Source: Vulcanimicrobiota bacterium
GTDB taxonomy: Bacteria; Vulcanimicrobiota; Vulcanimicrobiia; Eremiobacterales; Eremiobacteraceae
Length of the DNA stretch: 45,360 nucleotides
Direction: 5' to 3'
NCBI GenBank assembly: GCA_013290125.1
Contig: JABCYQ010000002.1
Coordinates: 192,909 to 238,268 of the forward strand
The translations under genes and the position numbers were made by a program. Under the pieces are notes generated by a model. The model made no database searches. It was not told where the DNA came from and worked only from the letters and a program-made list of their open reading frames with translations. Of this stretch, positions 1-45,360 are shown piece after piece (within the stretch, counting starts at the first letter, position 1; each line of letters opens with the position of its first letter).

Positions 1-2
1 AT

Positions 3-674
<672 letters not shown>

Positions 675-701
675 ATCGAGCGTGGCATAGCAGGTCGAAA
701 T

Positions 702-1223
702 TTGGCATACGTCCGCCGCATCGTCTTCGAACCCGATCCAATCTTGCACAAGGTGGCCAAGAAAGTCACCGAGCTTGAATTGAAGATGCCGCTCACCCAA
801 CAGTTGATAGACGACATGTTCGAGACGATGTATGAGGCGCCGGGCATCGGTCTCGCCGCGCCGCAAGTCGGCATCGGCAAGCGCATCATCGTGGTCCATG
901 TCGGAGAAGATCAAGGACCGTACGCGGTGATCAATCCCGTGCTCTCGGATTTCGAAGGCGAGAGCATCGGCACCGAAGGATGCCTGTCGATTCCCGGCAC
1001 GATCGGCGAGGTCACGCGAGCCGAGAAATGCGTCGTAACGGGCTTAGACCGCAAAGGGAAAAAGTTCCGGCTTGAGACCGAAGGTTGGCTGGCTCGCTGC
1101 TTTCAGCACGAAGTTGATCACCTTGACGGCGTGTTGATACTCGACAAGGCAGAGAACATCCGCGAGGCGGTCCCGATCGATGCGGAATCCGGCGCGGAGG
1201 CTGATCGCGAACTCCGGGCCTAA
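702..1223 (+). CDS. def: Peptide deformylase
   Basis: Metal-dependent hydrolase that removes the formyl group from the N-terminal methionine of new proteins. All three family motifs are present: GIGLAAPQVG (residues 48-57), EGCLSIPG (92-99, metal ligand Cys94) and QHEVDHLDG (135-143, His136 and His140 as metal ligands, Glu137 catalytic). At 173 residues it has normal length. The start is TTG at 702, read as MAYVRRIV; no strong ribosome site is visible. It overlaps the next gene, fmt, which adds the formyl group to initiator tRNA. def-fmt pairing is one of the commonest bacterial gene orders, so the pair is probably cotranscribed. Confidence 0.97.
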   Translation: MAYVRRIVFEPDPILHKVAKKVTELELKMPLTQQLIDDMFETMYEAPGIGLAAPQVGIGKRIIVVHVGEDQGPYAVINPVLSDFEGESIGTEGCLSIPGTIGEVTRAEKCVVTGLDRKGKKFRLETEGWLARCFQHEVDHLDGVLILDKAENIREAVPIDAESGAEADRELRA

Positions 1224-2139
1224 GCTGGCGGGCCGGCTGCGCAGCGTTTTCTTCGGCACATCCGCCTTCGCCGAGCCTAGCCTTCGCGCACTCGCGCGCG
1301 AACACGATGTAGCGCTAGCCGTCAGCCAGCAGGATAAGCCGGCCGGCCGCGGCATGCGCCTAACGCCCACTCCGGTCAAGACGGCCGCACTCGAGATCGG
1401 CGTTCCCGTCATCACCCCGGCGCGGCTCGATGCCGATACAGTGGGTCAGGTGCTCGCACTGCAGCCCGACGTGCTCGTCTGCGTCGCATACGGCAAGATC
1501 TTGCCCGCGGCTCTGCTGACTGGTCCGCGGATGGCCGCGCTCAACATCCATCCAAGTGCTTTGCCGCGCTATCGCGGTGCGACGCCGATGCAGGCTGCGC
1601 TCCTCGCGGGCGACGAGACGACCGCGATCTCGATCATCTGGATGTCCGAGCGCATGGACGCCGGCGACATCGCTATGCAAGTTCCAGTGAAGATCGGGGC
1701 GGACGACGATTTCGGCGCACTGCACGACCGGCTCGCCCAAGAAAGCGCGGGGCTGCTCATCGAAGCGCTCGGGTCGCTTGCGAACAACGCTCTGCCGCGC
1801 CTGCCGCAAGACGATGCGCAGGCCACGTACACGAAGCCGACCGCCAAATCGGATCTTGAGTTGCGATTCGATCAGAGTGCGCTCGAACTCGCGCGGCGAG
1901 TGCGCGCCTATTCGCCGAAGCCCGGAGCCTGGATGCCGTACGCCGGCGGCCGCGTAAAAGTGCTCGACGCGCGCCCGGATGGCGAAGCGATCGAAGGCCA
2001 ACCGGGTTCCGTGCGTCTGGCGAACGACGGCGGGGCGCTCGTCGCTACCGCACAGGGCGCGCTGCGTCTGCTCAAGGTCGTGCCCGAAGGCAAACGCCCG
2101 ATGAACGGCGCGGAATTCGCGCAGAGCCTGCGCCCGTGA
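1180..2139 (+). CDS. fmt: Methionyl-tRNA formyltransferase
   Basis: Transfers formyl from 10-formyl-tetrahydrofolate to Met-tRNA for translation initiation. The catalytic domain begins at LRSVFFGTSAFAEPSL, then DKPAGRGMRLTPTPVK and the catalytic segment NIHPSALPRYRGATP (Asn and His), followed by MDAGDIA with the catalytic Asp. The C-terminal tRNA-binding domain runs from about residue 215. The ATG at 1180 overlaps def by 44 bases and gives an extension of about 20 residues before the conserved core at 1237. A non-ATG start nearer 1225-1237 is equally possible, since the family usually starts about five residues before the core. With the ATG the length is 319 residues, close to E. coli Fmt. 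Confidence 0.95.
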   Translation: MRNPARRLIANSGPKLAGRLRSVFFGTSAFAEPSLRALAREHDVALAVSQQDKPAGRGMRLTPTPVKTAALEIGVPVITPARLDADTVGQVLALQPDVLVCVAYGKILPAALLTGPRMAALNIHPSALPRYRGATPMQAALLAGDETTAISIIWMSERMDAGDIAMQVPVKIGADDDFGALHDRLAQESAGLLIEALGSLANNALPRLPQDDAQATYTKPTAKSDLELRFDQSALELARRVRAYSPKPGAWMPYAGGRVKVLDARPDGEAIEGQPGSVRLANDGGALVATAQGALRLLKVVPEGKRPMNGAEFAQSLRP

Positions 2140-2177
2140 CGGCTCGCGCGGAGTTGCGTCAGTGACGGCTCGCGCGG
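2136..2177 (+). repeat. 16-base direct repeat across the fmt/rsmB junction
   Basis: GTGACGGCTCGCGCGG occurs at 2136-2151 and again at 2162-2177, 26 bases apart. The first copy carries the fmt stop codon and the second carries the rsmB GTG start. Because 26 is not a multiple of three, the copies are read differently. It looks like a small tandem duplication that separated a former GTGA stop/start overlap into two copies. Confidence 0.85.
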
Positions 2178-3454
2178 CGGCGCTGCGCGCGCTGCTCAGC
2201 GGTGAAGACGTGACCGCAGCGCTCGACTCGACGCTGAAAGAGTCGGGCCTCGATATGCGCGACACCGGCTTCGCGACCGAGCTCGCGTATGGCACGACTA
2301 AGATGCGGCGCGCGCTCGAGTGGTCTGTCCAGACCGCACTGAAGCGGCCGTTCGCATCGCTCGATGTCGCCCTTCAATCAATCTTGCTTCTCGGCGCATA
2401 TCAACTGCTCTACTTAGACCGCATACCCGCCCACGGCGCGGTCGACGAAAGCGTGAAGCTTGCCCGCGAGTATGGCCACGCCGGAACCGCCGGACTTGCC
2501 AATGCCGTCCTTCGCGCGATAGCTCGCGAGCGGCCGAAGCCGAAGCGCCCGACGAACGAAGATCCGATCGCCGATTTCGCTGCGTTCGCATCGTTGCCCG
2601 ATTGGATCGCCGAACACTACGTCGGGCGCTTCGGTTTTGCAGACGCGCTTCGAGCTGCCGAAGGCTTGAACGCGCCGCCGGCGCGCGCCGTCCGGCTTGA
2701 GACCGGGCAGAGTCCGCCGCCGGGCGCCAGTCCGTCGCCGTACGGTGTGCCGGAAACCGCGCTGGTGGAGTCACTCACCGACGCTGCGCGCGCCTACGCC
2801 TCGCAAAGCGCTGAGAGCCAACTCGCCGTGCATCTGCTCGATCCGCATCCGGGTGAGAGCGTGCTGGACATCTGCGCCGGTCGCGGCACAAAAACGGCCA
2901 TGATCGCGCAGCGGCTCGGTGGCGCGGGCGCTATCTTCAGCCTCGATGATGACGAGGCAAAGTTGTCAGTGCTCCGACGCGATACCAAGCGCTGGTCGAA
3001 TATCAAAGCGGTCACAGCGGACGCGCGCAAGCCGTTCCCGGCGATTGTGCCGCGCGATGTCGACCGGGCGCTCGTCGATGCCCCGTGCTCGGGTCTCGGT
3101 ATTCTTGGCCGGCGGCCCGACGCGCGCTGGCGCAAAGCGCCCGGCGATCCGGCGAGGTTTGCGGCCGTGCAGCGGCTGATCCTCGATGCCGCCGCCGCTC
3201 GGGTCCGCGTCGGCGGAACGCTGCTGTACGTGACGTGCTCGACGCATGAAGCAGAAGACGAAGCGCCGGTCCAATCATTTCTCGCCGGAAACGATCAGTG
3301 GCGCGCCATGGCGATCGAACAGTCGCGCCAGCTCAATGTTGAGTCGAGCCGCCGAGACGGATTGCGCCTGCGCGGACCATACCTGCAGATCGTGCCGGGC
3401 ATCCGCGGCGCCGACGGATTTTTTTACGCACTGCTTGAACGGCGTTCGGCGTGA
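2162..3454 (+). CDS. rsmB: 16S rRNA (cytosine-C5)-methyltransferase RsmB/Fmu
   Basis: S-adenosylmethionine-dependent methyltransferase; RsmB methylates C967 of 16S rRNA. The N-terminal NusB-like RNA-binding domain (about 1-140, with LLGAYQLLYLDRIPAHGAVD) is followed by the NOP2/Sun catalytic domain: SAM-binding VLDICAGRGTKTAMIA, the motif-IV cysteine in LVDAPCSGLGILGRRPDARW, and the motif-VI cysteine in LLYVTCSTHEAEDE. At 430 residues it matches E. coli RsmB. The start is GTG at 2162, inside the second copy of a 16-base direct repeat shared with the end of fmt. The stop overlaps the GTG of the FHA gene by four bases. def-fmt-rsmB is a conserved order. Confidence 0.95.
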   Translation: MTARAAALRALLSGEDVTAALDSTLKESGLDMRDTGFATELAYGTTKMRRALEWSVQTALKRPFASLDVALQSILLLGAYQLLYLDRIPAHGAVDESVKLAREYGHAGTAGLANAVLRAIARERPKPKRPTNEDPIADFAAFASLPDWIAEHYVGRFGFADALRAAEGLNAPPARAVRLETGQSPPPGASPSPYGVPETALVESLTDAARAYASQSAESQLAVHLLDPHPGESVLDICAGRGTKTAMIAQRLGGAGAIFSLDDDEAKLSVLRRDTKRWSNIKAVTADARKPFPAIVPRDVDRALVDAPCSGLGILGRRPDARWRKAPGDPARFAAVQRLILDAAAARVRVGGTLLYVTCSTHEAEDEAPVQSFLAGNDQWRAMAIEQSRQLNVESSRRDGLRLRGPYLQIVPGIRGADGFFYALLERRSA

Positions 3455-3897
3455 GCGACCCGCAATCGATCCGCTGGCTCTCTTTGGGCATCGTGACCGG
3501 CGTCGCGGCGCTCGCGGTGTGGGCGTTCTCCGATTCGCGCGGCAAGCGCAGCGAACCGGGGAACGCGGAAGCAGAGGTCGGCCGAGTCGCCGCGCGGTTC
3601 GAGATCCGGCGCCCGGGCACGTCTGCTGAACGCATAGTCGTCGAAGACGGATCCGTGCTTGGCAGAGCGCGCGACTGCGCCGTACCGTTCGCCGACGCGG
3701 CGGTGAGCAAATGGCACGCACGTTTGCATTGCGACGGCGCGGTCACGAGCATCGAAGATCTGGGTTCGACGAATGGGACTTTTGTGAACGGTCAACGCAT
3801 CGAAACGCCCACGCCGCTGCGGCGCGGCGACAGGATTGGCCTGGGAACCAACCAAATTGTCTTTCTAGGACTAGCGCGAGTGGGGCGCGCGACTTAA
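3451..3897 (+). CDS. Membrane-anchored FHA-domain protein
   Basis: Phosphothreonine-binding adaptor, probably tethered to the inner membrane. One N-terminal membrane segment (residues about 9-26) and a polar linker lead to a C-terminal forkhead-associated domain (about 62-140) with its conserved residues: LGRARDC (Gly71, Arg72), VSKWHARL (Ser86, His89) and DLGSTNGTFVNGQ (Asn108). FHA domains bind phosphothreonine peptides, usually made by Hanks-type kinases. The gene overlaps rsmB by four bases and precedes a PP2C phosphatase and a SEDS protein. In actinobacteria FHA, PstP and RodA occur in the same order beside PknA/PknB. No kinase is present here, so the partner kinase must lie elsewhere. 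Confidence 0.9.
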   Translation: MSDPQSIRWLSLGIVTGVAALAVWAFSDSRGKRSEPGNAEAEVGRVAARFEIRRPGTSAERIVVEDGSVLGRARDCAVPFADAAVSKWHARLHCDGAVTSIEDLGSTNGTFVNGQRIETPTPLRRGDRIGLGTNQIVFLGLARVGRAT

Positions 3898-3928
3898 ACT
3901 TCAGCGTTTCGAAAGGTCAACCGACGGG

Positions 3929-5044
3929 ATGGAAGTCGCGGTCACCTCCGACGTCGGAACGGGCCAGCGCCACAACGATGACGGATGGTGTGCAGAACAG
4001 CTGCATAAGAACGTCACGCTTTTGGCTGTCGCCGACGGATTCGGACGCCCGCAAGGCGTCTCAGCCTCAACCGTCGTTCTCGACGCGATACGCGATCGCG
4101 TGCGGCGCGAATTGCGCCGTGCCACACTACCTTCACGCACGCTCACCCGCAACGATTTGCGCGAATTGCTCGTGCACGCGTTCGCTGACGCGAACGACCG
4201 CTTATTGCGCATGAGCGGCGGCGGCGACGACTATGTCTCCTCGGGAAGCACGTGCAGTCTCATCCTTATAGTGAGCGAAGAAGCGTTCGTGGCGCATATC
4301 GGCGACTCGCGCGCCTATCTGCTTCGCCGCGGCGAACTCGTGCAGCTGACCAGCGACGAAGCGATCGAGACGGATTTCGTGCGCAGCGGGAGCGGTCAAG
4401 CGGCCGCCCGACCGGCACGCCACGCGCTGCCGTTGCTGACGCGCGCTCTGGGCATCGAGCAGGCGATCAACGCGCCGCCGAAAGTCACGCACTACACTCT
4501 GCACCCGCACGATGCGTTGCTCCTATGCACCGACGGCGCGTGCCGCGGGCTTTCGCACGGCGATATCCAAACATACCTTGCGTCGACCGACCGCGCGGAC
4601 ACGATCGCCGAGCGCATCGTCGGCCGATCGCGCGCGTGGGGCAACACGGACAACGCGACCGTGCTCTTCGTGCGCGATGCGAATGAGCATGGCACACCGC
4701 GCGAGACGCTCGCGATTCACCGCCGCTCGCGGCGCACGCTCGCCGCGATGTTCATCGTGCTCGGCATATTCTGGGTCGCGATGCTTTTCGGTGTTGGTCT
4801 GCGCGCAGCCGACGATCATCTCTATCTTGGCGTCGATCAGACCGGCACGGTGACGCTCTATGCCGGGCTTCCCACCGCGATCGGCGGCCTGCCGTTGCAC
4901 TACGTGCGCGCACGCTTTGGCTCGCAAGCCTCCACATTGCCGGCAGCGGCGCGCAGCGAGCTCGAAACCGGGCTTCCTGTTGATTCGGTCGGCGAGGCGT
5001 CCACGCTCGTCGATCAGTGGCGCGAGCAGCAGTCGAAGCCCTGA
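3929..5044 (+). CDS. PP2C-family Ser/Thr protein phosphatase with a C-terminal membrane anchor
   Basis: Metal-dependent phosphatase of the PrpC/PstP type, expected to reverse phosphorylation by a Hanks-type kinase. PP2C motifs appear in order: RHNDDGW (residues 14-20), LAVADGFGR (32-40, metal ligand Asp36), SSGSTCSLI, HIGDSRAYLLRRG (123-135), LLCTDGAC (metal ligand Asp202) and NTDNATVLFV (metal ligand Asp241). The usual DGMGG is DGFGR here, but the acidic metal ligands are kept. A membrane helix at about 271-291 is followed by about 80 residues outside the catalytic fold, probably periplasmic. This is the PstP architecture. The start is ATG at 3929, and the end overlaps the SEDS gene by 28 bases. 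Confidence 0.92.
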   Translation: MEVAVTSDVGTGQRHNDDGWCAEQLHKNVTLLAVADGFGRPQGVSASTVVLDAIRDRVRRELRRATLPSRTLTRNDLRELLVHAFADANDRLLRMSGGGDDYVSSGSTCSLILIVSEEAFVAHIGDSRAYLLRRGELVQLTSDEAIETDFVRSGSGQAAARPARHALPLLTRALGIEQAINAPPKVTHYTLHPHDALLLCTDGACRGLSHGDIQTYLASTDRADTIAERIVGRSRAWGNTDNATVLFVRDANEHGTPRETLAIHRRSRRTLAAMFIVLGIFWVAMLFGVGLRAADDHLYLGVDQTGTVTLYAGLPTAIGGLPLHYVRARFGSQASTLPAAARSELETGLPVDSVGEASTLVDQWREQQSKP

Positions 5045-6318
5045 CCGCGATCCGGCTTCACCGCAGCGACGTACCATTGCTCGTCGTCGTCGCGGCATGC
5101 GCCATCGTTCTCACGCTGCTCTTACCTCTTGATGGCTCGATTGCGTGGTGGCCCCTTCCTTTCGTCGCGCTAGGCTTCATCATCTGGAGCATGATGGAAC
5201 CCGACGCCGATCCCGTGCTCTTGCCGATCGTCGCGGCGCTCTGTTGTATAGGCTTGCTCGTCGTGGCGCGGCTCGATGCGGATCTAGCCGGCCATCAGGC
5301 GCAGTGGATGCTGCTCGGCATCGCGATCGTCATCGTCGGGAGGCCCGCATTCGCGCGCTACCGCCGCCTTGCGTCCGTCGCCTATCCGTGGGTCGCGGGC
5401 ACGCTCGTGCTCTTCGTCTTGTTACGTTTCTTCGGTCACGAGGTCAACGGCGCGCGGCTGTGGTTCACCGTCGGGCGGTTCAACGCGCAGCCCGTCGAAA
5501 TCGCGAAGCTCTTCATGGTGTTCTTCATGGCGTCGTACCTCACGGAGAACGGGCTGTCGATCGCCGCAACGCCGCTCTCGCACGTTCGTGAAACGATCCG
5601 GCTGCTCGGACCGCTCGTCCTCGGATGGGGCGTCTCGATCGTGACACTTGCATTTCAGCGCGACGTCGGCATGGCGGCGCTGTTCTTGGGAATCTTCCTC
5701 GTCATGCTCTACGCGGCGTCGAAGCGCACGGACCTCGTGCTGTTGTTCGCGCTGATCTTCGCGGCGGGAACGTGGTTTGTGGCCGCGCACTACCCCTATG
5801 TCGGCGCGCGAGTCTCGGGTTGGCTCGATCCGTGGAGCGATCCGCTGGGCCGAGGTTATCAACCCGAACAAGGATATTTCTCGCTTGCCGCAGGCGGATT
5901 GTTCGGCACCGGGTATCACCTCGGCCAACCGGGATTCATCCCCGATGCGTCGACGGACTATGTCTTCGCGGCGTGGGCAGAAGAATTCGGAGCGATCGGC
6001 GGCTTCGCGCTGCTTGCGCTCTATCTCGCGCTCGTGACGCGAGCGCTGCGGATAGCTTTCTTTGCAGACGATCGTTTCACGTCGCTGCTCGCGACGGGGT
6101 TTGCCGCCATTCTCGGCATTCAGGTCTTCGTGATCGTCGGCGGCGTCGTGGGCCTGGTGCCGCTAACCGGGATAACGCTTCCCTTCATTTCATATGGTGG
6201 GTCGAGCATGGTGGCGAACATCTTAATGGTCGGACTGCTCCGTCTGTTCAGCGTGAGAGAAGTGAGCGGGTCCCGCAGCGCAGGCTTGGGTCTCTCAACC
6301 GCGAAATCGACTGCATGA
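5017..6318 (+). CDS. SEDS-family peptidoglycan glycosyltransferase (FtsW/RodA)
   Basis: Polytopic inner-membrane enzyme that polymerises lipid II during elongation or division. Signatures are NGARLWF (144-150), QPVEIAKL (158-165), QRDVGMA, ASTDYVFAAWAEEFGAIGG (the conserved Asp314, essential in FtsW/RodA) and the C-terminal GLVPLTGITLPFISYGGSS. Roughly ten hydrophobic segments cover its 433 residues, a normal size. The GTG start at 5017 lies inside the PP2C gene; CTG at 5041, overlapping the PP2C stop, is an alternative. Position beside FHA and PP2C genes suggests phospho-regulated cell-wall synthesis. No transpeptidase partner gene follows, so RodA versus FtsW cannot be decided. Confidence 0.93.
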   Translation: MARAAVEALTAIRLHRSDVPLLVVVAACAIVLTLLLPLDGSIAWWPLPFVALGFIIWSMMEPDADPVLLPIVAALCCIGLLVVARLDADLAGHQAQWMLLGIAIVIVGRPAFARYRRLASVAYPWVAGTLVLFVLLRFFGHEVNGARLWFTVGRFNAQPVEIAKLFMVFFMASYLTENGLSIAATPLSHVRETIRLLGPLVLGWGVSIVTLAFQRDVGMAALFLGIFLVMLYAASKRTDLVLLFALIFAAGTWFVAAHYPYVGARVSGWLDPWSDPLGRGYQPEQGYFSLAAGGLFGTGYHLGQPGFIPDASTDYVFAAWAEEFGAIGGFALLALYLALVTRALRIAFFADDRFTSLLATGFAAILGIQVFVIVGGVVGLVPLTGITLPFISYGGSSMVANILMVGLLRLFSVREVSGSRSAGLGLSTAKSTA

Positions 6319-7922
6319 TTTCCCAGCGGCCGTTCATCACGGTGATCGCGCTGACGGCCTTGCTCGGCCTTTCGTCCGTTCCGGCATTGCCGCAGACGAT
6401 CGTGCTCGAGGCTGTGCAGTCGCAACAGCTCTCGAACGGTCACGTGCGCGTGCTGCTGCAGTTCAACGGGCCCGTCTCGCTCCGCCCGACGTCTCCGGGT
6501 CCGAACACCAACTATGTGTTGCAGATCGCCGGCGCCACGGCGGCGCCCAACGTGCCGACGTTGCAATCCGTCAACATCGGCAACGTCCAATCGGTCGCGC
6601 TGCAGCAGTTCGGCGCGACCTTGACCATCACGTTCGCGCTGTCGTCGCCGGTGCAACCGACGGTCGCCTCTTCGCCGAGCGGAGTCTACGTCGTCGACAT
6701 TCCGCCTGGCCAATCGCAGACTCAACCGCAGCGTTCGCCGTTCGGACAACCCTCATATGCTACGCCTACTCCCGCACCGGCCGCAAACGGACAGCTGACG
6801 AAGATGATCCGGCTGCGCTACGCGGACGTTTCTGAGGTGGTCGGCATTTTGACGAATTCAGGCGGCCAGATAGCGCCTTCGTCGGTTTTCAATCCGCAGC
6901 CGAGCAATGTCGGGCTGCAGCAGAACGGTTTGGGCGAGGGCGGATTTCAGGGTGGTTTCCAAGGCGGATTCCAAGGCGGCTTCCAGGGCGGGTTCGGCCA
7001 GCCGACGGTAGGCGGCTACAATCAGTCACCGTTCGGCAACAACGGATATAGCAGCGACCAGAGTGGAGCGCAGACCGGTCAGCGTATCAGCGATAACCTC
7101 GCGATCGACCGCCGCCTTAACGCCGTCATCCTCTCGGGCACCGCGGATCAAATCGCGCAGGCGGAAGCGATCATCCGCATCATCGACGTGCCGGTGGACA
7201 GCGTGCTGCTCGACACCGAGGTGCTCGAAGTCACGGACTCCGGCGCAAAGGCGCTGGGCTTAGATTACAATCAGACCACGACGGATCCGCTCACCCACGT
7301 CTACAACCAGCAGTCGCAGATACTCAACAACATCAACGCCGGGGCGGTCCCTGGATCGATCCCGCTGCAGTCGAATATTTTCTTGCTCGTCAGCAAAGGA
7401 CTGGCGAAGGTGCTCGCGTCGCCCAAGATCCTGACCGAGGACAATCAGGCGGCCTACATCTTGACCGGCGACTCGCTGCCCATCCGCGTCACCACGCCGA
7501 CGAGCGTCGGCGGAGTCGGCGCGGTCTCGAGCCAGGTCGAGTACATCAACGTCGGCGTCAATCTGGAGATATTGCCGCACGTCACAGGCGACGGCGGTGT
7601 CGATACCGGCGTCTACTCTCAAGTCTCGTCGGTGACCGGCTTTGACAGCGCCAACGATCCGCAGATCTCCACGCGCCAGGCGCAGACCAAAGTCATCCTG
7701 CGCGAGGGTCAGTCGCTTGTGATCGGCGGCCTCATCCAGAACCGGGACATCCGGAACCTCCAGAAGATCCCGATACTCGGCGATCTGCCACTTGTCGGCG
7801 CGCTGTTTCGTTTCTACACCGAGACGCGCGAGAACACGAATTTGATCATCACCGTCACGCCGCACATCATCGCTGCGCCCGTGACGAGCGGTGTCGCGCC
7901 GATCATCTCTCCGGTTCCATAG
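6315..7922 (+). CDS. Secretin, PilQ/GspD-like outer-membrane channel
   Basis: Outer-membrane multimeric gate of a type IV pilus or type II secretion system. A signal peptide (about 1-26, ending VPALPQ) is followed by an AMIN-like beta domain (about 28-130), as in PilQ. A secretin N domain (about 160-292) starts MIRLRYADVSEVVGIL and ends LNAVILSGTADQIAQAEAI, interrupted by a Gly/Gln-rich insert. The secretin core (about 355-520) has LAKVLASPKILTEDNQAA, INVGVNLEILPHV and the terminal KIPILGDLPLVGALF signature. The start is ATG at 6315, overlapping the SEDS stop as ATGA. No pilus motor or pilin genes are in the window, so the system is undecided between PilQ and GspD; AMIN favours PilQ. Confidence 0.93.
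   Translation: MISQRPFITVIALTALLGLSSVPALPQTIVLEAVQSQQLSNGHVRVLLQFNGPVSLRPTSPGPNTNYVLQIAGATAAPNVPTLQSVNIGNVQSVALQQFGATLTITFALSSPVQPTVASSPSGVYVVDIPPGQSQTQPQRSPFGQPSYATPTPAPAANGQLTKMIRLRYADVSEVVGILTNSGGQIAPSSVFNPQPSNVGLQQNGLGEGGFQGGFQGGFQGGFQGGFGQPTVGGYNQSPFGNNGYSSDQSGAQTGQRISDNLAIDRRLNAVILSGTADQIAQAEAIIRIIDVPVDSVLLDTEVLEVTDSGAKALGLDYNQTTTDPLTHVYNQQSQILNNINAGAVPGSIPLQSNIFLLVSKGLAKVLASPKILTEDNQAAYILTGDSLPIRVTTPTSVGGVGAVSSQVEYINVGVNLEILPHVTGDGGVDTGVYSQVSSVTGFDSANDPQISTRQAQTKVILREGQSLVIGGLIQNRDIRNLQKIPILGDLPLVGALFRFYTETRENTNLIITVTPHIIAAPVTSGVAPIISPVP
6939..6998 (+). repeat. 12-base tandem repeat encoding Gly-Gly-Phe-Gln units
   Basis: Five consecutive 12-base units in the secretin gene encode GGFQ four times and then GGFG (residues 209-228). 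Third-position differences between units show the array is not freshly expanded. It lies in the flexible insert of the secretin N domain, followed by more Gly/Asn/Gln-rich sequence up to about residue 256. Confidence 0.95.
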
Positions 7923-7960
7923 ATTCGCGAGCTGCGAATTTACCACGAAAGGAATTCTTC

Positions 7961-8434
7961 ATGCGCGGCAAGCCTGGAGCGCTCGTCCTTGCGCTAGCGT
8001 GCGCGGTCACATTGGCCGGCTGCAACGACCACTCGCTGTCGTTGACGCTGACGCCCAATCCCCTGGTCGTCGGCCTACTGGACACGTCGGCCACGGTCCA
8101 CGCGCACGTGGTGGCGCGCGGTTTCGGTTCCGTACCGTTCAACAGCGTGCAGTTCGCCGTGTTCAACAGCGACAACTCGATGCTTGCGAGTCAGACAGAA
8201 GCCGTGGACGCGAAGATTCCGGCGGGGCCCTTCGGCATTGCGGTCGACAAAGATTACACGTTTCCGATCAACGGCGCGCTGGTCGCGCTTTCCGGCACGA
8301 AATACGTCATGGTCAAGATCTTCGATCCGAACAACAATCTGCTCGCGCAATCGCGTCTGGACATCGACGTCCACCTGCTCAAGGGACTGAGCATCCCATC
8401 CGTTCTGCAGCCGGCGGTCAGCCCTAGTCCGTGA
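7961..8434 (+). CDS. Small predicted lipoprotein, family not recognised
   Basis: A 157-residue protein with a lipoprotein signal: MRGKPGALVLALACAVTLAG followed by the lipidated Cys21 (lipobox LAGC). The mature part looks like a single beta-rich domain with no motif I can name. It ends in a short Ser/Pro tail. A purine-rich ribosome site (GAAAGGAA) lies 9-10 bases before the ATG. The gene sits 38 bases after the secretin and overlaps the next start as GTGA. A pilotin-like helper for the secretin is a guess from position only; no pilotin feature was recognised. Confidence 0.8.
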   Translation: MRGKPGALVLALACAVTLAGCNDHSLSLTLTPNPLVVGLLDTSATVHAHVVARGFGSVPFNSVQFAVFNSDNSMLASQTEAVDAKIPAGPFGIAVDKDYTFPINGALVALSGTKYVMVKIFDPNNNLLAQSRLDIDVHLLKGLSIPSVLQPAVSPSP

Positions 8435-9372
8435 CGGCACGACGGCGAGGCCATTCGCGGTCTCGGCGGCGCAGGGGCGGCAATGGCCGCCTCTTCTTCG
8501 TGTTGTTCGTCCTCGCGATGATACTGGCCGGCATATGGTGGCAACGGCAGAGGATCATCGCGGCCTTCAGGCCGCATCGCGCGCCGGTGCGGCACGTCGC
8601 CGTCGCGCCGAGCGAAGAGCCGTCGGTGTCTGCCACGGTTCCGCCGGCATCGCCGACGCCATCGGCATCCATATCGCCCGGCTTTACGCCGAGCCCGTCT
8701 GCTTCCGGCGCGCCGCGGGTCGCGATCATCATCGATGATTGCGGCTACAGCATGGTGCGCGACCAGGTTTTTCTCTCGCTTCCGATTCCGCTCACGATCT
8801 CGATCTTGCCGATCACGCCGCACGGCCGCGAGATCGCCGCAGCGGCTGCCGCCGCGACAGACAAATATGCGATCGTCCATCTGCCGATGGAGCCCGAGTC
8901 TGTGGCGGCGGATCCCGGTCCCGGCGCGATTCTAACCAGCATGAACGATGATCAGATTCGTTCACTGGTGGCATCCGACTTGGACGCGCTGCCGCCCTTG
9001 CCCGGCGCGAACAATCACATGGGGAGCAAAGCTTCGGCGGATAAACGGGTCATGACCGACGTCCTGGACGTCTTGAAGCAGCGCAACATGTTCTTCATCG
9101 ATTCGATGACGAGCGTCGCGTCGGTCGGCGGGGCTACCGCGCGCGCTCTTGCCGTGCCCACTGCCGACCGCGCCGTGTTTCTCGATAACCAAGCCACCGT
9201 TCCATATGTTGAGGGCCAGCTGCGCCAGACGATCGCCCGCGCGAAGGCCGACGGCTCGGCAATCGCGATCGGCCATCCGAATCCGCAGACGGACGAAGCG
9301 CTGATCGCGATGATCCCGCAAATGCAGGCGGCCGGCGTCGTCTTCGTCCCCGCCCAGTCGCTCGTCCACTAG
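8431..9372 (+). CDS. Divergent polysaccharide deacetylase family protein (YibQ-like)
   Basis: Predicted envelope protein of the YibQ/DUF610 branch of the NodB-like carbohydrate deacetylase fold. Its exact substrate is unknown. An Arg-rich cytoplasmic start and one membrane helix (about 21-40) lead to a Ser/Pro-rich linker to about residue 90. The catalytic-fold domain then shows AIIIDDCGYS, IVHLPMEPES, ANNHMGSKAS, MFFIDSMTS and AIAIGHPNPQTDEAL, the usual landmarks of this family. In other bacteria YibQ genes often lie near envelope peptidase genes; here it closes an operon with SEDS, secretin and lipoprotein genes. The start GTG overlaps the lipoprotein stop by four bases. Confidence 0.88.
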   Translation: MTARRRGHSRSRRRRGGNGRLFFVLFVLAMILAGIWWQRQRIIAAFRPHRAPVRHVAVAPSEEPSVSATVPPASPTPSASISPGFTPSPSASGAPRVAIIIDDCGYSMVRDQVFLSLPIPLTISILPITPHGREIAAAAAAATDKYAIVHLPMEPESVAADPGPGAILTSMNDDQIRSLVASDLDALPPLPGANNHMGSKASADKRVMTDVLDVLKQRNMFFIDSMTSVASVGGATARALAVPTADRAVFLDNQATVPYVEGQLRQTIARAKADGSAIAIGHPNPQTDEALIAMIPQMQAAGVVFVPAQSLVH

Positions 9373-9391
9373 CTCGCATTTTTTGATTAAC

Positions 9392-9419
9392 TGAAGGGGC
9401 CGACGCTAGTCGGCCCACA
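9392..9419 (+). repeat. Palindromic repeat copy A (single unit)
   Basis: One unit of the dispersed family: TGAAGGGGCCGAC, loop GCTA, GTCGGCCCACA. The inner stem GGCCGAC/GTCGGCC is perfect over seven base pairs. The unit is identical over 28 bases to the right unit inside purL (44377-44404). It stands alone 19 bases after the YibQ stop, downstream of a run of six T, where it may also act as a 3' mRNA hairpin. Confidence 0.9.
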
Positions 9420-9479
9420 GCCGCATCGCCTTAACGTCTCTGCCGCACCCTCTTCATATCTCGCGCGCACGATGCGCAG

Positions 9480-10370
9480 ATGCCTCGCGCAACCGTCACC
9501 TTGGCGGATCTCGCAGATCCGCCTGATACCGCCACGTTAGAAGCTCTCGACGAATCCGCCACCGCACGCGCCATCGCTTCGATGCGCTCCAAGCTGATGC
9601 GCCGGCGCAAAGCGTTGATCGGTCATACGTCGGACGAACCAGAGCTCGATCGCGTCATCGCGTCGCTGCGCCGGCTGCAAAATCCGCAGCTCACCGCCTA
9701 TGCGTTGGAGAACGGGCTCGTCCTGTCGGAGCCGTTCAACGGCATCGCCCGCGCGTGTCCACCAGCATCGTCGAAGGCTGCGCGCTTCGCGGCCGATGCG
9801 ATGGTCGGCAAGCGCGCACCGGTCGCGCTCGTTCGCGCACTAGCCGCCTTCGGCGACGCCGCGCTCAGCCTCGCGCGCGCAGCAGGCGTTCGGATTCGTA
9901 TCGTCGCCGCCGGCATACGCTTCTCGCAGGCATCGGCATCGGTCGCGCGCTGCGTGCCGGGGATCGACGAGTGGGAAGCGCCGCCTTCTGGACTTTTTGT
10001 GGTTGAAGATCGAACGGTCTTACTGCGCGATCGCGCGCTGCATATGACGGCAGCCCACGAATTCGCGCACGCTCTCGACGCCGCGCTAGCGGCAAGACCG
10101 CGATCGTATTTCTCGTTCGAAAGCGAAGAACTGCGGTACTATTTCTCCACCGCGACGGGCTATGTGAACGAATACGCAGCCAGCGGCCTCGACGAGTATT
10201 TCGCCGAAAGCGTGCGCGCGTACGTCGAGGTGAACGACCCTGCGTGCGCGTGGCTGCCGCTGACCAGACAGGACCTGTATCTTCGCGACCCGCGGATGTT
10301 CGGACTCGTGGATCGGCTCTTTGCAAGTGGATTTTCATCCCGGGAGCGACGCCGCGCAAAGAGACGCTGA
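9480..10370 (+). CDS. Predicted zinc metalloprotease, anthrax lethal factor-like (ATLF) fold
   Basis: A 296-residue protein with a zincin motif, HEFAHALD at residues 193-200 (His193, Glu194, His197). It is followed after about 40 residues by DEYFAESVRAY (238-248), where an acidic residue (probably Glu243) would be the third zinc ligand. This spacing resembles the anthrax lethal-factor-like peptidase domain; the assignment rests on motif layout only. The N-terminal 120 residues are helical and unrecognised. No signal peptide is evident. ATG at 9480. The C-terminal 65-70 residues recur in a broken copy at 11752-12009, beyond two DUF4386 genes. Confidence 0.75.
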   Translation: MPRATVTLADLADPPDTATLEALDESATARAIASMRSKLMRRRKALIGHTSDEPELDRVIASLRRLQNPQLTAYALENGLVLSEPFNGIARACPPASSKAARFAADAMVGKRAPVALVRALAAFGDAALSLARAAGVRIRIVAAGIRFSQASASVARCVPGIDEWEAPPSGLFVVEDRTVLLRDRALHMTAAHEFAHALDAALAARPRSYFSFESEELRYYFSTATGYVNEYAASGLDEYFAESVRAYVEVNDPACAWLPLTRQDLYLRDPRMFGLVDRLFASGFSSRERRRAKRR

Positions 10371-10484
10371 CGAAGCAGGCTACATCTAGCGAACGCAACG
10401 AAAGTGCGCGAAGGAAGAAAGAGCCCCCTGATCTCGGGTCGAACATTCCTAGTCAATGGTTGTTCCGTCGCTTAGCGCCACTAA

Positions 10485-11057
10485 ATGACAGAACGGATTG
10501 CAGACGCACAGCCGCGTTCTAAAGCCAAAATTACCGGCGTCGTCTATTTGCTTTACTTTCTGACGGCAATGCTCGGCGAGTTCTTGGTTGGCCGCGGGCT
10601 TGTTGAATTTGGCAACGCCGTCAACCTCATCGCGTTCACATTCTACATCGCTGTGACCGTGCTCTTCTATCACATGTTTAAGCCGGTGAACAGGAACTTC
10701 TCGTTGCTCGCAGCGCTCTTCAGCATCGTGGGATGCATCATCGGATCTCTTAGCGTCTTTCATCTCGCCCCGCCCCACATCAGCGCCTTTCTGTTTTTCG
10801 GACCCTATTGCGTCCTGATCGGTTACCTAATTCTCAAGTCTACCTTCCTGCCTCGGTTTCTTGGCGTATTGATGGTGTCTGCTGGACTGGGTTGGCTAAT
10901 ATTCCTGTTACCGTCGCTCGCAGACTCTCTTGCTAACGCCATTGAAGCCCTTGGCATCCTGGCGGAAGCGTCACTGATGCTGTGGCTCTTCGTGATGGGC
11001 GTGAACGAGCAACGATGGAGGGCGCAGGCCAATCGACCCGAGCCTGCTGCTCTTTGA
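10485..11057 (+). CDS. DUF4386-family membrane protein
   Basis: A 190-residue integral membrane protein with about six hydrophobic segments. DUF4386 landmarks are a short basic N-terminus leading to KITGVVYLLYFL, then MFKPVNRNFSLLAA, LILKSTFLPRFLGVLM and a C-terminal LWLFVMGVNEQRW. The function of the family is unknown. It is a clear paralogue of the following gene, sharing KPVN, STFLPR-LGVLM and VMGVNEQRW blocks. ATG at 10485. The 114 bases before it hold no feature I recognise. Confidence 0.88.
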   Translation: MTERIADAQPRSKAKITGVVYLLYFLTAMLGEFLVGRGLVEFGNAVNLIAFTFYIAVTVLFYHMFKPVNRNFSLLAALFSIVGCIIGSLSVFHLAPPHISAFLFFGPYCVLIGYLILKSTFLPRFLGVLMVSAGLGWLIFLLPSLADSLANAIEALGILAEASLMLWLFVMGVNEQRWRAQANRPEPAAL

Positions 11058-11123
11058 TCGAATAGCTCGCATCAGGAAGATTGATTACACGCCCACCCGA
11101 CTGGTGAAGGGGATTGCAAAAAA

Positions 11124-11648
11124 ATGTCACCACCTCTCAAAGCCAGGATCACCGGTGCCCTTTATTTCCTCAGCTTACTGATGGGATTATTCGGCGACTA
11201 CATCTTTCACGACAAGGCTTACACAGCCGGCAACCTCGAGATCGTCGGCATGGTCGCTGTGACGCTCCTCTTCTATGCCATCTTCAAGCCGGTGAATAAG
11301 CGCCTGGCGTTGCTCGCGGCGTCCTTGAATCTCGTGGCGCTGATCTTTGAGGCTCAGCGCGTTAACCCTCAGGGGCAGGGCGTCGGCCTGTTGATTCACG
11401 GAATGTCCTTCATCGTCTTCGCATACCTCATCTACAGGTCGACCTTCTTGCCTCGGATTCTAGGCGTGTTGATGGCGATTGCCGGATTGGGTTGGTTGAC
11501 CTATCTGTCGACGCCGTTCCAAAACTACATTTTGGCCGTCGATCTGCTCGGCGAAGGAACGGTGATGCTGTGGTTGCTCGTCATGGGCGTGAACGAGCAA
11601 CGATGGAAGGAACAGGACAACGCAGCACGCGCGTTCACAGACACGTGA
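11124..11648 (+). CDS. DUF4386-family membrane protein, second copy
   Basis: A 174-residue membrane protein with about five or six hydrophobic segments. Landmarks KARITGALYFLSLLMG, IFKPVNKRLALLAASLN, YRSTFLPRILGVLMAIAGLG and LLVMGVNEQRWKEQ align with the preceding gene, so the two are tandem paralogues. It is 16 residues shorter, mainly at the N-terminus. The ribosome site GAAGGGGA lies upstream of ATG 11124. Both members keep intact frames, so both are probably expressed. Confidence 0.88.
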   Translation: MSPPLKARITGALYFLSLLMGLFGDYIFHDKAYTAGNLEIVGMVAVTLLFYAIFKPVNKRLALLAASLNLVALIFEAQRVNPQGQGVGLLIHGMSFIVFAYLIYRSTFLPRILGVLMAIAGLGWLTYLSTPFQNYILAVDLLGEGTVMLWLLVMGVNEQRWKEQDNAARAFTDT

Positions 11649-11751
11649 AGGACGCGGCCTGGATAAGGGCAGTCCAAAGCGCTTTATGTCGACGGATCGA
11701 CAAGCGTCAAATAGAGAATAAAAACAGACCTCTTTAATTTCGCGAATTGTT

Positions 11752-12009
11752 CACTTCGCTACCGCCACCGGTTACGTGAACGAGTACGCCGCAAGCGGGA
11801 TCGACGAATACCTCGCAGAGAGCATCAGAGCCTATGTCGAAGTGAACGATCCAGCCTGCGCCTGGCTGCCGCTCACGCGCCAAGATCTGTTCTTGCGCGA
11901 TCCCAGAATGTTCGGACTCGTCGATCGTCTCTTCGCCAGCGGTTTTGTGGCGTGTGAGCGCCGCTCGGCAACGAGGCGGAACGACGGCACAACCCTTCGC
12001 GCGACGTAG
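11752..12009 (+). pseudogene. Truncated second copy of the metalloprotease C-terminus
   Basis: Homology to the gene at 9480-10370 begins near 11752 at the codons for FATATGYVNEY and runs through DEYLAESIRAYVEVNDP, WLPLTRQDLFLRDPR and LVDRLFASGF. After that the tail differs. Over the 55 residues from EYAASG to ASGF only four amino acids differ from the full gene, but more than half of the codons differ, mostly silently. The HEFAH zinc site and everything before it are absent. No good start codon or ribosome site precedes it (a GTG at 11776 is in frame), so I call it a remnant. The sequence just before the homology (11649-11751) is relatively AT-rich. Confidence 0.85.
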
Positions 12010-12052
12010 CAGCAAACGCTGTCTCCGTCTTAAGGTACGACTGGAGGAGGCG

Positions 12053-12082
12053 ATGCCACTCCAAGGAAACGTCGCGTCCTAA
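12053..12082 (+). other. Possible 9-codon leader ORF with a strong ribosome site
   Basis: ATG at 12053 is preceded by GGAGGAGG (12043-12050), the best Shine-Dalgarno sequence in this part of the window, and opens a nine-residue frame MPLQGNVAS ending at TAA 12080-12082. The secreted-protein gene starts 31 bases later. It may be a translated leader or just the remnant of a broken gene start. Confidence 0.4.
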
Positions 12083-12113
12083 CGTCGTCCACGTTTGGCG
12101 AGGGAGAACGGAT

Positions 12114-12503
12114 GTGAAAACTTCCCAAGCATCGCGTAACAACGTTCGTTCAGTTGCCGTGGGAGCGATTGCCGCGATGGGAGTGGCCACAGCCCTTTCG
12201 CTGCTCGTGACGCGCGCGGCTCACGCTGACACGAATACGAACTATGCATGGTCTATCGGAGATTTCGAATTCACGAAAGACGTGTCGTTGAGCAAATGCA
12301 AGAACGAGGCTGTTGAAGCGTTTTCTAGCTCGGGCTTCTCAAATATCGACGTTGGGGACTTTGCTGTCTTCGGAAAGCGAGGGCGGTACGATGCATCAGG
12401 GATATGCCTGACGAAGAAGCGCGTCGCGGTCATCGCGGTTGTCGGACCAGATGAAAACACCGCAAGCCGCTACGACGATGCGATCTCAAAGGCTTGGCCT
12501 TAG
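12114..12503 (+). CDS. Small secreted protein, function unknown
   Basis: A 129-residue protein with a signal peptide (hydrophobic 11-33, cleavage likely after AHA38). The mature domain is about 90 residues with GDFEFTKDVSLSKCKNEAVE and GDFAVFGKRGRYDASGICL. It has just two cysteines (62 and 98), which could form one disulfide outside the cytoplasm. The start is GTG at 12114 with AGGGAG eight bases before it. I do not recognise the family with certainty. It is monocistronic, next to a possible leader ORF. Confidence 0.78.
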   Translation: MKTSQASRNNVRSVAVGAIAAMGVATALSLLVTRAAHADTNTNYAWSIGDFEFTKDVSLSKCKNEAVEAFSSSGFSNIDVGDFAVFGKRGRYDASGICLTKKRVAVIAVVGPDENTASRYDDAISKAWP

Positions 12504-12650
12504 TCCCGATCTCGCGTTAAGGTTCCAGCTCGGCAGCGCCGCCATCAATGTGGGGCTGTGAGTATATCCACCAGAAGCATTGCCACGATCGCAAATCGCG
12601 CGAGCGGCGCATAACCGGCCAGCGTTCATGTTCTCGCGCGGCACAAAACT

Positions 12651-12677
12651 AAGCCCCGCAAGATCCTTGCGGGGCTT
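12651..12677 (-). terminator. Rho-independent terminator for the minus-strand gene at 12724-13203
   Basis: A perfect 12-bp stem, AAGCCCCGCAAG / CTTGCGGGGCTT, with a 3-base loop. Read on the minus strand it is followed by AGTTTTGTG, a short U run, 50-75 bases after the minus-strand stop. On the plus strand no U run follows. The gene-free stretch 12504-12723 around it holds nothing else I recognise. Confidence 0.85.
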
Positions 12678-12723
12678 GGCGAGTGAGAGAACTCGCTGAC
12701 GACTGTGAACCGGAACGCTTCAA

Positions 12724-13203
12724 TCAGTCGTGTTGCTGGTTGTCGTTGCCTTGATCGTTGTCGTGATGATGATGCTTCCAGTAATCTTTGCAGTGGCCGG
12801 GTGGCCAACATGCCGGCTTATAGCCGCGACGAAAGTATCCATACATGTGCGTCGGTCGGCATGGGACGCCGACGCCGTTGAAAGTGCAGACCTGGGTTCC
12901 GTTGTTCGTCGCGTATGCCGTTATGTTATTCGGGTAGACGATGCGGCCGTCACCATACACGATGCCGCCGTCGCTCGTGCGCCCCACGATGGAATTGGCG
13001 TATGCCACCTTGTGCTCGTAGTTGTTGTAGAGAATGATACCGGCCGCTACTGCCAGACCGCCGAGGATGATATTGCGCGTGCTTGTCTGGCCCGCGGTAT
13101 CGGTCATGGCTGGAGCATATGTGCCGGAAACGATCGATAATACGAGCGCGCCTATTACAAGCGCTCTGCCGATCGGGTGCATGAACTTCAGAGTTGTTTG
13201 CAT
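12724..13203 (-). CDS. Small membrane/exported protein with a His-rich tail, function unknown
   Basis: A 159-residue protein. ATG at 13203 has a strong GGAAGGAG ribosome site just upstream (13211-13218), which makes it preferable to the ATG 24 bases earlier. A signal-like hydrophobic segment (about 11-30) and a second hydrophobic segment (about 48-60) precede a Gly/Asn/Tyr-rich domain. That domain has four cysteines (VCTFNGVGVPCRP and ACWPPGHCKDYW) and a tail beginning KHHHHDNDQ, rich in His, Asp, Asn and Gln. The tail could bind metal; that is inference only. It is followed by the terminator at 12651-12677. Confidence 0.8.
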   Translation of the reverse strand: MQTTLKFMHPIGRALVIGALVLSIVSGTYAPAMTDTAGQTSTRNIILGGLAVAAGIILYNNYEHKVAYANSIVGRTSDGGIVYGDGRIVYPNNITAYATNNGTQVCTFNGVGVPCRPTHMYGYFRRGYKPACWPPGHCKDYWKHHHHDNDQGNDNQQHD

Positions 13204-13273
13204 GAAACCACTCCTTCCAGCCACCATTGTACCCCTTTCGCGGCACGTTCAATCATCGTGCGCGCGTGTTCTC

Positions 13274-13294
13274 CATCACCGCGGTGCGGTGATG
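13274..13294 (-). other. Perfect hairpin at the 3' end of the VKOR-like gene
   Basis: CATCACCGC, loop GGT, GCGGTGATG: a 9-bp perfect stem that overlaps the stop codon of the minus-strand gene. No U run follows on either strand, so it is a possible mRNA-end stabiliser or Rho-assisted stop rather than a classic terminator. Confidence 0.55.
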
Positions 13295-13692
13295 ATAACT
13301 TCCCACAGGATGGCCACGAGAAGAAAGTTTAGCGCATGTGAGGTCATGCAGAGCGGGCACGACATCTTCGTGATGAACAGCAAACTATATGCGAGATACA
13401 ACGAGACGAGCGCCGCGAGAACACCGGCGATCACGACCGCGACAAGCATGACGGGATTACCGAGAAAAAACGAGCCGATCAGCACGGCGGGATAATAGAC
13501 CATACCGATCGCCGCGTTATCCATGCCGCCGAACAAACGGGCTCGCGGCGTCTGCACAACGCTTGCTTCAGTCAGCAGCCCGGCCTTGTCGGCGGCCGCT
13601 TTGCGGTGCATCAGGAACGAGACAACAAATCCGATCACGCAGCACAGCATCAACGCCACGTGCAGCATGTGGAAGTGCGAGAAATCAGTCAC
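13276..13692 (-). CDS. VKOR-like (vitamin K epoxide reductase family) membrane protein
   Basis: Predicted thiol-redox membrane protein of about 130-138 residues with four or five membrane segments. VKOR landmarks are RARLFGGMDNAAIGMVYYPA, corresponding to the loop before the second helix, and SCPLCMTSHALN, carrying the active-site CxxC and the conserved Thr. Bacterial VKORs pass electrons from DsbA to quinone using a second cysteine pair in the first loop. Here that loop reads LLTEASVVQTPRA, without cysteine. GTG at 13692 overlaps the aminotransferase end by eight bases; ATG at 13668 is an alternative. It follows dapD-dapC and is probably cotranscribed. No DsbA-like gene is nearby. Confidence 0.8.
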   Translation of the reverse strand: MTDFSHFHMLHVALMLCCVIGFVVSFLMHRKAAADKAGLLTEASVVQTPRARLFGGMDNAAIGMVYYPAVLIGSFFLGNPVMLVAVVIAGVLAALVSLYLAYSLLFITKMSCPLCMTSHALNFLLVAILWEVIITAPR

Positions 13693-14833
13693 GGATGAAT
13701 TCGGCGATCCGCCGCAGTCCCTCGATGACCGCTTCTCGCGACGCGGCCCACGTGACGCGGAGATAGCCTTCCGTGTTGCTCGCGAACACGGAGCCCGGCA
13801 CAGTGACGACGTCGGATTTATCGAGCAGTTCGTATGCCGCGGCGGTGGAGTCCGCGGCCAAACGCTCGGGCAATCGCACGAGCACGTAGAACGCGCCCGC
13901 CGGCTCGACGACGTGCAGGCGATTCGCGGCAACAGCCTCGAGCGTCGCCAGTCGCTGCTCCACGTACCATGGCACTTGCGCCCGCAAGCGGATCGGATCT
14001 CGGAATATTCCAAGTGCGACGCGTTGGCCGAATTGGCTCGCGGACATCAGCATGAGCGAATGGATGCGGGCGGCGGCTTGGACGACATCCGCCGGTCCGA
14101 TCAGAAATCCGATGCGCAGGCCTGTGAGCGCGCACGATTTTGAAAGGCTTTCCACGAGCAGCGTGTGCGGATAGAGATCGGCGAATGACGCATGCGGTTC
14201 AGACGTGAATGAGAGTTCGCGATACACTTCGTCGACGACCAAGTAGATTGGTGGCCCCGGTCGGGCAGCTAATCCGCGCGCGAGTTCGCGGACTTCGGAC
14301 GCCGGCATCACGGCACCAGTCGGATTGGCTGGAGTCGCAAGCACGATCACGCGCGTCTTCGGTGTGAGCGCGGCAAGTATCGGAGCGGCCCGCGGCGTGA
14401 AGCCGTCGGCGGCGTCAAGCTCGACCGCTCGCCACGTTATCCCCTCGAGCTCGCAGACTTTGTGATAGACCGGATAGCCGGGGTTGGTGACGAGGACTTC
14501 GTCGCGGCCGGGTTCGGCGAGCGTCTTGATCGCCAGATAGATCGCCTCTTGCGATCCGTTCGTCGCGCAGACGTTCGCGCTCGTCTGAAAGAACTTGCCG
14601 CCGTAGACAGCGGCGACGAGTTCACGCAATTCGGGAAGGCCGGCGTACGTCGTGTATGGGCAGCCATGCTCGCGCACCCAGGCGACTGCGGCTTCGAACG
14701 GAGCGATGTCGGGCCTGAGGCTCGGCTCGCCGATGCCAAGGTCCACCGATGTCGCGCGCTTGCGCTCGTGAATGGCGCGAATACCAGATGGAGCGATGTT
14801 CAGGAGTCGAGAGTTTGCGATCGCTGATTTCAA
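13685..14833 (-). CDS. dapC: PLP-dependent aminotransferase class I/II, likely N-succinyl-diaminopimelate aminotransferase (DapC-like)
   Basis: Fold-type I aminotransferase. Conserved residues are GIGEPSL near the N-terminus, CATNGSQEAIYL (cofactor phosphate region), TPANPTGAV (Asn170), LVVDEVYREL (Asp201, Tyr204), SLSKSCALTGLRIGF with the PLP lysine at about 232, and the C-terminal YLRVTW with its conserved arginine. TTG at 14833 overlaps the dapD stop by four bases and gives 382 residues; the frame upstream of it is antisense to dapD. The substrate is inferred from dapD next door: DapC transfers an amino group to N-succinyl-2-amino-6-oxopimelate, the step after DapD. Motifs alone fit several aminotransferases. 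Confidence 0.85.
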   Translation of the reverse strand: MKSAIANSRLLNIAPSGIRAIHERKRATSVDLGIGEPSLRPDIAPFEAAVAWVREHGCPYTTYAGLPELRELVAAVYGGKFFQTSANVCATNGSQEAIYLAIKTLAEPGRDEVLVTNPGYPVYHKVCELEGITWRAVELDAADGFTPRAAPILAALTPKTRVIVLATPANPTGAVMPASEVRELARGLAARPGPPIYLVVDEVYRELSFTSEPHASFADLYPHTLLVESLSKSCALTGLRIGFLIGPADVVQAAARIHSLMLMSASQFGQRVALGIFRDPIRLRAQVPWYVEQRLATLEAVAANRLHVVEPAGAFYVLVRLPERLAADSTAAAYELLDKSDVVTVPGSVFASNTEGYLRVTWAASREAVIEGLRRIAEFIRD

Positions 14834-15660
14834 ACCGCGACTCCGAATTCGCGTAGGGCTTCGTTGAGCGAGGTTTTCTTGTCGGTCGATTCCGATCGCC
14901 GGCCGATCACGAGCGCGCACGGAGTTCCAAACGTTCCGGCAGGGAACTGCTTGTCGGTCGTGCCGGGGATCACGACGGCGCGAGGCGCTATCACGCCTTT
15001 CGTGACAACGGGCTTCGCGCCCGTGACATCGATGATCGGTGTGCTCGCCGTCAAAATGACGCCGGCGCCGAGTACCGCTTCCGCGCCGACCATCACGCCT
15101 TCGACCACAACGCAGCGCGAGCCGATGAACGCGCCGTCTTCAATGATGACCGGCCGCGCGTTCAGTGGTTCCAGTACGCCGCCGATGCCGACGCCGCCGG
15201 AGAGATGAACGCCCGCACCGATCTGCGCGCTGCTGCCGACCGTCGCCCACGTGTCGATCATCGTGCCGGCGCCGACGCGCGCGCCGATATTCACAAAACC
15301 CGGCATGAGGATGACGCCGGGCGCGAGGTAACTTCCGTAGCGTGCGACGCCCGGCGGCACGACGCGCACGCCGCTGCCGCGCCAATCTTTTTTCACGGGG
15401 ATCTTGTCATAGAAGCCGAGCGGGCCGGCTTCGGATGGCTCGCTCTCGTGCAGCCGAAAATATAACAGGATGGCCTGCTGCAGCCACGAGTTGACTTGCC
15501 AACCGCCGTCCGGCAGCTGTTCGGCGACGCGCAATTCCCCAGAATCCAAACCGGCGATCGCGCGCTCCACTGCATCGCGAACCGAGCTATCCGGCGTCTT
15601 GACTCCGTCGGCAAATGCGCGCGCTACGAGCTGTTGGAGAGAGTCCGAGGCGACGTCCAT
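14830..15660 (-). CDS. dapD: 2,3,4,5-tetrahydropyridine-2,6-dicarboxylate N-succinyltransferase
   Basis: Transfers succinyl from succinyl-CoA to tetrahydrodipicolinate in the succinylase branch of diaminopimelate/lysine synthesis. A helical N-terminal domain (1-100) is followed by a left-handed beta-helix built from hexapeptide repeats, with VRVVPPGVARYGSYLAPGVI, MPGFVNIGARVGAGTMIDTW, GVGIGGVLEPL and IEDGAFIGSRCVVVEG. All are close to E. coli DapD. ATG at 15660 gives 276 residues, against 274 in E. coli. The frame continues to 15855, but that part is antisense to tRNA-Gln and should not be annotated. Its substrate comes from DapA/DapB, encoded 7-10 kb away. Confidence 0.96.
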   Translation of the reverse strand: MDVASDSLQQLVARAFADGVKTPDSSVRDAVERAIAGLDSGELRVAEQLPDGGWQVNSWLQQAILLYFRLHESEPSEAGPLGFYDKIPVKKDWRGSGVRVVPPGVARYGSYLAPGVILMPGFVNIGARVGAGTMIDTWATVGSSAQIGAGVHLSGGVGIGGVLEPLNARPVIIEDGAFIGSRCVVVEGVMVGAEAVLGAGVILTASTPIIDVTGAKPVVTKGVIAPRAVVIPGTTDKQFPAGTFGTPCALVIGRRSESTDKKTSLNEALREFGVAV

Positions 15661-15708
15661 CGCGCAGTATTTTCGCCGCCGAGCGCTGCGCGACCCGCGT
15701 CCCGAGGT

Positions 15709-15738
15709 TTGACACGCTTCCGGTGCGAAGGGTATAAT
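15709..15738 (+). promoter_or_regulatory. Consensus sigma70-type promoter for the tRNA genes
   Basis: TTGACA at 15709-15714 and TATAAT at 15733-15738, both perfect matches, separated by 18 bases. Transcription would start near 15745, about 35 bases before tRNA-Gln. It is the only place in the window where I saw both consensus hexamers. Confidence 0.85.
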
Positions 15739-15780
15739 TGCGGTCGGCTTCAGGCGCGGCTGCGCCGTAATCCGCGACGT

Positions 15781-15854
15781 TGGCGCGTCGTCTAATGGTA
15801 GGACCGCAGGCTCTGAACCTGCTTGTGGAGGTTCGAATCCTTCCGCGCCAGCCA
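15781..15854 (+). tRNA. tRNA-Gln (anticodon CUG), CCA encoded
   Basis: A cloverleaf can be drawn: acceptor TGGCGCG pairs with CGCGCCA, the D arm contains TAATGGTAGGA, the anticodon stem GCAGG/CCTGC closes loop CTCTGAA with anticodon CTG, and the T arm contains GGTTCGAATCC. Discriminator G is followed by an encoded CCA (15852-15854). The complement of this gene creates a false N-terminal extension of dapD. Confidence 0.95.
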
Positions 15855-15861
15855 AAGATCA

Positions 15862-15882
15862 GAAGGGCGCGTCGCGCCCTTC
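15862..15882 (+). other. Hairpin between the two tRNA genes
   Basis: GAAGGGCGC, loop GTC, GCGCCCTTC: a perfect 9-bp stem in the 41-base spacer between tRNA-Gln and tRNA-Glu, followed by ACTGTTCGTG. It could end some tRNA-Gln transcripts or serve as a processing site. Confidence 0.6.
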
Positions 15883-15895
15883 ACTGTTCGTGTGA

Positions 15896-15968
15896 GGCCC
15901 CATCGTCTAGAGGCCTAGGACGCCGCCCTCTCAAGGCGGAGACAGGGATTCGAATTCCCTTGGGGCTA
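15896..15968 (+). tRNA. tRNA-Glu (anticodon CUC)
   Basis: Acceptor GGCCCCA pairs with TGGGGCT, with one G-U at the first pair. The D arm lies within TCGTCTAGAGGCCTAGGACG. Anticodon stem CCGCC/GGCGG closes loop CTCTCAA with anticodon CTC, and the T arm is CAGGG-ATTCGAA-TTCCC-like. CCA is not encoded. Its 3' half, from the anticodon stem onward, is repeated imperfectly at 17265-17299. Confidence 0.94.
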
Positions 15969-15988
15969 GATCTTTAATCGCTAGCAAG

Positions 15989-16144
15989 ATGAAGCTTCTT
16001 ACCATCGATCGATGGCAAGTCATGTGCAACTTCGAGGCGACCGTCGCAGCATATGCAAGCGCCGCCGACTGGGGCGAAAAAGGTGGCTGCGTCTGTAGCT
16101 ATTGTAGAAACTTCTTCGCGCAAGTGGACAAAATCTACAATTGA
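15989..16144 (+). CDS. Short Cys-rich ORF directly after tRNA-Glu, possibly truncated
   Basis: A 51-residue frame from ATG 15989 to TGA 16144. It begins MKLLTIDRWQVMCNFEATVA and contains GCVCSYCRNFF, a CxCxxC motif followed by Arg-Asn-Phe that could bind a metal. The opening reads like a genuine protein N-terminus and I expect longer relatives, so this may be a gene cut short. No clear ribosome site is visible. The 121 bases between this stop and the DUF1211 start hold nothing else I recognise. Confidence 0.45.
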   Translation: MKLLTIDRWQVMCNFEATVAAYASAADWGEKGGCVCSYCRNFFAQVDKIYN

Positions 16145-16265
16145 ATTCCGTGCTCAAATTCCGTGGGGTATCAACGAGGATGACCCCGGTTGATGCGGAT
16201 GAGCGGCGAAGCGATGCAGCAGACATAGAGATGCGTTCGCAGTGCGCGGGCTTGCACTGATCGCC

Positions 16266-16859
16266 GTGAGTAAGTCTCGCTTCGAAGCATTCTCTGACGG
16301 TGTCTTTGCGTTCGCGATCACGCTGCTCGTGCTCGGGTTCTCGCTGCCCGTGATTCGGCTGACAACCAACCACCAGCTTACGAACGCGCTCCTCGGCCTA
16401 TGGCCTAACCTCATCGCCTACGCGCTGAGCTTCGGCGTGATAGGCATTATGTGGCAAAATCACCACGCGATGTTCCGCCAGGTCGAGCGCATCGATCGCA
16501 CGACCATCTTCTGGAATCTCTTACTCCTCGGCGGAACGGCATTCATTCCGTTCGCGACGAGCGCCCTCGGGTCGTATCCAACGATGCAGGCGTCGACATT
16601 TCTCTACGGTGTCACGCTTTCGACCACGGGCACGGCCTTCAACTTGATGCTCGACCATCTCGTTCGAGCGCGCGCCTTTGACAGCAGTGTCGCTGACACA
16701 ACGATTGCAGGCACCGTCCGTGCGTATCGCATCGGATGGGCCGTGTACGGGGCTGCGACGCTGCTTGCGCTGGTATTTCCGCTGGTCAGCTTCGCCGCGT
16801 ACATCATCATCGCGCTCTTTTATCTCATTCCGCACGGCCTAGATTCGGACACGCGATAA
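16266..16859 (+). CDS. DUF1211/TMEM175-family membrane protein
   Basis: Integral membrane protein of 197 residues with six hydrophobic segments. It opens MSKSRFEAFSDGVFAFAITL, the RF-x-x-FSDGVFA signature of the family, whose animal and bacterial TMEM175 members include potassium channels. Other landmarks are LWPNLIAYALSFGVIG, WQNHHAMF and LLLLGGTAFIPF. The start is GTG 16266; a GTG at 16242 would add eight residues before the signature and is less likely. It lies in the segment bounded by tRNA-Glu and the tRNA-Glu fragment. Confidence 0.9.
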   Translation: MSKSRFEAFSDGVFAFAITLLVLGFSLPVIRLTTNHQLTNALLGLWPNLIAYALSFGVIGIMWQNHHAMFRQVERIDRTTIFWNLLLLGGTAFIPFATSALGSYPTMQASTFLYGVTLSTTGTAFNLMLDHLVRARAFDSSVADTTIAGTVRAYRIGWAVYGAATLLALVFPLVSFAAYIIIALFYLIPHGLDSDTR

Positions 16860-16877
16860 CCCGCCACGTAGCCGAGA

Positions 16878-17234
16878 CTAGATGACCCGTCGCGGAACAG
16901 CGGTAGCGGCGTCGCCCGTGTTCGGTGTTCCGGTCGGCTCGATGATGACCAAGTGCGTCTCTTCATCGGCAACGGGCTTGTGTTCCACGCCTCGCGGAAC
17001 GACGAACATCTCGCCCGGTCCAAGAACGACATCGCGATCGCGAAGATGGATCGTGAGCCGTCCCTGTAGGACAAGAAAGAAGTCGTCTGTGTCGTCGTGC
17101 TTGTGCCAGACGAATTCGCCGCGCACCTTCACGACCATTATGTCCTGACCGTTCAGCGTGGCGACCGTGCGAGGCGCCCAATATTCGTCAAACTTTGTCA
17201 GTTTCTCGGCCAGGTTGACCTTGTCGGTCAGCAT
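16878..17234 (-). CDS. Small cupin-domain protein
   Basis: Single-domain cupin of 118 residues. The first cupin motif is VWHKHDDTDDFFLVLQGR (metal-ligand type His, His and acidic residue) and the second is GEMFVVPRGVEHKPVADEE (with the third His). This matches many small cupins of unknown substrate. ATG 17234 has AGGGGAG eight bases upstream. It converges on the DUF1211 gene, with 18 bases between the two stops, inside the tRNA-bounded segment. No catalytic role can be assigned. Confidence 0.88.
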   Translation of the reverse strand: MLTDKVNLAEKLTKFDEYWAPRTVATLNGQDIMVVKVRGEFVWHKHDDTDDFFLVLQGRLTIHLRDRDVVLGPGEMFVVPRGVEHKPVADEETHLVIIEPTGTPNTGDAATAVPRRVI

Positions 17235-17264
17235 GTGACTCCCCTAAGTGTTTGTTCTACAGTA

Positions 17265-17299
17265 GCGGTGACAGGGATTCGGATTCCCTTCGGGTTAGA
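17265..17299 (+). repeat. Partial copy of the tRNA-Glu 3' half (att-like remnant)
   Basis: Aligns without gaps to 15936-15970 (offset 1,329 bases) with four mismatches in 35. It covers the 3' side of the anticodon stem, the T arm and the acceptor 3' strand of tRNA-Glu. The T stem-loop region ACAGGGATTCGGATTCCCTT is nearly intact. There is no 5' half, so it is not a tRNA gene. Such 3'-end duplicates are the usual trace of an element that integrated at a tRNA. Confidence 0.85.
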
Positions 17300-17306
17300 C
17301 CTCACG

Positions 17307-17576
17307 ATGCTCAAGCAATTCCGCGCCAAGCTTCGAAAATCGAACTCAAAAGGCGGCTGGACGTACGTCATCATGCCCGGGTCGGCGAAGTTCTTTGGGA
17401 CGCGCGGCCTTGTGAAAGTGCGCGTGTCGATCGACGACCACAGCTTCGACACTTCATTCATGGCGACGGGCGACGGCAAGCACATGCTGCCGGTAAAGGC
17501 CGAAATCCGAAAGATCATCGGCAAAGAGGCTGGCGATCTGGTGACCGTTCGCTTGGAGAAGCGCCTAGTTCGATAG
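17307..17576 (+). CDS. DUF1905-domain protein
   Basis: An 89-residue single-domain protein, MLKQFRAKLRKSNSKGGWTY onward, with FFGTRGLVKVRVSIDDHSF, FMATGDGKHMLPVKAEIRK and EAGDLVTVRLE. These are the conserved strands of DUF1905, a small beta-barrel-like domain often found alone or before a YdeI-type domain. Its function is unknown. ATG 17307 is eight bases after the tRNA-Glu fragment, so the gene lies immediately outside the bounded segment. Confidence 0.85.
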   Translation: MLKQFRAKLRKSNSKGGWTYVIMPGSAKFFGTRGLVKVRVSIDDHSFDTSFMATGDGKHMLPVKAEIRKIIGKEAGDLVTVRLEKRLVR

Positions 17577-17610
17577 GTAACACAACCGGACATAGCTCGT
17601 GGAAGGTGAA

Positions 17611-18090
17611 ATGCAAAAAGTAAACATGCGTGATGTTCCCGAGGAGTCGTGGGAATCGCCGAAAGGAAAGTACTTCGGTGCAGGCAAGGGGATCTCAGAA
17701 GCGTTAGGGCGCGATCCTCGATCGACGGATCTTATGTTACGTCATCCGTTCGACGTAGAGCTCATGCGCGTTCCGCCGGGTAAGGTTCCGTACCCCTATC
17801 ACTCGCACAGCGCACAGTGGGAGTTCTACATCGTCGTCAGCGGTGCCGGCAAGATCCGGCATCAAGACGGTACTGACAAGATCGAGGCGGGCGATGCGTT
17901 CCTTTTCGAACCGGGTCGGCCGCATCAAATCATCAACGACGGCGAAGACGACCTCCTCGTCTACATCATCGCAGATAATCCGGTCGGAGAATCGTGTCAC
18001 TATCCAGACAGCGATAAGCATGTCGTGCGATCACCGCAGAGAAAACTCATCCGGTCGAACGCGCTCGATTACTATGATGGTGAAGAGTAG
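17611..18090 (+). CDS. Cupin-domain protein
   Basis: A 159-residue cupin. The first motif is PYHSHSAQWEFYIVVSGAG (His, His, Glu metal-ligand set) and the second is GDAFLFEPGRPHQIINDGED (third His). Cupins with this layout are often dioxygenases or isomerases, or sugar-binding proteins; no substrate is evident. ATG 17611 has GGAAGGTGA just upstream. It is not closely similar to the cupin at 16878-17234. Confidence 0.87.
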   Translation: MQKVNMRDVPEESWESPKGKYFGAGKGISEALGRDPRSTDLMLRHPFDVELMRVPPGKVPYPYHSHSAQWEFYIVVSGAGKIRHQDGTDKIEAGDAFLFEPGRPHQIINDGEDDLLVYIIADNPVGESCHYPDSDKHVVRSPQRKLIRSNALDYYDGEE

Positions 18091-18102
18091 GCAGCGTTCA
18101 AG

Positions 18103-18513
18103 ATGCAAGCAATCACAAGGATCATCATCTTCGGTGCTATCGCAATTCTCGCCGTTGATACCGTTGGGTCGGTCGTTTTCGCAGATACAGGTTTTCCATA
18201 CATAGTCTTCCGGTACGCATCTTTTGCGATTTTTGCGGTGGTCGGAGTAGCTGCGGGCCGCGTGGCCGGACGGTATCTGGATGTGATCGCAGCCTCGGGC
18301 ATCGTGGGTCTCGTGGACGCCACTCTCGGCATGTATATATCGTGGGAAATCGGTCCCGGTCGGATGATAGGGGGTTCGTTCCCGATCATGTGGCTCGGGG
18401 TTGCGTCTGGGATCGTACTATTGGAAGCTCTACTTATCGGGCTATTCGCGAACGCGGTGTTAACGGCAATCAATCGGCTAGTCGGCGCATCGCGCCCCAA
18501 GGGATCAAACTGA
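18103..18513 (+). CDS. Small integral membrane protein, family not recognised
   Basis: A 136-residue protein with four hydrophobic segments (about 5-25, 30-52, 60-80 and 92-120) and short loops. It has no catalytic motif. It ends in a basic tail RLVGASRPKGSN. ATG 18103 lies 12 bases after the cupin stop and its stop overlaps the next gene, so it is probably cotranscribed with both. Confidence 0.75.
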   Translation: MQAITRIIIFGAIAILAVDTVGSVVFADTGFPYIVFRYASFAIFAVVGVAAGRVAGRYLDVIAASGIVGLVDATLGMYISWEIGPGRMIGGSFPIMWLGVASGIVLLEALLIGLFANAVLTAINRLVGASRPKGSN

Positions 18514-18992
18514 GCGCTATTTTGGATCGCTTCGACGGAATCGATGCCGGGATCACGCGTTGGATGGCGCGCAACGGCGTCACGTTCTTGCGTATAAGCC
18601 TCGGCATCGTGTTCTTCTGGTTCGGCGTGCTGAAGTATTTCCCAGCGGCCAGCCCGGCTGAGGCGCTTGCCGGAAAAACCATCCTCGTGCTCTCGCTCGG
18701 CCACATCCAGCCGAATATCAGCATGCCGATTCTCGCCACCTGGGAATGCGTGATCGGGCTCGGCCTGCTTAGCGGCGTCGCATTGCGCCTCGTCATCCTT
18801 TTGCTCTTCGCGCAGATGGCCGGCACACTATTGCCGCTCTTCTTTTTCCCACACGAGACCTTCGCGTCGATTCCTTTTGCGCCAACGCTGGAAGGCCAGT
18901 ACATCATCAAGAATCTCGTCCTGATCAGCGCTGGCTTGGTCATCGGTGCGACCGTGCGCGGAGGGCGAATGACGGCTGGGCCGAAACCCTGA
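18510..18992 (+). CDS. DoxX-like membrane protein
   Basis: Membrane protein of about 160 residues. Landmarks are FLRISLGIVFFWFGVLKYFP, PILATWECVIGLGLLSG, LLFAQMAGTLLPLFFFP and TLEGQYIIKNLVLISAGLVI, the DoxX-like pattern of four membrane helices. The start is uncertain: CTG 18510 overlaps the previous stop and has AAGGGA six bases upstream; TTG 18522 and ATG 18564 are in frame and lie before or at the conserved part. DoxX-like proteins are linked to redox or quinone functions in some bacteria; no specific role is claimed. Confidence 0.82.
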   Translation: MSAILDRFDGIDAGITRWMARNGVTFLRISLGIVFFWFGVLKYFPAASPAEALAGKTILVLSLGHIQPNISMPILATWECVIGLGLLSGVALRLVILLLFAQMAGTLLPLFFFPHETFASIPFAPTLEGQYIIKNLVLISAGLVIGATVRGGRMTAGPKP

Positions 18993-18994
18993 CC

Positions 18995-20050
18995 ATGCAA
19001 GCAGTTATCCTCGTCGGCGGCGAAGGCACGCGGCTCCGGCCGCTCACCTACGACCTTCCAAAACCGATGGCGCCGTTGCTCGGCCGCCCATTCATCGGCT
19101 GGATCATCGCACGGTTGAAGGCTGCGGGCGTTGAAGATATCATCCTCTCATGCTGCTATCTCCCCGACAAGATCGAAGCGCACTTCGGCGACGGCGCGAG
19201 CATGGGCGTCACGCTGCACTACGTGCTCGAGAACGAACCGCTCGGAACTGCGGGCGCGATCAAGAACGCGCGCGACCTCATCCGCGGACCTATCTACGTC
19301 TGCAACGGCGACATTCTTACCGGATTGGACTTGATCGCACTGCGCGAGAAACACGAAGCGAACAAAGCGCTTGCGACCATCCACACTCGCGCGGTCGACG
19401 ACCCCAGCCACTTCGGCGTCGTGGAAACCGAATCAGGCGGGCGTGTGAAACGGTTCGTTGAAAAACCGAAGCCGGGCGAGACCGATGCAAACGACATCAA
19501 CGCCGGCACGTATCTCCTCGAAATGGAAGCGGTCGATGCCATACCGAGCGGACGCGCGGTCTCGATCGAGCGCGAAGTCTTTCCCGATCTTATCGCGCGC
19601 ACCGGCCGCGTCTTCGCAGTCTCAACCGACGACTATTGGATCGATGTCGGCCGGCCCGATTCGTACATCCAGGCGCACCGCGACATCCTGGACGGTAAGC
19701 TCGACCATCCGCTCGGCGTCGAGATCGCGAAACAAGTCTGGTCGGGTGACGGCGCACCGCTGCCGCACGGCGTGACGGCGCGAGGTCCGGCGTATATCGG
19801 ACCAGACGTCGCGCTCGCCCAAGGCGCAAAAATCGAACCGTACTCCGTCATTTACGACCGCTGCCGCGTCGGTGAAGGGGCCACCGTCGGCTCTGCAATC
19901 CTTTGGCCAGGCTGCGATGTCGGCGCGCACGCAAACGTCCGCGATGCCATCCTCGGCCTCGAGGTCACAGTCGAGCCCCGCGCCACAGTGCCGCGCGATG
20001 CGGTCGTCGGCCGCGGCGAGCGCGTCGGCGCAACCGCCGCCGCTCCGTGA
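18995..20050 (+). CDS. Sugar-1-phosphate nucleotidyltransferase (GDP-mannose pyrophosphorylase-like), copy 1
   Basis: Makes an NDP-sugar from a sugar 1-phosphate and NTP. The Rossmann-like domain has LVGGEGTRLRPLTYDLPKPM (nucleotide-binding GGxGTRL and PKP), CNGDIL (metal-binding Asp), FVEKPKPGE (sugar-phosphate Lys) and YWIDVGRPDSY. A C-terminal left-handed beta-helix with hexapeptide repeats (about 265-345) follows. The two-domain form of 351 residues is that of eukaryote-type GMPP and its bacterial relatives; mannose or glucose cannot be separated by eye. ATG 18995. The stop overlaps the helicase GTG. Confidence 0.9.
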   Translation: MQAVILVGGEGTRLRPLTYDLPKPMAPLLGRPFIGWIIARLKAAGVEDIILSCCYLPDKIEAHFGDGASMGVTLHYVLENEPLGTAGAIKNARDLIRGPIYVCNGDILTGLDLIALREKHEANKALATIHTRAVDDPSHFGVVETESGGRVKRFVEKPKPGETDANDINAGTYLLEMEAVDAIPSGRAVSIEREVFPDLIARTGRVFAVSTDDYWIDVGRPDSYIQAHRDILDGKLDHPLGVEIAKQVWSGDGAPLPHGVTARGPAYIGPDVALAQGAKIEPYSVIYDRCRVGEGATVGSAILWPGCDVGAHANVRDAILGLEVTVEPRATVPRDAVVGRGERVGATAAAP

Positions 20051-22218
20051 CAAGAGGTTCCTTGGACGTCCTCGACGCTCTCAACGACGAACAACGCGCT
20101 GCCGCCGAGCATACGGAAGGGCCGGTGCTAATATTCGCGGGCGCGGGGAGCGGCAAGACGCGCGTGCTCACCCACCGCACCGCGCACATCCTCGAAGCCG
20201 GCCTCGCGCCGGCGTATCGCATCCTCGCCGTCACGTTTACGAACAAAGCTGCCGGCGAATTGAAAAGAAGGCTTGCAAATCTCGTAGGGCCAGCAGCCGC
20301 CGGCCTCTGGGTGGGTACGTTTCACTCGATCGGCGTGCGCATGCTGCGGCGCGACGGAGCATCAATCGGGGTTGCGCCGAACTTCGTGATCTACGACGAC
20401 GCCGACCAGCGCACTGTGCTCAAAGAGATCCTGCGCGATCTCAATCTCGACGAGAAGCATTTCGCACCGGGTGCGATGCTCGCGAAGATCAGCCGCGCCA
20501 AGGAGCGCTGCATCACAGCAACGGCGTATGCCGGAACTTCCGAGGGCGAGTTGTCGCCCACGATCGCGGCCATCTATACCGAATACCAGCGCAGGCTCGG
20601 CCAAGCATCGGCGTTGGATTTCGATGACCTCATCATGCACGCGCTCGCGCTCGCGGAGCGCGACGACGAACTCGGGCTTGCGTGGCGCGAACGATTCCGC
20701 TACGTGCTCGTCGACGAGTATCAAGATGTCAACGAGGCGCAATACAGAATGGTGCGCGCGCTCTCGCGCGGCTCCGGAAACATCTGCGTCGTCGGCGACG
20801 ACGATCAGAGCATCTACTCGTTCCGCGGCGCCGACCACCGCATCATCTTGCGCTTCGAACGCGACTTCCCGGGCGCGGCCACATACCGACTGGAACGCAA
20901 CTATCGCTCCACGCCCGCGGTGCTCGCCGCCGCGAATGCGCTCGTGGAGCGCAACACGCAGCGACACCGAAAAAAACTGTGGACCGACCGGGTAGGCGGC
21001 ACGCCGGTGACCGTCTACGCCGCGGCCACCGATCGCGAAGAAGCGCGCTACGTCGTGGACTCCATCCGGCGCGGCATGCACGATTACGGTTTGGCGCTCA
21101 ACGATTTCGTCGTGCTTTACCGCACCAACGCGCAATCGCGGGCGTTTGAAGAAGCGCTGTTGGTCGAAGGGCTGCCCTATCGCATCGTCGGCGGCGTCGG
21201 ATTCTATGCGCGGATGGAGATCAAAGACGCGCTCGGCTACTTGCGCTATATCGCCAATCGCAACGACGGCGTGAGTCTGAGGCGCATCATCAACGCACCG
21301 CGGCGCGGGATCGGCATTTCAACACTCAATGCAATCGCTGACGAAGGCGCGCGCCGCGGGCTCTCATTTGCAAAGGCGCTTGCAGACCGCGCGGTCGTCG
21401 CCGACATCGCGCCAAAAAAGGCAAAGGACATCGCGAAATTTCTCGCCGACATCGAGCACTTCGCCGCGTTGGGCGCACTTGAGGGTCCGGCGAAGCTGCT
21501 CGTCTCGGTCTTAGAAGATACGGGCTACTTGCGCGACCTGCGCGCCGAGGACACGGTCGAGTCGCGCTCGCGGCTCGAGAATCTACAGGAGCTCGTCGGC
21601 GTCGCGCGCGATTTCGAAGAACGCGAGGGTCCCGACCTCGACCAGTTCTTGGCCACGATCGCACTCGTCTCCGACATCGACCAGCTCAAAGAAGGCGAAC
21701 GCTACGTCACGCTCATGACGTTGCACATGGCCAAAGGCCTCGAGTATCCGGTCGTGTTCTTGTGCGGCATGGAAGAAGGCATCTTTCCACACGGTCGCGC
21801 GCTCGTCGATCCATCGGATATCGAAGAAGAGAGACGGCTGTGCTACGTCGGCGTGACGCGTGCCATCGATCGGCTTGCGCTCACCTACGCAAAGCGCCGC
21901 CTCACCTTCGGCAGCGCATACATGCATCCGCCCTCGCGCTTCCTGGGAGAGATGACGGGCCTTGAGTATCTTAACGCGCAGCCTGTGCCGACCGTCGGCT
22001 TCGGCGGCAGCTGGGATGACATCGCGTTGCCCGCTCCCACCGTCCGCACCGACATCGATCTGCGCACCGGCGATCGCGTCGTGCATCCGAAGTTCGGGGC
22101 CGGCGTCATCGAAGACGTCAAAGGCGCGGGCGGCGACGCGTTCGTGACGGTGAATTTCACCGAGGTCGGGCGCAAGAGCATTATGCTCAACTATGCGAAG
22201 TTGGAGAAAGTGGGCTAA
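20047..22218 (+). CDS. pcrA: ATP-dependent DNA helicase, UvrD/PcrA family
   Basis: Superfamily 1 3'-to-5' helicase for repair and replication-conflict resolution. All motifs are present: LNDEQRAAAE, FAGAGSGKTRVL (Walker A, Lys37), VTFTNKAAGELKRR, GTFHSIGVRML, LVDEYQDVNEAQ (Walker B), GDDDQSIYSFRGAD, LERNYRST, MTLHMAKGLEYPVVF and LCYVGVTRAI. The C-terminus TGDRVVHPKFGAGVIEDV is the Tudor-like PcrA tail that contacts RNA polymerase. GTG 20047 gives 723 residues and a GTGA overlap; TTG 20062 behind AAGAGG is an alternative. The open frame upstream to 19903 is a shadow of the previous gene. Confidence 0.95.
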   Translation: MTRGSLDVLDALNDEQRAAAEHTEGPVLIFAGAGSGKTRVLTHRTAHILEAGLAPAYRILAVTFTNKAAGELKRRLANLVGPAAAGLWVGTFHSIGVRMLRRDGASIGVAPNFVIYDDADQRTVLKEILRDLNLDEKHFAPGAMLAKISRAKERCITATAYAGTSEGELSPTIAAIYTEYQRRLGQASALDFDDLIMHALALAERDDELGLAWRERFRYVLVDEYQDVNEAQYRMVRALSRGSGNICVVGDDDQSIYSFRGADHRIILRFERDFPGAATYRLERNYRSTPAVLAAANALVERNTQRHRKKLWTDRVGGTPVTVYAAATDREEARYVVDSIRRGMHDYGLALNDFVVLYRTNAQSRAFEEALLVEGLPYRIVGGVGFYARMEIKDALGYLRYIANRNDGVSLRRIINAPRRGIGISTLNAIADEGARRGLSFAKALADRAVVADIAPKKAKDIAKFLADIEHFAALGALEGPAKLLVSVLEDTGYLRDLRAEDTVESRSRLENLQELVGVARDFEEREGPDLDQFLATIALVSDIDQLKEGERYVTLMTLHMAKGLEYPVVFLCGMEEGIFPHGRALVDPSDIEEERRLCYVGVTRAIDRLALTYAKRRLTFGSAYMHPPSRFLGEMTGLEYLNAQPVPTVGFGGSWDDIALPAPTVRTDIDLRTGDRVVHPKFGAGVIEDVKGAGGDAFVTVNFTEVGRKSIMLNYAKLEKVG

Positions 22219-22220
22219 AA

Positions 22221-22242
22221 GCCACGCTCCTCCACGCGTGGC
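22221..22242 (+). other. Hairpin between pcrA and dapB
   Basis: GCCACGC, 8-base loop, GCGTGGC, three bases after the pcrA stop. The 7-bp stem is perfect but no U run follows, so termination is uncertain. It separates the helicase from the lysine cluster. Confidence 0.45.
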
Positions 22243-22282
22243 CAGAGGTTGGTCGCGCCCTCCAAGGTGAACGTTGCTTCCA

Positions 22283-23044
22283 ATGAACATCGATGGCATC
22301 CGCACGGCGGTTTCCGGCTCGCGCGGAAAGATGGGAGTCGTCACGATAGCGGCGGTGCGCGCTGCTGACGGCATCGAATACGTCGGCGGACTGGTGCGCG
22401 GATCGGCGGCAAACGCCGACGAATATACCTCGTTGGGCACGTTGTTCGAACGCGCCAAACCTCACGTCTTAGTCGATTTCACGACGTTCCCGGCAAGCAT
22501 GGACATCGCACTCGAAGCCATGCAGATGGGCATTAGGCCGGTGATCGGCACGTCGGGATACGGCGCCGCGGAAGTGGCGCGCCTCCGGGCGGAATCGCAG
22601 CGCACTGGGGTCGGCTGCGTCTTCGCGCCGAATTTCGCGCTCGGCGCGGTGTTGATGATGCGTTTCGCGCGCGAGGCCGCGCCGCACTTCGAGGCCGTCG
22701 AGATCGTCGAGATGCACGAGTCCGGAAAAAAGGATGCGCCATCAGGCACGGCCATGGCAACCGCGCGCGCGATCGCCGAAGTGCGCTCGTTTGAGCGTGC
22801 GCCCACCAAAGCGCTCAAGGCCGAAGGCGCGCGTGGCGCGGACATGAACGGCGTCGGCGTGCACAGCTTGCGGCTGCCCGGCGTGATCACGCATCAGGAA
22901 GTGCGCTTCGGCGGCGAAGGCGAGACGCTCACGATCGTGCACGACTCGTCGTCACGCTCGTCGTTCATGCCGGGCGTCCTGAAGGCGGTGCGCGCTGCAC
23001 GCGGCCTAACGCGCTTCATCGACGGGATCGGAGAACTGCTGTGA
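22283..23044 (+). CDS. dapB: 4-hydroxy-tetrahydrodipicolinate reductase
   Basis: NAD(P)H-dependent step of the diaminopimelate/lysine pathway, after DapA. Nucleotide-binding loop VSGSRGKMG (residues 10-18), VLVDFTTF, GTSGY, APNFALGAVLM and EMHESGKKDAPSGTAMA (143-159), followed by HSLRLPGVITHQEVRFG, identify it. The catalytic His145 and Lys149 are kept, but the second His of the usual His-His pair is Glu146. ATG 22283 gives 253 residues; TTG 22274, three codons earlier, lies closer to the AAGGTGA site and is possible. The stop overlaps asd as GTGA, and asd, lysC and dapA follow. Confidence 0.94.
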   Translation: MNIDGIRTAVSGSRGKMGVVTIAAVRAADGIEYVGGLVRGSAANADEYTSLGTLFERAKPHVLVDFTTFPASMDIALEAMQMGIRPVIGTSGYGAAEVARLRAESQRTGVGCVFAPNFALGAVLMMRFAREAAPHFEAVEIVEMHESGKKDAPSGTAMATARAIAEVRSFERAPTKALKAEGARGADMNGVGVHSLRLPGVITHQEVRFGGEGETLTIVHDSSSRSSFMPGVLKAVRAARGLTRFIDGIGELL

Positions 23045-24039
23045 AGCGCGGCGTTCGCATCGCGATCGTCGGCGCGACGGGGCTGGTCGGCGAGTCGCTC
23101 TTGACGGCGCTGGAGGAGCGCGGCTACGAACCTTCGACGCTCGCGCTTTTCGCAAGCGCGCGCTCCGCTGGTTCCACTCGGACTGCGTTCGGCAAGTCGT
23201 GGCCGGTGCGCGAACTCGCCGGCGCAAGCGACTTCGCCAATATCGACATCGCCTTTTTCGCGGCCGGCGCCGCGACGAGTTCCGCGCATGCGCGGGCGGC
23301 AGCATCCGCCGGCGCGCTCGTGATCGACAAGTCCGCCGCTTTCCGGCTTGACGACACGGTGCCGCTCGTTGTGCCTGAGATCAACGCTGCGCGAGCGATC
23401 GGCGCGCGCCTGATCGCAAATCCGAACTGCGCGACCATTCCACTCGCGCTCACGCTCGCGCCCATCGCGCGCGAATTCGGACTTGCTTGGGCGAGCGTGG
23501 CGACGTACCAGAGCGTCTCGGGGGCGGGCAGAGCCGCACTCGAGGAATACCGCGCACAATGCGCCGGCGCGCAAGAGGTAAGCGAGTTGCCGCGCCGCAT
23601 CGCGGGCAGCGTCATACCGGAGAACGGTTCATTCGACGCCGATGGTCACGCCGATGAAGAACGGAAGATCGCAGCAGAGTTGAGGAAGATCCTTGAGCTA
23701 CCCGACTTGCGCGTCTCGGCGACCTCCGTGCGCGTGCCGGTCGCCGTCGGCCACTGCGAAGCGGTTTCGTTCGGCACGCAGCGGCCGGCCACGCGGGCAC
23801 AGATCGCCGACGCCTTGCGCCCTGCGCCCGGCGTGCGATTTCTCGACGGCGCCGGTTACGCCACGCCGCTCGACGTCGTCGGCACAGATGACGTGGCCGT
23901 TGGACGACTGCGCCCCGACGACGCCCACGCCTCCGGGTGGTTGTGTTGGATCGCGTGCGACAATCTGCGCAAAGGCGCCGCGACAAATGCCGTCCAGATC
24001 GCGGAGTCGATCGGTGCGGCGAGCGGCGTCGCCACATGA
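23041..24039 (+). CDS. asd: Aspartate-semialdehyde dehydrogenase
   Basis: Reduces aspartyl phosphate to aspartate semialdehyde, the branch-point precursor of lysine/diaminopimelate, threonine and methionine. The NADP loop is IVGATGLVGESL (9-20), the catalytic cysteine is in ANPNCATIPLAL (Cys130), YQSVSGAGRAAL follows, VRVPVAVGHCEAV carries the catalytic Arg and His, and DNLRKGAATNAVQIAE is the C-terminal signature. It is 332 residues long. GTG 23041 overlaps the dapB stop and the end overlaps lysC as ATGA, so translation of the three genes is probably coupled. Confidence 0.96.
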   Translation: MKRGVRIAIVGATGLVGESLLTALEERGYEPSTLALFASARSAGSTRTAFGKSWPVRELAGASDFANIDIAFFAAGAATSSAHARAAASAGALVIDKSAAFRLDDTVPLVVPEINAARAIGARLIANPNCATIPLALTLAPIAREFGLAWASVATYQSVSGAGRAALEEYRAQCAGAQEVSELPRRIAGSVIPENGSFDADGHADEERKIAAELRKILELPDLRVSATSVRVPVAVGHCEAVSFGTQRPATRAQIADALRPAPGVRFLDGAGYATPLDVVGTDDVAVGRLRPDDAHASGWLCWIACDNLRKGAATNAVQIAESIGAASGVAT

Positions 24040-25256
24040 GCGCGCAGGCGGCGCGCGACAGCCGGCAGATCGTCGTCTTGAAATTCGGCGGTTCGTCGCT
24101 TGCGACGTCCGAGCTGCGCGATCTCGCGGCCCAGCGCGTCGTCGAATCGCTCCGGTCGGGGCACGCGCCGATCGTGGTCGCGTCGGCGATCGGCCGCACG
24201 CCGGATCCGTATGCCACCGACTCGCTGCTCGCGCTTGCGCAGACCGCGCCGGATGGACCGAATCGGGATCTGCTGCTTGCGTGCGGCGAAACGATCGCAG
24301 CTGCAGTGCTGGCCGAGGCGCTCGAAGCCAAAGGCATCAAAGCGCTTGCGCTGACCGGCGCGCAAGCCGGGATCACGACCGACGGATCGCATGGCGACGC
24401 CGCGATCCGCTCCGTCGATGCCCGGCGCGTGCGGGAACTCTTGGCGGCGGGTGTCACGCCGATCATCGCGGGATTCCAAGGCGTCACCGAGGACGGCGTC
24501 ATCACCACGCTCGGTCGCGGCGGCAGCGATCTCACGGCGGTCGCGCTTGCAGAAGCGCTTGGCAGCGTGCCGGTCGACGTCTACACCGACGTCGACGGCG
24601 TCATGACGGCCGATCCGCGTCGAGTATCCGACGCGCACACGATCGCGACGCTCACGTCAGAAGAACTTTCCGAACTCGCGTCGCATGGGGCGCGCGTCAT
24701 GCACGACAAAGCCGCGGAAGTCGCGCACCGCTCGCATTTGCCGCTGCGCGTCCGCGGCCTGCGCAGCGGCGTCGGTACCGAGATCAGCGACGACGCGGAG
24801 ATCGACCGCGCCCATCCGGTCACTGGCATCGCGGCGATCGACGGTTACACGTTCGTGCATGCGTCGCCCGAAGGCGCCGGCGGGGCCAGCGGCTGGGAGC
24901 GCGCCTTGTTTAAGTCGCTAGCCGAGGAGAATATCAGTATCGACTGTGTCAACGTGAATGCCGCCGGCGTCTTCTTCATCGTCGCAGACGCGCAATTCGA
25001 CGCGGCGCAGCGCTCGCTGACGGGGCAGCCGATCTCGCTGCGCGCGCGGCGTGAATGCGCGAAGATCTCGATCGTCGGCGCCGGCATGCGCGGCACCCCT
25101 GGCGTCGTGTACCGCGTCGTCGATGCGCTTTCGTCGGCCGGCGTGACGATAATCCACAGTACGGACTCGAATATCACCGTCTCGGTGCTCGTGCCGGGGG
25201 CGCAAGCCGCAGTCGCCGAGAATGCCTTACACGAATACTTCGGACTAAAGGGATAG
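24036..25256 (+). CDS. lysC: Aspartate kinase
   Basis: Phosphorylates aspartate, the first step of the aspartate amino-acid family. The kinase domain opens VVLKFGGSSLA (lysine of KFGGS), then LLLACGETIAAAVLAEAL, TTLGRGGSDLTAVALAEAL and VDVYTDVDGVMTADPR. Two C-terminal ACT domains (about 270-406, with ALFKSLAEENISIDCVNV and the closing IIHSTDSNITVSVLV) usually bind lysine or threonine for feedback. ATG 24036 overlaps the asd stop and gives 406 residues, the size of the class with a separate catalytic and ACT region. dapA starts six bases after its stop. Confidence 0.96.
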   Translation: MSAQAARDSRQIVVLKFGGSSLATSELRDLAAQRVVESLRSGHAPIVVASAIGRTPDPYATDSLLALAQTAPDGPNRDLLLACGETIAAAVLAEALEAKGIKALALTGAQAGITTDGSHGDAAIRSVDARRVRELLAAGVTPIIAGFQGVTEDGVITTLGRGGSDLTAVALAEALGSVPVDVYTDVDGVMTADPRRVSDAHTIATLTSEELSELASHGARVMHDKAAEVAHRSHLPLRVRGLRSGVGTEISDDAEIDRAHPVTGIAAIDGYTFVHASPEGAGGASGWERALFKSLAEENISIDCVNVNAAGVFFIVADAQFDAAQRSLTGQPISLRARRECAKISIVGAGMRGTPGVVYRVVDALSSAGVTIIHSTDSNITVSVLVPGAQAAVAENALHEYFGLKG

Positions 25257-25262
25257 GCAATC

Positions 25263-26201
25263 ATGCGCCAAGGTCGGTTCGGTCCGCTCGTCACCGCGAT
25301 GGTCACGCCGATGAAGGCGGATGGCGCCGTCAATTTCGACGAAGCCCGACGTCTCGCCGAGTTCCTGTGCGACAACGGCACGACTGGGATCGTGGTGAGC
25401 GGCACGACCGGCGAAGGACCCACACTGACCGACATCGAGAAGATGGAGTTGTTCCGCAGGATCGTCGGCTCGGTCGGCGAGCGGGCCTCGGTGATCGCGA
25501 ACACTGGCGGCAACGACACGCGTTCTTCCGTCGAACTGACGCGCCTCGCATGCTCGACTGGAGTCCATGGCATACTTGCAGTCGGTCCGTTTTACAACAA
25601 GCCGCCGCAAGCCGGACTCGTGGCTCATTTCCATGCGATCGCCGATGCGTCGAGCGTGCCTGTGATGATCTACAACATCCCAGGCCGCACAGCCGTAAAC
25701 GTGCTGCCCGAAACTCTTGCGACGCTTTCGAAGCATCCGCGGATCCGAGGCGTCAAGGAATCCAGCGGAGACCTCATGCAGATCGCCGAGATCGCCGCGC
25801 GGCTGACAGAAGACTTCGATGTGTATGCCGGCGACGATCACTTGGCACTACCGACCGCTTCGGTGGGAGGGTGCGGCGTTGTGAGCGTCGCGAGCCACGT
25901 CGCGGGGCGCGACATCCGCGCCATGCTTGCCGCCTATGCGTGCGGCGACAACGATTCCGCCACAGCGCTGCACGGGCGCCTGCTTCCGCTCATCCGCGCG
26001 CTCTTCGCCGTCTCGAGTCCCATCCCGGTGAAGGCAGCGATGCGACATTTCGGGTTCGATGCCGGCTCGTGCCGGCCGCCGCTGTGCGAACTGACCGCCG
26101 AACAGGAACGGGCGCTCGCGGCAGCGATCGCGCCGTGGGTAGCGACGACGCAGGCGTCGGCACCGGCGACGGCGGCGCAGGCGACTGTCGCGGCGACGTG
26201 A
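25263..26201 (+). CDS. dapA: 4-hydroxy-tetrahydrodipicolinate synthase
   Basis: Condenses pyruvate with aspartate semialdehyde, the committed step to lysine and diaminopimelate. The TIM-barrel motifs are GTTGEGPTL (47-55, Thr48/Thr49), VGPFYNKPPQ, IYNIPGRTAVN (Tyr137, Arg142) and VKESSGD with the Schiff-base Lys165, then YAGDDHLALP and ASHVAGRDI. The last 25 residues are a low-complexity Ala/Thr tail after the barrel, not usual in the family. ATG 25263. It lies six bases after lysC and 22 bases before the glycosyltransferase gene. Confidence 0.96.
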   Translation: MRQGRFGPLVTAMVTPMKADGAVNFDEARRLAEFLCDNGTTGIVVSGTTGEGPTLTDIEKMELFRRIVGSVGERASVIANTGGNDTRSSVELTRLACSTGVHGILAVGPFYNKPPQAGLVAHFHAIADASSVPVMIYNIPGRTAVNVLPETLATLSKHPRIRGVKESSGDLMQIAEIAARLTEDFDVYAGDDHLALPTASVGGCGVVSVASHVAGRDIRAMLAAYACGDNDSATALHGRLLPLIRALFAVSSPIPVKAAMRHFGFDAGSCRPPLCELTAEQERALAAAIAPWVATTQASAPATAAQATVAAT

Positions 26202-26223
26202 GCTTCAGGCTGACGAACGGCTG

Positions 26224-26982
26224 TTGACCGGCGATCGCCCGCTCCAAGTCCTCGGCTGTCGCGTGGACGACGTCGACCTGAACTCCGCTTCTGCTACCAT
26301 CACGGGTTGGATTCGGCAAGGCCGCCGCGCACAGATCGTGACGCTCGGCGCGGAGATGGCGACGCTCGCGGCGCGCGATGAAGCGTATCGCGCGGCGATC
26401 AACGGTGCGGATCTGATCGTGCCGGACACGGTCGGGATCGTCTGGGCTTCGCGGATCTTGCGAAGACCGTTGCGCGAACGCGTCGCCGGCATCGATCTGG
26501 TCGAGCGCGTCTTGCGCGATAGCCCGCCTCGTTCAGTCCGCACTTTCATTCTTGGCGCTGCTGCCGGCGTCGCCGACGGCGCTGCGCAAGTGCTTGGCGC
26601 ACGCTTTCCTAGTGTCGTGATCTGCGGCATGCACCACGGATTCTTCGAACGCGATCACGATGCGGGGGTCGCGCACTTGGTCCGCGGATCCGGCGCCCAA
26701 CTCGTGCTGGTCGGAATGGGCTTCCCGCTACAAGAGCTCTGGATCCGGACGTATTCGGCGGCGCTCGGGGACGCCGTCTGCATCGGCGTCGGCGGCGCTG
26801 TTGACGTCTGGGCGGGTCGCGTGACGCGCGCGCCGGAGGCGTGGCGACGGGCCGGATTCGAGTGGTTGTATCGGCTCGTCCGCGAGCCGGCGCGATTCCG
26901 TCGCCAACTGGCGTTGCCGCGTTTCGCGGCGCTCGTGTTTGCGCAGGCGATGCGTGAGCGCGGCGCAAACCAAGCGCGCTGA
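26224..26982 (+). CDS. WecG/TagA/CpsF-family glycosyltransferase
   Basis: Membrane-associated glycosyltransferase family GT26, which adds ManNAc or a related sugar to a lipid-linked precursor in teichoic-acid, capsule or common-antigen synthesis. Family landmarks are VTLGAEMATLAARD, NGADLIVPDTVGIVWASRIL, RVAGIDLVERVL, FILGAAAGVADGAA, VLVGMGFPLQELWI, GVGGAVDVWAGRVTRAP and GFEWLYRLVREPARF. Relatives usually read TLNPE and PDGxG where this one has TLGAE and PDTVG, so specificity may differ. TTG 26224 is the chosen start (252 residues). A nucleotidyltransferase gene begins two bases after its stop. Confidence 0.9.
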   Translation: MTGDRPLQVLGCRVDDVDLNSASATITGWIRQGRRAQIVTLGAEMATLAARDEAYRAAINGADLIVPDTVGIVWASRILRRPLRERVAGIDLVERVLRDSPPRSVRTFILGAAAGVADGAAQVLGARFPSVVICGMHHGFFERDHDAGVAHLVRGSGAQLVLVGMGFPLQELWIRTYSAALGDAVCIGVGGAVDVWAGRVTRAPEAWRRAGFEWLYRLVREPARFRRQLALPRFAALVFAQAMRERGANQAR

Positions 26983-26984
26983 CC

Positions 26985-27971
26985 ATGCGTGGAATGATCC
27001 TCGCGGGCGGACTCTCGACGCGTCTGCAGCCGCTGACGAACGATCTCCCAAAACCGCTCGTGCCGGTGCTCGACCGGCCGGTGATCGGACACGTCATCGA
27101 CTATCTGGCCGCGCACGCCGTCAGCGATCTCGTCGTCAACGTCCATTATTTCGCTGAAGACGTCGAGCGGTACGTGGGCGACGGCCGCGACTTCGGCGTC
27201 CGCATGTCCTACTTGCGCGAGCCCACGCTCATGGGCAGCGCCGGCGCGGTGAAGCAGGTCGAGGATCTCTTCGATTCGACATTCGTCGTCATCGGCTGCG
27301 ATGACGTGACCGACGTCGATCTCGGCGCCGCGCTCGCATTTCATCGGGAGCGCCGCGCGGAGGCGACCATCGTGCTCGTGGAAGCCGACGACGTCTCGCA
27401 GTATGGCGTGGTCGTCACGGAAGCGGATGGCAGCATCACCGATTTTCAGGAGAAACCGGCGCCAGGTACCGAACGCAGCAAACTCGTCAACACGGGCATT
27501 TACGTCTTCGAACCGGAACTGCTCGCGCGCATTCCGGCCGCGACGTTCTACGACTTCGGCAAGCAGGTATTCCCCGAGCTTCTCGGCGCGGAAGCGCGTT
27601 TTTTCGGAATGCAGCAGCGCGCGTATTGGTGCGATATCGGCACGCCGTCGGAATACCGGCGCGCGCACGCGGACGCGCTAGCCGGCAAGGTCCGCCTCTC
27701 GATCGGCGACGGCGCAGAGATCCGCGACTGCACGCTTGTGGGTGCGGGTGCGACTATCGATCCGACCGCACGCGTTGAGGGCTTTGCTTCGGTCGGAGCG
27801 GGTTCGAGCGTCGGTCCCGGAGCGGTCGTCGATTGCTCGATCGTGTGGCGCGGCGTGCAGATCGGGTCGAACGCGCACTTGCTGAACACGATTCTCGCTG
27901 ACGACGTCGTCGTGGAACCGCGCGCATTCGTCGAAGGCGGCCTCCACGCCCGCGCCTCGCGGATTCGATAA
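26985..27971 (+). CDS. Sugar-1-phosphate nucleotidyltransferase, copy 2
   Basis: Second two-domain pyrophosphorylase, a paralogue of the gene at 18995-20050. LAGGLSTRLQPLTNDLPKPL is the nucleotide-binding loop (Leu-Ser replaces the usual Gly-x-Gly second half). IGCDDVTDVDL holds the metal-binding acid, FQEKPAPGTE the sugar-phosphate Lys, and YWCDIGTPSEY matches the family. A C-terminal hexapeptide-repeat helix (about 235-320) follows. At 328 residues it is shorter than copy 1. ATG 26985 comes two bases after the glycosyltransferase, suggesting it supplies that enzyme's activated sugar. Its stop codon lies in the first unit of the tandem repeat that follows. Confidence 0.9.
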   Translation: MRGMILAGGLSTRLQPLTNDLPKPLVPVLDRPVIGHVIDYLAAHAVSDLVVNVHYFAEDVERYVGDGRDFGVRMSYLREPTLMGSAGAVKQVEDLFDSTFVVIGCDDVTDVDLGAALAFHRERRAEATIVLVEADDVSQYGVVVTEADGSITDFQEKPAPGTERSKLVNTGIYVFEPELLARIPAATFYDFGKQVFPELLGAEARFFGMQQRAYWCDIGTPSEYRRAHADALAGKVRLSIGDGAEIRDCTLVGAGATIDPTARVEGFASVGAGSSVGPGAVVDCSIVWRGVQIGSNAHLLNTILADDVVVEPRAFVEGGLHARASRIR

Positions 27972-28036
27972 CGTAAGCCGATTCGATAACGTACGACGAG
28001 TTCGATAACGTACGCCGATTTCGATTACGTACGCGA
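27962..28036 (+). repeat. Four degenerate 18-20-base tandem units around GATTCGATAACGTACG
   Basis: Units at about 27962, 27980, 28000 and 28019 share TTCGATAACGTA, with TTCGATTACGTA in the last. The first unit contains the stop codon of the preceding gene. Each carries the near-palindrome CGTACG or CGTAAG. There are no spacers, so this is not a CRISPR array. Palindromic repeat pair B begins 25 bases later. Confidence 0.85.
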
Positions 28037-28061
28037 TTGGCGCGCACGCTGGCCGATTCTC

Positions 28062-28128
28062 TGAAGGGGCCGATTTTATATCGGCCCACGTTTGCTTCGC
28101 CAGGGCCGACATAAAGTCGGCCCCTTCA
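28062..28128 (+). repeat. Palindromic repeat copy B (outward-tailed inverted pair)
   Basis: The left unit is TGAAGGGGCCGA, loop TTTTATA, TCGGCCCACG. After a 13-base spacer the right unit is the inverted form, GGGCCGAC, loop ATAAA, GTCGGCCCCTTCA. The TGAAGG ends face outward, so the whole 67 bases can also fold as one long hairpin. It sits in the 190-base gap between the nucleotidyltransferase and comF. Confidence 0.9.
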
Positions 28129-28161
28129 CCGGAGCCAATCGCGGCGTGATGCGATGGCGCT

Positions 28162-28794
28162 ATGCTCGCTCCGTTCGCCTGGATCGCAGGCATCGTCGCA
28201 CCGTTGCGGTGCGCGGCGTGCGACGCGCTCGGTTCATCCCTGTGCGAGTCCTGTTCGGCCGCGTGCTCGAACCACGGCCCAGTGACGCGCGCCGCAAAGT
28301 CCGGCGCGCCGTTCACCGTGGCTCTTGGCCCATTCGGCGGCGCACTCGCGCGCGCCGTTCGGCACATAAAGTTCGGCGGCCGTCGTGACGTCGCGCGGAC
28401 GCTCGGTGGGCTCCTTGCGGGCTACATCGCTTTCGGCGCAGATGTGATCGTGCCAATACCGCTGCATCCGGCACGCCTTCGGGAACGCGGATTCAATCAG
28501 GCGGCGCTCGTCGCCGACGCAGTTGCTGCGACGCTCGGCATCCCCATCGAAACCGAAGCGATCCAGCGTATAAATGCCACGGCGCCGCAAAGCCGGCTGC
28601 CCCTCGCGGCGCGGCGCGCGAACGTCCGTGGAGCGTTCGGCGCGGGTCCGCGGGCTTCGGAGGTCTTCGGCCGGCGCGTACTGGTCATCGACGACGTCGT
28701 GACGACCGGTTCGACGCTCACCTCATGTGCTGACTCACTCTACGCGTGCGGCGCCGAAGAAGTCATCGGGGCGGCCCTCGCGATCCGGATCTGA
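28162..28794 (+). CDS. comF: ComF-family phosphoribosyltransferase-like protein
   Basis: A 210-residue protein with an N-terminal four-cysteine zinc site (Cys17, Cys20, Cys28, Cys31 in LRCAACDALGSSLCESCSAA). A phosphoribosyltransferase domain follows with the ComF signature PIPLHPARLRERGFNQAAL and the PRPP-binding loop VLVIDDVVTTGSTLTSC. ComF is required for DNA uptake in transformable bacteria. With the secretin at 6.3 kb it is compatible with a type IV pilus-based uptake machine, though no other competence gene is visible. ATG 28162 is preferred because it leads directly into the zinc-site domain. Confidence 0.92.
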   Translation: MLAPFAWIAGIVAPLRCAACDALGSSLCESCSAACSNHGPVTRAAKSGAPFTVALGPFGGALARAVRHIKFGGRRDVARTLGGLLAGYIAFGADVIVPIPLHPARLRERGFNQAALVADAVAATLGIPIETEAIQRINATAPQSRLPLAARRANVRGAFGAGPRASEVFGRRVLVIDDVVTTGSTLTSCADSLYACGAEEVIGAALAIRI

Positions 28795-28844
28795 CGAATA
28801 TTTCTCCCGAGGGTAGCGCCCGCCGCCGCGGCTAACAACCGTGC

Positions 28845-29933
28845 ATGGATGATGCGCGATTCATGCAGCGTGCGCTGGAACTCGCTGCGAAAGGCCGCGG
28901 CAACACGAGCCCAAACCCCTTGGTGGGTGCGGTCGTCGTCGCAACTGGCGGCGCAGTGGTCGGAGAAGGCTATCACGAGCGTGCGGGCTCCGATCATGCG
29001 GAGACCATCGCGCTGCGGGCGGCGGGCGATCGAGCAAAAGGCGCGACGCTCTACATCACGTTAGAACCGTGCGATCACGTTGGCAAGACGCCGGCTTGCA
29101 CGCAAGCGATCATCGACGCCGGCGTCAAGCGCGTTGTCATCGCTGTCGAAGACCCGGATCCGCAAGTGTGCGGACGGGGCGTCCAACGGCTGCGCGAAGC
29201 CGGCATCGAGCTGTCGGAGGGTATCGAAAAAGACGCCGCCGCAGCGCTCAACCGCGCATATCTGCACCATCGCACAAACACTCGATCATTTGTCGCGCTC
29301 AAGCTGGCGGCGAGCATCGACGGCGCGATCGCGCCGCGCGCCGGCGTGCGCCACCGGCTGACGGGCGCAAAGGCCGCCGCATTCGTGTATGATCTGCGCT
29401 ACGAACACGACGCGGTCTTGGTCGGCGTGCATACCGCCGTCACCGACGATCCGGAGCTCACCGTTCGTCCGACACGGGCGCGCGCCGTGCCGTACTTGCG
29501 GATCGTGGCGGACTCGCACGGCCGGCTTCCGCTCACCAGCCATCTCGTGCGAGATGCCGCGGCCACGCCGACGATGATCGCGACGACGGCGGCGATTCCG
29601 GCGGAGCGGCGCGATGCGCTTGTCGAACGCGGCGTGGAAATCGTCACATGCGCGACGACTTCGGACGGACGCGTGGACCTTGCGGACCTCCTTTTCCAAC
29701 TCGCGCAACGCGGCATCCTCAGCGTGCTCTGCGAAGGCGGGCCGACGATCGCGGCCGCATTGCTCGCGCAGAAGCTGGTCGGCAAGATCTACTGGTTGGT
29801 CGCCCCGGAGATACTTGGCTCGGCGACGGTCGCGCCGGTCATCACAAGTTTTGCGGGCGCGGCGCGCTTGCGCATCGAATCCGCCGTCATGCTCGGGGAA
29901 GACGTCCTAATCGAGGCGGTGCCCGCCACATGA
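28845..29933 (+). CDS. ribD: Bifunctional riboflavin deaminase/reductase
   Basis: Catalyses deamination and then side-chain reduction of the pyrimidine intermediate of riboflavin synthesis. The N-terminal deaminase domain (1-145) has SDHAETIAL (zinc ligand His51, catalytic Glu53) and TLEPCDHVGKTPAC (zinc ligands Cys76 and Cys85). The C-terminal reductase domain has FVALKLAASIDGAIA, DAVLVGVHTAVTDDPELTVR and LCEGGPTIAAALLAQ. It is 362 residues long, normal for RibD. ATG 28845. No FMN riboswitch-like sequence is present in the 50 bases before it. The stop overlaps the next gene as ATGA. Confidence 0.96.
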   Translation: MDDARFMQRALELAAKGRGNTSPNPLVGAVVVATGGAVVGEGYHERAGSDHAETIALRAAGDRAKGATLYITLEPCDHVGKTPACTQAIIDAGVKRVVIAVEDPDPQVCGRGVQRLREAGIELSEGIEKDAAAALNRAYLHHRTNTRSFVALKLAASIDGAIAPRAGVRHRLTGAKAAAFVYDLRYEHDAVLVGVHTAVTDDPELTVRPTRARAVPYLRIVADSHGRLPLTSHLVRDAAATPTMIATTAAIPAERRDALVERGVEIVTCATTSDGRVDLADLLFQLAQRGILSVLCEGGPTIAAALLAQKLVGKIYWLVAPEILGSATVAPVITSFAGAARLRIESAVMLGEDVLIEAVPAT

Positions 29934-31339
29934 TCTTACTATTGATCGCGGCGGCCTTTGCCGCTTCACTGCCCGCTACAAATCCGGCGCCTACCATTTC
30001 AGCGGCGCAGCGGCAGCAGATCGATACGCTCGTCGGCGCCACGCTGCGCGACCAGCACTTGCCCGGCATGTCTCTCGCGATCGCGCGCAACGGCGCTGTG
30101 CTGTACGCGAGCGGCTACGGATATCGCGACGTGCAAAAGCGTTTGCCGGCGGACTCGGGCACCGTCTACAATATCGCCTCGATGACGAAACAGTTCACCG
30201 CGACCGCGATTCTGCTGTTGCAAGAAGACGGAAAGCTGAGCGTGGGCGACAGCCTCGCGCGCTACCTTCCGGACTATCGTTACGCACGACAAATCACGCT
30301 GCGCGAGATGCTCAACCACACTTCAGGGATCCCCGACTACTCGATCGTGGAAAACGTGCCGCACAGAGCTACCGCAGCGCAGTTCGTGGATCTCATCAAA
30401 GACACGCCGCTCGATTTCCCACCGGGATCGCGTTTTGAGTACTCAAATACGAACTACGTCATCCTCGGCATGATCGTCGAAAAAGTCAGCGGGGAGTCGT
30501 ACGGCGATTTCCTCGCGCGGCGCGTTTTTCAGCCGCTCGGTATGCATGCCACGAGCGCGCGAATGATCCCGCAAGATGTTCCCGACGGTGCGGTTGGCTA
30601 CACGTACGCGGACGGCAAGATCGTAACTTCTCCCCAGACCGCCGACGATCTTGGCTACGGGGACGGAACCATCGACTCATCGGTGACCGACCTCGTCCGC
30701 TGGGATGCTGCGCTAGACAACGGCCGAGTGCTCAACCGATCGTCGTGGAGCGCGATGACTTTCTCGCCGCTCTCGCACGGATACGGAATGCGCGGCGGCT
30801 ACGGCTTCGGACTCGATCTCGCGCATCTGTACGGCCGGAGATATATTTTCCATCAAGGTCTGAACGGTGGCTTCGCCGGCGAGAATGCCACGTTCCCGGA
30901 TGACGGGTTAGAGATCGCGGCGCTGAGCAACGGCGATCCGTTCGACGAGGATCTATTCTTTCGCCGCGTCGTCTCCATCGTGGAACCACCGACAGCCGCG
31001 GAGGCCGCGGCCGATCTGGAATCCGCGACGGGCCAAGATCCCGTCGTCACAAAAAAGGTGATGTCGTTGCTCGCCGCCATGCAGCGCGGCACGATCGACC
31101 GCGAGGCCGTCACCGCAGACTATGCGCACATGCTAACTCCCGCGGCCGCTCGACAGATGTGCGCCGACGCCGGAGTCGTGGGAACGCCGCGGCGCGTCAT
31201 CTACCGTGGCCGGACCTATCGCGATCGCAAGGACTTCGTGTTCTACGACGTCTACTACCCCGACTCGGTCGTCGCCGTTGACGCAGGGGTCGCCACGAAC
31301 GGCGCGCTCTCGCTCATCGAAGTGGCGCGGGAAGACTGA
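29930..31339 (+). CDS. Exported serine hydrolase, beta-lactamase/class C PBP-like
   Basis: Predicted periplasmic or surface serine hydrolase of 469 residues. A short hydrophobic signal (1-15) is followed by the penicillin-binding fold: NIASMTKQF (SxxK, Ser84 and Lys87), EYSNTNYVI (YxN, Tyr171 and Asn173) and FHQGLNGGF in the place of the KTG box. Other family landmarks are MLNHTSGIPDYS and VFQPLGMHAT. About 130 residues after the fold form an extra C-terminal domain. Such proteins include esterases, D-aminopeptidases and beta-lactamases; the substrate is not predictable. ATG 29930 overlaps ribD by four bases although the protein has no known riboflavin role. Confidence 0.88.
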   Translation: MILLLIAAAFAASLPATNPAPTISAAQRQQIDTLVGATLRDQHLPGMSLAIARNGAVLYASGYGYRDVQKRLPADSGTVYNIASMTKQFTATAILLLQEDGKLSVGDSLARYLPDYRYARQITLREMLNHTSGIPDYSIVENVPHRATAAQFVDLIKDTPLDFPPGSRFEYSNTNYVILGMIVEKVSGESYGDFLARRVFQPLGMHATSARMIPQDVPDGAVGYTYADGKIVTSPQTADDLGYGDGTIDSSVTDLVRWDAALDNGRVLNRSSWSAMTFSPLSHGYGMRGGYGFGLDLAHLYGRRYIFHQGLNGGFAGENATFPDDGLEIAALSNGDPFDEDLFFRRVVSIVEPPTAAEAAADLESATGQDPVVTKKVMSLLAAMQRGTIDREAVTADYAHMLTPAAARQMCADAGVVGTPRRVIYRGRTYRDRKDFVFYDVYYPDSVVAVDAGVATNGALSLIEVARED

Positions 31340-31343
31340 CGCG

Positions 31344-31952
31344 ATGTTCACCGGCCTAATCAGAGCGCGCGGCGACGTGCTGGAAAACGCGCCGAACCCG
31401 ATCGGCGGCAATCGCCTGATGATCGGCGCCGGCGCGATCGGACGGGCAGCCGCACCCGGCGAAAGCGTTGCGGTCAACGGCGTCTGTCTGACGGTCGTCT
31501 CAGTCGAAGAATCGGCCGGCGCGCTCACGTTCGACGTGGTGCCGGAGACGCTCGCGCGAAGCAATCTCGGCTCGCTCGTCGCCGGCGACGCCGTCAATCT
31601 CGAACCGAGTCTTCGGGTCGGCGATGCACTCGACGGTCATGTCGTGTACGGTCACGTGGACGCCACGGCCACGATCTTGCGCATAGACCCGGAAGGCCAA
31701 GGCGTGCGCATGTGGTGCGCGACGCCGCCTGCGCTCGACCTCCTCATCTGCGAGAAAGGTTACGTCGCGCTTGATGGCATCAGCCTCACCGTGGCGGCAG
31801 TGGACGACGGCAGGTTCGCAGTTGCGCTGATCCCCGAGACGTTGGCCAGGACGACGTTGCGGTCGAAGGCGCCAGGCGACGCCCTCAATGTAGAAGCTGA
31901 TCCGTTGGCGCGTTATGTTGCCAGCATCATGGGCAAGAGGGACTCTACGTGA
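31344..31952 (+). CDS. ribE: Riboflavin synthase, alpha chain
   Basis: Converts two molecules of 6,7-dimethyl-8-ribityllumazine into riboflavin. It has the characteristic start MFTGLIRARGDV and two lumazine-binding repeats. Repeat 1 carries GESVAVNGVCLTVV and FDVVPETLARSNLG; repeat 2 carries GYVALDGISLTVA and ALIPETLARTTL, with DGHVVYGHVDATA at the junction. It is 202 residues long, typical of the family. ATG 31344 is four bases after the serine hydrolase stop, and the end overlaps the next GTG by four bases. Confidence 0.96.
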   Translation: MFTGLIRARGDVLENAPNPIGGNRLMIGAGAIGRAAAPGESVAVNGVCLTVVSVEESAGALTFDVVPETLARSNLGSLVAGDAVNLEPSLRVGDALDGHVVYGHVDATATILRIDPEGQGVRMWCATPPALDLLICEKGYVALDGISLTVAAVDDGRFAVALIPETLARTTLRSKAPGDALNVEADPLARYVASIMGKRDST

Positions 31953-32527
31953 GTCTTGAAGTGCTCAACACGTTCGCATCGGTGGGGACGCTTATCGTCA
32001 TCGCGGCCACGGCCATCGCAGCGCTCGCGCAACTGCGCCACTCCAGAGGCAGCAATCAGATCGTCGCACTCACAGAGTGCCGCGAAGTGCTCGAATCCGA
32101 GGCGTTCGCCGCGGCGTTGGTCTTTGTGCGCCGCGAGCTGCCGGCGAAAATGGAGGACCCCGCGATCCGCGCGAAGCTGTTGACCCCACCGCTTTCTGGC
32201 GACATCCGCGCGATCAACATCGTCGGCAACTTTTTCGAATCTATGGGGAGTTTCGTCAAACACGACATTATCGACGCGGATATCGCATGCGATCTCTGGG
32301 GCGGAATAGTGGAGAGCAGCTGGAAATCGCTGACGCCCATTCTCGCCATCATGCGGCGATCGGCAGGTCCGGCGCTGTGGGAGAACTTCGAATATCTGGC
32401 TGCGGTTGCGTCGGCCTATACGGCGAAGTTCCCCGAAGGGACATATCCGAAGACGACCCAACGGATGGCGTTCGACGACATCTGGCTCGAAGCCGACAAA
32501 ACCGCCGGCCTGTATCCGCGACAATAA
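31949..32527 (+). CDS. DUF4760-like protein with an N-terminal membrane helix
   Basis: A 192-residue protein. One N-terminal membrane segment (about 8-27, VGTLIVIAATAIAALAQL) is followed by a helical cytoplasmic part with EVLESEAFAAALVFV, GDIRAINIVGNFFESMGSFV and FEYLAAVASAYTAKFPEGTY. This layout resembles DUF4760 proteins; the match is by general pattern and not certain. The function is unknown. GTG 31949 overlaps ribE. It lies inside the riboflavin operon, and ribBA starts 49 bases further on. Confidence 0.72.
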   Translation: MSLEVLNTFASVGTLIVIAATAIAALAQLRHSRGSNQIVALTECREVLESEAFAAALVFVRRELPAKMEDPAIRAKLLTPPLSGDIRAINIVGNFFESMGSFVKHDIIDADIACDLWGGIVESSWKSLTPILAIMRRSAGPALWENFEYLAAVASAYTAKFPEGTYPKTTQRMAFDDIWLEADKTAGLYPRQ

Positions 32528-32576
32528 GCACACCCGCCGAGCGGTAACCCGGCCGCCGCCTGTAGAATCTACGAAC

Positions 32577-33791
32577 ATGCCGCTAAGCCCGATAGAAGAC
32601 GCCATCGCCGACATCCGCGCCGGCAAGTTGGTCATCGTCATGGACGATGAGGATCGCGAGAACGAAGGCGATCTGACCATGGCCGCCGAGTTGATCACGC
32701 CCGATGCCGTGAATTTCATGGCCAAACACGGACGCGGCCTCATCTGCGTGTCCATGACCGGAAAGCGCCTTGACGAACTGCATATCCCGATGATGGTGGC
32801 TGAGAATACATCGCGTTTTGAAACGGCTTTCACCATCTCGGTCGAAGCCCGCACCCGCACCACCACAGGCATCTCGGCGTTCGATCGCGCGGCGACGATC
32901 GCCGCGCTCGTCGATCCCGCTTCGACACCAACCGACTTCGTGAGCCCGGGCCACACATTTCCGCTGCGCGCCCGCGAGGGCGGCGTCCTCGTGCGTGCCG
33001 GCCAGACCGAGGCGGCGGTCGATCTCGCGCGGCTCGCCGGCTTGTCGCCCGCGGGCGTGGTGTGCGAGATCCTCGATGACGACGGCACGATGATGCGCCG
33101 CCCAGCATTGGAAGAGTTCGGCGCTCGCCACGGTCTCAAGTTGATGACCGTGAAGGATCTGATCGCCTACCGCATGCGTCACGAATTACTCGTCAAGCGC
33201 ATCGCGGAGTTCAGCATGCCGACGCGCCATGGCGCGTTCCGCGGCTTCGGCTACGAATCGCTCCTCGACGGTGCGTGCCACGTCGCGCTTGTCATGGGCG
33301 AGCTCGGCGAAGGCAAGGACGTCTTGGTTCGCGTCCACTCGGAGTGTCTGACTGGGGACGCGCTCGGCAGCAAACGCTGCGACTGCGCGGCCCAGCGCGA
33401 CGCTGCGCTCGCGATCATCGCGCGCGAGGGACGCGGCGTCTTCCTCTACTTGCATCAGGAAGGCCGCGGGATCGGGCTTGCCAACAAGCTTCGCGCGTAC
33501 GAATTGCAGGACCGCGGCGCAGACACCGTCGAGGCCAATGTCAGACTCGGGCTGCCGGTCGACAAGCGCGAGTACGGCATCGGTTCGCAGATCCTGCACG
33601 ATCTCGGCGTGCGCGAGATGAAGATCATCACGAACAATCCGCGCAAGATCATCGGGCTTGAAGGCTATGGTCTCAAGATGACCGGGCGCGTGCCGCTCGT
33701 CATGGACCGCGACGAGTTCAACACCGGATATCTCAAGACAAAAGAAGAGAAGCTCGGCCATCTGCTCGCCAACGCCGACGGCACGCCGTGA
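32577..33791 (+). CDS. ribBA: Bifunctional DHBP synthase / GTP cyclohydrolase II
   Basis: Supplies both precursors of riboflavin. The N-terminal DHBP synthase domain (about 1-200) has [47 protein letters not shown] and [15 protein letters not shown]. The C-terminal GTP cyclohydrolase II domain (about 205-400) has [20 protein letters not shown], with the zinc cysteines, and [20 protein letters not shown]. It is 404 residues long, normal. ATG 32577 starts the conserved DHBP synthase; the frame upstream overlaps the previous gene and is not coding. The stop overlaps ribH as GTGA. Confidence 0.97.
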
Positions 33792-34273
33792 CGAAAGCCT
33801 CGGCGTATGCGATCGTCCGAGCGCGATTCAACCAAGAGATAACCGACGCGCTGCACGCAGGAGCGATGCGCGCCTTCTCCGATCACGCGCGCGGCTCGAA
33901 AGTGGAGACGTTCGACGTTCCTGGCGCATTTGAGTTGCCGCTCGCAGCGCTGTGGCTTGCCCGCACCGGCAAGTATAGCGCGGTGGTCTGTCTCGGCTGC
34001 GTGATCCGCGGTGAGACACCGCACTTCGACTACGTGGCCGGCGAGGCAGCGCGCGGAATCGCAAGCGTCTCGCTCGCCACCGGTGTGCCGGTGATCTTCG
34101 GCGTGCTCACCACGGATAACACCGCTCAAGCGTGGGCCCGCGCCGGCAAAAAGCGGCGCGGAACGGCCCCGCACACTGGCCCAGACCCCGCCGGCGGCAA
34201 CAAAGGCTACGAGGCGGCAGTCGCAGCCATCGAGATGGCGGCCCTCAAGAAAAAGCTCCGAGTTAAATCCTGA
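33788..34273 (+). CDS. ribH: 6,7-dimethyl-8-ribityllumazine synthase
   Basis: Joins the RibD and RibB products to give lumazine, the substrate of RibE, as a shell or pentamer. Motifs are [30 protein letters not shown] (catalytic His79), [17 protein letters not shown] (phosphate-binding Arg118) and [16 protein letters not shown]. Between ARAG and NKG there are about 13 more residues than in E. coli RibH ([16 protein letters not shown]). GTG 33788 overlaps ribBA. The TGA stop (34271-34273) is the first three bases of palindromic repeat copy C. Confidence 0.95.
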
Positions 34274-34339
34274 AGGGGCCGACTTTATGTCGGCCCACGT
34301 GGTTTTTTCGCCCGGGCCCACATAAAGTCGGCCCCTCCA
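34271..34339 (+). repeat. Palindromic repeat copy C (outward-tailed inverted pair) providing the ribH stop
   Basis: The left unit is TGAAGGGGCCGAC, loop TTTAT, GTCGGCCCACG. A 14-base spacer with a run of six T follows, then an inverted, slightly degenerate right unit GGGCCCAC, loop ATAAA, GTCGGCCCCTCCA. The layout is the same as copy B. The first TGA is the ribH stop codon. The pair may act as the 3' mRNA structure of the riboflavin operon. Confidence 0.9.
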
Positions 34340-34360
34340 GACAGATATTGTCCCGCAAAA

Positions 34361-34396
34361 TTGGTTATTTACTATTTTTCGTGGGTATACTACAAT
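34361..34396 (+). promoter_or_regulatory. Candidate promoter upstream of the DUF5069 gene
   Basis: This is an AT-rich island in GC-rich DNA. TTTACT (34368-34373) and TACAAT (34391-34396) are 17 bases apart; an overlapping alternative is TTGGTT (34361) with TATACT (34386). The 11-mer TATACTACAAT recurs at 39400-39410. The exact start site cannot be chosen by eye. Confidence 0.5.
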
Positions 34397-34413
34397 GTGT
34401 AAGTAATGTTAGA

Positions 34414-34447
34414 TAGCCTACATACTAATCGTTAGGATAGTAGGCTA
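34414..34447 (+). promoter_or_regulatory. Two-step hairpin in the 5' leader of the DUF5069 gene
   Basis: TAGCCTAC (34414-34421) pairs perfectly with GTAGGCTA (34440-34447). Inside, CTAA and TTAG can pair across a TCG loop. The structure ends five bases before the GAAAGG ribosome site (34453-34458) and could be an operator or a translation-control element. Confidence 0.5.
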
Positions 34448-34469
34448 GACCTGAAAGGATCACCCACTC

Positions 34470-34913
34470 ATGGACCTCAGCAAAGACGTTCCACGCAGCG
34501 TCAAAGACAAATCCCTCGAGGGCATCGTGATGCTCGCGCGGACGACCGACAAGGCGCGTGCCCACGCAGCCGGCACGGTCGGCGAATACCACTTCAACTG
34601 CGGCATGGATCAAAGGGTGCTCGAGTTCGTCGGCATCGACCACGAGGTTTTTGAAAAGCTCGCGGCCGCCAACGACGACAAAAAGCTCGGCGAACTGCTG
34701 CAGGCGAAATATCTGAACAAGAAGACGGCCAACGAAATCGCCGCGTTCAACGCGGACTACCTGAAGATCTCGCCGGAACCGAATTCGGACAGCCAGAAAT
34801 ACTTCGTGGACCTCCGCAACCAAATCGCGCCGGATCGCACCGACGTGACGACGTGGCCGGATCTGCTCGACCTCGACGAACACCGCGACGTGCCGCGTAA
34901 GGTGGCCGCGTAG
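34470..34913 (+). CDS. DUF5069-family protein
   Basis: A 147-residue soluble protein of unknown function. Family landmarks are MDLSKDVPRSVKDKSLEGIV, MLARTTDKARAHAAGTVGEY, LEFVGIDHEVFEKL and a C-terminal RDVPRKVAA. It has no membrane segment or catalytic motif. ATG 34470 lies 11 bases after GAAAGG. It has its own candidate promoter and leader hairpin and is separated from the riboflavin operon by repeat copy C. A membrane-protein gene begins two bases after its stop. Confidence 0.85.
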   Translation: MDLSKDVPRSVKDKSLEGIVMLARTTDKARAHAAGTVGEYHFNCGMDQRVLEFVGIDHEVFEKLAAANDDKKLGELLQAKYLNKKTANEIAAFNADYLKISPEPNSDSQKYFVDLRNQIAPDRTDVTTWPDLLDLDEHRDVPRKVAA

Positions 34914-34915
34914 TC

Positions 34916-35380
34916 ATGGAACGGGCGATTGAACGTCAGAACGTCAACGTGGTCGCGTCAACAGTCGTCGCCGGCCTCGCCGGCGGCGTGCTCATCGACG
35001 CCTTCCTCGCGGTCGTCAACCACATGAGCCCGATCACCATCTGGCAATTCGTGGCCTCCGCGCTCGTGGGCGGCGTCGCGTTCACATCGACGTCGTATGC
35101 CGCGCTCGGTTTCGTCATGCACTTCGCGATCAGCATCGCCTGGGCGCTCGTGTATGCCGCAGCTGCGGGCCCGTTGCCGGCACTCGTCCGAAGACCAGTT
35201 CTGGGCGGGCTGCTCTATGGCGTCGTCGTCATGGCCGGCATGACGATGCTGCTCGTGCTCAAACACGTCGGACCGGCCGGAGCGCCGGACACGCTGACCC
35301 TCGCAAAAAACCTGATAGCGCACACGGTATTCTTCGGGCTGCCGGTCGCGCTCACGATCAGCAAGGGCCTCCGCGCCTAG
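34916..35380 (+). CDS. Four-helix membrane protein, function unknown
   Basis: A 154-residue protein with four hydrophobic segments (about 12-34, 42-60, 68-90, 98-118) and a fifth weak one near 130-148. It has no charged catalytic cluster. It broadly resembles small YagU-like inner-membrane proteins, but I cannot place it firmly. ATG 34916 follows the DUF5069 stop by two bases, so the two genes are probably cotranscribed. It converges with the MFS gene, and the two stop codons overlap within 35377-35380. Confidence 0.75.
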   Translation: MERAIERQNVNVVASTVVAGLAGGVLIDAFLAVVNHMSPITIWQFVASALVGGVAFTSTSYAALGFVMHFAISIAWALVYAAAAGPLPALVRRPVLGGLLYGVVVMAGMTMLLVLKHVGPAGAPDTLTLAKNLIAHTVFFGLPVALTISKGLRA

Positions 35381-36741
35381 GGCGCGAGCGATTCGAGCCG
35401 CCGGCCGCGCGAGAGCGGTCCGGCGGCTGCGATCACTCCCGCTGCGACGGCCATTCCGGCGGCGATGAACGCAAACGCGCCGCCTGCTCCAAACCGCGCC
35501 AGGATCTGGGCGATCCAAAATCCCACGAACACGGCGCTTAACCGGCTCCACGAATAGACAAAGCCCACTGCTCGCGCGCGGATGCGCGTCGGATACAGTT
35601 CGGCTTGATACGCGTGAAACGCGCTCGAGAACCAATTGTTCGCAAGCGTCACACCGACGCCGGCGCAGATGATCCCGGTTGGCGCGCGCATGAAGGCAAG
35701 GGCCAATCCGAGGAGCGCGCTTGCGGCAGCGAGCGTCACGATCTGCCACTTGCGTTCCCAGCGCTCGCCGACAATCGCTGCGAAAGCGGGTCCGAAAGGC
35801 GCGGCTATCGCTATGAGCGCCGTGTACAAGAGCGAGTGGACGAAGCTGACGCCCTCTGCGAAGATCAGGATCGGCACCCACGACGCGAAGCCATAAAACC
35901 CGATGGTCTGGAAGAAATTGAAGATAACAAGCATCGCGCTGCGCGCCCGATACTGGGCATTCCACATCTCCAACCACGACGCGTGAGACGCGAGTGCACC
36001 AGCCGCCGGTTCGACCGATCCGGTGCCGGATCGCGCGCCGACGATTTTTTCGATATGCTGCAGCGCATCGAGCGCCTGAGCGTCGCGGCCGCGGGCGGCA
36101 AGCCAGCGCGGCGACTCCGGGAGCGAACGGAACAGCGGTACCACCACTATTGCGCCGAGGCCACCCGCAAGCGCTACGAGACGCCAGCCGTCGAATCCGA
36201 AATATGCGTGCGGAACAAGCGCCTGCGCGATGAACGCCACCGCCGGCACGGCCGTGAACGTGATCGTCTGGCTCAACGCGATCGCGCGGCCGCGCATGGA
36301 CGGAGGCACGAGCTCGCTGATGTAAGCGTCCACAGTCACGAGCTGAACGCCGATACCGAGCCCCGCAAGAAAGCGAAGGCCGTCGATCGCGATCGCGCCG
36401 CGCGCGACCGACATCGCGACCGTTGCGGCGGAATACCAGGCGAGGGACCACAAGAACGCGGCGCGCCGGCCGAAGCGGTCCGAGATCGAACCAAACAACA
36501 GCGCACCGGCGAACATTCCCAGGAATCCGGCCGCGGCGAACGCGGGGATGCTGCCGAAACCGGACGACGTCGCCGAATACAGCCCGGAATGGATCATGCC
36601 GAGCGATATGTACGCGAGCATGAACAGATCGTAACCTTCGAACCACGCGCCCGCGGAGATGCGCGCTACGAGCCCGTAAAGCGATCGGCTCGACGGTAGC
36701 GCATCGAGCCGCGCCGCGATCGATTCGGTCATCGAGCTCAT
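35377..36741 (-). CDS. MFS transporter, sugar/metabolite:H+ symporter type
   Basis: Major facilitator of 454 residues with twelve predicted membrane helices. Landmarks are AGAWFEGYDLFMLAYISL in helix 1, with the acidic Asp18-type pattern of the aromatic-acid and sugar porter groups, the loop 2-3 signature GSISDRFGRRAAF, RFLAGLGIGVQLVTVDAYIS, SELVPPSMRGRAIALSQ, PESPRWLAARGRDAQAL after helix 6, and ELYPTRIRARAVGFVYSWSR in the second half. The substrate is unknown. ATG 36741; ATG 36732 is also possible. It is transcribed divergently from the M48-like gene across an 80-base gap. Confidence 0.9.
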   Translation of the reverse strand: MSSMTESIAARLDALPSSRSLYGLVARISAGAWFEGYDLFMLAYISLGMIHSGLYSATSSGFGSIPAFAAAGFLGMFAGALLFGSISDRFGRRAAFLWSLAWYSAATVAMSVARGAIAIDGLRFLAGLGIGVQLVTVDAYISELVPPSMRGRAIALSQTITFTAVPAVAFIAQALVPHAYFGFDGWRLVALAGGLGAIVVVPLFRSLPESPRWLAARGRDAQALDALQHIEKIVGARSGTGSVEPAAGALASHASWLEMWNAQYRARSAMLVIFNFFQTIGFYGFASWVPILIFAEGVSFVHSLLYTALIAIAAPFGPAFAAIVGERWERKWQIVTLAAASALLGLALAFMRAPTGIICAGVGVTLANNWFSSAFHAYQAELYPTRIRARAVGFVYSWSRLSAVFVGFWIAQILARFGAGGAFAFIAAGMAVAAGVIAAAGPLSRGRRLESLAP

Positions 36742-36821
36742 CGCCTGGACTTTGGCGCGCGCGCCGCTGAACCTACCGGCCAGAAGGGGGCAGTCCGTGC
36801 GGCCGCGAGAATTGCCGCGGC

Positions 36822-38180
36822 ATGGGACCCGAATCGTTCTTCAAGGGACCTGACTCGCTGCGTTGGCGCGGCGAGAACCGCGCGCTTTTCTTGACGCTCC
36901 TTTTCGCGCCCACGACCGCGGGCTTGGTCGGGTTTGCTCTGCGCGAACAGATCACGGCTCAGCAGTTCGCGTTTCTGATCGTGGCCGCGATGATCTACGT
37001 CTCGATCGCGCGCGGCCGGCTGCTTGGCACGAGCGTCCGCCTGCACGAACGACAGCTGCCGAACGTGTACGGCATCGCCACGCGCTGTGCGCGGACTTTG
37101 GGACTCGCCGTGCCGCACGTCTTCGTACGCGAAGATCCCTACTCGTGCGTGACCTCGGTCGGACTCGAAGAACCATACGCGATCGTCGTCTCAAGCACGT
37201 GGCTGCCGCACCTCGACGACGACGAACTGACTTTTCTTATCGGACGCGAACTCGGGCACGTCGCGGCCGGTCACACGCGCATCACGTCTCTCTTCTCAGC
37301 TTCCGGCAAGGAGAACCCGTTCATCTCGGCGGTCTTCGGTGCGTGGATGAGGCGCACGGAGTACACCGCCGATCGCATCGGACTGTTATGCTGCGGATCC
37401 ATCGATGCCGCGGCGCGCGCGATCTTCACCTGCGCCTTCCGCCAGGTCTCGAAAAACGTCGACTACACGGCATTTCGCGATCAGCGCGAAGAAGTCCAAG
37501 CCGACCCCACGTTCAAACTCGGCGAACTCCTCGGACAGGAACCATACGCCACCAATCGCCTGCGCGAGCTCGAGATCTTCGCGATCTCGCCGCTCTACGC
37601 GACGTGGCGGGCGCGGCTGGGTGAGGCGGCGGCTAAACCCGAGGCGGCCACGCCGCGGATGGAGTCTGCGCGACCAGTTCCAAGCAAGTTGGAGAAGAAG
37701 GCTTACGCAAGCGTGTGGCTACGCGCTACGGCCTTCGTGCTCGACTGGGTCGTCGTCGGCGCCATCGTGAGCTCGGGTAAAATCGTCCAAACGAGCGTCA
37801 CGACGTCTGGCAAAGGCGCCGTCGTCCATGCTTCCGACATCGCGGCATCGACGTTTCAACAGTTCGCCGATCAATGGGCCTCGTCGCATCTACCGCTCAT
37901 CCAGATGGGTCTTCCCGACGTCGTCGCGCTGATGCTCGTCTTCATCTATAGCGCGATTCTCGTGGGTCTCGTCGGCCGCACGTTCGGGATGATGGTGCTC
38001 GGCTTGCGCGTGGTCCGGCCCGACTACAGCCGCGTCAGCGGCGGCCGTGCGGTGTGGCATTATTTCGTCGCCTTCTGGTCGCTCTTTCTCGTTCTGCCGC
38101 TCATAGGTTTTTTCTGGCGGCCGTCGGTGCAGGACCGGATCACGGGAACACGGATCATCCGCGGTTCGATGGTGCGCTGA
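36822..38180 (+). CDS. M48-peptidase-like protein fused to an RDD membrane domain
   Basis: A 452-residue membrane protein. Two hydrophobic segments near the N-terminus (22-40, 48-62) precede an M48-like domain with LGLAVPHVFVREDPYSC, AIVVSSTWLPHLDDDELTFL and IGRELGHVAAGHT (140-152), then YTADRIGLLCCG. The zinc motif HExxH is changed: the first His is Arg142, while Glu143 and His146 remain. A C-terminal RDD domain (about 296-450) has VWLRATAFVLDWVVVGAI, FGMMVLGLRVVRPDYSRVSG and VQDRITGTRII. Loss of a zinc ligand suggests the peptidase part is inactive or binds metal differently. ATG 36822. Confidence 0.85.
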   Translation: MGPESFFKGPDSLRWRGENRALFLTLLFAPTTAGLVGFALREQITAQQFAFLIVAAMIYVSIARGRLLGTSVRLHERQLPNVYGIATRCARTLGLAVPHVFVREDPYSCVTSVGLEEPYAIVVSSTWLPHLDDDELTFLIGRELGHVAAGHTRITSLFSASGKENPFISAVFGAWMRRTEYTADRIGLLCCGSIDAAARAIFTCAFRQVSKNVDYTAFRDQREEVQADPTFKLGELLGQEPYATNRLRELEIFAISPLYATWRARLGEAAAKPEAATPRMESARPVPSKLEKKAYASVWLRATAFVLDWVVVGAIVSSGKIVQTSVTTSGKGAVVHASDIAASTFQQFADQWASSHLPLIQMGLPDVVALMLVFIYSAILVGLVGRTFGMMVLGLRVVRPDYSRVSGGRAVWHYFVAFWSLFLVLPLIGFFWRPSVQDRITGTRIIRGSMVR

Positions 38181-38232
38181 AGCGCGAGTCTCGCAACTAG
38201 GTGGCGGTCCGCGCGAAGCGAACGTCCGTTTC

Positions 38233-39315
38233 ATGCGACCGGCCCCTCCCCACATCGCGTATGCCGACGGCATCATTGAGATCCTCGATCAGACGCGCCT
38301 CCCGTCCGAGATGGTCGTCGTCAAACTGCGATCGGTGCAGCGCGTGATCGACGCCATCCGGGGACTGAAGGTGCGCGGCGCACCGGCGATCGGGATCGTC
38401 GGCGCATACGGCATGTGCATCGCGGCGCGAGCGGCGGGCGGCGTCGCGCGCAACGCGGACGACTTCTTCAAAGTTCTCGACGACGCCGGGCGAGCGATCG
38501 GCGCCGCTCGGCCCACGGCCGTGAATCTGACCTGGGCGATCGAGAAGATGAAGCGGCACGGGCGTGAGGTGAGCGCGACCGGCCAGGGCGTCGTGCAGCT
38601 GGTCGCCGCCCTTGAAGAAATGGCCCGATCGATCCATGCTGACGACGCGGCGACTTGCCGCGCGATCGGCGATGCAGGCGCGTCGCTCCTTCCGACGGGC
38701 GCAGTCGTGTACACGCACTGTAATACCGGCACGCTCGCGACCGGGGGATACGGCACGGCGCTCGGCGTCGTGCGCTCCGCCTGGAACGCAGGGTTTCTCA
38801 AGCACGTGTTCGTCGGCGAAACTCGGCCGATGCTTCAAGGCGCCCGCTTGACGGCTTGGGAGCTCGTTCGAGACGGGATTCCATTTTCGCTCGTCACGGA
38901 TTCGATGGCGGCTGCGCTCATGCGCCGCGGTGAGATCAGCGCCGTGGTCGTCGGCGCCGATCGGATCGCGCGCAACGGCGACGTCGCCAACAAGATCGGC
39001 ACCTACGGCCTTGCGCTCAGCGCGAGCGCGCACGAGCTGCCGTTCTACGTCGCCGCACCGATCTCAAGCATCGACGTCGGCATCGCGAGCGGCAGCGACA
39101 TATTCATTGAAGAACGCGACGGGATTGAGGTGCTCGAATTCGCGGGCGTGCGGATCGCGCCGGCGGAGGCACGAGCCGCAAACCCGGCGTTCGACGTGAC
39201 GCCGGCTGCCCTCATATCCGCGATAGTCACAGAGATGGGCGTGCTGCGGCCGCCCTTTGAGCCCGCGATCATCGCAGCCAGCGCGGGCGGCAGCGCGACG
39301 AGCGCACTGACGTGA
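38233..39315 (+). CDS. mtnA: S-methyl-5-thioribose-1-phosphate isomerase
   Basis: Converts methylthioribose 1-phosphate to the ribulose form in methionine salvage. Family motifs are KVRGAPAIGIVGAYGM (46-61), RPTAVNLTWAI, VVYTHCNTGTLATGGYGTAL (catalytic Cys163), FVGETRPMLQGARLTAWEL and VVVGADRIARNGDVANKIGT (catalytic Asp243). At 360 residues it has the normal length for MtnA rather than for eIF2B-related proteins. ATG 38233. The end overlaps holA as GTGA. No other mtn gene is nearby. Confidence 0.95.
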   Translation: MRPAPPHIAYADGIIEILDQTRLPSEMVVVKLRSVQRVIDAIRGLKVRGAPAIGIVGAYGMCIAARAAGGVARNADDFFKVLDDAGRAIGAARPTAVNLTWAIEKMKRHGREVSATGQGVVQLVAALEEMARSIHADDAATCRAIGDAGASLLPTGAVVYTHCNTGTLATGGYGTALGVVRSAWNAGFLKHVFVGETRPMLQGARLTAWELVRDGIPFSLVTDSMAAALMRRGEISAVVVGADRIARNGDVANKIGTYGLALSASAHELPFYVAAPISSIDVGIASGSDIFIEERDGIEVLEFAGVRIAPAEARAANPAFDVTPAALISAIVTEMGVLRPPFEPAIIAASAGGSATSALT

Positions 39316-40430
39316 GTCCTAAGAAGGCCGGCGAGCCGGCGCCGCGTTCGCCGAAGAAACCAGCGCCGAAAACTAAAGTTGGCGCGAAGTCCATCCTTTT
39401 ATACTACAATTTTGTCGACGCGCAGCCGGATCCGCTGCCGCGGATCGTCGTGCTGACAGGTCCGCAACCCATGCTCGCTTCGAATGTCTACGCTCGCATC
39501 ATCGCGTCGGTGCTTCCCGACGAATCGTCGCGCGCGCTCAACTTGGACGAGATCGACCCATCCGACGACGTTGCCGTCCGCGCGATTCCGGGCAAAGCAG
39601 CCGCCTTGCCATTCCTCTCCGCTCGGCGTGCAGTGGTCGTGAGGGGAGTCGTGGATCTCAAGGCCGACGATCGAGCCGGCCTGCGTTCCGTGCTCGAAGG
39701 GATGCCCGAACATGCGCTCGTCATCGTAGACCACTCTGGCGTGCCGCAGCGTGCCCAAGGCAGACGGTTGGCGGATGAAGCGGCCTCTCTCGCCGGCGCG
39801 GCCGACGACGGTATCGTCGTCGAGTGTACGCTCGACGGGAGGTCGAGCGGACGATTCGTGGACGAGATCGCCGCGCGCGCCGGCGTGAGCGTCGAACCGG
39901 CGGCACGCTCGCTCTTGGCCGGAAGCCAAGACGCGGCGGAGATCACGAATGTCATCGAGCGCCTGGCGCTGACGGCGGTCAAGGGCCGCATCACGTCCGA
40001 CGACGTCAAGAACACGATCCAACCCTACGACGACATCAAGCTGTGGAATTTCACCGCCGCTGTCCACGCCGGCGATACGGACGGCGCACTGCGCCTCGTC
40101 CGCGAGGTCATGGACAAGCCGGACAATATCGCCGGACCGCTTTTCGTCCTCGCGGCCGACGCGCTCGTCATCTGGGAGCTGAAGCGCACGTCCGCAGACG
40201 AGTATGCTGCGGCAGCCGGCTTGAGCCCATATCGCGTCGCCGCCCTGCATTCTGCGGCGCGCTCAATAACGCTAGAACTGGCAGCCAAGGGAGTCACATT
40301 GACCAAACGCGCGCTCGATCATATGTTCAACGGGCGCGGCGATCCGTCGGTCCTGCTCGACGAGCTGATCGTCCGCATGTGTCAGCTGCGCCGAGGGCGA
40401 GAACGCACGCGCCGAGAAGCCATCGCGTAA
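39312..40430 (+). CDS. holA: DNA polymerase III delta subunit (HolA-like)
   Basis: Clamp-loader subunit that opens the sliding clamp. Sequence conservation is weak in this family. The pattern RIVVLTGPQPMLASNVYARII replaces the usual opening, followed by RRAVVVRGV, GMPEHALVIVDHSGVPQ, GSQDAAEITNVIERLAL and IQPYDDIKLWNFTAAVHAGD, then the C-terminal collar helices. GTG 39312 gives 372 residues with a basic, Pro/Lys-rich N-terminal extension of about 43 residues, absent from typical HolA. A later start is possible, since a promoter-like TATACTACAAT sits inside the extension. It overlaps mtnA by four bases, and purB follows at once. Confidence 0.82.
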   Translation: MSPKKAGEPAPRSPKKPAPKTKVGAKSILLYYNFVDAQPDPLPRIVVLTGPQPMLASNVYARIIASVLPDESSRALNLDEIDPSDDVAVRAIPGKAAALPFLSARRAVVVRGVVDLKADDRAGLRSVLEGMPEHALVIVDHSGVPQRAQGRRLADEAASLAGAADDGIVVECTLDGRSSGRFVDEIAARAGVSVEPAARSLLAGSQDAAEITNVIERLALTAVKGRITSDDVKNTIQPYDDIKLWNFTAAVHAGDTDGALRLVREVMDKPDNIAGPLFVLAADALVIWELKRTSADEYAAAAGLSPYRVAALHSAARSITLELAAKGVTLTKRALDHMFNGRGDPSVLLDELIVRMCQLRRGRERTRREAIA

Positions 40431-41822
40431 GTGACCTCATCCTACTCATCTCCCTTCTCGTGGCGCTACGGCAGTCAGGCGATGCGCGACCTCTTCTCCG
40501 AAGAGACGAAGCGCCGGATGTGGCGGCGCCTTTGGGTCGCGCTCGCCCGTTCGCAGATGGCCGCTGGGCTCGTCTCGGCCGACGAATTGCGCGATCTCGA
40601 GCAGAACACGGATAACGTGGATCTGGCGGCGGCTCAGGCGATAGAAGATGAGATCGGCCACGACCTCATGGCTGAGGTGCGCGTCTTCGCCTCGCAAGCG
40701 AAGATCGGCGGCGGCAAGATCCACCTCGGCGCGACGTCCATGGACGTCGAAGACAACGTAGAAACGGCGCGCATACGTTTGGCCCTGGGCATGCTGGTGC
40801 GCGCGACTCGCGAGCTGCTCGATGCCTTTGCGCAGCGAATCGACGAGTTCGCCGATCTGACGTGCATGGCGTATACGCATCTTCAGGCAGCCGAGCCCAC
40901 GACGCTCGGCCTCCGTCTAAGCCTGTGGGCGCAGGACCTCCGCTTCGATCACGCCGAGCTCCGCCGTCTCGCGGCATGGCTGCCGGCAAAAGGTATCCGC
41001 GGCGCTGTCGGAACGTCGGCCTCATATCACGCGCTGCTTGAGGGGACGAACGTCGCGCCTGCGAAGCTGGAGAGCGACGTCCTCGCCGAGTTCGGCCTGA
41101 CCGCGGTCGATGTGAGCGGGCAGACATACCCGCGCAAGCTGGACTACCAAGTCATCGCCGCGCTCGCCGGCCTCGCAGCATCCTGTTCGAAATTCGCTTT
41201 TGACATCCGCATCCTGGCTTCGTCGCCGTTCGGCGAGATCGGTGAGCCGTTCGGCAAGAAGCAAGTCGGGTCGTCGGCGATGCCGTTCAAGCGCAATCCG
41301 ATTTTGAGCGAACGGATATGTTCGCTCGCGAGGCTCGTCGCCTCGCACGCGCAGGTCGCGTGGCAGAACGCCGCGGAGAACCTGTTAGAGCGCACGCTCG
41401 ACGATTCGGCGAACCGCCGCACGCTGCTGCCGGAAGCGTTCTTGGCCGCCGATGAAATCGTGCGGCTCGCGAAGCGCGTCGTGGCCGGCATGCGGGTGGA
41501 CGAGCGCCGCATCGCCCACAACCTCGCGGCGTTCGGGCCGTTCTCTGGTACTGAAGCCGTCCTCATGTCTGCTTCTAAGCGCGGGGCCGATCGCCAGGCG
41601 CTGCACGAGACGCTGCGCGAAGCTTCCATGAAGGCGTACGACGCGATCGCGCGCGGCGAGGTAAACCCGCTGCAGACGCTTTTGTCGGAAGATGCGCAGG
41701 TCCGCCGCTACATCCAACCGGAAGAATTGGGTGCGCTTTTGGACCCCCAGCGCCACGTAGGTGACGCTGCGGAACGAGCGCGATCATTCGCACGATCTCT
41801 GCAAGCCCTGGAGCGGGAATGA
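40431..41822 (+). CDS. purB: Adenylosuccinate lyase
   Basis: Acts twice in purine synthesis, cleaving SAICAR to AICAR and adenylosuccinate to AMP. Landmarks are IHLGATSMDVEDNVETARI, YTHLQAAEPTTLGLRL (catalytic His region) and the fumarase/lyase signature GSSAMPFKRNPILSERI with the flexible serine loop. It is 463 residues long, within the range of the animal-like PurB group. GTG 40431 directly follows the holA stop, and the end overlaps purC-purE as ATGA. The next enzyme makes SAICAR, its substrate. Confidence 0.95.
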   Translation: MTSSYSSPFSWRYGSQAMRDLFSEETKRRMWRRLWVALARSQMAAGLVSADELRDLEQNTDNVDLAAAQAIEDEIGHDLMAEVRVFASQAKIGGGKIHLGATSMDVEDNVETARIRLALGMLVRATRELLDAFAQRIDEFADLTCMAYTHLQAAEPTTLGLRLSLWAQDLRFDHAELRRLAAWLPAKGIRGAVGTSASYHALLEGTNVAPAKLESDVLAEFGLTAVDVSGQTYPRKLDYQVIAALAGLAASCSKFAFDIRILASSPFGEIGEPFGKKQVGSSAMPFKRNPILSERICSLARLVASHAQVAWQNAAENLLERTLDDSANRRTLLPEAFLAADEIVRLAKRVVAGMRVDERRIAHNLAAFGPFSGTEAVLMSASKRGADRQALHETLREASMKAYDAIARGEVNPLQTLLSEDAQVRRYIQPEELGALLDPQRHVGDAAERARSFARSLQALERE

Positions 41823-43090
41823 ACAAAGGATTGGAAGTCGGCCGCGGCAAGACCAAGGTTCTCTTCGAGCATCCCGAGCGCACAGACGCGCTCGTGATCG
41901 TCCAACAGGATCAGATCTCGGCCGGCGACGGCGCCAAGCGGCACGTCATCCCGGGCAAGGGCCGCCTAGCTGCTCTCACCACGGCGCGCATCTACCGGCT
42001 GCTCAACGCCTGCGGCATTCCCACGCACTTCCTGAGCGGCGGGGAAGACGAAGACGGCAATGAGATGCTCGTCCGCCGCTGCACCATGATCCCGATCGAA
42101 GTGGTGGTGCGCGGCGTCGCGGCGGGGTCGTACCTCAAACGCAACCCCGGCGTGAAAGCTGGCACCGTGCTCGCGCCGAGACTCGTCGAATACTTCTTCA
42201 AAGACGATGCGAATCACGATCCGCAGTACACGGCCGAACGGATCGTCGACGAAGGCCTAGCCACCACGGCGGAATTGGCGCAGATGACCGACGTCGCCCG
42301 GCTCGTGTTCGACGTCCTCGCCCACGCGTGGCGCCGCTCAGACGTGCTGCTCGTGGATCTCAAAGTCGAGTTCGGACGCGCGACAGACGCGGACGGAAAT
42401 TCGGAGATCATCCTCGCGGACGTCATCGACAACGATTCGTGGCGGATCTGGCCCGGCGGCGATCAAGCGCTCATGCTCGACAAACAGATCTACCGGAACA
42501 TGGCCGCGCCCACGACGGACGATCTTGGCGCAGTCAAGTCGAAGTATGAAGAAGTCGCCGAACTCGTCGGCAAGTTCCAGAAGAGCACCGGCGGATTCGT
42601 GGGCATCATCATGGGCTCGGCCGCCGACGCGCCGCACGCAGACCGCGTGGCAAAAGCGCTCGGTCAGCTGGGCGTCCCTTCCCGCAAACATGTGGCGTCT
42701 GCACATAAGACGCCGAACTATGCGCTGCAGCGCGTGCAGCAATTGGACAACATGCTCGGCCGCGTGGTGTATGTCACCATCGCGGGCCGCTCGAACGCGC
42801 TCTCCGCGTTCGTGGATGCTGCGACTGCGAACCCAGTCATCGCGTGCCCGCCGATCGGCTCGTCGTTCGGAGGGATGGACATCCTCTCCAGCTTGCACAT
42901 GCCATCGGGCATCGGCAGCGCGGTCGTGCTGGAGCCGGAAAACGCAGCGCTAGCGGCGGCGAAAATATTGGCGGTGGACGACACGGTGCTTTACGGCCGA
43001 GTGCTCGTCACTCAGTGGCGCAATCGCGTGCAAGTGATGGAAGGCGATTCGCGCGTGAACGCGCCTTCTGGGTCGAACGGCAAGGCGTAA
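41819..43090 (+). CDS. PurC-PurE fusion (SAICAR synthetase + class II AIR carboxylase), animal PAICS type
   Basis: A 423-residue two-domain enzyme. Residues 1-250 are SAICAR synthetase: GRGKTKVLFE, MIPIEVVVRGVAAGSYLKR, YFFKDDANHDPQ and LADVIDNDSWRIWPGGDQ. Residues 258-410 are PurE: GIIMGSAADAPHADRV, ASAHKTPNYALQRV, VTIAGRSNALSAFVDAATA and SSLHMPSGIGSAVVL. The PurE part lacks class I features and follows the class II pattern, which carboxylates AIR directly with CO2. The domain order and the blocks KRNPGVKAG and FFKDDAN closely match animal PAICS. ATG 41819 overlaps purB and purL follows, so the operon holds successive purine steps. Confidence 0.93.
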   Translation: MNKGLEVGRGKTKVLFEHPERTDALVIVQQDQISAGDGAKRHVIPGKGRLAALTTARIYRLLNACGIPTHFLSGGEDEDGNEMLVRRCTMIPIEVVVRGVAAGSYLKRNPGVKAGTVLAPRLVEYFFKDDANHDPQYTAERIVDEGLATTAELAQMTDVARLVFDVLAHAWRRSDVLLVDLKVEFGRATDADGNSEIILADVIDNDSWRIWPGGDQALMLDKQIYRNMAAPTTDDLGAVKSKYEEVAELVGKFQKSTGGFVGIIMGSAADAPHADRVAKALGQLGVPSRKHVASAHKTPNYALQRVQQLDNMLGRVVYVTIAGRSNALSAFVDAATANPVIACPPIGSSFGGMDILSSLHMPSGIGSAVVLEPENAALAAAKILAVDDTVLYGRVLVTQWRNRVQVMEGDSRVNAPSGSNGKA

Positions 43091-43093
43091 GCG

Positions 43094-45360
43094 GTGGCCG
43101 CGCAAGCGCCGGCTTCTGCGGCGGAACCCCTACGGTGCTCGGGGAGCGACGAAGAACTGCGCCGCGAGGCGCGACGCGAACGGCTCGCCCTAACCCCTGA
43201 CGAACTGCGCCAAATCGCGCGGCGCATCGGTCGCGATCCGACTCGCGCTGAAGCTCACGCGTTTGCGATTCAATGGAGCGAACACTGCTCGTATAAGAGC
43301 AGCCGCGCCCTGCTGAAGAAGCTCCCCACACGGAGCAGCGATGTCCTCGTTCCGGTCGGCGAAGACGCCGGAATCTTGCGTGCGGGATTTGTGGACGGCG
43401 TCGAATACGGCGTCGTCGTCGCACACGAGAGCCACAATCATCCATCCCAAGTCGTGCCGTTCGAAGGCGCCGCCACCGGAGTGGGTGGGATTTTGCGCGA
43501 CGTCTTGTGCATGGGCGCCGAAGTCGTCGCAAGCGCCGATCCGTTGCGGTTCGGGAAGCCGGTTCCCGGATCGCACGCGGCGTACGTCGCCGCCGGCGCA
43601 GTGGACGGCATTGCGGCGTACGGCAACGCGGTCGGCGTGCCGAACATCGCCGGCGACATCTACTTCCACGAATCATACATGGAAAATTGTCTCGTGAATG
43701 TGGTCGCGCTCGGTCTCGTGCGCGCCGACCGCATCATCCATAGCCGCGTTCCGCCCGGCGGCGCCGGCTACGACCTCGTGCTGGTCGGGAAGGCGACGGA
43801 CGGTTCCGGATTCGGCGGCGCCGCGTTCGCTTCGCTGATTCTGGATGCGAGCCAATCGCAGGCGAACAAGAGCGCGGTCCAAGTGCCGGATCCGTTCCTC
43901 AAGAACGTGATCATGCGCGCTACCTACGCTGTTTGCGAAGAGGTCTTCAAAAGCGGCATCGCTGTGGGTTTCAAAGACCTCGGCGCCGGCGGCATCATGG
44001 GAAGCAGCAGCGAGCTGTGCAGCGCCGGCGGATTCGGCGCGTTGATCGAGATCGAATCTGTGCCGCAGGCCCTCGCGGGCCTGCCGCCGTTCGTCATCGC
44101 ATGCGCGGAGACGCAGGAGCGCATGCTCTGGGCAGTTCCGCCGTCGTTCACACCGACGTTGCTCTCGATCTACAACGAGCGCTTCACATTGCCCGAGGTG
44201 GCCGCGGGAGCAAGAGCGGCGGTCATAGGCAGGGTGACAGAAGAGAAACGCTATGTGGTGCTCGCGGGAGGCAGCGCCGTGATTGATCTTCCGATCGACG
44301 TCTTGACGGGCTCGATCGCCCGGGATGGGCCGACTAGCGTCGGCCCCTTCAAGGAAACCGTAGACGCCGACCTGACTGAAGGGGCCGACGCTAGTCGGCC
44401 CACATTCGACGACCTCGAAGAAATGACGCTCGCCGTCCTGGCTCATCGCGACGTGTGCAGCCGCCGCCCGTTGATCGAACACTACGATACGGTCGTCCGC
44501 GGCGCAACCGTGATACCGTCCGGCTACGCCGACGCCGGTGTCATCATCATCCGGCGCGGCGGACTTGCGGGCATCGCACTCTCGGTCGACGGCAATCCGC
44601 GCTACGGCGCGATCGACCCTCGGCTTGCCGCAGCGCATGCAGTTGTCGAGTCGGCGCGCAACGTCGCGGCGGTCGGCGCACAACCGATCGGCCTCACGGA
44701 TTGCCTGAACTACGGCAGTCCCGAGGACCCAACGGCCTACGCGCAGCTCGCAGCCGGAATCGACGGCCTTGCGGAAGCCGCCAACGCATTGCACCTCGGC
44801 ATTCCCAGTGAACCGCTGCCGTTCGTCAGCGGCAATGTCTCGCTGTACAACGAGTCGAGCTCCGGGCGGGCGATCGTGCCGTCGGCGATCGTCGCGTGCG
44901 TGGGCCGCGTCGACGACGTCGGGCGCACGGTGACCATGCAGTTCACTGGCGCGGAAAATCGCTTGTTCTTGTTGGGCGAGCGCACGAACCATCTGGGCGG
45001 CTCCGTGGCGGCGAACATCGCCGGCGCGATCGGCGGCGCATTGCCGCCGATCGACTACGAAGAGGCCAACGCATCGATCAAGACAGTCTTCGAAGCGGTT
45101 CGCAGCTCCGCGGTAACCGCTGCGCACGACATCTCCGACGGCGGCTTGATCGCGTGCGTCGCTGAGATGTGTCTCGGCGGTGATGCGGCCGGAACCGTCG
45201 GGGCCCGTCTAGACTCGCCTGCTCGCTGGGCGCCGGACGCAAAGCCCGAGCCGGCGCTCTTCGGCGAGGCGGGCGGCTTCGTCGTGGAAGTTCCGCCGAC
45301 TCGCGTGGGCGCTTTTGAAGCGGTCTGCACCGCGATGGGCGCGCGGCCGGTGGCGATCGG
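43094..45360 (+). CDS. purL: Phosphoribosylformylglycinamidine synthase, small PurL (3' end beyond window)
   Basis: ATP-dependent amidation of FGAR, in the PurLQS complex form. From GTG 43094 the frame stays open for more than 750 codons to the window edge. Motifs are QWSEHCSYKSSRALL (catalytic His), VAHESHNHPSQVVPFEGAAT, GVGGILRDVLCMGAE, FKDLGAGGIMGSSSEL, LTDCLNYGSPEDP, LLGERTNHLGGS and AHDISDGGLIACVAEM. Two successive PurM-like halves are visible. Residues about 411-437, between the halves, are encoded by an inverted pair of the dispersed palindromic repeat, read in frame as GPTSVGPFKETVDADLTEGA and a few more residues. Neither purQ nor purS is in the window. Confidence 0.95.
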   Translation, partial: MAAQAPASAAEPLRCSGSDEELRREARRERLALTPDELRQIARRIGRDPTRAEAHAFAIQWSEHCSYKSSRALLKKLPTRSSDVLVPVGEDAGILRAGFVDGVEYGVVVAHESHNHPSQVVPFEGAATGVGGILRDVLCMGAEVVASADPLRFGKPVPGSHAAYVAAGAVDGIAAYGNAVGVPNIAGDIYFHESYMENCLVNVVALGLVRADRIIHSRVPPGGAGYDLVLVGKATDGSGFGGAAFASLILDASQSQANKSAVQVPDPFLKNVIMRATYAVCEEVFKSGIAVGFKDLGAGGIMGSSSELCSAGGFGALIEIESVPQALAGLPPFVIACAETQERMLWAVPPSFTPTLLSIYNERFTLPEVAAGARAAVIGRVTEEKRYVVLAGGSAVIDLPIDVLTGSIARDGPTSVGPFKETVDADLTEGADASRPTFDDLEEMTLAVLAHRDVCSRRPLIEHYDTVVRGATVIPSGYADAGVIIIRRGGLAGIALSVDGNPRYGAIDPRLAAAHAVVESARNVAAVGAQPIGLTDCLNYGSPEDPTAYAQLAAGIDGLAEAANALHLGIPSEPLPFVSGNVSLYNESSSGRAIVPSAIVACVGRVDDVGRTVTMQFTGAENRLFLLGERTNHLGGSVAANIAGAIGGALPPIDYEEANASIKTVFEAVRSSAVTAAHDISDGGLIACVAEMCLGGDAAGTVGARLDSPARWAPDAKPEPALFGEAGGFVVEVPPTRVGAFEAVCTAMGARPVAI
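44325..44403 (+). repeat. Palindromic repeat copy D (inward-tailed inverted pair) inside purL
   Basis: The left unit (44325-44351) is the inverted form ATGGGCCGAC, loop TAGC, GTCGGCCCCTTCA. After 25 bases the right unit (44377-44403) is TGAAGGGGCCGAC, loop GCTA, GTCGGCCCAC. The two are exact inverted copies except for the last base. Unlike copies B and C, the TGAAGG ends face each other. The pair is translated in frame as part of the PurL interdomain linker; the TGA is split across codons (ACT GAA). Confidence 0.93.

Follow-up and report, generated by a model that had tools for sequence, protein, structure and literature searches.

RAYT-associated REP copies in the reading frame of purL and other genes of an Eremiobacterota genome

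Described palindromes and the purL locus

In Rickettsia, palindromic elements (RPEs) occupy 19 reading frames that code for proteins, and translation and activity have been shown for one of the host enzymes (PMC2229807). In-frame palindromic elements have also been reported from recombination genes of Wolbachia (PMC4224334), and intragenic REPs carrying a GTAG or CGTC tag were described in 2013, with dnaE and dnaE2 among the examples, in a study that already covered the tolerance argument and the provision of stop codons by REPs (PMC3733652). The conversion of selfish repeats into protein segments is thus a known, though rare, phenomenon. Translated REPs as such are already published, and what is new here is the REP family and the phylum and not the kind of system; a literature search for Eremiobacterota together with repetitive sequences returned nothing on point.

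In the window, a stretch of 45,360 nt from the 2.9-Mb draft genome G000, which has mostly Candidatus Eremiobacterota among its named relatives, two inverted copies of a REP with the foot TGAAG are located inside purL (Table 1). Like RPEs, this palindromic repeat lies in frame in conserved genes (purL, murE and others) and is tolerated by the protein, and the parallel with Rickettsia that had been drawn from the sequence alone is sound as an analogy. The anatomy is a different one, as single REPs comprise 25 nt and the purL pair 77 nt compared to 105–146 bp for RPEs (PMC2229807), and the repeats are RAYT-associated and belong to an unrelated lineage. The Wolbachia elements share the in-frame insertion without inactivation of genes but are much longer and again come from another lineage (PMC4224334). 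As in the REPIN–RAYT system (PMC3116915), inverted REP pairs occur at a fixed spacing with a RAYT as the likely mobiliser, but in purL the pair is oriented the other way round with a 25-nt spacing and is not a canonical REPIN. With the REPs of PMC3733652 the family has in common that its copies are short and numerous, lie mostly between co-directional or convergent genes and give stop codons to their neighbours, that a minority is translated in genes including dnaE, and that REPtrons with flanking REPs exist; it differs from them in the TGAAG tag, the phylum, a strong bias towards a single frame and the tandem expansion of half a REP in two proteins.

Our preferred explanation, for which we estimate a probability of about 0.85, is that REPs of the RAYT type landed in the purL linker and became a translated and nearly neutral part of it. 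It builds on the family, copy number, pairing, frame and orthology of the repeats, on their absence elsewhere, on the predicted disorder and on the constraint of the host gene, all of which are documented below.

Table 1: Features of the window (positions in nt from its first letter).
Feature	Position	Strand	Remarks
purL (FGAM synthase subunit PurL, large form)	43094..45360	+	truncated by the end of the window and contig
Linker from first AIRS_C to second AIRS domain	44285..44450	+	hypervariable among relatives (alignment, lengths)
REP copy 1	44326..44351	-	antisense to purL; TGGGCCGACTAGCGTCGGCCCCTTCA; read GPTSVGPF; exact family consensus, loop TAGC
Spacer, 25 nt	44352..44376	+	read KETVDADLT including edges
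REP copy 2	44377..44402	+	sense to purL; read EGADASRP, the frame of most in-gene REPs
Intergenic REP, loop-4 (GCTA) type	9392..9417	+	
Intergenic REP pair, loop-5	28062..28128	.	+ then -, 15-nt spacer, canonical REPIN/BIME
Second intergenic REP pair, loop-5	34271..34339	.	

The two arms in purL are complementary at 26/26 positions. The near-identical inverted copies of the sequence-only reading are thus perfect 26-nt inverted REP copies, whereas the length of 79 bases given there has to be corrected to a span of 77 nt. Each arm forms its own small hairpin (GGGCCGAC-TAGC-GTCGGCCC with the foot CTTCA/TGAAG), the 20-nt REP core has three exact matches in the window versus none in 100 shuffles, and as single-stranded RNA the purL segment has a fold of -63.8 kcal/mol (z = -10). 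The ORF is open across both arms (...ARD-GPTSVGPF-KETVDADLT-EGADASRP-T...), and the TGA of the REP foot is indeed divided between two codons, ACT and GAA, as had been claimed.

AIRS, AIRS_C and FGAR-AT_linker domains were identified in the purL ORF, and the best PDB match for the PurL model is PurL from T. thermophilus (3viu, E 1.4e-53). A dead purL is not suggested, because the C-terminal codons (residues 713–755) recur at the start of contig C28 (G000:C28:5-133) and the gene is complete in the sister species G001. In the AlphaFold model the REP-coded stretch is among the regions of lowest confidence, with a pLDDT under 50 at residues 416–434 and no secondary structure over residues 406–440, and it is predicted to be disordered.

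The REP family and its RAYT

REPs were counted over 2.3 Mb (79%) of G000, allowing up to two stem mismatches, and genes were called with a home-made Markov-model finder and not with a standard annotator. We obtained 354 copies, 341 of them outside genes, which agrees with the earlier description of the repeat as otherwise intergenic, and 13 inside predicted genes compared to about 308 expected for a placement irrespective of genes. The consensus is (C/T)TGAAG-GGGCCGAC-loop-GTCGGCCC with a core of 25 nt, and two subfamilies can be distinguished by a 5-nt loop (TTTAT, 267 copies) and a 4-nt loop (GCTA, 86 copies). Being a palindrome in the range of 20–40 nt with a high copy number and a mostly extragenic location, the TGAAG repeat is a REP; the tag of the GTAG and CGTC superfamilies is absent from its hairpin foot, which reads (C/T)TGAAG. 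Within the first 0.77 Mb, 24 of 103 loop-5 copies show a C-to-T change in the stem and likewise 24 the partner change from G to A, and the GGGCCGAT stem occurs in 53 perfect hairpins; therefore the hairpin is maintained. For both loop types four of the six frames are stop-free. The gaps that harbour REPs lie between convergent genes in 148 cases, between co-directional genes in 163 and between divergent genes in 19, and 11 times the stop codon of the neighbouring gene is the TGA of the REP.

G000 also has two smaller REP families with a GTAG tag, which have the stems GGGCAAGC (36 copies) and GGCGGACC (27 copies). One GTAG-family copy is found within a Pro/Ala-rich protein of 690 aa (C21:50311-52383), which also holds a TGAAG REP. 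Further repeats in the window are three tandem copies of an 18–19 nt unit (TTCGATAACGTA...) at 27964–28020 just upstream of a REP pair, a 12-nt tandem repeat (GGATTCCAAGGC) within a long open frame at 6942–6991, and adjacent segments at 10143–11978 that resemble each other (73% identity over 224 nt and 72% over 98 nt) and appear to be gene copies in tandem.

In the '+-' orientation 88 inverted REP pairs were detected, and 62 of them have exactly 15 nt between the copies, which is the REPIN/BIME layout. The idea that stop codons alone bar such pairs from genes was rejected, as most pairs keep at least two of the six frames open. Only one RAYT (Y1_Tnp) gene was found in G000 (C26:289-549; PF01797, E = 1e-10; HxH motif). 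It is flanked by seven REPs, four upstream and three inverted downstream, and thus forms a REPtron, and we infer that this RAYT mobilised the REPs. The RAYT open frame (L031:223-738 on C26) crosses the first downstream REP and ends near the second, and its C-terminus may carry REP-coded residues.

Of three members of the same genus, G000 has 335 exact hairpins, G001 198 and G002 none, and no relative out of 58 others has more than two; therefore the REP burst belongs to the G000/G001 branch. In G001 the loop-4 type dominates (33 versus 2 in 0.36 Mb read, partly chosen around REP places), which suggests that the loop-5 type expanded in G000 once the two lineages had separated.

Copies in the frame of other genes

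From 20 in-gene matches of the census six were dropped as chance matches with three stem mismatches and a mismatched tag, and a seventh (C12:77585) was left out for its three stem mismatches though its tag matched. Among the 13 remaining copies, ten share the frame GAA GGG GCC GAC GCT AGT CGG CCC, which is read as EGADASRP, or its loop-5 form. A search for the repeat in the same frame of other coding regions had been proposed as a check on the sequence-only reading, and REP-coded peptide in about ten other proteins supports its suggestion that mobile palindromes create protein segments in this lineage. Taking both species together, 13 of the 16 distinct in-gene copies are in this one frame (P about 4e-6 if the four open frames were used equally, a value that ignores dependence between copies). 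One N-terminal case with a weak gene score (C1:4218) may be an artefact of the gene model.

Host genes with Pfam support are murE (two copies), coaX, tgt, lipB, rsuA, purL and the genes for a GT87 protein and an M16 peptidase in G000, and additionally dnaE and the genes for a histidine kinase and a periplasmic binding protein in G001. The REPs mostly code for C-terminal tails and are internal in murE, dnaE and purL. In murE the insert with its two translated REPs amounts to 33 extra residues versus G002, where the alignment runs to residue 72 and resumes at 109 with three residues between, and to 32 versus G004, where it resumes at 105 with none between; as judged from these alignments, this is a clean insertion of about 33 residues. 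The C-terminal REP of rsuA is present in G000 and absent from the orthologue in G001, and conversely dnaE of G001 has (EGADAN)n and a full REP, an array that is absent in G000. For most REP-bearing genes the orthologues in G001 and G002 were judged by alignment coordinates only. Loop-4 copies are found in genes much more often than loop-5 copies (12/86 versus 1/267, P = 2e-7), though both have four open frames, and the simplest guess at a cause is that the loop-4 type is older.

The dnaE linker of G000 (C15, about 39265–39330; compare G001 C3:43195) holds a different, near-perfect palindrome of 53 nt at exactly the place of the G001 array, and this palindrome is translated as well; as it is single-copy, it was rejected as a second repeat family. 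The alignment with G004 leaves about 49 extra residues there too, and these alignments suggest an insertion hot spot in the dnaE linker.

A stronger interpretation of the frame bias would be that the REP family is a recurrent donor of one disordered peptide, EGADASRP with its tandem variants, whose frame is preferentially kept, which replaces inter-domain linkers in essential enzymes and which expands by 18-nt steps. We consider this unlikely; if it were true, a selfish hairpin would repeatedly become raw material for protein linkers. Rather improbable is also that the peptide is positively useful, namely that EGADASRP was selected as an acidic, disordered linker of small residues and amplified by tandem duplication. 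The use of one frame in 13 of 16 copies, (EGADAS)3 in purL and (EGADAN)n in dnaE of G001 would fit such a selection, but the same bias is also expected if the EGADASRP frame is merely the least harmful one, tandem slippage by 18 nt is expected in neutral linkers, and just ~4% of the REP copies are located in genes.

The purL linker in relatives

Counted between the same conserved residues, the PurL linker has a length of 53 residues in G000, 69 in G001, 55 in G002 and 43–53 in the others. The sequence-only reading had assumed that the repeats add about 27 residues, and such a net gain is ruled out by 53 residues in G000 versus 43–55 in the REP-free relatives. Judged from the sequence comparison, the REP sequence has replaced native linker in PurL and the overall length was kept, as the linker of G000 would have only ~27 residues without REP-spacer-REP, below any relative, and ~36 without the two REPs. 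PurL of G001 (91% identical) carries both REPs at the same site and in addition a tandem of the REP half with an 18-nt unit, EGADAS-EGADAS-EGADASRP. In G002 and all other relatives examined the linker sequence is unrelated and no REP is present. REP-free relatives therefore lack the REP-coded sequence, and a conserved linker shared with REP-free genomes, which would have spoken against an insertion, is not seen.

An empty site with the ancestral linker was not found among the relatives, whose linkers are too diverged to align, and because of this the insertion step in purL can be deduced only indirectly, compared to the clean case of murE. The purL pair is the only '-+' arrangement in 2.3 Mb of G000 and deviates from the canonical REPIN/BIME pair in both orientation and spacing. 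As its orientation is unlike that of a canonical pair, the two copies probably inserted independently of each other, and the spacer would then be native sequence.

Compared with G001, the arms of G000 show changes at 2/48 nt, the spacer at 6/21 and the rest of purL at 15.3%, and differences at fourfold sites are found at 1/11 in the arms versus 39% in the gene. PurL is under constraint, with 63/724 residues differing versus 160/407 fourfold sites. The lower divergence of the arms compared to the remaining gene runs counter to neutral ageing after a single insertion, but the excess conservation is modest (P about 0.02–0.03) and either conversion by other REPs or a constraint on the hairpin would explain it. 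The hairpin could accordingly be kept for its DNA or RNA form, for instance as an inter-domain translation pause site or as a REP site bound by a protein, and the very stable fold of the segment and the low divergence of the arms, fourfold sites included, would agree with this. We regard such a role as very unlikely: one loop base in G001 already breaks the perfect complementarity of the arms, no relative besides G001 has kept a REP at this site, and the conservation is statistically weak and could also stem from conversion by other REPs, which number in the hundreds. That the metagenome-assembled genome was wrongly assembled or is chimeric is hardly conceivable. Repeats can mis-join contigs, but G001, a separate genome, shows this arrangement too and has substitutions and a tandem expansion of its own.

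According to the preferred reading, insertion followed by nearly neutral persistence, the RAYT would spread REPs mainly into gaps downstream of genes, and rare hits in coding regions would survive where the protein is disordered or at its end and the frame remains open. Two copies would have landed in the purL linker of the ancestor shared by G000 and G001, sister species within an Eremiobacterota genus, where purL would have stayed open and the REP would have become translated because four of the six frames are stop-free and the linker is disordered and tolerant. Native linker would have been lost, so that the overall length of the PurL linker was kept, and the surviving in-gene REPs would go on to drift, grow by slippage and take the place of native linker. 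Most survivors would be sense insertions read as EGADASRP, with other genes hit mostly at their C-termini and linkers. For PurL itself we infer that the REP insert is close to neutral.

In summary, the known range of protein-coding palindromes now includes an uncultured phylum and a REP family whose tag is new. The effect in any single protein is probably small. The pair of species allows a comparison of shared (purL), species-specific (rsuA, dnaE) and clean (murE) insertions, and thereby makes it testable whether in-frame REPs survive by neutral filtering or by selection for one peptide.
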